Shown here: positions 1 through 46,847 of the stretch, piece after piece | Layout: each line of letters starts with the position of its first letter | Position numbering within the stretch: position 1 is the first letter of the stretch | Assembly (NCBI RefSeq): GCF_016888165.1 | Contig: NZ_JACSWC010000194.1 | Span: 1 to 46,847, forward strand | From: Halomicronema sp. CCY15110 | GTDB taxonomy: Bacteria > Cyanobacteriota > Cyanobacteriia > Phormidesmidales > Phormidesmidaceae | DNA length: 46,847 bases | Direction: 5' to 3' | Program-made: the position numbers and the translations under genes | The notes under the pieces: generated by a model | What the model was told of the DNA's origin: nothing | What the model saw: only the letters and a program-made list of their open reading frames with translations | Database searches by the model: none

Positions 1-98
1 TAAGCCCTTTAAATGGAACTATTCGGGCAAGCCTTTGACCTCATAATGGCTATGGTTATTTATGCCGTCGAGTACTACCTAATAACCCATATCGGGGT

Positions 99-105
99 GT
101 TAGGC
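99..105 (+). other. Possible integron core-type heptamer (weak)
   Basis: A perfect GTTRRRY heptamer (GTTAGGC) lies 77 bases before the AT-rich gene at 182. It is the right side of a short imperfect hairpin that starts near 78. If the palindrome at 683-787 is an integron attC site, this heptamer would be the upstream boundary of the same cassette, giving a unit of about 680 bp. No matching left half is visible, and a full attC could begin before the window. A heptamer alone is weak evidence. Confidence 0.2.
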
Positions 106-181
106 TGCAAGATTTCCACCTAATCCCCCCAGTAGGGGAGTTATGCAGAATGCGTCAGACCAATAAATAGTTAGTTGTGAT

Positions 182-688
182 ATGAGCATAAAAGAACAGC
201 AAGAACTCATAAACTTACTTAACTTTAGTAAATCTTTTGACTATGAACATGATAACGACAGAGAGATTGTGATTATTGGTTGTGCTTATATTGAAAGTCT
301 TATTAAAGCAATATTGCGAGAATCGTTAGTTCAAGATGAGAAGGAATTGAATTTATTGCTTGACGAGGCTCAAGGAGCGTTGCCAGGGTTAGTTCAGAGA
401 GCTAGAATATTGTACCTCATGGGAATTTTCCCAAAAATTATATTCAACGATATCAAATTGGTGGCTAGAGTTAGAAATCACTTTGCACATAATGTTTCAG
501 CGACATTTGATGATGAGTCTGTGGTGAAAAATGTCAAAAAAATGCAGTGGCATATTGAGTCTATGTTCATGGAGCCTCCAGAAGAAGCATCAATTAGAGA
601 TATTTATCAGGTCGCTGTAAACCAATTGGTGTGTCATCTAAATGCGTTACCGAGTTTGGCACGTTACAAGAGGGGAAAAAGCAACTAA
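182..688 (+). CDS. MltR-like protein of unknown role, on a possible gene cassette
   Basis: Protein of 168 residues. Residues 30-115 resemble the MltR (mannitol operon repressor-like) family: an early helix with an ESLIKAIL segment, a central LPGLVQRARILYLMG stretch, and a family-typical RVRNHFAH motif near residue 98. Members of this fold act as regulators or as antitoxin-like partners, but no partner gene is present, so the role is unknown. The coding sequence is clearly more AT-rich than the rest of the window, which suggests transfer. No good ribosome binding site precedes the ATG. The TAA stop sits inside the first arm of an attC-like palindrome, as in integron cassettes. The family call is by motif resemblance only. 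Confidence 0.6.
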   Translation: MSIKEQQELINLLNFSKSFDYEHDNDREIVIIGCAYIESLIKAILRESLVQDEKELNLLLDEAQGALPGLVQRARILYLMGIFPKIIFNDIKLVARVRNHFAHNVSATFDDESVVKNVKKMQWHIESMFMEPPEEASIRDIYQVAVNQLVCHLNALPSLARYKRGKSN

Positions 689-787
689 CAAGCGACTCCA
701 GGCGACTCACCAAAGCGGCGCGAGTTCGGTATATTTTTCCGGTTCCAGTGGGCTGCTTTGCCGGGCACCTGAGCTGAGGCGTTAGAG
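683..787 (+). other. attC-like recombination site at the end of the MltR-like gene
   Basis: A 105-bp imperfect palindrome opens with AACTAAC (683-689), which contains the TAA stop of the upstream gene, and closes with GTTAGAG (781-787). The outer CTAAC/GTTAG arms pair exactly. The inner arms pair with mismatches and unpaired bases, including CAAAGCGGC on the left against GCTGCTTTG on the right. This matches the known design of integron attC sites: RYYYAAC and GTTRRRY cores with an imperfect folded stem. Each core has one departure from consensus. No integrase gene is visible, so this would be an orphan cassette. Confidence 0.5.
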
Positions 788-1271
788 ATTTGGATAGGCA
801 AGACTTCAGGCCATCGCTATTGTTAATGCGGATTAGTTGTTGGCGATTGGGTTATTGTGATTGCTGGAAACACTAAGTTATATGCCAAGAGCTTACCGAG
901 ATCGCCCCACTCGTTCACCTTTGAGTCGCATTCACTCCACGCAGACGGACAAGTTACCGGCGGCTAATCAACTTTGATGATTCAATACCAAGGTTATGGA
1001 ATTTGCGGTGAGTCGATGCAGCCCACGATCAATCCTCCATAACTGAAACCGATAGTGAAGCCGCGATCGCGTCCTCTCCGCAAAGGGCTGCGGTTTTTAG
1101 CCATTGTGGGAGTGATCGCCGCTAGCATTTGATCACCTCTCAGAAATTGACAGCGATCGCCTTCAAGCACTGCGGAGAAAAATACCTACTTTGATCGTCG
1201 ATATGAGCTGAGCCTATTTTTTAGAACGGACTCCGCGCACATTTTCGACTAACAGGAGGGCTAAAATCGCG
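689..1271. other. 583-base gap: attC-like site, then a truncated deacetylase 5' copy
   Basis: The gap holds the attC-like palindrome to 787, about 110 bases with nothing recognisable, a truncated copy of the deacetylase 5' region (896-1135), and about 135 bases before the next gene. An AGGAGG at 1254-1259 lies 12 bases ahead of the ATG at 1272. Confidence 0.7.
896..1135 (+). repeat. Repeat copy 1: truncated 5' end of the deacetylase gene
   Basis: From the ATG at 977 this copy follows the first 50 or so codons of the intact deacetylase gene (5561). It includes the QPRSRPLRKGLRFLAIVG-type stretch that leads into the membrane anchor. It carries an in-frame TAA at 1040-1042 and stops at TGA 1130-1132. 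Similarity to the gene fades near the GATC just after the anchor begins. About 80 bases upstream of the ATG are also shared with copy 2 (3711-3946), but much less with the gene itself. Copies 1 and 2 share residues (CGES in place of SGEP) and a 6-base insertion, so they are closer to each other than to the gene. Confidence 0.85.
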
Positions 1272-2669
1272 ATGCCTGAATCAACTGAGTTCAACGCTAA
1301 TGGCGTGCCCGCGATCGCTGATGCCCAGTTGCAGCTCGCGATCGCCTATGCCGATCAAGGAGATTTGGAATCGGCCAAACGACACGCCCAGCTCGCCGCC
1401 GCACAGGCGACGCCAGACTGGCCCAACCTCGAATCGCTCGGCGTCCTGCTGTTTCAGTTGAGTCGGTTTTCAGCCGCACGTCGTCTGCTCACCCAGGCGG
1501 AGCAAAATGGGCCGTTGGGCAGCGAAACGCTCAAAATGCTGGCAGCGCTGTACCGCCGCGTGGGTGAGACCGTCAAAGCGCGACACTGCATTGCGGCTTG
1601 GGTGCAGCTCGACGCGATCGCCGCCCCCAGCCATCCCCATCCCGACCGACCCAATATTCTGCGTCTGCGCTCGGTGGAAAAAAGCTACTTCGGCATCAAA
1701 ACCAATCGGAAAACGGGCTTGCGGTACTGCTGGCTCAAGGGTGGCCACTTTTCTAGCAAAAATCTGATTGACCGGAGCCGCTGCAACCTCTATGTGGGAA
1801 CCGTATCCAGCCACACTCCCATTGGGCCGGAGGCACTGCCGGACGTTGACCTGATCGTCAATGGCGTCAGCTGCGCTGATTTAGATCCGGTGGGGCAGAA
1901 CCACGTCGAAGCCTGCCTGGCTAACTTCCCAAACGTGCCCGTGATCAACCCACCCAGCCAGGTGCGCCGCACTACCCGCGCCGAAAACGCCCGCCGCCTG
2001 GGCGTCCTCCCTCACGTCATCCTGCCGCAGGCCGAACTGTTCCAGCTCGAAGGGTCAGCAGCGGCGATCACCAATCAGATGGAAGCGACTGGACTGAGCT
2101 ACCCGATGATCGTGCGCCATCGCGGTACGCAGACGGGCAAGACCGTGGAAAAGGTTGATCACCGCTCGGCCCTGGTCGAATGGCTAGCGGCCCAACCCCC
2201 AGGCACCGAATTCTATGCCACTGCCTTTATCGATTGCCGCTGGCCGGACGGCCATTACCACAAGTCCCGAGTATTCTTCATTGACGGCGAGTTGTTTCCC
2301 GTTGCCAGCTTAGCCAGCGACACCTGGCAGATTCATTCCGGCGATCGCTATCGCATCATGTCCTCCACGCCCTCCACTCAGGCAGACGAGCAGCGGTTCC
2401 TGAACGATCCCGCTGCGTACTTAGGCCCCAAAGCCTTCGATGCCCTTTACGCCATTTATGAAACCATTGGGCTGAATTTTTTCGGCATTGACTTCACCCT
2501 TGACGCCGAGGGCAACGTCATCGTGTTCGAGGCCAACGCTGCCATGCGTCACAACTTCGACCACGCAGACAACTTCCCCTACACCCGCCCCTATTTAGAA
2601 AACGTCTCGGCAGCGTTTGCGGCCATGCTCGAACGGCGGGTCACCGCGACAACGTCGCCTATCGCGTAG
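1272..2669 (+). CDS. TPR plus ATP-grasp-like protein, possible biosynthetic ligase
   Basis: Protein of 465 residues. Residues 10-115 form about three TPR-like helical repeats (ALAYADQGD-type and RFSAARRLL-type units). Residues 260-450 look like an ATP-grasp carboxylate-amine ligase: YPMIVRHRGTQTGKTVEKV resembles the nucleotide-binding strand and loop, and GIDFTLDAEGNVIVFEANAA near residue 410 matches the metal-binding end. Such enzymes join a carboxylate to an amine using ATP; the substrate here is unknown. An AGGAGG precedes the chosen ATG by 12 bases. The next gene, an Fe(II)/2-oxoglutarate oxygenase, runs in the same direction 191 bases downstream. Deacetylase 5' copies flank both genes. 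Domain calls rest on motif resemblance. Confidence 0.7.
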   Translation: MPESTEFNANGVPAIADAQLQLAIAYADQGDLESAKRHAQLAAAQATPDWPNLESLGVLLFQLSRFSAARRLLTQAEQNGPLGSETLKMLAALYRRVGETVKARHCIAAWVQLDAIAAPSHPHPDRPNILRLRSVEKSYFGIKTNRKTGLRYCWLKGGHFSSKNLIDRSRCNLYVGTVSSHTPIGPEALPDVDLIVNGVSCADLDPVGQNHVEACLANFPNVPVINPPSQVRRTTRAENARRLGVLPHVILPQAELFQLEGSAAAITNQMEATGLSYPMIVRHRGTQTGKTVEKVDHRSALVEWLAAQPPGTEFYATAFIDCRWPDGHYHKSRVFFIDGELFPVASLASDTWQIHSGDRYRIMSSTPSTQADEQRFLNDPAAYLGPKAFDALYAIYETIGLNFFGIDFTLDAEGNVIVFEANAAMRHNFDHADNFPYTRPYLENVSAAFAAMLERRVTATTSPIA

Positions 2670-2860
2670 CGTCCATGCGCCTTCCCCAGATACCATCGCC
2701 AGCAACATCATGGCCACTCTCCCGAGGTGTTGACGTCACTATGGTCAGGAATGGGAATTGATTGACGTGTGGACAGCCGCCTCGGCTACCCAAGCCCCCT
2801 GCCCCACAAAACTTGGGCTTTATCCAACCCTGTTTGCTGAATCCATGCCACCCTAAGCCG

Positions 2861-3655
2861 ATGCCCCGATTACACCTTGCTCAATTCACCGGGCCAACGG
2901 GCCAACTCTCCACCGAGACGACCCGCAAACTTGCGGCTGAACTGGTCACCGCGCTCAGGACTCCGCCGCATTGGCTGGTGTTGGTTACAGATCAGCAGCC
3001 CATTGATCTCGACGGGGTCATCAACCTGTTGGCGGCAGTGGGGCAGCCGCAGGCGATCGCCGAGGGTGAACTGCCGCGCATTTCGACCACCCAGATCCGG
3101 GTGGATACGCAACAGGCAGCTCGTCACGGCAAGGTAACCCGCTACAGCCGTACCCCCGATGCTCTGCCGCTGCACACCGACTGCAGCAACAAAGCCCTCC
3201 CACCCAACCTAGTAGCATTTGCGATGGAACGCCCCGATCCCCAAGGCGGCGGTGAAAGCGTGATGTTGTCGGCGGCGGATTTGGTGCACGACCTGCCCGC
3301 AGACTTGCTCAGTCGTTTGCGTCAGCCGATCTTTCCATTTACCGCCAAAAAGCGGTACCCAATTCTCCAGGGTGAGGGCGACGAGGTGCAGATTCGCTAT
3401 TACCGACAACAGATCAACTCGGCGCTGAGCCAGCAGTGTACGTTGTCGGACGAGGCACAGGCCGCGATCGATGAGTTGGAACGCTACTTGGCACGATCGC
3501 AGCGATCGGTGCGCTTCGCCATGCAGGCAGGCGAGGTTGTGATCATGGATAATCGGCGCGTCTTGCACGGTCGCAGTGCCATGGCCGCCAACAGCCCCCG
3601 TCTGATGCATCGGTTCCGGCTATCCGTCCCAGCATTGTCTACGGGTGAAGCATAA
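2861..3655 (+). CDS. TauD/TfdA-family Fe(II)/2-oxoglutarate oxygenase
   Basis: Protein of 264 residues from the ATG at 2861. An upstream TTG at 2762 would add 33 proline-rich residues that look non-coding. The iron triad is visible: HTD at about residues 105-107 and a distal histidine at about 236 in NRRVLHGRS. An arginine about 15 residues later (RLMHRFRLS) fits the 2-oxoglutarate carboxylate. The GGGESVMLSAADL segment is typical of TauD-like enzymes and gamma-butyrobetaine hydroxylase relatives. The family hydroxylates or desaturates small acids, amino acids or peptide-bound residues. Placement after an ATP-grasp gene suggests it tailors that product. The substrate cannot be read from sequence. 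Confidence 0.8.
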   Translation: MPRLHLAQFTGPTGQLSTETTRKLAAELVTALRTPPHWLVLVTDQQPIDLDGVINLLAAVGQPQAIAEGELPRISTTQIRVDTQQAARHGKVTRYSRTPDALPLHTDCSNKALPPNLVAFAMERPDPQGGGESVMLSAADLVHDLPADLLSRLRQPIFPFTAKKRYPILQGEGDEVQIRYYRQQINSALSQQCTLSDEAQAAIDELERYLARSQRSVRFAMQAGEVVIMDNRRVLHGRSAMAANSPRLMHRFRLSVPALSTGEA

Positions 3656-4080
3656 GTTACGAACCGATTAGCCGCTTCGATAACACAGTGCTAGAAAAGT
3701 GCCTATCCAGCCGAGAGCGATCGCCCCACTCATTAACCGTTTAAGCCACATTCACTCCACACAGGCTCACAAGTTATCGGCGGCTAATCAACTTTGATGA
3801 TTCAATACAAAGGTTATGGAATCTGCGGTGAGTCGATGCAGCCCACGATCAATCCTCCACAACTTAAACCGATCGCACAACCGCGATCGCGCCCCCTCCG
3901 CAAAGGGCTGCGGTTTTTGGCCATTGTGGGAGCGATCCTCATAATTCCTAATCATCTGCCGGGCGTATAGGCTAGCCTTACCATAGGCACTATGGCGTCA
4001 GCACAATTGTCATCCGCTAAGCTAAAAGCACCAGTCTGTTTGCATCTATCGAACTCGCGAGTTTATTAGAGGAGATGATC
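3656..4080. other. 425-base gap with a deacetylase 5' copy and a TA promoter region
   Basis: Repeat copy 2 (3711-3946) and its short open frame fill most of the gap. The remaining 100 or so bases before 4081 should hold the promoter of the antitoxin-PIN pair. A GAGGAG at 4069-4074 is its ribosome binding site. No further feature was recognised. Confidence 0.6.
3711..3946 (+). repeat. Repeat copy 2: truncated 5' end of the deacetylase gene
   Basis: Direct repeat of copy 1 (896-1135) and, from the ATG at 3797, of the first 48 or so codons of the deacetylase gene at 5561. Unlike copy 1 it has no early stop. The frame runs through the anchor start and then ends in unrelated codons at TAG 3968-3970, giving a 57-residue open frame (3797-3970). 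The upstream shared block begins at CCGAG, as in copy 1. Expression as a short membrane peptide is possible, but truncation debris is more likely. Confidence 0.85.
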
Positions 4081-4341
4081 ATGACGCTTCAAGAAACCGC
4101 GATCGCGAAGATTCAGCAACTTCCAGACGCGCTTGTTCAAGAAATCATCCACTTTATCGACTCCATCACTCACAACCATCAAGCAAAAGTAACGAGTGAC
4201 TCACTAGAAAGCGATCGCTCCGAAGCTTGGACACGGTGGTTTCAGGTTACTGACAGCTTAGAAACCACACCAACAGCGTCAATCAGCGAATATCAGCAAC
4301 ACTTGTTGATCAAATATCGACAGCAAGGACTCGACCTGTGA
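4081..4341 (+). CDS. Antitoxin of a PIN-type toxin pair (DUF2281-like)
   Basis: Protein of 86 residues. The N-terminal ETAIAKIQQLPDALVQEIIH stretch is the helix pattern of small cyanobacterial antitoxins of the DUF2281/VapB-like type; the tail is polar. The ATG at 4081 is preferred over the one at 4075 because GAGGAG (4069-4074) lies 6 bases upstream of it. The stop overlaps the GTG start of the PIN toxin frame by 4 bases, the usual translational coupling of toxin-antitoxin operons. The antitoxin is intact although its toxin is interrupted. It should bind and block the toxin and autoregulate the operon; that is family knowledge, not visible here. Confidence 0.75.
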   Translation: MTLQETAIAKIQQLPDALVQEIIHFIDSITHNHQAKVTSDSLESDRSEAWTRWFQVTDSLETTPTASISEYQQHLLIKYRQQGLDL

Positions 4342-4751
4342 TTCTCTGCGACGCTGGGGTTTTGCTTTGTCTGGTTGACCGCACTCAACCTCAGCACAAC
4401 GCTTATCGAACCACCGTTACCGGTTTGGCAAAACCTCTGACTACAACCTAGCCATGTCTGACAGAAGCCATGTACCTCGCTCTCCATCGCGGCGGCTGGG
4501 TAATGCAAAAACAATTGGGTCAACTGCTTCTAGATCAGCTACTTGTCACTTATGAAATTTCGCCAGATGAATATGCCCGCTTGTTGTCTCTGATGGAGAA
4601 GTACCGCGATCGGCCAATGGACTTGGCAGATGCAACCCTGGTTGTGGCGGCTGAAAAAACTGGATATCGACGAATTCTCACCCTCGATTCAGATTTTCTG
4701 TTTTATCGAATTAGCGATCGAGATAGTTTCGATGTCATTCAAGTTCAATAA
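4338..4751 (+). pseudogene. PIN-domain toxin (VapC-like) broken by one in-frame TAG
   Basis: The frame from GTG 4338 encodes 137 residues of a PIN ribonuclease, with a single TAG at codon 38 (4449-4451) where the family would fit tryptophan (TGG). Both sides stay in one frame, so it is a nonsense change and not a frameshift. Acidic PIN residues are visible: D5 (LCDAGVL), E43 (TEAMYL), D95 and D98 (MDLADATLVV), and D117/D119 (LDSDF). PIN toxins cleave RNA and slow growth. The downstream piece could restart at ATG 4470, but it would lack D5 and E43 and should be inactive. Overlap with the antitoxin is 4 bases. Confidence 0.85.
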
Positions 4752-4820
4752 CAAGATGTATGAGCAAAAACGTTTGTAAGAACTCTGTTAATGCGGACTG
4801 AAGGGAGATCTTGGTGGAGT

Positions 4821-4868
4821 TGTGAAGAAGGGCTACAGTTTTTAGCGATTGTGGGAACGATCGCGGCG
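4821..4868 (+). repeat. Repeat copy 4: short, decayed fragment of the deacetylase 5' end
   Basis: About 48 bases match the block of the deacetylase gene that encodes RKGLRFLAIVG, with several mismatches: AAGGGCT, GTTTTTAGC, ATTGTGGGA and GATCGC are shared in order. It lies between the two toxin-antitoxin pairs. It is the oldest-looking of the partial copies, and similarity ends at the same GATCGC position as in the others. Confidence 0.6.
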
Positions 4869-4881
4869 AAAGGCGACACCT

Positions 4882-5226
4882 TCAGTTAAGTTGAAAAGCT
4901 TGCTTTAAGCGAGCATCTAACTGCACTGACTGTAGACGACTCAGATCCCTTAACTTTCTGATCACGAGCTAACGATCAAGCGTCGCCAAGCGAGTTGATT
5001 TGACTTTTGAGGTCACCCGCAGTCCGGTCTGTACGAAGTCAGAGTCATCCGCACTCAACAAAAGCTCACTTGCTTCTAGTTGGCGAGTCTTTTGCGAGGT
5101 CACGGCACACACCACAACGTCCGTACCCACAGGATCAATCCATAAGATGATGGCCGGTCTGAGTTTCGTCTGGCTGAGGTCAGTAAAAGGAAAATTTATT
5201 AGAACGACGCTACCCTTTACGACCAT
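4882..5226 (-). pseudogene. PemK/MazF-type toxin broken by one in-frame TAG
   Basis: The minus-strand frame from ATG 5226 reads KGSVVLINFPFTDLSQTKLRP then AVTSQ and VKSTRLATLDR, the classic PemK/MazF endoribonuclease core. A TAG at 4969-4971 stops it after 85 residues. In the same frame 28 more codons follow to TGA at 4882, and these read as the expected C-terminal helix (LVIRKLRDLS, then LDARLKQAF). The full protein would be 114 residues, the usual family length. One base change (for example AAG to TAG) explains the break. The start overlaps the upstream antitoxin by 10 bases. A product lacking the last helix is probably inactive. Confidence 0.85.
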
Positions 5227-5453
5227 GCCACCGGCTCTCCGTCATTGGTTGTATAGAGCTCCGGCTCATGCTGCCAAAAATTGAAGCTGCCGCCCTGTTC
5301 AGCCAGGTGCATCATTTCCACCGTCGACGGATACGGCACATCCCCTAGCAACTTATCCAACAATAAAGCTTGTTCACTGGCGGAAAGTGAGTGGATGACC
5401 TGAAGCAGGGATTCCACCAGTTGGATATTGACATCTGATGAAATGGCTTCCAT
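5217..5453 (-). CDS. Antitoxin of the PemK/MazF-type pair
   Basis: Protein of 78 residues from the ATG at 5453, chosen because GGGAGG lies 7 bases upstream; the ATG at 5477 would start before that site. A helical N-terminal half (LVESLLQVIHSLSASEQALL) is followed by a short tail ending near DGEPVAWS, the layout of small antitoxins that precede PemK-like toxins in cyanobacteria. The stop overlaps the toxin start by 10 bases. It is intact although the toxin carries a premature stop. The family call is by arrangement and general sequence pattern. Confidence 0.7.
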   Translation of the reverse strand: MEAISSDVNIQLVESLLQVIHSLSASEQALLLDKLLGDVPYPSTVEMMHLAEQGGSFNFWQHEPELYTTNDGEPVAWS

Positions 5454-5560
5454 ACGTTGACCTCCCACTATCGTCATGAACCTACTGGTTTCATTCTATT
5501 GAGTTGCATCCCGTTAGCGATCTAAACGTCTAAGGCGACCGCTCACAATCAACAGCTTTG

Positions 5561-6406
5561 ATGATTCAATACAAAAGTTATGGAATCAGCGGTGAGCCGA
5601 TGCAGCCCACAATCAACCGTCCAAAACCGATCTCGCCCCCGCGATCGCGTCCCCTCCGCAAAGGGCTGCGGTTTTTAGCCATTGTGGGGGCGATCGCGCT
5701 CTCGATTCTCTTGTTTGATCGCGCATTGTGGCCCAATCGCTACCAGCTCGCGCCCTGGGTCTTTGGTGACGCCTTTTATCGAGTGCAAACCAGTGAAAAA
5801 GTCGTGGCGCTCACCTTTGACGATGGCCCCGACCCGCGTTACACCGCGCAAATTGGGCAAATCCTGGCGGATGCGGGGGCTCCGAGCACCTTTTTTGTCA
5901 TGGGGCGGCACGTCCAGCAGCATCCCGACGTGGTGCAGACCCTCATGGCGCAAGGGCATGAACTCGGCAACCACACCTGGAGTCACCCCAGCCTGAAGGC
6001 GAAGTCGCCCGCCACGATTCGTCAAGAGTTGGAATCGACGGATCAACTGCTCCGCGACCTGGGCTACACCGCCCCGATTCCCTTTCGATCGCCCTACGGC
6101 CACAGTTGGTTTACCCTGCCCCATGTGCTCAAGCAGCGTGATCAAGCCAACATTTTGTGGACGGTGCAGATGAACGACTGGCAGCCCGAAGAGCCGGACG
6201 TGATGATGGAGTTGCTGGCCCCCAAGTTTGGCAACGGCGCGATCGTGCTGATGCATGACGGTGACGGCGAGTCGGAAGGGGCCGATCGCAGCAACACCGT
6301 CACCCTCGTGCAAATGATTTTGGACAAGTATCTTGCCGAGGGGTATCGCTTCGTCACCCTTTCTGAGCTATTGGCTCAGGGCAAACCGATTCGCCACTGG
6401 TCCTAA
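5561..6406 (+). CDS. Membrane-anchored polysaccharide deacetylase (NodB domain)
   Basis: Protein of 281 residues from ATG 5561; a TTG just before it adds only one residue. Residues 1-35 are basic and proline-rich, 36-53 form one membrane segment, and 80-270 form a NodB domain. Carbohydrate esterase 4 motifs are in order: TFDDGPD (85-91), HTWSH (138-142, metal ligands), FRSPYGH (175-181), DW (206-207) and LMHDG (230-234). It should remove N- or O-acetyl groups from peptidoglycan or an exopolysaccharide outside the cytoplasmic membrane. Its first 50 codons recur in three broken copies upstream, all of which end at the start of the anchor. This is the only complete copy in the window. Confidence 0.9.
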   Translation: MIQYKSYGISGEPMQPTINRPKPISPPRSRPLRKGLRFLAIVGAIALSILLFDRALWPNRYQLAPWVFGDAFYRVQTSEKVVALTFDDGPDPRYTAQIGQILADAGAPSTFFVMGRHVQQHPDVVQTLMAQGHELGNHTWSHPSLKAKSPATIRQELESTDQLLRDLGYTAPIPFRSPYGHSWFTLPHVLKQRDQANILWTVQMNDWQPEEPDVMMELLAPKFGNGAIVLMHDGDGESEGADRSNTVTLVQMILDKYLAEGYRFVTLSELLAQGKPIRHWS

Positions 6407-6585
6407 TTCCCCGCATTCAGCGTCAAATTTTAACCGCCTCTTGATAGACGACGGCGGGGCGCGATCGCTCTAGATTGATACGGATGAGTAATGTTTTCTT
6501 AAACATTGCCCGCAAATATGAAAGGATAAGGATCGCCTCACGCACATATCCACGTATCCACAGTTGTTCACACAGGTTCGCCACT

Positions 6586-8487
6586 ATGACGAAATTTCCC
6601 ATTGACCTCAGCGCTTACAAGCGAATCACCCTCGATCCGGCGGTCACCACGTTAACCGACGAGCAACGCGCCGCCCTCAAGTTCAACATTGAGCTATGTC
6701 GCGATGCGATCGTCTTCTTTACCGCCACCGGTGCAGCGCGCGGCGTCGGTGGACACACGGGCGGTCCCTACGACACCGTTCCCGAGGTGATGATCTTGGA
6801 TGCGATTTTCCGAGGCAATGAGGATAAGTACGTTCCCACCTTCTTTGACGAAGCGGGGCACCGCGTAGCCACCCAGTATTTGATGGCGACCCTCAATGGT
6901 GACCTACCTGCCGAGCAACTGATGCAGTACCGCGCGGCGGGTTCCACCCTGCCCGGTCACCCCGAACTGGGTCTGACCCCCGGCGTCAAGTTCAGCTCCG
7001 GTCGTCTCGGTCACATGTGGCCCTATGTGAACGGGGTCGCCCTAGCCAACCCTGGCAAAGCCGTTTTCTGCCTCGGTTCTGACGGTTCCCAACAAGAAGG
7101 GAACGACGCGGAAGCCGCCCGTCTCTCAGTCGCCAACCACATCAATGTGAAACTGCTGATTGACGATAACGACGTCACCATTGCGGGCCATCCCTCCAGC
7201 TATATGGGTGGCTATAGCGTCAAACAGACTCTCGCGGGCCACGGCCTCACCGTGCTCGAAGGCGATGGCGAAGATCTCGATGCGCTCTACGCCAACATCT
7301 GCAAAGCGATCGCCACCCCCGGCCCTGTCGCCATCATCATCAAGCGACCCATGTCCGTCGGCATCGAAGGGATTGAAGGCAGCACCCACGGCCACGACGT
7401 GATTCCCGTTGACGCCGCCATCAAGTATTTGGAAGCCAAGGGCCACCCGGAAGCCGCCACCATTCTGAAAAACACCGAGAAGCCGAAGAATACCTATGAG
7501 TTCCTCGGTTCCTCTGACAAGGTTGGTGCTAACCGCAACGTCTTTGGCGATGCCGTCGTCGAAATTCTCGGTAGCATGGACGAAACTACCCGCAAAGATA
7601 GCGTCCTGGTGGTGGATAGCGACCTGGAAGGCTCCTGCGGTCTGGCGCAAATCCGCAAGGCGCACCCTGAAGTATTCATTAGCGGCGGCATCCAAGAGCG
7701 GGGCAACCTGTCGGCAGCGGCGGGGTTTGGCATGGAAAAAGGCAAACAAGGCATTTTCGCCACCTTTGCCGCCTTCTTAGAAATGTGTATTTCTGAGATC
7801 ACCATGGCCCGGTTGAACTACTCCAACCTGCTGTGTCACTTCTCCCACTCGGGAATTGACGACATGGCGGACAACACCTGCCACTTCGGCATCAACAACA
7901 TGTTTGCCGACAACGGGCTAGATGACGGCTACGATACCAAGCTCTACTTCCCCGCCGATGCGAACCAAATGAAGGCAGTGGTCAAAGCTGTCTTCAACGA
8001 TCCGGGGTTGCGGTTCATCTTTTCGACCCGCTCCAAAGTGCCCTATCTGCTGGATACCAACGGCAAGGAAATCTTTGGCGGCGACTACACCTTCACCCCT
8101 GGTAAAGATGAAGTAATTCGCGAAGGTTCGGCAGGCTACATCGTTACTTTTGGCGATTCCATTTATCGCGCTCTGGACGCTGTCGAGCGATTGAAGCAAG
8201 AAGGTATCGAAGTGGGTCTGATCAACAAAGCGACCTTGAACGTCGTCGATGAAGACATGATGGCGAAGATCGGCCAAGCGCCCTTTGTGTTGGTGACTGA
8301 GGCCTTCAACCGCCGGACTGGTTTGGGTAGCCGCTTTGGTTCCTGGCTGTTGGAGCGGGGCTACGCACCGAAGTTTGCTTACATCGGCACCCATGAAGAA
8401 GGTGGGGGTGGCCTGTGGGAGCAGTTCCCCCATCAGGGCATTGATCCAAGCGGCATCATGAAGAAGGTGAAAGAGCTGGTGGGCTAA
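6586..8487 (+). CDS. Transketolase-family thiamine diphosphate enzyme
   Basis: Protein of 633 residues from ATG 6586 (MTKFPIDLS); an upstream frame to 6475 adds 37 residues unlike the family. Thiamine diphosphate binding is shown by GSDGSQQEGNDAE followed about 25 residues later by DDNDVTIAG. The pyrimidine-binding and C-terminal domains follow (EMCISEITMARLNYSN; VTEAFNRRTGLGSRFG). The GGHTGGPYDTVPE segment differs from both classical TktA and DXS, so this is a divergent transketolase clade and the sugar substrate should not be assumed. A hairpin terminator follows at 8521-8551. Confidence 0.8.
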   Translation: MTKFPIDLSAYKRITLDPAVTTLTDEQRAALKFNIELCRDAIVFFTATGAARGVGGHTGGPYDTVPEVMILDAIFRGNEDKYVPTFFDEAGHRVATQYLMATLNGDLPAEQLMQYRAAGSTLPGHPELGLTPGVKFSSGRLGHMWPYVNGVALANPGKAVFCLGSDGSQQEGNDAEAARLSVANHINVKLLIDDNDVTIAGHPSSYMGGYSVKQTLAGHGLTVLEGDGEDLDALYANICKAIATPGPVAIIIKRPMSVGIEGIEGSTHGHDVIPVDAAIKYLEAKGHPEAATILKNTEKPKNTYEFLGSSDKVGANRNVFGDAVVEILGSMDETTRKDSVLVVDSDLEGSCGLAQIRKAHPEVFISGGIQERGNLSAAAGFGMEKGKQGIFATFAAFLEMCISEITMARLNYSNLLCHFSHSGIDDMADNTCHFGINNMFADNGLDDGYDTKLYFPADANQMKAVVKAVFNDPGLRFIFSTRSKVPYLLDTNGKEIFGGDYTFTPGKDEVIREGSAGYIVTFGDSIYRALDAVERLKQEGIEVGLINKATLNVVDEDMMAKIGQAPFVLVTEAFNRRTGLGSRFGSWLLERGYAPKFAYIGTHEEGGGGLWEQFPHQGIDPSGIMKKVKELVG

Positions 8488-8520
8488 GCCGTCGAGGTTT
8501 TGCCACTGCAAGTATGCATC

Positions 8521-8551
8521 AGCGGGAGTCGTCAAATGGGCGGCTCCCGCT
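8521..8551 (+). terminator. Hairpin terminator after the transketolase gene
   Basis: AGCGGGAG (8521-8528) pairs exactly with CTCCCGCT (8544-8551) and is followed by a short T run. It lies 34 bases after the stop codon. Confidence 0.6.
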
Positions 8552-8658
8552 TTGTCATGTTTCGGCGTTTCAAGATTTGCAAGGGTCTATTGCGGTTTTA
8601 GTCTGTTCGGCATGAACCCGCGCAGACTAAAGGTATATTCACCATTCAAAAGCTATCT

Positions 8659-8949
8659 ATGTCTAAAGAAAACGCCCTCGACTTCCTCAAGCAGGCCACC
8701 GATAACTCCACGTTGTCTGAGCAAGTGAAAGAAGCCGATGAGACCACAAAGATCGTTGATTTAGCGAAGCAACACGGTTTTGAATTTTCGGAGGACGACA
8801 TGAAAAACGCGATTCCGGCCATCAAAGAACAAGCGGGCTTCTTTGGGGAGTTGGCCAAAGCAGTTCTAGAACTTTTTGCCCCTGCTCGTGATGATTATCC
8901 AGCGACTGGGGTACAACCTTTCACCGGTGAGCTGGGCCGCAAGCATTAG
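8659..8949 (+). CDS. Nif11-type small protein
   Basis: Protein of 96 residues. Residues 1-65 match the Nif11 family: MSKENALDFLKQATDN start, LSEQVKEA, then KIVDLAKQHGFEFSEDD and a helix ending near AIKEQAGFFGEL. Nif11 domains serve as leader regions of some modified peptides (nitrile-hydratase/Nif11-leader type), but many cyanobacterial members are stand-alone. Here there is no double-glycine cleavage motif and the tail (about 30 residues) has no cysteines, so a modified-peptide precursor is not supported. No modification enzyme lies beside it. It reads away from the transketolase terminator and ends before a strong hairpin. Confidence 0.75.
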   Translation: MSKENALDFLKQATDNSTLSEQVKEADETTKIVDLAKQHGFEFSEDDMKNAIPAIKEQAGFFGELAKAVLELFAPARDDYPATGVQPFTGELGRKH

Positions 8950-8991
8950 TCTGGCGGTGGCTCAGTCCAATCGTTACTCGCAGATTTTATT

Positions 8992-9031
8992 AAAGCGCAC
9001 CCCGCTGGCCCAGGCTGGCGGGGTGCGCTTT
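8992..9031. terminator. Strong hairpin after the Nif11 gene
   Basis: A perfect 14-bp stem (8992-9005 with 9018-9031) with a 12-base loop; the arms begin AAAG and end CTTT. It lies 43 bases after the stop codon, between converging genes, and can serve both strands. Confidence 0.75.
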
Positions 9032-9041
9032 ATCGATGCTT

Positions 9042-9104
9042 AGGGGACGGTTCCCTGTCGGATCAGCCCATCCGTTAGGGCTCAGCTCGAGGGAACCGTC
9101 CCCT
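9042..9104. repeat. Perfect 15-bp inverted repeat
   Basis: AGGGGACGGTTCCCT (9042-9056) and its exact reverse complement (9090-9104) are separated by 33 bases. It is the second of three palindromes between the Nif11 and protease genes. No T tract follows, so it may be a small mobile-element remnant and not a terminator. Confidence 0.75.
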
Positions 9105-9131
9105 GACAGGTTCGGTTGCAGAGGGATTTTG

Positions 9132-9172
9132 CAGAGTCACGCTGCGGATCCTGGATCCGCAGCGTGACTCTG
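9132..9172. repeat. Perfect 20-bp palindrome with a 1-base spacer
   Basis: A 20-base arm (9132-9151) is followed by one T and its exact reverse complement (9153-9172), centred on GGATCCTGGATCC. The short GAGGG/CCCTC pair outside (9121-9125, 9173-9177) may extend it. Such a cruciform-prone sequence is unusual and could be a protein-binding site, a terminator for the minus-strand protease gene (70 bases away), or element debris. Confidence 0.75.
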
Positions 9173-9241
9173 CCCTCTCGGCCAAGGGGCTCGATAGCAA
9201 CTGGATGTGCTGTTGAGTAACGGCGCAGTGGTACTGCCCAC

Positions 9242-12103
9242 CTATAGTCCCAAGAGGGGGGCGTCGAGGACACGGGCGATGCGATCGCGCACGTCCTCTA
9301 AATGAGCTTGGGTGGTAATGGGCATCCTGTCCCCGGTGCGGGAAAGCGCATCACTAATGTCATCCCGCATCTGGCGTAGCTGATAGCGGGCCAAGACGCG
9401 GGCATCCTCCGGTGCGCCGAGCGTCCCCAAGGTCGCCATGAACTCGTTAAAGCTCTGGGCGTTGAGGGCATCCCAAAAGGTGCGCCGCAGCACGAGGTTG
9501 GACAAAATATTGAGATGGTGGCGCTGCAACCCGCGCCGCAGACTTGATATCTCTGACGCAGCTGCATCGGGATTAGTAATCTCGGACCAAATGCTCTGGT
9601 ATAGGGAACCATACAGTTCCGACAGGGTGAGCACATCCTCGGCGTCGGTGCGAAATTCCAAATCGCGGACGCGAGCCAAGCGATCGGCGAGGAATAGCTG
9701 GCTGAGCGTTACGCTTTGCACTTCCAGCACCTGCTCATAAATCGGGTAATCCAGCGGAAAACTGGTGAGCCGCACGCCCCAGTGCCGCCAGCGATCGGGT
9801 GCCAGCTGGTTGATCAGTTGCGAGGAAAAGTCAAAGGCATCGGCGGCAAACACCTCTTCACTCAGGGCGGTCAGGGCGGCCCGCTGTTTGTCTGCCGCGA
9901 TCGGTTCAAAGGGCGTGTACTCGCGATTTTCCCAAGGGTTCAAACGCCGAAAGCGTTGGCCCCCAACATAATCCGTCAGGGTCAGCGCATTGCTGAAAAA
10001 GTAATTGAAGACGAGATCGACCCGGCGGCGGAGGCTACCGTAACCTTCGCCCGGATTTACTGACAGGCGGTTAAGGCGATCCCAGACGGCCTGAGCATTG
10101 TCGAGTTGCCACAGGGAATATTGCATGGGGTCGCTGCTGAGATCCCAGGCGCGGGATTCCGGGTCAATAAAGTCAAAAATGTCTTCATCAGTGGCGTAGG
10201 CCAAGGCGGGTTCAGTGCTGCGGCGCAGGATACCGCTCAACATCTGCTGCTCCGCCCGGGCCAGGGGAGAAGGCGGTGCTTCGCGGTAGCCGTATTCGAT
10301 CGCCCAACTATCGTATGGTCCTAAGCGACTGGGAAAGTACTCTCCCTGCTCGGTGCCAGGCGGGGCCACATTGGGGGGGAAATAATCCATCACGGAACTC
10401 ACCAGACCTTGAGTAGAGGTGAGTTCGGTATTGTTCAAGTCTTCCGGCGCGACGAGTAAGCTGCCCGCAAAGTTGTGGCGCAACCCCAAAGTATGGCCAA
10501 TTTCATGGGCGGTGAGCGACACTAAATACTGCTGAATAAACGCGTCGAGTTGAGCGCTAGTAAAGTCAGCGCCCGATAGCGTCGACAAGGCTAACGCCCC
10601 AAAGGCATTGTGTTGAGCGCTAAGATACCCGGCACAGTGATCATCCGTGAGTTGGTGATTACTGCCTTCGGTGGGCCAGCCTTCCAGATTTCGAGTCATT
10701 TCGAGTCCGGCTTCCCCTGCTTGCTGCATGGCGAGCCACTGCAAATACCAGGTTTGCGATCGCTGCCCACACAGCTGCAAATAAAACTCCGAACCATTCG
10801 GCGCATCCAGTCCTCGGGATTGGTACTGCTGCCGCAAATAGCGAATCACATTGGCATCGAGAATGATATCCGCATCGAGGATCTGGCCGGTGAGCGGATT
10901 CACCCGCGAGGGGCCAAAACCAATCGCCCAATTGCTCAACGAATCTGACCAGCGCACCACGTTGTAGCGCACATCAGAGGGATCCCAGGTCGCGTTATTC
11001 GGCATCTGCCGCGCTTCAATGGCGTTCTCAAAGCCGGCCGCTTCAAAGGCTTCATTCCAGGCCAAAATGCCCTGACGAATGGCCTCGCGATATTCTGGAG
11101 GCGTCGTATTCTCGATCCAAAAAACAATGGGCTCTTGGGGCGGTGACAGCTCAGCCTGGGGATTTTGTTTTTCGAGATGCCAGCGATTGATGTAGCGCAC
11201 AAACGGGTCGGTGCGCTGGGTCTGTAGGGGGGCTCGGAAGGCCGTCGTGAAATAGCCGACCCGTTCATCGGCTGGGCGCGGTTGATAGCTGTTATTCACC
11301 GGCAACTCCGACAAGCTATAGCGCACCTGCAAAGCAAACCCCCGGCTATCGGGAATGCTATCTAGGGAAAAGCTGAACAACGCCGCCAACGGATCCGTCG
11401 CGCCCCCACCAGAAAAGCCAACCACAGTGCCCACTTCCAGGTTTTCGGGAAACATCTGAAGTGACTCGAGCTGGGACAGCTCCGGATTGCGACTGTAATT
11501 ACTCAAGGCCCAGCCCAAGCCCTCAGTCAGGTTGGCTAAGTCCTGATCCATTAACAGCGTCGATAAATCGATCAGCTTGGCCTGGGTGCTGGGGTCAATG
11601 CTGACCACATCCACCACAAAGATGATGGAATCACTGAACGAGGTGTCTTGGAGCCGCTGTTGCCAACTTGCACCACCAGCATTGCGCAAATAAGTGTTGG
11701 GCACGGCGACCTGCACGCGATCGCCCGGCATTTCGCGAAACTGTATCACGAAATCGTTGATTGGCCAGCCGCGAAACAGCCCCGCTTCTCCCAGGCCGGA
11801 TTCCAGAGTCGCCGATAGTAAGAAATTACGGTTGAACTGTCGCGGCGTCAGGGCCAAGTAGGCTTCACCGCGATCGACATTTCCATAAATCGTCAGTAAG
11901 CCATCTTGTTTTTCCAGACTTTGGGTTAGCTCCCCAAAATCCAATAGTGGGCCGGTCGCTTCATCCGTTTCCGCCGCCCCGTCATCGGCCTGCGCATAAG
12001 CAGTCTGGGCGGCCCAAGTGCCCCCCAGCGCCAGCAACACCGCTAAACACACCCCAGCAATACCTAGGAGCAGGAACTTAATGGAACGGGTCAGACGATT
12101 CAT
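9242..12103 (-). CDS. Large exported zinc metalloprotease (DUF5117/DUF4953-like)
   Basis: Protein of 953 residues from ATG 12103; in-frame starts at 12133 and 12154 (GTG) are possible. The N-terminus is a clear signal peptide with a leucine-rich core ending near AQTAYAQA, so export is expected. The zinc site HEIGHTLGLRHN lies near residue 532, and SSVMDYFPP follows as the likely methionine-turn region. The layout (beta-rich N-terminal half, protease core, helical C-terminal third) and length fit the DUF5117/DUF4953 zinc-dependent protease group. Substrates are unknown. It reads toward the palindrome cluster at 8992-9172. A 460-base gap separates its start from the FHA gene upstream. Confidence 0.85.
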   Translation of the reverse strand: MNRLTRSIKFLLLGIAGVCLAVLLALGGTWAAQTAYAQADDGAAETDEATGPLLDFGELTQSLEKQDGLLTIYGNVDRGEAYLALTPRQFNRNFLLSATLESGLGEAGLFRGWPINDFVIQFREMPGDRVQVAVPNTYLRNAGGASWQQRLQDTSFSDSIIFVVDVVSIDPSTQAKLIDLSTLLMDQDLANLTEGLGWALSNYSRNPELSQLESLQMFPENLEVGTVVGFSGGGATDPLAALFSFSLDSIPDSRGFALQVRYSLSELPVNNSYQPRPADERVGYFTTAFRAPLQTQRTDPFVRYINRWHLEKQNPQAELSPPQEPIVFWIENTTPPEYREAIRQGILAWNEAFEAAGFENAIEARQMPNNATWDPSDVRYNVVRWSDSLSNWAIGFGPSRVNPLTGQILDADIILDANVIRYLRQQYQSRGLDAPNGSEFYLQLCGQRSQTWYLQWLAMQQAGEAGLEMTRNLEGWPTEGSNHQLTDDHCAGYLSAQHNAFGALALSTLSGADFTSAQLDAFIQQYLVSLTAHEIGHTLGLRHNFAGSLLVAPEDLNNTELTSTQGLVSSVMDYFPPNVAPPGTEQGEYFPSRLGPYDSWAIEYGYREAPPSPLARAEQQMLSGILRRSTEPALAYATDEDIFDFIDPESRAWDLSSDPMQYSLWQLDNAQAVWDRLNRLSVNPGEGYGSLRRRVDLVFNYFFSNALTLTDYVGGQRFRRLNPWENREYTPFEPIAADKQRAALTALSEEVFAADAFDFSSQLINQLAPDRWRHWGVRLTSFPLDYPIYEQVLEVQSVTLSQLFLADRLARVRDLEFRTDAEDVLTLSELYGSLYQSIWSEITNPDAAASEISSLRRGLQRHHLNILSNLVLRRTFWDALNAQSFNEFMATLGTLGAPEDARVLARYQLRQMRDDISDALSRTGDRMPITTQAHLEDVRDRIARVLDAPLLGL

Positions 12104-12563
12104 GGAATTTTGACTGCGCAGAATGGCTTTCATACAGTTTGAACGGCTCGGCACAATTTCGGAACAACCTTAAGAAGAAGTTTCGGAAAAATCTCACATC
12201 TTCCTCGTTCACTAGCAGTTTTGCGGCTCCAATAGTTCTCCAGAGGGCCGCATGGCTGCGAGCCGAGCCCAACTGTTCAGGCTAAGCCAGGCGTTCGCGC
12301 CGCGTCTCCCGAAAGTTGTACCGCAATAACCCAAAGAATTTCTGGGAATTCGTCCATTGTCATCATTGGGGGAGGCGTTTTAAGTGCTGCCACATTGCCA
12401 AGCTAGGGCACGGTGGGGCTGGATCAGCAGGCATGAGCACCACTGATGATATGAAACACTCGCACAGGCAGCCCCTTTGGGTGAGTGAGGTCGCCGTTGA
12501 AGATCTCGACAAGTCATGCTAAAAGCTGTCAAGTTGGCCTAGAGGGACAGATCATTCGTCATA
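12104..12563. other. 460-base gap, protease promoter region
   Basis: This lies between the end of the broken FHA gene and the protease start, both on the minus strand. Open frames here are short and lack ribosome binding sites or recognisable content. It should hold the protease promoter, but I see no clear motif. Confidence 0.5.
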
Positions 12564-13009
12564 TCACACCGTATCTTCGTCGTCCTCTTCATCCTCCAAC
12601 TCGTCCACCATGTTGGGACTAATCAGGGTGATGTCAAATTCATCCGGCGGCATCGGATTCGTTGAATCGCGTCGCAACTGATAGAAGATGGCTCTGGCTT
12701 GCGGCCCAAAGACAATTTCATCTTCATTTTTTAAATCATGGGCGGGGACTTTGCGGCCATTAATCAGCATGCCGTTGGCACTGGGCTTGCCCTTCAGATT
12801 GCCTCCACAATGCGGTAGTAAAAGGTGTTGTCGTCCTTGGGCAGCTGCACCAGAGTGGCGTGGTGACGGGATACAAACTGCGATGAGAGGCGGATATCGC
12901 ATTTCGGGTCGCGGCCGATGGAATAGACGGAGCCGTCTAGGATGATCTCGCGACGGCCTTTACTATCTTCAACGATAAAGATGTTGCTGAGCTGAGATTC
13001 TGAAGCCAT
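12564..13009 (-). pseudogene. FHA-domain protein with a one-base deletion
   Basis: The first 70 residues from ATG 13009 read as an FHA phosphothreonine-binding domain (YSIGRDPKCDIRLSS, then FVSRHHATLVQ). The frame then stops at TGA after RIVEAI. The adjacent frame continues the same domain (NLKGKPSANGMLINGRKV, then LKNEDEIVFGP) to an acidic C-terminus at 12564. Restoring one base near 12806 (GTGGA-GGC) joins both parts into a 148-residue protein with no gap in the domain. This is either a recent inactivation or a sequencing error, because both halves are well conserved. FHA proteins bind phosphorylated partners, often in Ser/Thr kinase signalling. Confidence 0.8.
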
Positions 13010-13327
13010 CCCGACAATTTTTCCTTACCGCGCTGGATTAACAGTAGTACCACAGACCTGCATGGTTTTTCCACTTGGATTCTGTAACAGTAACATTACA
13101 CTTGGTCATCAGCTTAATTACTGAACACAAAGTTGTCTTGTACAAATCCAAAATGTAGGAGCGACTGCATTTTTCAAGCATGCCCGAAAAGCCTCGAATA
13201 GGCTACGTGGTATTAAAACAGATTCGGTCAGACTCAATCTGTCTTTTTGGTGCCACGATGCGGTTCGGCCAAGTTCGGATGACTGCTGGGAAGCGTCTCC
13301 AGCAGCGGCAACTGCGGCAACGAATGG
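13010..13327. other. 318-base gap, promoter region of the FHA gene
   Basis: It lies upstream of the FHA gene start and downstream of the DUF815 gene end, both on the minus strand. An AT-rich stretch near 13080-13150 is the likely promoter area. I see no RNA gene or repeat in it. Confidence 0.5.
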
Positions 13328-14617
13328 TTAATTCGAGGCGAGTTCAGCCTGCAAGAAATCGATAAACTGGCGGGCCGTGCGACCGGAACGGCCATTATGT
13401 CGTGTGGCCCACTGGAGGGCTCGCTGTTGTAGGGGGGCGTCGGCGATCGCAAGTTGAGCCTGGGTTGCCAGGTGCCGCACGATCGCGAGATAGGTTTTTT
13501 GATCAGCCGCTCCAAAGGTGAGGGTGAGGCCAAAGCGATCGCTAAATGACAGCTTTTCTTGCAGCGTATCCCACGATTGAATTTCGTCTTGGTCGCTGGG
13601 ACGGGGGCGATCGCTAAAGTATTCCCGCACTAAGTGACGACGGTTTGAGGTGGCATACACTACAACGTTTTGGGCGCGGGCCGTGACGTTGCCTTCCAGC
13701 ACCACCTTGAGTGCCTTAAAGGCGTCGTCATCTTCTTCAAAGGACAGATCATCGACAAAGATGATGAACTTTTGCGGCAAGTCTCGCACCTGCTCCACAA
13801 TCGCGGGCAATTCCGTCATGCCCGCTTTATCCACTTGAATCAGCCGCAGACCGCGATCGCCATATTCATTCACCAGGGCTTTGACGAGCGACGATTTGCC
13901 CGACCCGCGACTGCCATACAGCAACACATGCAGCGCCGCGTATCCCGCCAGCAAGAACTCCGTATTTTGAATCAACTGTTGGCGCGGCTCATCGTAGGCA
14001 GCGAGGTCGCGCAACTGCACCGGATCAGGATGCGGCACCCCAACCAGCGTCCCAGCCTGCCAGCGAAACACGCGATATTGACCCATGGGGCCAATGCCCT
14101 GCTGGTGGTAATAGGTCGCGAGCTCAATCAGGCCGGTCTGCCAGTCTGGCAGACCGGGAAACGAAACCTCAGGCCACGATTCTGCCTCTAAATGCCAAAC
14201 GACCGGCGTTTCCGGCACTTGGCATACCGTTTGTACCCACTGACTGAGCTGATGGCTTTGACAGCCATACAGACTCTGGAGCCGCCGCAGGTCACTCTGG
14301 GCCGCCGTCAACAGCGCCGGGGGCAATTCTTGTACTGGGAGTCGCTGGGCCAGGTGCGAGAAGGGATTCTCGGATCGCAAAATTTGCTGAATCAAATGTC
14401 CCTGCCAGCTTTGTTGCGCGGTTGCCAAGGCCCGAAACCAGTGACCATAAGCCATCAAACACTCGGCAGAATCTTCCCGACAGAGGGCGTCCAGCAAATT
14501 GAGCCACGCCTGACTAATCGGCGTCTCTAACACCGACTGATACAGCAACAACCCCGCCGCCTGCTGCTGAAATCGCTGTACTGACGCGATCGCCTTGGCT
14601 GCTAATCCACCCATCAC
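13328..14617 (-). CDS. DUF815-family AAA-type ATPase
   Basis: Protein of 429 residues. Walker A is GSRGSGKSS near residue 236 and Walker B is KFIIFVDDLSF near residue 277. A sensor-like segment, VVVYATSNRRHLVREYFSDR, follows, then SFSDRFGLTLTF and a C-terminal helical lid. This is the arrangement of the DUF815 (YjeE-unrelated) ATPase family. The N-terminal 200 residues are helical and specific to the cyanobacterial form. The cellular role is not established. It does not overlap its neighbours, and hslO is transcribed divergently from 14825. Confidence 0.8.
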   Translation of the reverse strand: MMGGLAAKAIASVQRFQQQAAGLLLYQSVLETPISQAWLNLLDALCREDSAECLMAYGHWFRALATAQQSWQGHLIQQILRSENPFSHLAQRLPVQELPPALLTAAQSDLRRLQSLYGCQSHQLSQWVQTVCQVPETPVVWHLEAESWPEVSFPGLPDWQTGLIELATYYHQQGIGPMGQYRVFRWQAGTLVGVPHPDPVQLRDLAAYDEPRQQLIQNTEFLLAGYAALHVLLYGSRGSGKSSLVKALVNEYGDRGLRLIQVDKAGMTELPAIVEQVRDLPQKFIIFVDDLSFEEDDDAFKALKVVLEGNVTARAQNVVVYATSNRRHLVREYFSDRPRPSDQDEIQSWDTLQEKLSFSDRFGLTLTFGAADQKTYLAIVRHLATQAQLAIADAPLQQRALQWATRHNGRSGRTARQFIDFLQAELASN

Positions 14618-14701
14618 TCACTCTCCGACGCCTGCTCCACTTAGCAAGATACCGCCCAGATGCCCGCTACTATCAATTCTGCGACAAAATCTATCCACAC
14701 C

Positions 14702-14733
14702 CACACCCTCACACCCTCACACCCTCACACCCT
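14702..14733. repeat. Four tandem copies of the octamer CACACCCT
   Basis: Exact 8-bp unit repeated four times, flanked by more CACACC-like sequence, 90 bases ahead of hslO. Related C-rich runs occur at 15838-15906 and 20827-20900. Confidence 0.85.
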
Positions 14734-14824
14734 GCCCCCTCACATCCTGTCAGTCGCTTCGAGCGGTTCCAAAAGTCCTTACAATGGCACTAGCGAAATA
14801 GTGAATTCAGTTCAGGACGTTTGC

Positions 14825-15742
14825 ATGGCAGACCAACTCCTTCGGGCCACCGCCGCCGATGGTGGCATTCGGATTGTCGGTACCATCACCACCGACGTGG
14901 TAGAAGAAACTCGACAGCGTCACCAACTGACTTACGTGGGTACAGCCGCTTTGGGCCGCGCCATCTCGGCGGGGCTGCTGTTGGTTTCCAGTATGAAGCG
15001 GGCGGAGTCGCGCATCAATTTACGGGTCAAAGGTGATGGCCCCATGGGGGGCGTCATGGTTGATGCCGGACTCGACGGTCGGGTGCGGGGCTATGTCGAT
15101 CACCCTGAAATCGAGCTGCCGCCGACGGCGACTGGCAAGCTGAATGTGGGCGGGGCGATCGGCCATAATGGCTACCTCTACGTAGTGCGTGACGTGGGCT
15201 ATGGACAGCCGTATTCCAGCACAGTGGAGCTCATTTCGGGCGAAATTGGTGAAGATCTCACCTATTACTTGGCAACTTCTGAGCAAACCCCCTCGGCACT
15301 GGCACTCGGCGTGCATGTCGATGAGCGAGGTGTGGAGGCCGCTGGCGGTTTGTTGCTGCAAGTGATGCCCAAAGCCGAGCGGGATGAGTCATTGATTTCA
15401 CTGTTGGAATCGCGCATGGGTTCGCTGGCCGACTTTACGCCCAAACTGCTGGACAGCCAGACCTTGCCCGAGATTTTTGAAGATTTAGTCGGCGATCTGA
15501 ATCTGACCATCTTGGATGACGCCGCGCCGATGGACATTCGCTTTTATTGTCCTTGCACCTACGATCGCATGTTGGGTGCCCTCAAAATGCTGGGCGTGGA
15601 TGAACTGCAAGACATGATCGAAAAAGACGACGGTGCCGAAGCCACCTGCCACTTCTGCGGCGAGGTTTACACTGCTGACAGCAACAAACTCGCCGACCTG
15701 ATTGACGACCTCAAAAAGCAGCGATCGGAAGCCTTAAACTAA
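14825..15742 (+). CDS. hslO: Hsp33 redox-regulated chaperone
   Basis: Protein of 305 residues from ATG 14825. The longer frame to 14660 runs through the octamer repeat and is not credible. The N-terminal domain includes AADGGIRIVG and GRAISAGLLL. The C-terminal zinc switch has four cysteines: CPC near 242-244 and CHFC near 275-278. In the family, oxidation of these cysteines releases zinc and turns on holdase activity, protecting unfolded proteins during oxidative stress in the cytoplasm. Length and motif order match the family fully. The kinase gene downstream is separated by 227 bases, so it is probably a single transcript. Confidence 0.93.
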   Translation: MADQLLRATAADGGIRIVGTITTDVVEETRQRHQLTYVGTAALGRAISAGLLLVSSMKRAESRINLRVKGDGPMGGVMVDAGLDGRVRGYVDHPEIELPPTATGKLNVGGAIGHNGYLYVVRDVGYGQPYSSTVELISGEIGEDLTYYLATSEQTPSALALGVHVDERGVEAAGGLLLQVMPKAERDESLISLLESRMGSLADFTPKLLDSQTLPEIFEDLVGDLNLTILDDAAPMDIRFYCPCTYDRMLGALKMLGVDELQDMIEKDDGAEATCHFCGEVYTADSNKLADLIDDLKKQRSEALN

Positions 15743-15837
15743 AGCCGGTCATTCGCTATAGCTATGGTGCATGACGCTGCGCTAACGGCCCCCGACGGAT
15801 GGCAAGGCTGTTCCAGCGATCGCGTTAACCGACTCCT

Positions 15838-15906
15838 TCACCCACTGCACCTCCTCCACCCACTGCACCTACCCCACTAATCTCACATCCATCCACCCTC
15901 ACACCC
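15838..15906. repeat. C-rich low-complexity run
   Basis: Irregular CCCACTGCACCT and CACCCTCACACC units fill about 70 bases between hslO and the kinase gene. The composition matches the octamer block at 14702 and the 16-mer block at 20827. Confidence 0.6.
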
Positions 15907-15969
15907 TGCTCAACGATTCCCGCCATATGGCACTCTGGACAGTAGACAGACCAAACTGCTGGAGGAGCT

Positions 15970-17286
15970 ATGGGCACGACGCCGAAGATTATTGTGCTGG
16001 ATGATGATCCCACCGGATCCCAGACGGTTCATAGCTGCTTGCTGCTGTTGCAGTGGGATGTTGACACCCTCGTGCTGGGACTGCAAGACGACTCGCCGCT
16101 GATGTTTGTACTGACGAATACGCGGGCGCTGTCGCCAGCGCAGGCCGAGGCCGTGACTCGCGAAGTTTGCCAGAATCTGAAAGTGGCCATTCCCCAAGCG
16201 GGGATCGAAGAGTTTTTGGTCGTGAGCCGCTCTGACTCGACCCTGCGGGGGCACTACCCGATTGAAACAGATGCGATCGCCGCCGAACTTGGCCCCTTTG
16301 ACGCACATTTCATGGTGCCCGCCTTTTTTGAAGGGGGGCGCATCACCCGCGACAGCACCCACTACGTCGTGCAAAACGGCACCCCTGTCCCGGCCCACGA
16401 AACGGAATTCGCGAAAGATTCCGTGTTTGGCTATAGCACCGCCTACTTGCCGGATTACGTGGCGGAAAAAACGAGTGGCGCGATCGCCCCTGACCAAGTC
16501 GAGCGCTTCACGCTGGATCGGGTGCGATCGGGGATTGCAGAGGCATTGAAGGGTTTAGAAGGAAACACTTGCGTGGCGGTAGATGGGGAAACCCAAGCCG
16601 ACCTCAACGCCTTTGCCCAAGAAGTTTTGGCCGCTGCCGCTGACGGGAAACGCTTCTTATTTCGCAGTGCAGCGAGCCTGTTAACCGCGTTGGCGGCGCT
16701 GCCCCCTCAGCCGATCGCTGCCACCGACATGGCGCAGTATGTGAAAGACCATCATCCCGGCGCGATTCTCATTGGCTCCCACGTGAAAAAGACCACGCAG
16801 CAATTAGCCGAGTTGCTCAAAGCACCGGGCATTGTCGGTGTGGAAGTCGATGTAACGCAGATGCTGGACGATTGGGCAGCAGGGCGATCGCGCCTCTTAA
16901 CCTCCACCCTGGCCCAGGTCAGCCAAATTCACGCCCGCGGCGACACCCCCGCCATCTACACCAGTCGCGAAGAACTCACCTTTCCCGATGTGCAGACTCG
17001 TCTCGCCTTTGGCGAACAGGTATCGGGTCTCTTGATGGACATTGTACGCGGGCTCCCCAGCGACCTGGGCTTTTTGATCAGCAAAGGGGGCATCACCTCC
17101 AACGACACCTTGAGCAAGGGACTCGCCCTCCGCACCACCCGGCTGCTAGGGCAAATTTTGCCCGGCGTATCGGTCGTCCGTACCGAAGCGGATCATCCGC
17201 AGTTCTCGGCCATGCCAGTGGTCTTATTTCCCGGCAATGTGGGTGATGAAAATGCCCTTGCCTTGGCGTATCAGAGGCTAAGCTAG
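15970..17286 (+). CDS. Four-carbon acid sugar kinase family protein
   Basis: Protein of 438 residues; GGAGGAG lies just ahead of ATG 15970. The N-terminal half starts with VLDDDPTGSQTVHS and has RSDSTLRGHYPIE, hallmarks of the DUF1537/four-carbon acid sugar kinase family (OtnK/DtnK-like). The C-terminal nucleotide-binding part includes LISKGGITSNDTL and VLFPGNVGDENAL. Known members phosphorylate erythronate- or threonate-type acids with ATP. No aldolase or dehydrogenase partner lies next to it, so the substrate cannot be inferred here. The length is normal for the family. Confidence 0.85.
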   Translation: MGTTPKIIVLDDDPTGSQTVHSCLLLLQWDVDTLVLGLQDDSPLMFVLTNTRALSPAQAEAVTREVCQNLKVAIPQAGIEEFLVVSRSDSTLRGHYPIETDAIAAELGPFDAHFMVPAFFEGGRITRDSTHYVVQNGTPVPAHETEFAKDSVFGYSTAYLPDYVAEKTSGAIAPDQVERFTLDRVRSGIAEALKGLEGNTCVAVDGETQADLNAFAQEVLAAAADGKRFLFRSAASLLTALAALPPQPIAATDMAQYVKDHHPGAILIGSHVKKTTQQLAELLKAPGIVGVEVDVTQMLDDWAAGRSRLLTSTLAQVSQIHARGDTPAIYTSREELTFPDVQTRLAFGEQVSGLLMDIVRGLPSDLGFLISKGGITSNDTLSKGLALRTTRLLGQILPGVSVVRTEADHPQFSAMPVVLFPGNVGDENALALAYQRLS

Positions 17287-17383
17287 GAAAGCCGCTAAAA
17301 GCTACCCACGGGCGATGATCCCCGTGCTCCCGCTGTGGGTTGTCTGGTACGGCGTCATCAACATTGCAATTGTGGAAAGTGTC

Positions 17384-18019
17384 ATGTCTGAGGCAGATAG
17401 ATTCCGGGTCGTCATCTTTGGTTCTGCGCGTTTGAAGCCTGAGGATACGGTGTATGAGCAGGTGCGACGATTAGCCCGGTTGCTGGGTCGAGACGGTATG
17501 GATGTGGTCACCGGGGGCGGCCCTGGATTGATGGAAGCGGCCAACTGGGGCCATCGCGAAGGCCGTGCAGATCCCAACAGTGTTGATGCGTCTAGCAAAT
17601 CCTATGGCCTCAATATCAAGTTGCCCTTTGAAGAAGCCGCGAATCCCCATGTGGATATTAAGCACGACTTCGATCGCTTCTCTGAACGCCTCGATCATTT
17701 CATGCACTTGGCGAATGCGGTCGTGGTCGCTCCCGGTGGCGTCGGTACCCTGCTAGAGCTGGCCTACACCTGGCAACTGATGCAGGTCGAGCACATCTGC
17801 AATATTCCCATTGTGCTGCTGGGCGATATGTGGGAAGACTTTCTGCGCTGGGTCAAGGCTTGGCCCCTAGAAAAGCGGCTGATCAATCCCGAAGACTACG
17901 AGATGCTGTATCTCGTGCGCAACTGCGACGAAGCGTTTGAAGTCGTGCGCGCCGCCCAACGCAAGTTTGTTGAAAGCAATGGCGACTTTTGTCTCAACTA
18001 TCAGCAGTACAAGCTGTGA
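17384..18019 (+). CDS. LOG-family protein (TIGR00730-like)
   Basis: Protein of 211 residues from ATG 17384 (MSEADRF); the longer frame to 17315 adds residues unlike the family. Rossmann-type motifs are visible: GGGPGLMEAANWG and PGGVGTLLELAY, corresponding to the GGG(x)GLM and PGGxGTxxE signatures of LOG phosphoribohydrolases. Such enzymes cut nucleotide monophosphates to free base and ribose phosphate, including cytokinin precursors; the physiological substrate in cyanobacteria is not clear. It ends 20 bases before an inverted repeat that separates it from the converging phosphohexomutase gene. Confidence 0.85.
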   Translation: MSEADRFRVVIFGSARLKPEDTVYEQVRRLARLLGRDGMDVVTGGGPGLMEAANWGHREGRADPNSVDASSKSYGLNIKLPFEEAANPHVDIKHDFDRFSERLDHFMHLANAVVVAPGGVGTLLELAYTWQLMQVEHICNIPIVLLGDMWEDFLRWVKAWPLEKRLINPEDYEMLYLVRNCDEAFEVVRAAQRKFVESNGDFCLNYQQYKL

Positions 18020-18039
18020 GCGACAGATCGGGTAACGAC

Positions 18040-18117
18040 ACAACAGAACCCCGTTCTTTTGCCCACAAGCCTGGTATTAGTGAACTTCTGGCAAGGGAAA
18101 AATCGGGGTTCTGTTGT
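18040..18117. terminator. Long-loop inverted repeat between converging genes
   Basis: ACAACAGAACCCCG (18040-18053) and its exact reverse complement (18104-18117) flank a 50-base loop whose edges also pair in part (TTTTGCCC with GGGAAAA). It can end transcription from both sides; a small element remnant is an alternative. Confidence 0.55.
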
Positions 18118-18129
18118 TGAGAACACTTA

Positions 18130-19668
18130 TCAAGACTTGAAAGCGGACAAATCCAGGCCAGTTTGAGTCTTGAAGAAGGCTTGGAGACGCGCCGCCATCT
18201 GGGCCACACCGCCCTCCACATTAGATTCGATATTGAGGGGTAACACCGGGTCGTGCAGCGACAATCGCAGCAAAAACCAGCCGTTTTGCTCTGGACTGGT
18301 GCAAGCAACGCGCAACCCTTCGTAGTTGTGGGGCACGATTGCCCAGCCCGGTTGCTCAGCGACAAAGTCTTGGAGTTGCTGAATAACGCTGCTGCCGTGG
18401 ACTTGGAAGTCCGGCTCCAGAATCTTGAGCCGAAACTCCTGGCTTTCTGCCGGTTCTTGCAAATTGGTGATCAGGTCAGTCAAGCGTTTGCCGCTGAGTC
18501 GCGCCTTGGCGAGTTCGCCCAAGAGCTTGCTGACGAGGTAAGCCCCATCGTCCAAGAAATAGTTTTCGCGCATGGCTCCGTGACCGGAGGTTTCGATCGC
18601 CAGCCAAGATTCCTGCCCCGCTTCATTCAACCGCATCGCCTCGTTGATCACATTTTTGTAGCCGCGCTTAAAGCGATGGTGAACACCGCCCAAATCTTGC
18701 TCGATAAAGCGGGTCAGGCCATCGGAGGTAATGGAGTCGGTCACGATAGTCGAACCGGGATGCGCTTGCAGGACAACGGCTGAAATCAATGCAATGAGAC
18801 GATTGCGGTTGAGTTCCTGCCCCTCGTGATCGACTGCCGCCCCGCGATCGACATCCGTGTCAAAAATAATGCCAAAGTCGGCCTGGTTAGCGGTGACAGC
18901 TTCACAAATCGCCGCCATCGCTGCCTCATTTTCCGGGTTGGGGACGTGATTGGGAAAGGTGCCATCGGGGTCGAGAAACTGACTCCCGGTGGTATCGGCT
19001 CCCAACGGCTGTAATACCTGGTCAGCGTAGAAACCGCCTGCCCCATTGCCCGCATCCACCACAATGTTGAGCCCTTGTAAAGGCTCATCAAAATGGTCGG
19101 GATGATTCACTGCGGCGCGAATCTGCCGCACTAGCTCGGCGGCATAGGCGGAGATGAGGTCGCGCGGGGCGATCGCGCCTGGTTCTCTAGCAGTCTGGAA
19201 GTCGGCAGTCGCCGCCAAGTCCAAAATGCTCTTGATGTCAGGTTTGCTGAGCCCCCCTTGGCGGGTAAAAAACTTCAACCCGTTGCGATTAAACGGTAAA
19301 TGGCTGGCCGTGAGCATGATCGCGCCATCGCATTGAAACTCGGGCAGCACCGTGCTCATAAACATAGCCGGAGTCGAGGCCATGCTCACGTCGTAAACCT
19401 GGCTACCCATCGCCGTCATGCCTTCTGTGACAGCAGTCATTAGGGTCGGGCCAGAGAGGCGACTGTCGCGACCGATCGCTAGCGTCAACTCAGTGGCGGG
19501 CTTGTCCAGCTGGGCCGCGAGCCAACTCACAAAGGCTTGGCCCAATGTGTGAGCCACCGCAGGCGTCAGGTTCACAGGCTCACCCGGCACCCCGGCGATC
19601 GCCACGCCGCGAATGTCAGACCCATTTTGTAGGGCAGCCCAATTCACCGATGTTGTGGAAAGAACCAT
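18130..19668 (-). CDS. Phosphoglucomutase/phosphomannomutase family enzyme
   Basis: Protein of 512 residues. The alpha-D-phosphohexomutase motifs are in order: GRDSRLSGP (substrate loop), TASHLPFNRNGLKFF with the phosphorylated serine, the metal site DTDVDRGA, and ETSGHGAMRENYFLDDGAY for sugar binding. It interconverts hexose 1- and 6-phosphates for glycogen, cell-wall or nucleotide-sugar synthesis. TASHLP replaces the more usual TASHNP, a tolerated change in this family. Sequence alone does not decide between glucose and mannose. The gene stands alone between the LOG-like gene and rarD. Confidence 0.88.
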   Translation of the reverse strand: MVLSTTSVNWAALQNGSDIRGVAIAGVPGEPVNLTPAVAHTLGQAFVSWLAAQLDKPATELTLAIGRDSRLSGPTLMTAVTEGMTAMGSQVYDVSMASTPAMFMSTVLPEFQCDGAIMLTASHLPFNRNGLKFFTRQGGLSKPDIKSILDLAATADFQTAREPGAIAPRDLISAYAAELVRQIRAAVNHPDHFDEPLQGLNIVVDAGNGAGGFYADQVLQPLGADTTGSQFLDPDGTFPNHVPNPENEAAMAAICEAVTANQADFGIIFDTDVDRGAAVDHEGQELNRNRLIALISAVVLQAHPGSTIVTDSITSDGLTRFIEQDLGGVHHRFKRGYKNVINEAMRLNEAGQESWLAIETSGHGAMRENYFLDDGAYLVSKLLGELAKARLSGKRLTDLITNLQEPAESQEFRLKILEPDFQVHGSSVIQQLQDFVAEQPGWAIVPHNYEGLRVACTSPEQNGWFLLRLSLHDPVLPLNIESNVEGGVAQMAARLQAFFKTQTGLDLSAFKS

Positions 19669-19804
19669 GGGCGATCGCTCCGTTGCAGTTTCCTTCTCAC
19701 CTTAAAAGTGACCAGCGCGATTCCGCGATTTCTTCAGCTTTTTTGCACGTCAGGCGGAACTTGCTGGCGATCGCACCGATTGGGCTCCCGCATACTTTCC
19801 AAAA

Positions 19805-20707
19805 TCAGCCTGGGCGCGATCGCTGCATCAGTGATGTGGTGGAATAAATGACCAATGCTGTCCAAATGCAGCCAAAGGTGACCAGGTGCGTCGGGGTAAA
19901 CGGCTCCCGATACAGAAATACGCCCAGCACCAACTGTATCGAAGGCGCGACATATTGAAAAAAGCCCAAGGTCGAGAGCCGCAACCGCTTGGCCGCATTG
20001 TTGAACCACAGCAGCGGCATGGAGGTCATCACCCCCGCCCCGATAAATAAGAGGCTTAAAGGCACCGTTGAACCGAAATTGCCCACGCCCGTGACCTGCC
20101 AGTAGCTCACTACCAGCAACGCTAACGGGGTAATCATTAACGTTTCCACTGCCAGGCCGACCATGGGGGCGACAGCCACCACCTTGCGCAACAGGCCATA
20201 AAACGCAAAGGTAAACGCCAGCCCCAACGCAATCCACGGCACCGCCCCAAACTGCCAAATAAAGTAGCCGACGCCGATCGCCGCCAACCCCACCGCCATC
20301 TGCTGGCCCCGCAGTAGCCGCTCCCGCAAAAACACGAAACCTAGCAAGACCGTCACCAGGGGATTGATGAAGTAGCCGAGGCTGGTTTCCACCACGCGAT
20401 CGCTGTTCACCCCGTAGATGTAGAGACCCCAATTACAGGTCAGTAAGGTCGCCGTTGCGAGTAAAATCCGTAAGGTTTTGGGCGATCGCAGCAAGGCTCC
20501 CACCTCCGCCTGGCGCTGCTGCACCAGCAAAATGCCGCTCAAAAACACCAGCGACCAGATCATGCGATGGCACAGCACTTCTACTGGCGAACTTTGCTGA
20601 AAAAACTTCCAGTAAATGGGGAGTAACCCCCAAGCGCCGTAGGCCAGCACCGCGTAGAAGCCGCCAGCCCTGCTAGCCGACTGCGATGATTGAGACGATT
20701 CGTTCAA
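19805..20707 (-). CDS. rarD: RarD-type EamA-family transporter
   Basis: Protein of 300 residues. A TTG start at 20707 is chosen: GAGGA lies 7 bases upstream, and the resulting length matches the family; the open frame extends to 20836 without a better start. About ten hydrophobic segments are visible, with YGAWGLLPIYWKFF at the start, NWGLYIYGVNSDRVVETSLGYFINPL in the middle and LGFFQYVAPSIQLVLGVF near the end. These are RarD signatures of the drug/metabolite transporter superfamily. Substrate is unknown. It sits in the cytoplasmic membrane. Confidence 0.88.
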   Translation of the reverse strand: MNESSQSSQSASRAGGFYAVLAYGAWGLLPIYWKFFQQSSPVEVLCHRMIWSLVFLSGILLVQQRQAEVGALLRSPKTLRILLATATLLTCNWGLYIYGVNSDRVVETSLGYFINPLVTVLLGFVFLRERLLRGQQMAVGLAAIGVGYFIWQFGAVPWIALGLAFTFAFYGLLRKVVAVAPMVGLAVETLMITPLALLVVSYWQVTGVGNFGSTVPLSLLFIGAGVMTSMPLLWFNNAAKRLRLSTLGFFQYVAPSIQLVLGVFLYREPFTPTHLVTFGCIWTALVIYSTTSLMQRSRPG

Positions 20708-20826
20708 GCCGACTTCCTCGCGAGGCAAAGCCCATATCCTAACAGGGGAACCGGGGGCATCTGTGGGTGTGATCGAGGCTCCTAAATATTTGCAACCCAC
20801 ATTAGAGACCTGACCAATCACCTTCG

Positions 20827-20900
20827 CTGCCCCCACTCCCCTGCGCCCCCACTCCCCTGCGCCCCCACTCCCTCACTCCCCCACCCATATCCCCCGCCCA
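20827..20900. repeat. C-rich 16-bp tandem repeat between rarD and the riboswitch
   Basis: About three near-exact copies of GCGCCCCCACTCCCCT are followed by degenerate CCCATATCCCCC units. It lies in the 428-base gap between the divergent rarD and cbiX genes, ahead of the riboswitch. Confidence 0.8.
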
Positions 20901-20959
20901 TATCCCCCTCCCCAGCATTCATTCCCGCAGAGCAGTGAGATAAGATGACAGAGCAAAAT

Positions 20960-21085
20960 TGATGCCGCCACCTGAGGGGAAAGTTCGGTGCGTGAACTCG
21001 TTCACCAATCCGACACTGTGCCGCAACTGTGATCAATCTCTACCACGCACGAGGTAAGAGGTTTTCAGTCAGAACACCCTCTGTG
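20960..21085 (+). promoter_or_regulatory. Cobalamin riboswitch ahead of cbiX
   Basis: The conserved core is visible in order: GGGGAAAGTTCGGTGC near 20977, AATCCGACACTGTGCCGCAACTGT near 21007 (in two parts AATCCGACACTG and GCCGCAACTGTGAT), and TCAGTCAGAACACC near 21065. These match the paired elements and receptor loop of cobalamin (B12) aptamers. It sits 50 bases before a cobaltochelatase start, which fits B12 feedback control. High cobalamin would be expected to lower expression. The 5' edge is approximate. Confidence 0.88.
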
Positions 21086-21135
21086 GCTTTGTATCTTGAT
21101 CGCCTGCGTTGCACAGGCTCGGAGATAAATCACGA

Positions 21136-22176
21136 ATGACCACCGCGCAAATTTTGACTCATCCCGGTGTTTTTGACGCCGATCATTCCTTAAAACTGAC
21201 GCCTTTACCGGAACAGCGCCCCCTGTTACTCATTGGTCACGGCAGCCGCGATGCCCAGGGCCGGCAAAACGTGCTGGATTTTGCCGCTGCTTATCAAGCT
21301 TTAGATGCGTCCCGTCCGGTCATTCCCTGTTTTCTGGAACTGACCGAACCGTCTATTCAAGCTGGGGTCGATCGCTGTGTTGAGGCCGGCTACACCGATA
21401 TCTCAGCGCTACCTGTGTTGCTGTTTGCCGCGCGACACAACAAGTTCGATGTCACCAATGAACTGGATCGCGCTCGGCAACGGCATCCCCAAGTCACGTT
21501 TCACTATGGGCGACACTTTGGCATTACCCCGGAGATCTTGGATTTGTGGCGCGATCGCCTCACTCAACTCGACAGTCCGGCGTACAATCCCCGGCAGATC
21601 CAACGGCAAGACACCGTGCTGCTGTTTGTCGGGCGTGGGGCCAGCGACCCCGATGCCAATGGCGATGTTTACAAACTGGCGCGCATGGTGTGGGAAGGCA
21701 GCGGCTACGATACCGTGGAAACTTGCTTCGTCGGCATCACCCATCCCCGGCTGGAAGAAGGTTTTCGGCGGGCACGGCTGTATCAGCCCAAGCGCATCAT
21801 CGTGTTGCCTTACTTCTTGTTCACGGGCGTACTGATGAAAAAGATTCAAGATATCGCCGCTCAACAGCAGGTTGCCCATCCCGAAACTGAAGTCGTATGT
21901 TTGCCGGAAATGGGCCTTCACCAGCAGTTGCTCGGGGTGATGCGCCGCCGCGAAATTGAGACCCAAACCGGGTCGGTCGCGATGAACTGTGAAATGTGCA
22001 AGTTCCGATTAGCCGCCTTTGATGCTCATGGTTCCAGTCACGGGCATGATCACAGCGATGACCCGGCTCACGGGCACCCTCACGGTCACGGCCACCCTCA
22101 CGACCATGGCAGTGAAATGCCCGATCCTTATGCGGAACCGGCGCAATATCACGATCGCATTTGGCAAGTGCCCTAA
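21136..22176 (+). CDS. cbiX: Sirohydrochlorin cobaltochelatase CbiX, long form
   Basis: Protein of 346 residues from ATG 21136. Two CbiX-like halves are visible: [12 protein letters not shown] and [13 protein letters not shown] in the first, [14 protein letters not shown] and [14 protein letters not shown] in the second. It inserts cobalt into sirohydrochlorin in cobalamin synthesis. The last 45 residues are very rich in His with Asp and Gly ([14 protein letters not shown]), as in other long CbiX proteins, and probably hold metal. An upstream cobalamin riboswitch supports the assignment. sipA follows 61 bases later in the same direction and may share the transcript. A CPxC-like cluster (NCEMCKF) lies before the His tail and could carry an Fe-S cluster or metal. 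Confidence 0.9.
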
Positions 22177-22237
22177 CAGCGATATGTTGAGGGTGGAGCC
22201 ACCGGACTCCACCCCAGTTCTTCACGGTGATTTGACG

Positions 22238-22483
22238 ATGAGTGAGTCCTTTATCATTGGCGATCGCGTTTATCTCGCCACCACCCCGCCTTATATCAAG
22301 ACCGCCGACACCATGCCCATGCTGCGCCCCAGCGACACGGTGCCCGTCGGGACACCGGGCATCATTGTGCAGCAAAAGCCGGGGGATTCCTGGGTGGTCA
22401 AATTTGAGCAGGGATCCTTTCTGGTCGACACCCCCTATTTAGCCAAAGTCGTTTACGAAAACAACTCGGCCACAGAAGAGTAA
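22238..22483 (+). CDS. sipA: SipA-type regulator (NblS-interacting protein, DUF3148)
   Basis: Protein of 81 residues from ATG 22238. It starts SESFIIGDRVYLATTPPYIKT and continues with ADTMPMLRPSDTVPVG, then WVVKFEQGSFLVDTPYL. This is the small beta-barrel SipA/DUF3148 family, whose founder binds the histidine kinase NblS and adjusts light- and nutrient-stress output in cyanobacteria. The length fits. The start is set by homology, since the open frame runs further back inside cbiX. It lies 61 bases after cbiX with no terminator seen, so cotranscription under the riboswitch is possible. Confidence 0.85.
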   Translation: MSESFIIGDRVYLATTPPYIKTADTMPMLRPSDTVPVGTPGIIVQQKPGDSWVVKFEQGSFLVDTPYLAKVVYENNSATEE

Positions 22484-22604
22484 AGCTGACGGGTGCGACA
22501 GGATATCGCACATCTGGCCAATGCCAACGAAGCCGCGTCATCGCGTAACGCCGATTAAGGATGCTGCTGTTCGTCAGCGATCGCTGCTCTCCCCAGAAAA
22601 CTGG

Positions 22605-24116
22605 CTATTGCCAATGGGGTGGCGTGCGTCCATAGAGACGAATCATTTCCCGCAGGCGTTCTCGCAGTTCACCCGTGAGCATTTCGGAACGATAGCGCCA
22701 GGCCCAGTTGCCGTCAGGCTTGCCGGGTGAGTTCATGCGGGCAAAGCTGCCGAGTCCCAACACGTCTTGCAGGGGAATGATCGCCTGGTTAGCAATGGAA
22801 CTCAGCGCTAAGCGAATCAAGCTCCAGTGAATGCCATCGGCATGGAGACCGCCGAGATAGCGGAGGACGCGATCGCGCTCGTATTCTCCAGCTTGATCAA
22901 ACCAGCCCACCGTCGTGTCGTTGTCGTGGGTGCCGGTATACACCAAGCAGTTGTTCACATAGTTGAACGGCAGATACGGATTCGTGTCGTCACCACCGAA
23001 GGCAAACTGCAAAATCTTCATGCCGGGAAAATCAAATTGATCCCGCAGGGCTTCGACCTCGGGCGTGATGACGCCCAAGTCTTCGGCCAAAATCGGCAGA
23101 CTGCCAAACTCTTCCTTCACCGCGTTGAAAAAGGCTTCCCCTGGCGCTTTCACCCATTCACCATTGAGGGCAGTGGTTTCGCCTTCGGGCACGGCCCAAT
23201 AAGCTTCAAACCCGCGGAAATGGTCAATCCGCGTCAGGTCAACGTAATCGAGCAATGATTTGACCCGCTGGAGCCACCAACGAAATCCTCGCTTTTGAAT
23301 TTCTTCCCAGTTATAGGTCGGGTTGCCCCAGAGCTGCCCCGTTTCGCTGAAATAGTCAGGCGGCACTCCCGCCATCTCAGAGGGCTCTAGCGTTTCCTCA
23401 TCAATCATGAAATTGTGGGGAAAAGCCCAAACGTCCACGCTGTCGTGGGCGACATAAATCGGCATGTCGCCCACAATTTGAATGTGCCGATCATTGGCGT
23501 ATTGCTTGAGCTCATGCCACTGGCGTGTAAATTCAAATTGGAAGTACTTGTGATAGCTAATTACGGTCGCCAGCTTATCGTGCCATTCTGACATTGCCTG
23601 CGGGTTACGCCGGGCCAGGGCGGCATCCCATTGATGCCAGCCAGCGCCATGATGGGCACGTTTCAACGCCATAAAAAAGGCATAGTCGTCCAGCCAAAAG
23701 GCCCGCTCCTGACAAAAGGTGTCGTACTCACTGCGAGAGTCTTCGTCAGCGGTGGCATTGAACGTTTCGGCCGCTTTTTCCAACAGTTTGAGCTTAGTCG
23801 GCAAGACTTGACCAAAGTCCACTTCATCTTCAGGACAGTGGGGGAAGTCGTCTAAATCGGATTGCTCTAACAAGCCGCGATCGCGCAGCTTTTCCAAGCT
23901 AATGAGCAGGTGATTCCCCGCCATCGACGAGTAAGACATATACGGCGAGTTGCCATGGCCGGTCGGCCCCAGGGGCAAGACTTGCCAGAGTTGTTGTCCC
24001 GTTTCGTCGAGAAAATCGACGAACTCATAGGCAGTGGGGCCCAGATCGCCCATACCAAACCGCCCAGGAAATGAGGTGGGGTGTAACAGAATGCCGCTCG
24101 CTCGTTGAAAAGGCAT
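22605..24116 (-). CDS. malQ: 4-alpha-glucanotransferase
   Basis: Protein of 503 residues beginning FQRASGILLHPTSFPG, the GH77 N-terminus. Active-site blocks are present: TRIDHFRGFEAYW (nucleophile aspartate), LAEDLGVITPEV (acid/base region) and VYTGTHDNDTT (third carboxylate). It transfers maltodextrin chains in glycogen breakdown in the cytoplasm. Length and motif order are normal. It is divergent from the Nudix gene upstream across about 90-190 bases, depending on the Nudix start. Confidence 0.93.
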   Translation of the reverse strand: MPFQRASGILLHPTSFPGRFGMGDLGPTAYEFVDFLDETGQQLWQVLPLGPTGHGNSPYMSYSSMAGNHLLISLEKLRDRGLLEQSDLDDFPHCPEDEVDFGQVLPTKLKLLEKAAETFNATADEDSRSEYDTFCQERAFWLDDYAFFMALKRAHHGAGWHQWDAALARRNPQAMSEWHDKLATVISYHKYFQFEFTRQWHELKQYANDRHIQIVGDMPIYVAHDSVDVWAFPHNFMIDEETLEPSEMAGVPPDYFSETGQLWGNPTYNWEEIQKRGFRWWLQRVKSLLDYVDLTRIDHFRGFEAYWAVPEGETTALNGEWVKAPGEAFFNAVKEEFGSLPILAEDLGVITPEVEALRDQFDFPGMKILQFAFGGDDTNPYLPFNYVNNCLVYTGTHDNDTTVGWFDQAGEYERDRVLRYLGGLHADGIHWSLIRLALSSIANQAIIPLQDVLGLGSFARMNSPGKPDGNWAWRYRSEMLTGELRERLREMIRLYGRTPPHWQ

Positions 24117-24302
24117 CGGTTCTTCGATAACGTCCCACTGACTTTAGCATGGCAATAATCAGGAATAACTGAGCGCTGGATAGAGTTTTGCCGATCGCTC
24201 CGTGTGCGTAACTGCCGCAGCTTGGCTTCAGCGATCGCGAGGATTCCGGCCAAAATCTCCTATGGTAGTAAAACTGTTTATTTGGCAAATGGCTGGCTGG
24301 CT

Positions 24303-24731
24303 GTGACGTACCGTAACCCCGCCCCCACCGTAGACATCGTGATCGAAATGCGCGATCGCCCCCACCGCCCCATTGTGCTGATTGAGCGGCGCAACGAGCC
24401 TTATGGCTGGGCGATCCCCGGTGGCTTTGTGGATTATGGGGAACGGGTCGAAACGGCAGCGATTCGTGAAGCCCAGGAAGAAACCCAGCTGGCCATTACC
24501 CTCATCGAACAGTTTTACGTCTATTCTGATCCCAGCCGCGACCCGCGCAAACATACCCTCAGCATCGTGTTTCTGGCCTACGCCACCGGCACCCCCGTCG
24601 CCGATGATGACGCCCAAGACATCGCCCTCTTTGCCCCGTGGGAGGTGCCGACCAACCTGTGTTTTGACCACGATCGCATCCTGCAAGACTATTGGCAGTA
24701 TCGCCACTATGGCGTCCGTCCGCGCCCGTGA
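24303..24731 (+). CDS. Nudix hydrolase
   Basis: Protein of about 142 residues from GTG 24303. Alternatives are TTG 24282 and GTG 24204, and no start has a good ribosome binding site. The Nudix box is complete: GGFVDYGERVE followed by REAQEET, preceded by LIERRNEPYGWAIPG. The family cleaves nucleoside diphosphates linked to another group, for example oxidised nucleotides or ADP-ribose. The sequence does not tell which. ridA follows 185 bases downstream. Confidence 0.85.
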   Translation: MTYRNPAPTVDIVIEMRDRPHRPIVLIERRNEPYGWAIPGGFVDYGERVETAAIREAQEETQLAITLIEQFYVYSDPSRDPRKHTLSIVFLAYATGTPVADDDAQDIALFAPWEVPTNLCFDHDRILQDYWQYRHYGVRPRP

Positions 24732-24916
24732 TCGCTCAGGCTCACAGGCCGAATTGTCGGTATTCCCGACGCGATCGTGGGGGCGAAAGGGCATGACCTT
24801 GACTGTTGCCAAAAGCCATAATTGAGGTGACGAGAATGCCTCACCCCTGCGGAATTTTGCATTGGCATTTCTCCCTGCAATAATGATGGCCGTTACACCA
24901 TTGCAAAGGAACATTC

Positions 24917-25306
24917 ATGGAACGCAAAATCGTGCAAACCGCTCAGGCACCGGCACCCGTCGGCCCTTACAACCAAGCGATCGCCGCGACGGGCTCAATG
25001 CTGTTTGTGTCAGGGCAGATTCCCCTTGATCCGCAAACGGGGACATTAGTCGGCGGCGACGATATTGTGGCCCAGACCGAGCAAGCGATCGCCAACCTCA
25101 AAGCCATCCTCGCCGCCGGGGGAGCCACCTTGGACAACGTGGTCAAAACCTCCGTCTTTCTCAAAGATATGAACGACTTTGCCACCATGAACGCCACCTA
25201 CGCGAAGCATTTTGGCGAAGAGAGCGCCCCCGCCCGCGCTTGTGTCGAAGTGGCCCGACTGCCCAAAGATGTGCGCGTCGAAATTGAATGTATTGCCGTC
25301 ATCTAA
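24917..25306 (+). CDS. ridA: RidA family enamine/imine deaminase
   Basis: Protein of 129 residues. It shows the full family pattern: [12 protein letters not shown] near the start, [13 protein letters not shown], and the C-terminal segment [19 protein letters not shown] with the conserved arginine. RidA hydrolyses reactive 2-aminoacrylate-type intermediates from threonine and serine dehydratases and so protects PLP enzymes. AAGGAAC lies ahead of the ATG. It converges with zur, whose stop lies 40 bases downstream. Confidence 0.92.
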
Positions 25307-25345
25307 GAAATCGAGGGGGGAATGGCGATCGCTCGACTCACGGGG

Positions 25346-25753
25346 TTACTCAACCGCACCCGCAGCGACCTCTTCGCGGGCCTGACAATTGGGACAAAGC
25401 CCGAAGAATTCCAGTGTGTGATAGTAAATGCGGAACTCGTGGTGAGCCTGGAGTTCGTGCTCCAAATCGTGTACCGGGCATTCATCAATGGAAATGCTGC
25501 TGCCACACCGCAAACAGGTGAGATGGTGGCGGTCTTCTTGGGGCAAGCTGTAGAGTGATTCGCCGCTGGGCAATGTCCGCACTTGTACCAGCCCAGACAG
25601 TTTCAGCGCATCCAGAGAGCGGTACACCGTCGCCAAGCCAATACTGAATTGGTGGTTACGCAGTTCCATATATAGATCTTGAGCCGACGTCGGTTTAGTG
25701 AGCTCTTGCATCACTTGGAGAATGCGTTCTTGACTGCGAGTGCGTCCGTTCAT
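25346..25753 (-). CDS. zur: Fur-family regulator, FurB/Zur type
   Basis: Protein of 135 residues. The winged helix includes FSIGLATVYRSLDALK. The metal sites include HHLTCLRCG, the DECPVH segment and a C-terminal CPNC pair, with YHTLEFFGLCP typical of cyanobacterial FurB/Zur. It should repress zinc-uptake genes when zinc is ample. The assignment to Zur over PerR or Fur rests on this C-terminal pattern and is likely but not proven. It is divergent from purS across 83 bases, which must hold both promoters. Confidence 0.8.
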   Translation of the reverse strand: MNGRTRSQERILQVMQELTKPTSAQDLYMELRNHQFSIGLATVYRSLDALKLSGLVQVRTLPSGESLYSLPQEDRHHLTCLRCGSSISIDECPVHDLEHELQAHHEFRIYYHTLEFFGLCPNCQAREEVAAGAVE

Positions 25754-25836
25754 GCCTGCTTATCAACAGCGTCTCTACCAGCTTAGTGCAGAGCGGAATA
25801 CGGTAGGATGATGAAGCCTTTGAAGACGCGATCGCC

Positions 25837-26112
25837 ATGCCGACCTACCAAGCCCAGATCTACGTTACGCTGCGACCTTCGGTCCTTGATCCGGCGGGCA
25901 CTGCGGTGCAGTCGGGCCTCCACCATATGGGCTTTACCGGGGTCGAGCAAGTGCGCATTGGCAAATACATTCAAGTCACCCTGACGGCTGAGGATGAAGC
26001 CACGGCTCGCCAGCAGTTGGATCACATGTGTGATCAGCTTTTGACCAATCCAGTCATCGAAAACTACCGCGTTGAGTTAGCGATTAAAGCCCCTGCGGGC
26101 ACCGTCGCTTAA
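25837..26112 (+). CDS. purS: Phosphoribosylformylglycinamidine synthase subunit PurS
   Basis: Protein of 91 residues with the PurS fold pattern: VTLRPSVLDPAGTAVQ, VRIGKYIQVTL and a C-terminal NPVIENYRVE. It bridges PurL and PurQ in the FGAM synthetase complex of purine synthesis. purQ begins 34 bases after its stop in the same direction, forming an operon. purL is not in the window. Confidence 0.93.
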   Translation: MPTYQAQIYVTLRPSVLDPAGTAVQSGLHHMGFTGVEQVRIGKYIQVTLTAEDEATARQQLDHMCDQLLTNPVIENYRVELAIKAPAGTVA

Positions 26113-26146
26113 CCTTTTGCTCCCCGAATTTTGGAAGTCGACTGCT

Positions 26147-26845
26147 ATGAACGTCAGCGTTATTGTCTTTCCCGGTGCGAACTGCGATCGCGATGCGGCC
26201 TACGTCACCCGCGATCTACTCGGCCAACCCACCCAGATGATCTGGCATGAAGACCGTGACTTAAAAAATGCCGATTTGGTGATTGTGCCCGGCGGCTTTA
26301 GCTACGGCGACTATCTCAGATGTGGCGCGATCGCCCGCTTTTCTCCCGCCTTGCAAGCCACGGTCGAACACGCTCAACGCGGCGGTTTGGTCATCGGCAT
26401 CTGCAACGGCTTTCAAATCTTGACCGAAGCGGGATTGCTACCCGGTGCCCTGATGCGCAATCGCGACCTGCACTTTATTTGCGATCGCGTGCCCCTGCGA
26501 GTCGAGCGCACCGATCTGGTGTGGACGCAACACTATCCTGACCAAGCCGTGATTACCGTGCCCATTGCCCACGGAGAAGGCTGCTACTACGCCGACGCCG
26601 ACACCCTGCAAGCGATCGAAGACCACGGCCAAGTCGTCTTCCGCTACTGCGACGCCACGGGTGCCCCCACCCCAGAGAGCAACCCCAACGGCTCGCTGAA
26701 CAACATTGCGGGCATTTGCAACCGCCAGGGCAACGTGCTGGGCATGATGCCTCACCCGGAGCGAGTCTCCGATCCCCTCTTGGGCGGCACGGATGGGTTG
26801 GCGCTGTTCCAGAGTGTGATGAGTAAGCAACTGCAAACAATTTAG
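26147..26845 (+). CDS. purQ: Phosphoribosylformylglycinamidine synthase subunit PurQ
   Basis: Protein of 232 residues from ATG 26147 (MNVSVIVFPGANCDRD); the frame to 26117 adds ten unlike residues. Class I glutamine amidotransferase features are present: GGFSYGDYLRCGA, the nucleophile Cys86 in GICNGFQIL, and the His/Glu pair in MMPHPERV. It supplies ammonia to PurL for FGAM synthesis. It is coupled to purS. Confidence 0.95.
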   Translation: MNVSVIVFPGANCDRDAAYVTRDLLGQPTQMIWHEDRDLKNADLVIVPGGFSYGDYLRCGAIARFSPALQATVEHAQRGGLVIGICNGFQILTEAGLLPGALMRNRDLHFICDRVPLRVERTDLVWTQHYPDQAVITVPIAHGEGCYYADADTLQAIEDHGQVVFRYCDATGAPTPESNPNGSLNNIAGICNRQGNVLGMMPHPERVSDPLLGGTDGLALFQSVMSKQLQTI

Positions 26846-26929
26846 ACGAGATGATGCGGTCAACGTCCCGTCTAATTTCCGCTTGATACCCTTGAGTTAT
26901 CAACCTTTTTTAACTCTGGGGGCGTCACC

Positions 26930-27865
26930 ATGACCACCTTGGATGCAGACACCCAGCAGTCGTTAACAGCCGCTCTTTACGCGTATCTGCATGAGTACGG
27001 CGGTGACTCTCTGCCGGAGGTGCGCGCGATCGCGGGGGCGCTCTTGGCCGTCAAAGCGCAAACCGGAGACTTGAAACTGCCCGGTTGGGAGATTGAACAG
27101 TGGGTCGATACTTTGGTCGCTGACGTTGACCTAAGTCGGCCTTGGCCCCCAGTCGGGCAAGAAGTAGACCGACACCTTGCCACCCAAGCCCAACACTGGC
27201 GCGAGCAGTTGGCAGTCCAAACTCGGGCCATCGTCGACGCTTACTTACAGAAATACACCCCCACCGATATTCCAGCTTTAGAGCCATTAGTCGCGACGGT
27301 GCTGCCCCTCGTCACCGATGTCACCCTCCCCCGCGATACCGCCCGTCACCTCATCGACACGGTCAGTCGCCAGATCGATGTATCGACCGCGAGCGATCGC
27401 GTAATCGATCCCACATGGCTCGCCCTCGCGGATCAAGTGCACCAAGTCTGGCAACAACGCGACCTGACCAACTCGGTGACGGATGTCATGCAGGCTTATA
27501 TCCACAAATTTCAGCCCACCGCCGTTGACATTGGCGAGAGTTTGGTCCAGCGTGCCGTCGCAGCCGTATCGAACAGCAAACTGAAGCTAGGGCTGGATGC
27601 CGAGCTCACGCCCGACACCCACAAACTCCTGATTAAGCAAGTCATGCTGCAAGTGAAATTGCGGGATATGTCGTCGCCCCCCGTCAAGACCGCCCTGGAA
27701 ATCGCGCAGGATTTGCACGATGAAGTCGGCCGCTATCGCCGCGATCGCGGCCTCGCCCAAGACCACCCGAACTACTGGCCCACCACCACGAGCACCACCG
27801 ATGATGGCAGTTCAGCCCTCGGCGGCGAGATGAGTATCGGGATCAATGTGCAGCCTCGACGCTGA
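26930..27865 (+). CDS. Conserved hypothetical protein with three internal repeats
   Basis: Protein of 311 residues with no family I can name. Three helical units of about 90-100 residues recur. Each opens with an AYL..Y-type motif (LYAYLHEYGG at 17, VDAYLQKYTPTDI at 105, MQAYIHKFQPTAVDI at 188) followed by an acidic-hydrophobic stretch (LV..VLPLV.D-like). The tail is Thr/Ser-rich and low-complexity. No signal peptide or membrane segment is seen, so it is likely cytosolic. It stands alone between purQ and the chlL promoter region. Confidence 0.7.
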   Translation: MTTLDADTQQSLTAALYAYLHEYGGDSLPEVRAIAGALLAVKAQTGDLKLPGWEIEQWVDTLVADVDLSRPWPPVGQEVDRHLATQAQHWREQLAVQTRAIVDAYLQKYTPTDIPALEPLVATVLPLVTDVTLPRDTARHLIDTVSRQIDVSTASDRVIDPTWLALADQVHQVWQQRDLTNSVTDVMQAYIHKFQPTAVDIGESLVQRAVAAVSNSKLKLGLDAELTPDTHKLLIKQVMLQVKLRDMSSPPVKTALEIAQDLHDEVGRYRRDRGLAQDHPNYWPTTTSTTDDGSSALGGEMSIGINVQPRR

Positions 27866-28598
27866 GCGTCAGAGCCCGCTAGCAACATTTCGTCAACAGA
27901 CGGTTGAGCCGCTAAAAATTGACTGAACTTAATAAAACAGTTTTTGCACAGAATGATTAAACATTTGCCTGGGCGGCAAGACCTGGGCCTTGATGTCGAG
28001 CCACTTGGCATTGAGAACCTCAGTGCCCCAAACTCTGGGCAAAATCTGACTGTCAAGCCAAGCTCAGCGATCGCCGACTCCCTTTAGCTCCACCTACCCT
28101 GCCCCTGAAACGCACTCTCTGACTTGCCCTCCAGCCTTAGCGATGGCACAAGGCAGGTGCCACAGTGGGGCAATTCGCATCGAGCCGACCAGTGACACCC
28201 CTCCCCTCAGAGCCGACATCGAGCCGGGCTCAATGCCCTGAAATTCTCTCTGGGGACAATAATTTTGCCATTACTAATTTTTTGTCTTTTGTCTTCACTT
28301 ATATTTATTGCAGACACAAATAATCTAAAAATCTGTTTTTTAGCTTTAATCAGGGATCTAAGGTGATGAAAGGATTCTCAAGAGTTTTAAGACAGACTAG
28401 ATACTGATTAAAGGGTGGTTGGAATTTATGGCCGCTTCCCGAATCGAATGCCCGCCCCCATAATGCTAATCAAGCCGAAAACCCTCGCTGCTTTCACGCG
28501 GCGAGTTTACCTATTTACAACCGTTGCGGGTGACGGCGCTGACTCATCATCCCCAGCCGCAATGCATTATTGAACCGAACGCTTGGGAGCGATCGCCT
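27866..28598. other. 733-base gap upstream of chlL
   Basis: This is the longest unexplained gap. It contains a hairpin (28005-28031) and, from about 28250 to 28400, a marked AT-rich stretch that is the likely promoter region of chlL. No RNA gene was recognised. A long leader before chlL is plausible because the enzyme is tightly regulated by light and oxygen. Confidence 0.6.
28005..28031. other. Hairpin of unknown function upstream of chlL
   Basis: TTGGCATTGAG and CTCAGTGCCCCAA pair over about 11 positions with one wobble and a two-base bulge around an AAC loop. No T tract follows, so it is not an obvious terminator. It may be part of a leader RNA. Confidence 0.4.
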
Positions 28599-29462
28599 GT
28601 GAAACTCTCCGTCTATGGCAAAGGTGGTATTGGCAAATCCACCACCAGTTGCAACATTTCCGTCGCCCTCGCCAAACGGGGCAAAAAAGTCCTCCAAATT
28701 GGCTGCGACCCCAAACACGACAGCACCTTCACCCTGACTGGGTTCCTCATCCCCACCATCATCGACACGCTGAAGGACAAAGGCTTTCACTATGAAAATG
28801 TGTGGCCTGAAGATGTCATCTTCAAAGGCTACGGTGGGGTGGACTGTGTCGAAGCGGGCGGCCCCCCGGCGGGCGCTGGCTGTGGCGGCTACGTCGTGGG
28901 CGAAACCGTCAAACTCCTCAAAGAACTCAACGCCTTCGATGAATACGACGTGATTCTCTTTGATGTGTTGGGCGACGTGGTTTGCGGCGGCTTTGCGGCC
29001 CCGCTCAACTATTCTGACTACTGCATGATCGTCACCGACAACGGTTTCGATGCCTTGTTCGCAGCTAATCGGATCGCGGCCTCGGTACGCGAAAAAGCTC
29101 GCACCCATCCCCTGCGCCTAGCCGGACTCATCGGCAATCGCACCTCTAAGCGTGACCTGATCGATAAATACATCGAGTCAGTAAATATGCCAGTGCTCGA
29201 AATTCTGCCACTGATCGAAGACATCCGCATCTCGCGGGTCAAGGGCAAGACCCTCTTCGAAATGGCCGAAACCGATCCTTCGCTGACGCCAGTAACGCAG
29301 TATTACCTCAACATTGCCGACCAAATTCTCGCGCAGCCTGAGGGCGTCATCCCCAGTGAAACGAAAGATCGCGAACTGTTTGCGTTGCTGTCTGACTTTT
29401 ATCTCAATCCCCCCGCAGACGCGCCGAAGCAAGAATCTGAACTAGATCTGATGATGGTTTAA
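28599..29462 (+). CDS. chlL: Light-independent protochlorophyllide reductase, iron protein ChlL
   Basis: Protein of 287 residues from GTG 28599; the frame to 28524 is longer than the family. The P-loop is [10 protein letters not shown], and the bridging Fe4S4 cysteines lie in GCGGYVVG and GDVVCGGFA. It is a nitrogenase iron-protein homologue that passes electrons, with ATP hydrolysis, to ChlN-ChlB, reducing protochlorophyllide to chlorophyllide in the dark. A DUF5331 gene and chlN follow in the same direction, the usual cyanobacterial order. chlB is elsewhere. Confidence 0.96.
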
Positions 29463-29654
29463 CTCGATTTTGTGCCGAATTTTCGAGGCGGCACTGAGCT
29501 TCACGCGGACACTCACCGTCTAAGTTCAGTCGCCTCCACCGATTTTTTACCCCGAATCCCCGAGTCCCTGTAACGTTGCTGCTCAATTGACTCTCTGCTT
29601 TGATGAATTTCATCTATCATGAGGCGTCTAAACGCAACGGATTGAGGCAAAGTG

Positions 29655-30014
29655 ATGGCCTTCTTCGAAAATTTCGTATCAGTAATTCGCCAAAAGTGGC
29701 TAGATTACGTGGAATCTAACCGGGAGTGGTTGCACTTGCAAATGCGAATGACCTCGGTCAGAACTCCCGACGGGGGACGACGCCCATCGTCATTCCTCAT
29801 CTTGGGTGTGGTGAACGCCTTAGAACCCAAGTTAGGCAATCTGATGGTGCCGTTTTACCAGCTCAATTCTGATGAAGATGCGCTGGTCGAAGTGCTCGGC
29901 CTCAACTTTGACCCAGAAATGGCGTTAGCTGGCGGTAGTCTACCCACCACCGTCGATGCGGAAAACGAAGAGGCGACAATGCTACTCGATTCAGCTGAAG
30001 CTGATGAGAGCTAA
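29655..30014 (+). CDS. DUF5331-like protein between chlL and chlN
   Basis: Protein of 119 residues from ATG 29655 (a GTG lies just before it). It opens with a hydrophobic-aromatic helix (FFENFVSVIRQKWLDYVESN), then RTPDGGRRPSSFLILG, and ends acidic. It resembles the cyanobacterial DUF5331 family, which is often found between chlL and chlN. The position suggests a role in assembly or control of the reductase, but that is inference. There are no cysteines for an Fe-S cluster. Confidence 0.7.
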   Translation: MAFFENFVSVIRQKWLDYVESNREWLHLQMRMTSVRTPDGGRRPSSFLILGVVNALEPKLGNLMVPFYQLNSDEDALVEVLGLNFDPEMALAGGSLPTTVDAENEEATMLLDSAEADES

Positions 30015-30093
30015 AGCGTTGTGAATCACTTGCGCGATCGCCGTTACAGTTTGGCCTTGAGGGGACTTTCCATTGACTGCACTTAAGGAGTAA

Positions 30094-31509
<1,416 letters not shown>

Positions 31510-31544
31510 CGCCGAGACTCTCCGGCATCTTAAGACGTTAGCTG

Positions 31545-31584
31545 CGATCGCGGTTAAGGAGCTTGCTCTCCCTAACCGCGATCG
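31545..31584. terminator. Hairpin after chlN
   Basis: CGATCGCGGTTAAGG (31545-31559) pairs with CCCTAACCGCGATCG (31570-31584) with one mismatch and a 10-base loop. It lies 36 bases after the stop. No strong T tract follows, so the terminator role is likely but not certain. Confidence 0.6.
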
Positions 31585-31605
31585 TGGCGCGAATTATTGA
31601 TCAAT

Positions 31606-31718
31606 CTAGTACTCGACGGCACAAGTCTCGACACTGATCGGAAGTCCCTCTCCCAAAGTTGGTAGAGGGATTTAGGGTGAGGGCTAAGGGTTTGCAAGTT
31701 TACGCCGCACTGTACTAG
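31606..31718. repeat. REP-like palindromic element beside the RAYT gene
   Basis: A 113-bp unit is bounded by CTAGTAC (31606-31612) and GTACTAG (31712-31718). Inside lies TCCCTCT (31645-31651) with AGAGGGA (31664-31670), followed by TTTAGGGTGAGGG. A block of this type (CCCTCTCCCAAA...AGAGGGATTTAGGGTGAGGG) is a common cyanobacterial palindromic repeat. It is 8 bases from the transposase-like gene, as expected of a REP/RAYT pair. Confidence 0.6.
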
Positions 31719-31725
31719 TGGCTGT

Positions 31726-32160
31726 TTACAACTGCTTTAACGCTTGCTGTACTCGCTGCAGGATGAGGTTGTCAGCAATTAAGCGTTCTTGATAACCGCG
31801 TTGCCACAGGGGATTGCCAGGCGTATTTCTCAGCAAGTTAATCCGCTTCGCCGCAGCGGCCTTATAACTCGCCACGAACGAATTCAACAGGCGGGGCTTA
31901 TCACCGGGATTGCTATAGCTGCTGGCATTTCCTGCTTCGCGTAGAGTGACAATGCCTTCGACTCGATTCGGCCAAATGGCCCATTTATCCAGCGTGAGGT
32001 GAGTATAAGCCCGGGCTGAGCGTTGCCATTCATCTGCAGCGATCTGGCCGACCCCGTTCAACTCAAATTGCCGATCTTCAGTCACATCACCGAAGAGATC
32101 TTCGTGGTTGTGAGTGTAGAGCTTAACCAGGTAGTAGGTCGTCCCAATAGTAGTCGGCAT
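31726..32160 (-). pseudogene. Decayed REP-associated tyrosine transposase (RAYT)
   Basis: About 144 residues from ATG 32160; an upstream ATG at 32217 is possible. The family skeleton is clear: TTYYLVKLYTHNHEDLFGDV, then NPLWQRGYQERLIAD near the end with the expected tyrosine. The catalytic His-x-His of the family, normally in a PNHVHG-type motif, reads PNRVEG here, so both metal-binding histidines are lost. The C-terminal helix (about 15 residues ending in an NP motif) is also missing. It should not be able to cut DNA. RAYTs mobilise REP elements; one lies just downstream. Confidence 0.75.
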
Positions 32161-32731
32161 GGAAGACGGCGCTTGCTCAATAACGTTAGGTGAATGTGGT
32201 TTCAATGGCCTGCCCAAAAGAGGTTGATGTGATCTTCCGCTAGGCTTATGTTTCCCGTATTACAAGGGGAGTAACCCAGGGACATATGAAAACTCTTGGC
32301 AAAGGGTTTCAGTAAATAAACAAAGTCTGACACTAGCCTTAACGCCTGCCAATCGAGCACAGGTAATCGGAACTTTATATGGTTAGCATTCTCTCCTGAA
32401 GGGCCGCATTCGTGCTTGCGTAAAATCTTGGAAAAATCATCCATATCCACAAGAACTTTATCGTTTTCTGGCGATCATCAGTTGCGATAGGAACGCCCCC
32501 TGTGAACCCAGCGGCCCTTACAACGGCTCGCGGTTAGGACTGTGAGCCCCCCGGCAGCATGACTTTGCAAGTACTGAGACGCTGGCGATCGCTATGTCCT
32601 GTGATATCCGAAAAGGTAGTCATCAGCACAGATCAGACTTTTGCGAGAAAACTCTAGATTTTGAGAGTTATAACTCAGTAAAAACCCTGAGCCTCAAATA
32701 TCTGTAAAAATACGGAGTGTTCAATCATTCT

Positions 32732-33010
32732 TTAAAGCGCTTCAGGGAATATACGCGACTCCCGAAAACATTTCACTTTGCAGTAGAAAGCGTCGCTAGA
32801 TTTATTGATTTTGGGCAGAAAATATTTTGGCATTAAAAAAGAGAGGTCGATGACCTCTCTTTCTGGATGAGATTGGGTGTCGGATGATTTCAGCCGTTGC
32901 CGCAGTTGTTGGTGACGTTTACGGAGCTGGCGTTGTCGAGCAGTACCCGCCCGCCCTTTATCGTTGCGCCCCCGGCGACGGGGAGATTCCCACCGTTTGA
33001 GCGTCGTCAT
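32732..33010 (-). CDS. Small basic open frame after tRNA-Leu (doubtful)
   Basis: Open frame of 92 codons from ATG 33010, 26 bases after the tRNA on the same strand. The first 50 residues are strikingly basic and Gln-rich (KRWESPRRRGRNDKGRAG, then RQRQLRKRHQQLRQRL). The frame continues through a strong terminator (32838-32862), so transcription should end before its stop codon. A real gene would have to be shorter or read through. I do not recognise it. Confidence 0.3.
   Translation of the reverse strand: MTTLKRWESPRRRGRNDKGRAGTARQRQLRKRHQQLRQRLKSSDTQSHPEREVIDLSFLMPKYFLPKINKSSDAFYCKVKCFRESRIFPEAL
32838..32862 (-). terminator. Rho-independent terminator of the tRNA-Leu transcript
   Basis: A perfect 11-bp stem (AAAGAGAGGTC with GACCTCTCTTT) has a 3-base loop. 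On the minus strand it is followed directly by a run of six Ts. This is the strongest terminator in the window and should end the transcript that carries the M48 gene and tRNA-Leu, or the tRNA alone. Confidence 0.9.
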
Positions 33011-33035
33011 GATGTTGACCTGTCGGTAATATACA

Positions 33036-33117
33036 TGGGCGGAGAGAGACTCGAACTCTCACAACCGAAGTCGCCACATTTTGAGTGTGGTGCGTCTACC
33101 AATTCCGCCATCCGCCC
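33036..33117 (-). tRNA. tRNA-Leu (anticodon CAA)
   Basis: 82 bases including the discriminator A. The acceptor stem GGGCGGA pairs with TCCGCCC. The D-arm has GGTAG, the anticodon stem CCACA/TGTGG encloses the loop CTCAAAA (anticodon CAA, reads UUG), a long variable arm follows as in class II tRNAs, and the T-arm has GTTCGAGTC. CCA is not encoded. Its first 22 bases are also the last codons of the M48 protease gene. Confidence 0.96.
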
Positions 33118-33974
33118 TTGGATGACACTCGAGGATTATACTGCGAAACGTCACGGTTTAGCAAAGTTTGGTATTCCGGGCTGTTGAACCAGCGGTCAAT
33201 TTCGCGAGCCCGCAAGACCGGCAACGGATGGGTCAAATCTTGGGTGCGAATCTGCTTGATAATCTCGCCTGTTTCCGAGGCCACTGCAGCATCATAGGCC
33301 CGAGCCTGATCGAGAAAAGCGTCAACATTGAGTTGTGCGGAGAGACTGGGCGAGCCTCCGGACAGTTTCATCAACAAAGAGGCGATGGTCTGGGCATCTT
33401 GAACCACGAGTAAGGCGGCGCGATCGCAGGTAAACTCGGCGCAGCGCACCCATTCCATAATTTGCGTTTGAAACGTGGGCACCAGCAACTCGGCAAAGGG
33501 CAACTGGCTCGCCGCCAAAGTCAATAGATTAGCCAGGGTGAGATACACGCTGTGGTCACATTTGAGATGTCCCAGTTCATGACCAATGACCGCCTGAATT
33601 TCAGCGGGATTGAGTAGCTCAATCAAAGCGGTGTGAATCACAATAAATGGCTGCTTCCCCCGCATGGCAAAGGTGTAGGCATTCGGGACGGGGTGCTGGC
33701 GAATGTAGAGTTGGGGGGCGTCCAGATCGAGGATTTTGCAGGCCTCTAACAATAGCTCATGTAAGTGGGGCAGCTGGCGATCGCTCACTAACACGCTGGA
33801 AGAAATGTTGTCGAGGTAAAACACCTGCTCGGCGACTGGTCCTAGCGCCGTCCGCACCGCCATATCGAGCCCGGGCAACTGGCGCAGGGTCGTCGTCGCA
33901 TTTAGATCCAACGGGTGGCGAAAGTGATCAGCTTTCAAGCCAGTTAAGACGGTCTTTTGAGCGGTGGTGTCCAT
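33096..33974 (-). CDS. M48-family metalloprotease, 3' end inside tRNA-Leu
   Basis: Protein of 292 residues. The zinc motif HELGH lies at residues 132-136 (AVIGHELGHLKCDH), with a third-ligand glutamate near 180 (RCAEFTCDRAAL) and the substrate-cleft segment VPNAYTFAMRG near 96. The family cleaves membrane or misfolded proteins, but this copy has only weak hydrophobic segments (residues 140-170). The last seven codons (GGWRNW and the TAG) are the 5' end of the tRNA-Leu on the same strand. The usual family C-terminus probably ended earlier. wecB starts upstream at 35168 in the same direction. Confidence 0.88.
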   Translation of the reverse strand: MDTTAQKTVLTGLKADHFRHPLDLNATTTLRQLPGLDMAVRTALGPVAEQVFYLDNISSSVLVSDRQLPHLHELLLEACKILDLDAPQLYIRQHPVPNAYTFAMRGKQPFIVIHTALIELLNPAEIQAVIGHELGHLKCDHSVYLTLANLLTLAASQLPFAELLVPTFQTQIMEWVRCAEFTCDRAALLVVQDAQTIASLLMKLSGGSPSLSAQLNVDAFLDQARAYDAAVASETGEIIKQIRTQDLTHPLPVLRAREIDRWFNSPEYQTLLNRDVSQYNPRVSSKGGWRNW

Positions 33975-34052
33975 TGCGGGGGGATGACTTACAGAGTATT
34001 GCCTATCACTGTAACGAAATTCGTTAATCGCTAGTGGTGCTAGCGGCTGCCA

Positions 34053-35168
34053 TCAAGCGGGTTGGCAGTAACGCCGCACGATATCCACAATGCGCTGAGA
34101 AGCCTGACCATCGCCAAAGGGATTCACCGCCTGGGCCATGGCATCGTAGGCGGTGGGCGAATTTAACAACTCCAGCGCGGCGTCAGCGATCGCGGCGGCC
34201 TGGGTGCCAACGAGTTTGGCCGTGCCCGCCGCGATCGCTTCGGGTCGTTCTGTGGTCTCTCGCAGCACCAGTACCGGTTTGCCTAGCCCCGGCGCTTCTT
34301 CTTGCAAACCGCCCGAGTCCGTCAGCAACAGCGTGCAGCGCTGCATTGCCCCGACCAGTTGGGCGTAGTCCAGCGGTTCCGTCAAAAAGACGCGGGGATG
34401 CTCTCCCAGGGCGATCGTCAGTGGTTCCCGCACGGTGGGGTTGCGGTGCAACGGCAGCAGCAGCGCCGTATCGGGACACTGATCAAGAATTTTCAAAAAG
34501 CCCTGGGCGATATCCTGTAAGGGCTTGCCCCAGTTTTCGCGGCGATGCACCGTCGATAGCAGAACGCGGTGTTGTGACCAATCTAGCCCGGGAATCGAGC
34601 AGGGGGGATTTTGGGCGGCGACTGCCAACAAAGCGTCAATCACGGTATTGCCCGTGTGATGAATGTCGCCCACCACGCCTGACTTTTTCAGGTGGCCGAC
34701 GGCGGTATCGGTGGGGGCAAAGTGCAGTCGCGTAATTTGGGAGATCAGCCGACGGTTGGCCTCTTCCGGAAAGGGATTCAACAAATCATCCGTCCGCAGT
34801 CCCGCTTCCACATGGCCGACGGGAATCTTCTGATAAAACGCGGCAAGGGCGGCGGAAAAAGCAGTGGTGGTATCGCCCTGGACGATGACAAGGTCAGGTT
34901 GCGATCGCTGAAAACACGCTTCTAACCCTTGCAAACTGCGGCAGGTAATATCCGTCAGGCTTTGCTGAGGCTGCATGATTGCCAAATCTTCGTCGGCCCC
35001 CAGGTGAAACAACTGCATTACCTGCGCCACCATTTCTCGATGCTGCCCCGTGAGAATGACCTGAGTCGCAAACTCCGCTGATTGCCGAAAAGCGCGAATG
35101 ACCGGCGCGAGTTTAATCGCTTCGGGGCGGGTGCCTAAGGTGATGCAAACACGAATGGGAGCAGACAT
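34053..35168 (-). CDS. wecB: UDP-N-acetylglucosamine 2-epimerase (non-hydrolysing)
   Basis: Protein of 371 residues. Motifs are LGTRPEAIKLAPVI at the start, QGDTTTAF, HVEAGLRT, PEEANRRLI, TVHRREN and DSGGLQEEAPGLGKPVLVLRETTERPEAI. These contain the Asp, Glu, Glu and His known as catalytic in WecB. It converts UDP-GlcNAc to UDP-ManNAc for surface polysaccharide synthesis. Length is normal. It is 78 bases upstream of the M48 gene on the same strand; cotranscription is possible. No polysaccharide cluster surrounds it. Confidence 0.93.
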   Translation of the reverse strand: MSAPIRVCITLGTRPEAIKLAPVIRAFRQSAEFATQVILTGQHREMVAQVMQLFHLGADEDLAIMQPQQSLTDITCRSLQGLEACFQRSQPDLVIVQGDTTTAFSAALAAFYQKIPVGHVEAGLRTDDLLNPFPEEANRRLISQITRLHFAPTDTAVGHLKKSGVVGDIHHTGNTVIDALLAVAAQNPPCSIPGLDWSQHRVLLSTVHRRENWGKPLQDIAQGFLKILDQCPDTALLLPLHRNPTVREPLTIALGEHPRVFLTEPLDYAQLVGAMQRCTLLLTDSGGLQEEAPGLGKPVLVLRETTERPEAIAAGTAKLVGTQAAAIADAALELLNSPTAYDAMAQAVNPFGDGQASQRIVDIVRRYCQPA

Positions 35169-35273
35169 GGATCAAGCAACTCTCAAAAAATAACGGCGTC
35201 AACGACGGCGGCAGTCGCCATAAGCTTCCCTATGATGGCATGTCATGAATGGCGGTATCGAGAAGCTGGCAGA

Positions 35274-35294
35274 ATAGCAGATGGACGCCATCTG
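35274..35294. other. Hairpin between wecB and crr6
   Basis: GCAGATGG and CCATCTGC pair exactly (8 bp) around a short loop near 35277-35296. It lies in the 219-base divergent region ahead of crr6 and has no T tract. Confidence 0.4.
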
Positions 35295-35387
35295 CCAGCA
35301 GCCTGTCCACACAATGGCTCACCCAGCCAGCGCAGGTTGAGGGGGAGCGGTGTTCATAACCCCGTTGAACTATAGACGCGATCGCCC

Positions 35388-35867
35388 ATGGCCCACACGC
35401 TAAAACTTGATGCCAACACGCTGTATACCCTGGACCTTTCAGGTGCACAAGCTTACATCGAACCGCTGATGGATAAGGGAAACTTGCTGGATCCCGAGGT
35501 GCGGCTCCAATTTGAAATTGATTTTCCCCGCGAGCCCACCGATCCGCGAGAACTCTCGGAAATTCCCGAAGTGCGGCTGTGGTTCATTCGCTTAGACGCG
35601 CTCTATCCCTGGTTGCCTTATCTCTTGGATTGGGAAGCGGGGGAGCTCGGACGCTACGCCGCCATGCTGGTGCCCCATCAGTTCAGCCCGAAGGATGGCA
35701 TTCGCTACAATCCCGAAGCGCTGGAAATTTTTGTCATGCAGAAGATTTTTGTGGTGGCGCGTTGGCTGCGATCGCAAAATAATGCTCAAACCACGCGCCT
35801 GAAGTTTATGACTCAGATGCTCGGGTACGAAATCGAGGATGGGCTATTTGACCTGCTGATGTCTTAA
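35388..35867 (+). CDS. CRR6-family NDH-1 (NdhI) maturation factor
   Basis: Protein of 159 residues matching the CRR6/DUF1817 family: PLMDKGNLLDPEVRLQFEID, RLWFIRLDALYPWLPY and QFSPKDGIRYNPEALEIF. In plants and cyanobacteria it helps assemble the NdhI iron-sulfur subunit of the NDH-1 complex, so it supports cyclic electron flow. The assignment rests on the sequence pattern and length. No ndh gene is nearby. It stands as a single gene. Confidence 0.82.
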   Translation: MAHTLKLDANTLYTLDLSGAQAYIEPLMDKGNLLDPEVRLQFEIDFPREPTDPRELSEIPEVRLWFIRLDALYPWLPYLLDWEAGELGRYAAMLVPHQFSPKDGIRYNPEALEIFVMQKIFVVARWLRSQNNAQTTRLKFMTQMLGYEIEDGLFDLLMS

Positions 35868-36022
35868 TGATGGCTGCCCTGGCGCTGTAATCGAGCCAAT
35901 GGGCGCAGCAACAGCCCCTGTGGATGATGTGACCTGCGACGGTGAGGGGTGGCATTGCCCCGGCACGGCCAGAGCTCCGTACAATGGATGAGACCTGACT
36001 CAAAACGGACAAGGAGACACTT

Positions 36023-36865
36023 TTGAAATCTCAATCTCTCGGGTGGCAGCCCATCGCCCTAGGATTTGTCGCGTTGGTGTTGTTCACCATCGCGTCTAGC
36101 AGCTTTGTCATCATCAATCCGGGCCAAGCGGGCGTCCTCAGTATCTTAGGCAAAGCCCAAGACGGCGCATTGTTAGAAGGTGTCCACTTTAAGCCGCCGG
36201 TGATTTCGGCGGTGGACGTGTATGACGTGACCGTCCAGAAATTTGAAGTACCCGCGCAAAGTTCCACCAAAGACTTACAGGATTTGTCGGCCCGGTTTGC
36301 CATCAACTTTCGGCTTGATCCGAGTGAAGTGGTGACTATCCGGCGGACGCAAGGCACCCTGGCTAACATCGTGGCGAAAATTATTGCCCCCCAAACCCAG
36401 GAGTCCTTCAAAATTGCGGCAGCGCTGCGCACGGTCGAAGAGGCCATTACCAAGCGGCAAGAATTAAAAAATGACTTCGACGAAGCCCTGGATACGCGGT
36501 TAGATAAGTACGGCATCATCGTCCTGGATACCAGCGTGGTGGATTTGGAATTCTCGCCGGAGTTTGCCAAGGCGGTCGAAGAAAAGCAAATTGCTGAGCA
36601 GCGGGCTCGCCGAGCCGTGTATGTCGCGCAAGAAGCTGAGCAAACCGCTCAGGCCGAAGTTAACCGGGCGAAAGGTCGGGCCGAGGCGCAGCGACTGCTA
36701 GCAGAAACGCTCAAGGCCCAAGGGGGCGAGCTTGTGCTACAGAAAGAGGCGATCGAAGCTTGGCGAGAAGGCGGGGCGCAAATGCCTCGGGTCTTGGTGA
36801 CTGGCGGTGGCAATAGTGCCAGTGTGCCCTTCATCTTTAATACCGCTGACCTTACGGCTGATTAG
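36023..36865 (+). CDS. Prohibitin/SPFH-family membrane protein
   Basis: Protein of 280 residues from a TTG start at 36023, fixed by AAGGAG at 36011-36016. One membrane segment (about 10-30) is followed by an SPFH domain (NPGQAGVLSILGKAQDG, then EGVHFKPPV) and a long helical region rich in Ala/Glu (KQIAEQRARRAVYVAQEAEQ). Family members form large rings around membrane proteases and lipid patches. The 3' end overlaps that of the converging gene by 14 bases, so the two ends cannot be separated without affecting both. Confidence 0.9.
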   Translation: MKSQSLGWQPIALGFVALVLFTIASSSFVIINPGQAGVLSILGKAQDGALLEGVHFKPPVISAVDVYDVTVQKFEVPAQSSTKDLQDLSARFAINFRLDPSEVVTIRRTQGTLANIVAKIIAPQTQESFKIAAALRTVEEAITKRQELKNDFDEALDTRLDKYGIIVLDTSVVDLEFSPEFAKAVEEKQIAEQRARRAVYVAQEAEQTAQAEVNRAKGRAEAQRLLAETLKAQGGELVLQKEAIEAWREGGAQMPRVLVTGGGNSASVPFIFNTADLTAD

Positions 36866-38990
36866 CCGCCGCCTCGGCCTCAGCCTCGGCCCGCAAAATT
36901 GACTGCAACTGGTCGAGCGATGCCAAGGTGCGTTGTTTAATCGTTTCAGCGTCTGTCTCATCGGCAGGCGCTGTTGCTGTTTTGGGGGCTGCCAGCGGGG
37001 TGACGCGGGTGGCGGAGGGTGGCTCTGATGTGTTGAAGGTGGCCTCTGAGACTGGCATGGGCAGGGATGTCGGTGGGTCAAACCGAATGGGGGCGGGTTC
37101 CGGGACTGCCGTTGCAGAGTCTGGAGTTGGGTCGGCGGGGGCCGGCGCGGCTGAGGCGGGGATGCGGTCGGCGGCAGGGGGCAGAGCGATCGCCGCTGGC
37201 GTTGGCGAGTCAGTCACTGCGGTGCGCCCACCCGCTGAGGCTGGAGCAGACGACTCGGCCACAGGGGCCGGATTCTCCTCAGTCGGGGGAGCCGCGATCG
37301 CGCCTGTAATCTTTGCCGCCTCAGGCTCCGGTATCGGTTCGCTCACTGGAGCAGCGGACGGTTCGGTCATCTCTGAAAGGGATACTGATTCAGTTGCTGG
37401 GGGTGGGGTAACAGTCGTCTCCACTCCCTCAGTCGCTGCTGGTGGATTCTCGGGAGCAGGGGCTGGCTCGGGAGCATTGCCCGTCAGGAAATTCGTCACC
37501 GCTTGGCCTAAGCGTCCGAGACGGCGCGACTGAGGCTGCGGCTCGATGCCTTGATCAGCTCGGGTCGGACTCTTGCTAGGCGTCACACTCACTTTGTCGC
37601 CGTTGGGGGCCGCCATCGCGATCACTGCTGACTCGGCGTCATCAGAGAGAGCTGAGACAGGGGGCGAGACATCATCCTCTGGTGCAGGAGTCTGAGCCAC
37701 GGTGTCAGACGCTGAGTCGCGACCAGGGAAAGCGTCGAATGCGAACGGTACCGGATCAATGAGTCGTTCAGGTGGGGCGACTTCTGGCTCTAAATTGAGC
37801 GTGATGTCATCGTTGTTGGGTACGGGGGCAGGGGCGATCGCGACCTGGGTTTGAGCGTTGAAGGCTGAGATTGCCCGCGCGATCGCAGTGGCTCGTCGTT
37901 CTTGGTCATGACTGATGGAATAGATATTGTTTCCCAACCCCGGGGCATTCCACCGCTGGGTGTCGGGGTCAATGAACGACCGGGTGCGCGCCCAGATAAT
38001 CGCCTCTGAGCCCTGCATGCCGAGGCTATGGGCTTCCTTCAGCCAGTCAATATAGCCGCCTCGATCTAACGCTGCAAGGGGTGCCTGGTTCGCCAAATCA
38101 ATCCCGTTCAACAGCTCTTCCTTAGTGAGCTGTAGCCCTTGGGCGAGGGCTTTTTCGCGCAGGGTTTCCGTCTGCGTTTGCAGTCGCCGCAACTGCTTAT
38201 CATCGGCTTCTTCTGGAGATGCAGCCCCATGCTGGTAAGAGAACGTGCCCAAATTCCAGACGCCATTGCCCGGGTCAACATGTCCGTAGTAGGCGGGATT
38301 TTTGTGACCCTCGGGAGTGCGGGTGCCCTCGGCGCTGCCCACCGCCCGAGCCACCAGAGATTCCGTGCCGCCAGTAAATAAGGTGTGGAAGTTGTCAAAG
38401 GAATATTGAAAGACGGTGGGCTGTGCCGCCGGGGGCTGATCTGGCTCTGGGGCCACGGCCACGGTCTCTTGCGGGGCCTCAAAGGTCTTTTCTTGAATGC
38501 CGATGAACAGCGCAATTTGCGCTTGAATCTCAGTTTCGGTGAGCTGTTGAGCTTTTGCCTCCGGTTCAGGCACGGGCTCGGGCGGTGGAGCGATCGCCGT
38601 CTGTAGGGCCTGGACGTAAGCGGGAATGGGCGGCGGCGCAGGCAACAAGGCCTGGACTGACGCCGTCGAGCCCAGTGCCACAGCTTCTAAGCCCCCGTAA
38701 ACGCCTGAGGGACGGCTATTGTCGCTCGCCATCGGGGGATTTTCGGCCCCAGCGGGAATCGGCAAGGGTGCTTCGGCATTCACGAGGGTTTTCGCTGCCG
38801 TCGCGGCGGCAGCGGCCTCGGCGGCCTCGGCTTCGACAGCAGCGGCTTCGGCTTTGGCCGCAGCGACGGCCTGAGGTGAAGGCGACAACTCAAAAGACAA
38901 GGCCACGTCGTTGCTGGCTTTGGCCGCACTGCCAACCCCAAAGGACATGGCCAAAGTACCTAGCGTTAATAAGGCTCGATAATGCGGCAT
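36852..38990 (-). CDS. Large Ala/Pro-rich exported protein
   Basis: Protein of 712 residues with a signal peptide in the first 25. Residues 30-190 are Ala/Pro-rich. A conserved-looking domain spans about 195-370 (VGSAEGTRTPEG, AYYGHVDPGNGVWNLG, FSYQHGA, then GLGNNIYSISHDQERR). A second long low-complexity tail follows. The central GSAEGTR and GHVDPGNGVWNLG motifs recall cyanobacterial proteins of unknown function with a possible lysozyme-like fold; this is unproven. Low-complexity flanks suggest a cell-wall linker or extracellular location. It converges with the SPFH gene and overlaps it by 14 bases. Confidence 0.7.
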   Translation of the reverse strand: MPHYRALLTLGTLAMSFGVGSAAKASNDVALSFELSPSPQAVAAAKAEAAAVEAEAAEAAAAATAAKTLVNAEAPLPIPAGAENPPMASDNSRPSGVYGGLEAVALGSTASVQALLPAPPPIPAYVQALQTAIAPPPEPVPEPEAKAQQLTETEIQAQIALFIGIQEKTFEAPQETVAVAPEPDQPPAAQPTVFQYSFDNFHTLFTGGTESLVARAVGSAEGTRTPEGHKNPAYYGHVDPGNGVWNLGTFSYQHGAASPEEADDKQLRRLQTQTETLREKALAQGLQLTKEELLNGIDLANQAPLAALDRGGYIDWLKEAHSLGMQGSEAIIWARTRSFIDPDTQRWNAPGLGNNIYSISHDQERRATAIARAISAFNAQTQVAIAPAPVPNNDDITLNLEPEVAPPERLIDPVPFAFDAFPGRDSASDTVAQTPAPEDDVSPPVSALSDDAESAVIAMAAPNGDKVSVTPSKSPTRADQGIEPQPQSRRLGRLGQAVTNFLTGNAPEPAPAPENPPAATEGVETTVTPPPATESVSLSEMTEPSAAPVSEPIPEPEAAKITGAIAAPPTEENPAPVAESSAPASAGGRTAVTDSPTPAAIALPPAADRIPASAAPAPADPTPDSATAVPEPAPIRFDPPTSLPMPVSEATFNTSEPPSATRVTPLAAPKTATAPADETDAETIKQRTLASLDQLQSILRAEAEAEAAANQP

Positions 38991-39069
38991 CTCAGTAGGC
39001 TCTCACGCAAACTTAGGAACAGTGGAAACGTAACGGGTACATAGCGGGCAGCCAATCGACAGCCAGCCA

Positions 39070-39621
39070 TCAAAAACGTTGGAGCGATCGCTCCAACACG
39101 CCCGTAGAGGGTTCGACAATGGCCCAGGTGCCATCGGGCTGACGGCGCATAGTGGTGAAGTGCAAGTATTGCGATCGCCCCATGGAGTCACCCGCCTCGA
39201 CCTCGCCAAACTGCGGATTCATCAGGCCACAAAAGCGAAACAAATAGGCGGGTACCTCGGGCGACGCAAAGAAGAGGCAGTCCGGGCCATCGGCGGAAGG
39301 CTGCGCTTCGCCGTCAAAGGGAGCCCGCACGCGAGCCCCCCGCAGCTGCATAGTGACATCCCCCAACCCCGCCACCACCCGAAAGCCTTCCACGACGTTG
39401 CCCAAGGTCAGCTCCCAAGTTTGGTCGATCGCGACGCTACGGGGGGCGGCGATCGCCTCTTCCCGACAGCTGCTCAAACTTGGCCCCAGGGCTAAGCCCA
39501 GTAGCAGCAGGCCCCACAGTCGCCATCGCTGGAAGGGCCGCGATCGCCCTAGTCGCCCTTGCCAACCGCGCTGCCAAGCGGTCAACCTATTCAAAATTAA
39601 AGCGATACCCAGCATATTCAT
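39070..39621 (-). CDS. Possible lipoprotein of unknown function
   Basis: Protein of 183 residues. A basic N-terminus leads to a hydrophobic segment ending in LSSC (about residue 52), which fits a lipobox. The remainder includes AIDQTWELTLGNVVEGFRV and a PDCLFFASPEVPAYLF region with no family I can name. The start overlaps the end of the next gene by 35 bases; a TTG near 39591 would avoid this. The pair may be cotranscribed. Confidence 0.55.
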   Translation of the reverse strand: MNMLGIALILNRLTAWQRGWQGRLGRSRPFQRWRLWGLLLLGLALGPSLSSCREEAIAAPRSVAIDQTWELTLGNVVEGFRVVAGLGDVTMQLRGARVRAPFDGEAQPSADGPDCLFFASPEVPAYLFRFCGLMNPQFGEVEAGDSMGRSQYLHFTTMRRQPDGTWAIVEPSTGVLERSLQRF

Positions 39622-39997
39622 CGTTCTCGTACAGAATGACTAACTGTGTTTTGGGATCAAATTCCAGCGGATAGGCTTCGCGCTCGGCTTGCACATCGGC
39701 CCGCACATTCAGGCTGGCCAAGCGACAATAGGGCTCGGCCACCACTTCCCGCACCCGCGCCTTCGAATCCCGTTCCGGAATCGTCAACAACTCGGCTAAT
39801 TGCTCGCGGGAGAGCTTCGCTTCGGTTTGCACAAACTCGTGACAAGACTTTTCGTTCACCTGCGGTTGCGATCTCGCCAGCCACCCCCCCACATCGCGCA
39901 CATCAAACAGCACCACTGCTGCGGCAATCACCACGCCACCCGCCACCAATGACTTGACCGGAGACGTGGTCGGTAACTGCGATCGTTGACTCACCAT
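39587..39997 (-). CDS. Membrane-anchored hypothetical protein
   Basis: Protein of 136 residues. A membrane segment is at about 15-32 (SLVAGGVVIAAAVVLFDV), followed by a polar domain with two cysteines (KSCHEFVQTEAKLS; AEPYCRLASLNVR) that could pair outside the membrane. I do not recognise the family. The 3' end overlaps the start of the downstream gene by 35 bases on the same strand. Confidence 0.6.
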   Translation of the reverse strand: MVSQRSQLPTTSPVKSLVAGGVVIAAAVVLFDVRDVGGWLARSQPQVNEKSCHEFVQTEAKLSREQLAELLTIPERDSKARVREVVAEPYCRLASLNVRADVQAEREAYPLEFDPKTQLVILYENDEYAGYRFNFE

Positions 39998-40142
39998 ATG
40001 TCTACTCCTTCAGCTCAACAAAACTGGTATGACGGGCTCCTACGGGGAACCTGGCCGACCCAACTCGGGCCGGGCTGGTTGCGATTGCCGCCTAGCGGGG
40101 CCGATTGGAGCGGGGCCGCGCCAGTTATTTACAACCAGCCAA

Positions 40143-41057
40143 TTACAATTGCCCGCCAATTCCTAAGCCCAGCAGCGCCAAAAATAGGCGGGCAATAAAC
40201 GCGGCATCGGTACGCGGGGCAAAGAGCAAACGGTACAACCCTAAAGCCACCGCGCCAATGGTGATGCCGATGACCCAGGGCCACAAGCCCGGAACGGCAG
40301 CCAAGGCCAACTGCAAGGCCAAGCGCCCGATGATGCCGCCCCCGCACCACATCAAGATATCGATCGGGGTAATTTGCGTCTGGTTTTCTATGGTGGTCGT
40401 CAAAATCTGCCACAGCTCCGAGACCTGATGCCAGGACTCAAACCAGCCAGCACGCCTCGACCTATTGGACTGACGCTGGGGTGCCTGGGCCCGGGCGCGC
40501 AAATTTGCAGCAGTTTCCGAAGCTTGCTGCTGGTCTAAATTCAAATCGAGATCGATCGCCGTCAAGACATAGCGATTATGTTCATCTTGAATCACGGTCG
40601 TGAGGGCCGCATCTCGAATTTCGCAAAACTGATCGACCTGCATGGCCGCCTGGGGGTGCTTCATCAGGATGAGCGAGAGGCCATTGACGGAATTGTGGAA
40701 TTTGCGAATCGCCGCTTCTTGTTGGTAGTACAGCTCGTTAATGCGTTCGGCTTCACCGTGCAAGCGTTGTAAGTAGCGATGGATATTGATTGGTTCCACC
40801 GGCTGAGTCTCAGGGACAGCCCCTTGCGCCGCTCGCTCTTCGGGGGTCGGCCATTGACTCGACTGCATGGCCGATCGCTGTCTTAACGCCTGGGCCACAT
40901 CCGCTCGTTGGGGCGGTTGCCAGGTTACACCGTCAGCATCCAGGGCCGGCAGACTCGGCGACGCAGAACCGGACGGCAAGGGCGACTCAGACGCCGCTTG
41001 GGATTGCTGACGGACGGCTAGCAGCTGTTCACGAATGGCACTGATATCTGAACTCAT
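40143..41057 (-). CDS. Hypothetical protein with C-terminal membrane helices
   Basis: Protein of 304 residues. The first 95 are Ser/Pro/Gln-rich, 100-200 are helical (LQRLHGEAERINELYYQQEA), and two or three membrane helices fill 225-304 (MWCGGGIIGRLALQLALAAV; WVIGITIGAVALGLYRLLF). No known family. An AT-rich inverted repeat (41098-41130) lies just upstream and may control it. The start at 41057 is the first good ATG. Confidence 0.6.
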   Translation of the reverse strand: MSSDISAIREQLLAVRQQSQAASESPLPSGSASPSLPALDADGVTWQPPQRADVAQALRQRSAMQSSQWPTPEERAAQGAVPETQPVEPINIHRYLQRLHGEAERINELYYQQEAAIRKFHNSVNGLSLILMKHPQAAMQVDQFCEIRDAALTTVIQDEHNRYVLTAIDLDLNLDQQQASETAANLRARAQAPQRQSNRSRRAGWFESWHQVSELWQILTTTIENQTQITPIDILMWCGGGIIGRLALQLALAAVPGLWPWVIGITIGAVALGLYRLLFAPRTDAAFIARLFLALLGLGIGGQL

Positions 41058-41669
41058 GGGGGCAAACCAATGCTTTAGGATGGAAGCTCTTTGATAGTTT
41101 GTATGTACTATCTATCTCTTTAGATACAAATGTACTATATATTTTCGGCTTTGCAACCCCTGATTGAAAATTTTGATCTGAGGCGCTGTGGAGAATGGCG
41201 ATCGCGAGCCAGGTGACTCGCTGCGCTGCGCTGGTTGAATTGGGTATGAGGCGTGCTGAACCTCGGCGCTCACAAAGTATCTGACGCCCTCAAGCAAGGT
41301 TCATGACACCCGCGATCGCTTCCCTCAGCAGCGTCGAATCCGCAGTTTCGCATTGAGGTCTCGGAGGCTGGCGGGTAAAGCTGACTGCCCGGACAGGGGC
41401 TCTGCACCAAGAAGCGTCGAGATTATGGACTCATCGGGCTTGCTCTGGCTGGGAGACTCAGACGACAACGCGAAAACTTTACAGAGGCAATTGTTGACTG
41501 TGATGGTTGTGATAGGCAGTCTAAGCTTAAAATCAGGGCATTTATCATGCTCAATCTCCTTCGCCGGAGTTCCCGTACCCTCGATAGGGGGCGCGATCAC
41601 CGTTCGGTTTACGCCTCCCTCCCGCCCTACGAACAGCCCTTAGCGCGATCATGTCCGTATCACATTCTG
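41058..41669. other. 612-base gap with an AT-rich inverted repeat
   Basis: Apart from the inverted repeat at 41098-41130 I see no feature. Frames on both strands here are short and lack ribosome binding sites. If the permease gene really starts at 41547, the gap is shorter. Confidence 0.45.
41098..41130. promoter_or_regulatory. AT-rich inverted repeat, possible operator
   Basis: TTTGTAT (41098-41104) pairs with ATACAAA (41124-41130), and TATCT/AGATA pair inside. It lies about 40 bases ahead of the start at 41057, in an AT-rich stretch unlike its surroundings. It could be an operator or part of the promoter. Confidence 0.4.
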
Positions 41670-42398
41670 ATGGGCACCCTCCTAGGCGGTCAGGTGATTA
41701 TGCGAATTTTGCGCGGGCGAGTGCAGCGCCACCGTGTGATGGAGCACATGGTGGCGGCGGGGCCAGGAGCCCTGACCCCGGTGCTCATGACCAACCTGTT
41801 CGCGGGGATGATTTTCGCCATTCAAACCGCGCGCGAAATGGCCCGCTTTGGCACGCTCCACGCTTTGGGCGGGGCCTTTGCCTTGGGCTTTTGCCGCGAA
41901 CTCGCCCCCATTCTGACCGCCGCCATTTTAGCTGGGCAAGTGGGTTCCGCCTTTGCCGCCGAAATTGGCAGCATGAAGATCACCGAACAAATTGACGCCC
42001 TCAAGGTTTTACGCACCGACCCCATTGAATATCTTGTGGTGCCCAGGGTCGTCGCCTGCTGCGTCATGCTGCCCATCTTGACCATGCTGGGGTTAGTGGT
42101 CGGGGTCGGGGGAGGATTGCTGGCCGCGCATCTGCTGTATGACGTGCAAGCGCCGATTTTTCTGGACTCGGTACAGGGACTCTTGGAACCCGTTGATCTC
42201 TTTGCCGTGCTGCTCAAAGCAGTCATCTTTGGGGCGATGACGGCCCTAGCGGGCTGTACCTGGGGCCTGACCACTACTTGCAGTAAAGGGTTGGGGCGAG
42301 CGACCACGTCCGCAGTCGTCACGACTTGGGTCGGTTTATTTGTCGTTGATTTCTTCATCACGCTGATCCTCTTCCACGGGGTCGCGGTGATGTACTAG
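41670..42398 (+). CDS. MlaE-family ABC transporter permease
   Basis: Protein of 242 residues from ATG 41670; the frame is open to ATG 41547. The MlaE/YrbE pattern is clear: LGGQVIMRILRGRV, FAGMIFAIQTAREMARFG, RELAPILTAAILAGQVGSAFAAEIG and WGLTTTCSKGLGRATTSAVV. It is an inner-membrane permease of a lipid transporter that moves phospholipids or glycolipids between membranes. At 242 residues it lacks part of the usual N-terminal amphipathic helix, so either the upstream start is used or that helix was lost. No MlaF/MlaD genes lie adjacent. Confidence 0.82.
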   Translation: MGTLLGGQVIMRILRGRVQRHRVMEHMVAAGPGALTPVLMTNLFAGMIFAIQTAREMARFGTLHALGGAFALGFCRELAPILTAAILAGQVGSAFAAEIGSMKITEQIDALKVLRTDPIEYLVVPRVVACCVMLPILTMLGLVVGVGGGLLAAHLLYDVQAPIFLDSVQGLLEPVDLFAVLLKAVIFGAMTALAGCTWGLTTTCSKGLGRATTSAVVTTWVGLFVVDFFITLILFHGVAVMY

Positions 42399-42541
42399 AG
42401 CACACACTTCTGTCGTCATGCCCAGTCCGGCTCCTATCCCCCTGATTCGAAAAAATACCTGCCGTTTGCCCTGAGCCCGTCGAAGAGCTGCGGCCAGCTC
42501 AGCCTGATCGGCACCATGCTCTGAGTCGGGGTAAGCGATTC

Positions 42542-42568
42542 GGATTCAGGATTCAGGATTCAGGATCA
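42542..42568. repeat. Heptamer tandem repeat GGATTCA
   Basis: Nearly four copies of GGATTCA in tandem. Short heptamer repeats (STRR) are common in cyanobacterial intergenic DNA. It lies between the permease and recombinase genes. Confidence 0.85.
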
Positions 42569-42655
42569 GACCGCATGATTGCCCCTGAATGGGCCGATGA
42601 TACGGAGCCACGATTGCGGGTTGGCCCGGTGGTCGTGCATCGCTGCTGAGGTGGG

Positions 42656-43972
42656 CTAAAACACAAACTGAATGCGGACTTGCCAGGGGGCATCGGTACG
42701 CTCAATCCAAATTGTTTGGATAAACTCGCGCAGATACACCCGGCGTTCGGATTCTGAGAGCCCTTGCCAAAATTCGGGTGACCCGAGGGTCTGAGCAATC
42801 TCAGCCAGGTTTTCGGGGGGCAGTTGCGATCGCTGCTGTGCCAAATCGGCCAATTCGCCCCGCAAGGTATAGCGGCGCAAATCAGCGCTGGTTTGGTCTA
42901 ATACGCCTTGTGATTGTAACTGGTCAACCTGAGTCAGCAAGGCGGTCTTGGTGTCAATTTGGGCGAGAATTCCGGCTTTAATAGCGCCCACTGGCGGGGC
43001 CTGGAAGTTCGCGACGGCGCGGGGAAATTCCTGACCGATGGCGGCAATCGTCTGCGCGAGTACAGTGTCGTAAGCGATCGCCCGACAAGATTTCTCTCGA
43101 CCACATTCCAGGGGACGCAGGTACAAATATTCTTGTTTTTGGCGGGGACGAGTGACTCGCGATACCCGCAGTTTGCTCTGGCACTCAGCACATTGCACCA
43201 GTCCCGCTAGCGATCGCTCCGCACTCACGGTTTTGGGGGGCAGTTGGCGATTACGCCGCAGCAAGCGATCGACCTGGGCCGCCTCATCGCGGGCAATGAT
43301 CGGCGTGTGCGTATCCCGAATCACCTGCCCGTCTTTGTATTCGGAATCGCCGCGATAGATCGGATGTTGCAGCCACCGTTGCGCCGTCGATGGCGCAATT
43401 TTTTTGCCATATTTTTTGTCCAAAAATCGGGCCGCCCCGCGAATCGAACCATACAAAATGAACTGCTCAAAAAAGGCTTTGACGGCGGGGGCGGCAGCTT
43501 TATCAAGTGCATAGCGATAGCGGCCCCGCCGATAGCCATAGGGGGCGCGGCCCGGCGGCGGCAATAGATTGATGCGGTTGCGGGCGTGTCCGGCCTCTAA
43601 CTGCTGACGACGATGCTGCGCTTCGACCGTGGCCGCCAGCTGGAACAACATTTCGGGCGACCGTTCCGAGCTGGTTGCGGCCAGGGTGCGATAACTGCCA
43701 TCCGCCGTCGTCACCAAAATTCCTCGGTCTTCCAGGGCTTGCAACACGGCAAATACCGCCGCTGGGGAACTGCCCAAATCGCCTACTTGCTGGATCAGCA
43801 CCTGCTCTGGCAACTCCTGGCGACAATCGTGCAAAAGGCGTTGCAGCTCTGGGCGCGGATCTTGTACATCACAATGATCCACATACAGGCGATCGACCGT
43901 AGCCGCCAGTGCTTCATGGTTGGAAGCAACCGGGTTATAAGGCGACAGACGGGTATAAGCAAATGTGGTCAT
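42656..43972 (-). CDS. Large serine recombinase relative with degenerate catalytic domain
   Basis: Protein of 438 residues from ATG 43972; the frame to 44068 is longer but N-terminally unlike the family. Residues 4-10 (FAYTRLS) match the serine recombinase nucleophile motif (Ser10). The conserved Arg motif (usually a DRLGR-type sequence) reads VGDLGSS, so the catalytic arginines are missing. The recombinase domain follows (RAPYGYRRG; APSTAQRWLQHPIYRG), then a CAEC...C zinc-ribbon region and a coiled C-terminus. It is probably not an active recombinase and may have another DNA-binding role. Confidence 0.72.
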   Translation of the reverse strand: MTTFAYTRLSPYNPVASNHEALAATVDRLYVDHCDVQDPRPELQRLLHDCRQELPEQVLIQQVGDLGSSPAAVFAVLQALEDRGILVTTADGSYRTLAATSSERSPEMLFQLAATVEAQHRRQQLEAGHARNRINLLPPPGRAPYGYRRGRYRYALDKAAAPAVKAFFEQFILYGSIRGAARFLDKKYGKKIAPSTAQRWLQHPIYRGDSEYKDGQVIRDTHTPIIARDEAAQVDRLLRRNRQLPPKTVSAERSLAGLVQCAECQSKLRVSRVTRPRQKQEYLYLRPLECGREKSCRAIAYDTVLAQTIAAIGQEFPRAVANFQAPPVGAIKAGILAQIDTKTALLTQVDQLQSQGVLDQTSADLRRYTLRGELADLAQQRSQLPPENLAEIAQTLGSPEFWQGLSESERRVYLREFIQTIWIERTDAPWQVRIQFVF

Positions 43973-44144
43973 GCGGTTGGGGGGCGGCAGCGATCGCACC
44001 CTTTCAGCTTGCCAGGCCACCGCCACCGGGAGACCAACCCTTAAGGTCAGATTTAGGATAGTGAGCATTCCTCCCCCAATCAGCCATCCCGTTCTGCCGT
44101 CCGCCGATTATCTTAAAGAAAGGACACACTTTCACCGGATAGTT

Positions 44145-45338
44145 ATGACTGAGGCAGCACAGCGAATTTGTATTTTAGGGGGCGGGTTTGGGGGCCTGTA
44201 TACCGCTCTGCGCTTGAATTCTTTGCCCTGGAGCACCCAGGAGCCGGTGGAAATTGTGCTGATTGACCAGCGCGATCGCTTCCTGTTTGCGCCACTGCTC
44301 TACGAATTAGTGACGGGGGAACTGGCAACCTGGGAAATCGCCCCGGCCTATACGGAACTGCTGGCCGATACGCGCATTCGCTTCATCCAAACCACGGTGG
44401 AATCGGTGAACCAAAGCGAGCAGCAGGTACAGCTCGGCACTGGCGAAACTTTGGACTACGATCGCCTCGTGCTGGCCGTCGGGGGGGAAACGCCGATGGA
44501 TATGGTGCCTGGGGCTGCGGAGCACGCGCTGCCCTTCCGGGCGATCGAAGATGCCCAACGGCTGCAAGAGCGGTTGCGAGCGCTGGAAACATCCGATGCT
44601 GAAAAGATCCGCGTGGCCGTGGTCGGCGGCGGCTACAGCGGCGTCGAGCTCGCGTGTAAAGTGGCGGATCGCTTGGGCGATCGCGGGCGGGTGCGATTGG
44701 TCGAGCGAGCGGACGACATCCTGCAAACTTCTACCGAATTCAACCGCCAGGCAGCCCGCGAAGCGCTCTCTGAGCGCGGCATCTGGCTCGATTTAGACAC
44801 CAACGTGGAAAATATCACTGCGGATTCCCTCACCCTGACCTTTCGTGACCAGTCCGATGAACTGCCGGTCGATATCGTGCTGTGGACGGTAGGCACCCGC
44901 GTCGTGCCGCTACTGGACACGATGGATTTGCCCCGTAGCGATCGCCAGCAAATCCAGGTGGAACCCACATTACAAGTGGTCGGTCATCCCGAAATTTACG
45001 CCCTGGGCGACCTGGCTGATTGTAAAGACGCGACGGGACAGCAAGTGCCCAATACCGCCCAATCGGCGCTGCAACAAGCCGACTATGCGGGCTGGAATCT
45101 CTGGGCCTCCCTGCGCGATCGCCCCCAGCTGCCCTTCCGGTATCAGCATCTGGGTGAAATGATGGCCCTCGGCGTCGACAATGCCACCCTCACCGGCCTG
45201 GGCCTCAAGCTAGATGGGCCGATGGCGCACGTGGCGCGGCGTCTCACCTATCTCTATCGGATGCCCACCCTGGATCATCAAATTCGCGTCGGGTTGAACT
45301 GGATTCAGCAACCCCTGCGTGACCTGTTGTCGGTATAG
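44145..45338 (+). CDS. ndbB: NdbB-type FAD/NAD(P) quinone oxidoreductase
   Basis: Protein of 397 residues from ATG 44145. FAD-binding GGGFGGLYTALRL and a second dinucleotide motif VVGGGYSGVELA are visible, with ALGDLADC as the C-terminal FAD contact. The WEIAPAYTELL and FLFAPLLYELVTGE stretches fit cyanobacterial NdbB, which reduces demethylphylloquinone during vitamin K1 synthesis; other type-II NADH dehydrogenases are possible. The HAD hydrolase gene starts 9 bases downstream and is probably cotranscribed. A 172-base gap separates it from the divergent recombinase. Confidence 0.78.
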   Translation: MTEAAQRICILGGGFGGLYTALRLNSLPWSTQEPVEIVLIDQRDRFLFAPLLYELVTGELATWEIAPAYTELLADTRIRFIQTTVESVNQSEQQVQLGTGETLDYDRLVLAVGGETPMDMVPGAAEHALPFRAIEDAQRLQERLRALETSDAEKIRVAVVGGGYSGVELACKVADRLGDRGRVRLVERADDILQTSTEFNRQAAREALSERGIWLDLDTNVENITADSLTLTFRDQSDELPVDIVLWTVGTRVVPLLDTMDLPRSDRQQIQVEPTLQVVGHPEIYALGDLADCKDATGQQVPNTAQSALQQADYAGWNLWASLRDRPQLPFRYQHLGEMMALGVDNATLTGLGLKLDGPMAHVARRLTYLYRMPTLDHQIRVGLNWIQQPLRDLLSV

Positions 45339-45346
45339 CGATCGCT

Positions 45347-46033
45347 ATGGAACAGCCTAAAGTTATTTTTCTGGATGCCGTTGGTACGCTCTTTGGGGTC
45401 GATGGCAGCGTGGGGCAAGCCTATGCCACCATTGCCGACCGCTTTAATGTGGCGGCCGATCCCGTCGCGCTGAATGAGGCGTTTTTTAAGCAGTTCGGTG
45501 ATGCCGAGGCCATGGCGTTTCCGGGGGCAGAGACCACTCAAATCCCGGCGTTGGAGTATGGCTGGTGGCAGGCGATCGCGGAAAAAACCTTCGCCGACGT
45601 TGGGGCGTTTGACGCCTTTGACGATTTCGAGGCTTTTTTTGCGGATCTCTACGCCTACTTCGCCGGGGCTGAACCTTGGGTAGTTTACCCCGATGCCTAC
45701 CATTCTCTGGAACGCTGGAAGGCCAAAGGCATTGAGCTCGGGGTGATCTCCAACTTTGACTCCCGCCTCTTCACTGTGTTGGACTCCCTGGCCCTAGCGG
45801 ACTTTTTCGCCACAGTCACAATTTCCAGTGAAGTGGGGGCGGCCAAACCGGATCCCAAGATTTTCGCGGCGGCCCTGGCAAAACATGACTGTGATCCGGC
45901 TGATGCCTGGCATGTGGGCGATAGCTACGGCGATGACTTTGAAGGGGGAAAAGGGGCGGGTCTGCGGGCGATCTGGCTGCAACGGCCCGCAGAAACCATC
46001 ACTAAATATAGTGACCAACCGCCGCAGCTGTAA
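45347..46033 (+). CDS. HAD-IA family hydrolase
   Basis: Protein of 228 residues. Motif I reads FLDAVGTLFG: the first aspartate (nucleophile) is present but the usual second aspartate is valine. Motif II is VISNFDSR, motif III is AAKPDPKIF, and motif IV is HVGDSYGDDFEGG. A helical cap spans about 18-95. Loss of the second aspartate, usually the general acid, is known in some HAD subgroups and may reduce phosphatase activity. Its start overlaps nothing; only 9 bases separate it from ndbB. Confidence 0.85.
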   Translation: MEQPKVIFLDAVGTLFGVDGSVGQAYATIADRFNVAADPVALNEAFFKQFGDAEAMAFPGAETTQIPALEYGWWQAIAEKTFADVGAFDAFDDFEAFFADLYAYFAGAEPWVVYPDAYHSLERWKAKGIELGVISNFDSRLFTVLDSLALADFFATVTISSEVGAAKPDPKIFAAALAKHDCDPADAWHVGDSYGDDFEGGKGAGLRAIWLQRPAETITKYSDQPPQL

Positions 46034-46165
46034 TGTCGTGTTGCAGGCTGGGTCAGCCCATCCAGGTTATAGAACTGGCTATGGGCGATCGCGACCATCA
46101 CACAACATCTCTGCAGCCAGGATGTTCAGGGGATAACATAACCCGTTCGTAGTCTTCACCAATAT

Positions 46166-46847
46166 CTAAATTGTGTCCGGATCAACGCCTAACTCACGGA
46201 GTTTGGCCGCCAGTTGTTCATTGCGTTGACGTTCAGACTCAGCGCGCTGTCCCTCGGCCTCAGCGTGTTCTTCAGGGGTAGGCACGAGGCGGCCCTCAGG
46301 GGTAAAGAAGCGCAGTTGCTGATCGTGAATCCCTAAGTACAGACCCAACTGCTCGCTCCACCGCCACCCTAACTCCGTAGTAGGAATCGGTTCATAGGTG
46401 CCATTCATCAACTGGAATCCCTCAAACTCCAGCGTATCGGGGTCGAACCAAAAATAATTGGGGGTGCGGAAGATATCTTGGTAAATCTGCTTTTTCAACC
46501 CGCGATCGGTGTTGGCTGTACTCTCTGACAGCAGCTCTACAATCACGTGGGGATATTGCCCCCCTTCTTCCCATAGCACCCAGCTCTTGCGCGGGCGCTG
46601 TTCGGCCCCCAACACCACAAAAAAATCGGGTCCCCTGAAATCCTCTGACTTGCGCTGTTCCGGGCTGTAATAAATGGTCAAGTTGCCAGCAGCAAAGTAG
46701 TCTGTGCGGTCTTTCCAGAGCCAATTCAGACATGACAGCAGCAGGAACATTTGCTGTAAATGCAGAGAACTTTCCAAGGGCGGTTCGTCACTGTAGAGGT
46801 CACCGGGTGGAAAGATTATATCGGCTGACTGAGCCTGCTCTGGTGAC
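46166..46847 (-). CDS. Uma2-family endonuclease-like protein, cut by the window edge
   Basis: Minus-strand frame open to the right edge; at least 227 residues are visible and the N-terminus lies outside. The family pattern is clear: DFRGPDFFVVLGAE, KSWVLWEEGGQYPHVIVELLSEST and YFWFDPDTLEFEGFQL, with the acidic catalytic residues of a PD-(D/E)xK-like core. The C-terminal tail is a Glu/Gln-rich coiled segment (EHAEAEGQRAESERQRNEQL). Uma2/DUF820 genes are abundant in cyanobacteria and their role is not known. Confidence 0.85.
   Translation of the reverse strand, partial: SPEQAQSADIIFPPGDLYSDEPPLESSLHLQQMFLLLSCLNWLWKDRTDYFAAGNLTIYYSPEQRKSEDFRGPDFFVVLGAEQRPRKSWVLWEEGGQYPHVIVELLSESTANTDRGLKKQIYQDIFRTPNYFWFDPDTLEFEGFQLMNGTYEPIPTTELGWRWSEQLGLYLGIHDQQLRFFTPEGRLVPTPEEHAEAEGQRAESERQRNEQLAAKLRELGVDPDTI

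Follow-up and report, generated by a model that had tools for sequence, protein, structure and literature searches.

In the 46,847-nucleotide stretch of Halomicronema sp. CCY15110 DNA analysed here (the window), the last 22 bases of an M48-type protease gene, stop codon included, are also bases 1-22 of a tRNA-Leu(CAA) gene on the same strand (Table 1). This had been the original prediction and was confirmed by ARAGORN, by Rfam and by the ORF coordinates; the overlap is real and not due to chance, and it recurs across the cyanobacterial class rather than being an accident of one genome. Taken as a whole, the locus very probably represents an old same-strand overlap in dual use, with the tRNA-encoded tail of the protease kept as protein. 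The overlap, its conservation, the position of a promoter-like box, and the persistence of both tail and box once the genes had parted are apparent in the sequences compared.

Table 1. Features of the protease/tRNA-Leu(CAA) locus, in window coordinates
Feature	Position	Strand	Basis and details
M48-type (HtpX/Ste24-like) metalloprotease gene, 292 aa	33096..33974	(-)	ORF; Pfam PF01435 Peptidase_M48; C-terminus QYNPRVSSKGGWRNW, then stop
TTGCTA, -35-like hexamer	33159..33164	(-)	18-nt spacer to TATAAT; consensus match
TATAAT, likely -10 box of tRNA promoter	33135..33140	(-)	Within protease frame (codons Tyr-Asn), 17 nt before tRNA; sequence only
Shared 22 bases	33096..33117	(-)	tRNA positions 1-22: third base of K286 + GGC GGA TGG CGG AAT TGG TAG (GGWRNW stop)
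tRNA-Leu(CAA)	33036..33117	(-)	ARAGORN + Rfam RF00005, 58.8 bits vs cut-off 29
Hairpin, 3' arm ending in U run, possible terminator	32836..32864	(-)	-17.4 kcal/mol, z -5.8

Protease and tRNA genes of the window

The protease matched the Pfam model of peptidase family M48 at 72.9 bits (cut-off 20.3, E 3.9e-20) and carries HELGH (HExxH motif) at residues 132-136, invariant in 58 aligned rows (window plus 57 of 80 named relatives). HtpX and Ste24 have the Peptidase_M48 domain in common with it and are its nearest solved folds and sequences, but HtpX family models scored far below their cut-offs (best 67.6 bits against 341 for the NCBIfam HtpX equivalog), and no tRNA-encoded tail was seen here outside the cyanobacterial group. 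A PDB fold search returned nothing at E 0.001 or below, with ZMPSTE24 and Ste24p at the top and HtpX fifth. An AlphaFold2 model (window plus 57 relatives) had a mean pLDDT of 80.9, good for the body, and fell below 50 at residues 276-292; with the tail at about 31-40, it gave no structural clue to the role of the tail. The tail may be a short motif for docking or membrane contact, to judge from its flexible linker and the two tryptophans at its end.

The tRNA folds as a cloverleaf with a CAA anticodon and scores above the Rfam cut-off, from which its function is predicted. CCA is not encoded by the gene, and an exact pattern detected one tRNA-Leu(CAA) in this genome. The hairpin in Table 1 lies about 170 nt past the tRNA and was not flagged by a separate scan of the region. 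Read as protein, the D-arm gives W-R-N-W-stop, the protease TAG (33098-33096) being part of the D-loop GGTAG.

The genome was also searched for the same C-terminal motif on other proteins, using a pattern that allowed CGN or AGN for Arg. Six sites were returned; apart from the protease site of the window, the longest ORF ending at any of them had 8 codons including the stop, and a shared motif was rejected. Elsewhere in the window, a NifH/frxC-family gene, a DUF5331 gene and a nitrogenase-component-1-type gene stand in a row at 28605-31509 (+), the first and last of which we take to be of chlL and chlN type; a 712-aa Ala/Pro-rich ORF at 36852-38990 (-), searched without its first codon, had no Pfam match at E 0.001.

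Distribution among cyanobacteria

Tracts of open frame leading into tRNA genes were compared across the 42 distinct tRNA genes placed by ARAGORN in the tRNA loci of this genome and in the window (Rfam, 43 places). The 285 codons before tRNA-Leu(CAA) form the longest same-strand ORF entering any of them; the runner-up, 104 codons beside tRNA-Phe, overlaps in part with a longer ORF read in a different frame. Such short ORFs are what a chance or ORF-calling artefact in one genome would draw on, but the artefact is refuted, and is left with practically no probability, by the presence of the overlap in 25 of the best 30 loci from 59 near relatives and in 71 of the 119 class genomes that could be paired by coordinates among the matches listed. 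These pairs were made by hand and comprise 40/73 from one search and 31/46 from a second, in which genomes were chosen from the tRNA list; G148 was counted as separated, its second tRNA site lying beyond the matches listed. The class sample is less biased than the sets of loci classified below, and in the evenly drawn class genomes a protease ortholog (E 1e-50 or better) was found in 261/388 and the tRNA pattern in 349/388.

Gene ends were then classified in 140 loci, comprising the 30 loci of relatives, 80 named genome loci and 30 hand-picked deep-family loci, sets that share some genomes and reduce to 134 once identical gene ends are removed. The genes overlap in 79 loci, the tail is present without overlap in 38, the genes are adjacent without a tail in 7, and neither applies in 16; in the same order, the sets gave 25/5/0/0 (relatives), 49/31/0/0 (named) and 5/2/7/16 (deep families). 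One overlapping locus (L012) was assigned by hand, as its contig ends inside the tRNA. Named carriers include Microcystis aeruginosa, Planktothrix rubescens PCC7821, Leptolyngbya sp. PCC 6406 and Nodosilinea nodulosa PCC 7104. The overlap is also present on a contig with the title Chloroflexaceae MAG (L106), which is probably a wrongly binned cyanobacterial contig.

The comparison of gene ends in relatives, which the original prediction had proposed as a check, returned the same geometry repeatedly: the D-loop TAG is in frame with the protease in 75/75 distinct overlapping loci, and the RNA role is kept, a tRNA being found by ARAGORN in the overlapping loci with the exception of L012. The 9-nt form of the D-loop, which yields the in-frame TAG, was present in 21/34 genomes chosen from non-overlap lineages; D-loop length as an adaptation to the overlap was therefore rejected, and the stop itself required no adaptation.

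A promoter-like box within the protease frame

The window combination TTGCTA-18-TATAAT matches 10/12 promoter bases. A promoter scan of the region returned 3 such sites against 1.3 in shuffles, so the window site by itself proves little. Among relatives, a perfect TATAAT occurs in the 45 nt preceding the tRNA in 59/74 distinct overlapping loci, and five of the six bases are present in 14 more, whereas control 45-nt windows of the same genes gave 1/1202 perfect boxes and 92 with five of six. The remaining locus (L016) has no box within 45 nt, and its TATAAT lies further upstream, behind an insertion.

The box-to-stop distance is divisible by 3 in 72/73 overlapping loci (39, 36, 33, 48, 54; exception L114), as expected if the stretch is translated, against 11/22 before separated tRNAs (Fisher 1e-7). 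When perfect boxes only were counted, the proportions were 59/59 and 6/10. From these sequence comparisons, the tRNA appears to have its own conserved promoter within the protease gene. In two further loci the protease itself stops at the TAA inside a TATAAT, 13 nt before the tRNA in L124 (family f19) and about 70 nt before it in L121.

Tail and box after separation

The fetched stretch includes a tRNA in 22 of the 36 distinct tail-only loci, and each of these tRNAs is preceded by a perfect TATAAT (10) or by five of its six bases (12). At the former place of the box in the tail-only proteases, a perfect TATAAT was found in 0/36 and five of six bases in 5. The promoter-encoded residues YN are present in 62/75 overlapping copies versus 1/36 tail-only copies (74 versus 7 for the looser Y[NDTS]). 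The tail residues of the same 36 genes were retained (W 36, R 35, N 35, W 36); every one of the four CGN codons is in use, and the stops are distributed as TAG 19, TAA 13 and TGA 4.

Codon changes in WRNW were inferred by parsimony over 107 tail-bearing rows. After loss of the overlap, 22 synonymous and 2 nonsynonymous changes were counted, set against a chance expectation of 5/36 synonymous among single-base changes (p 3e-17; p-values overstate independence because the loci are related). On overlapping branches the count was 24 to 0, which constraint from the tRNA alone could cause. Because GWRNW was kept through synonymous changes while the promoter-encoded residues were lost, the tail is selected as protein, and the post-separation count in WRNW amounts to a demonstration, by codon comparison, of a protein role independent of RNA constraint.

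These counts bear directly on a passive origin, by which the protease lost its stop, took the TAG of the tRNA as the next one and acquired a tail without function. The D-loop GGTAG would supply the in-frame stop for free, tRNA constraint would hold the bases while the genes overlap, and the tail is indeed gone in some lineages. It is absent from L132, presumably Thermosynechococcus, and is thus not indispensable; L116 and L118 end KGWW and AWW, and these two family f11 proteases, in whose loci no tRNA was found, likely carry decaying tails. Against a passive tail, the amino acids stay while the codons drift once the genes are apart, and the CGC/CGT codons and TAA/TGA stops of tail-only genes occur in 0 of 75 distinct overlapping copies. 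A tail without function is already contradicted on these grounds and is very improbable. Nor can conversion by the tRNA account for the retained tail, given that the tail-only codons are not those of the tRNA.

Separation of the genes

A gene tree was built from 128 of the 140 loci (left out: L012, L013, L014, L018, L020-L025, L124 and L138). The tree was a quick one with many weak branches and the parsimony is rough; on it the overlap was lost 12 times, with at least 6 losses forced by well-supported branches. Presence of the tail required 4 changes, for which one gain plus losses is the simplest reading and, with many inner branches weak, no proof. It had also been proposed that the overlap marks a past rearrangement; the tree and the distribution across the class do not support this as the cause, the overlap being a state of long shared ancestry from which lineages departed again and again.

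Among 19 loci with a downstream tRNA, 11 have 20-30 in-frame protease-like C-terminal residues before the tRNA, as in L062 (YKYLLQNQKIAYNRKVAPKGGWRNW, the best match of 80 queries), where E-values come from a tiny database and the last residues of each relic are tRNA-encoded. Stop codons occur in 5 of the 11 relics. In the other 8 the in-frame match spans 7-14 residues that are mostly tRNA-encoded, and is hence uninformative. Protease-like relics before separated tRNAs point to the probable duplication of a segment that carried the 3' end of the protease gene together with the promoter and the tRNA. A second full-length protease near the separated tRNAs was sought by tblastn (E 1e-3) in 31 separated named loci of up to 5.9 kb each, and only C-terminal relics were recovered.

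In Cylindrospermum (L062), an FMN-dependent dehydrogenase gene (PF01070, E 2e-139) lies between protease and tRNA, and ORFs similar to it by eye are present in L070 and L080. One contig (G340:C213) has a tRNA-Leu(CAA) site at 6922 that overlaps the protease and another 2.8 kb away at 9749, and may be an intermediate of separation.

Possible coupling to tRNA processing

The original prediction held that RNase P, by cutting at the tRNA 5' end, would remove the stop codon from the protease mRNA. The geometry agrees, in that a read-through mRNA so cut would lose its last six codons and the stop, and such coupling is possible for read-through transcripts. Two observations had been named as refuting it, a separate tRNA promoter inside the protease gene and a protease mRNA ending before the tRNA. 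A promoter-like box of the first kind was found; a complete mRNA of the second kind is impossible with the stop inside the tRNA. With an internal promoter, tRNA processing need not consume protease mRNA.

Coupling could be elaborated into a switch, in which each read-through transcript becomes either tRNA or complete protease mRNA, tRNA processing sets protease output, and tmRNA-type rescue clears the cut mRNA. The two fates are mutually exclusive on one molecule by geometry, and the overlap has lasted in many lineages. The conserved separate promoter-like box of the tRNA counts against the switch, as do the 12 losses of overlap with the tail staying in place, which argue that coupling is not what selection visibly keeps; we regard the switch as decidedly unlikely. 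A related proposal is that the D-arm was taken up early as a functional motif W-R-N-W-COOH and that, where the genes overlap, the shared RNA imposes an exclusive choice between full translation and tRNA, by which tRNA processing would affect the dose or the tailing of the protease. This combination is speculative and rather unlikely.

Proposed history of the locus

In L134, L136, L137 and L140 a tail-less protease lies immediately upstream of tRNA-Leu(CAA). We take these to be Gloeobacter-like genomes, and L136 to be G. violaceus PCC 7421. TATAAT lies between gene and tRNA in 3 of the 4, and L140 has a TAAAAT that shares bases with the final codons of the gene. This arrangement, adjacent without overlap or tail, is probably the earlier state, and the best reading of the locus as an old dual-use overlap is that the two genes began as neighbours, that the protease then lost its stop and was extended into the tRNA, and that losses followed.

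The ancestral protease gene would thus have stood just upstream of tRNA-Leu(CAA), with the tRNA promoter at or just after its end. Presumably an early lineage of cyanobacteria lost the protease stop, and the frame would have run through the promoter into the tRNA and ended at the D-loop TAG, so that the D-arm came to encode the last residues GGWRNW. This tail may then have become useful to the protein and been kept by selection. Transcription of the tRNA would start mainly at its own promoter within the protease gene, RNase P trimming off a short leader, while the protease would be translated from longer transcripts running through the tRNA, on which ribosomes read the D-arm in place of its folding. 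Later the genes would have separated in many lineages, in many cases when the tRNA was duplicated together with the 3' end of the protease gene, after which the tail was usually kept by the protease and the promoter by the tRNA.

Related systems and significance

In the literature searched, from which most subscription papers fell outside coverage, no report of the overlap and no study of a GWRNW C-terminal motif was found. In the compact genomes of animal mitochondria, tRNA and protein genes share bases, and long transcripts are cleaved at the tRNAs, stops often being completed afterwards; the bacterial tRNA differs in having its own promoter-like box and in supplying both stop and tail. In phage Fionnbharth, according to the text available, tRNA-Lys(TTT) overlaps the 3' end of gene 37 from the opposite strand and has its own promoter, and the gene 37 protein has a C-terminus 18 aa longer than that of a homologue without the tRNA (PMC10865867). 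The likeness lies in these three features; the phage overlap, however, is on opposite strands and confined to one phage subcluster, with selection on the tail not described in that text, whereas the cyanobacterial overlap is same-strand and class-wide, with the tail kept after separation. An ORF over a tRNA gene in a gut bacterium, with peptide support and missed by an annotation program, is alike in placing a protein frame over a tRNA gene, as a single case with no evolutionary analysis described in the available portion of the source (PMC8967034).

The overlap is a warning for annotation pipelines that trim genes at tRNAs. Its repeated separations are natural experiments in which RNA-, promoter- and protein-imposed constraints can be separated on the same bases. 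In what appears to be an ancient bacterial case, tRNA sequence turned into protein sequence and was afterwards maintained for the sake of the protein; the overlap also marks out a C-terminal motif on a widespread cyanobacterial protease.
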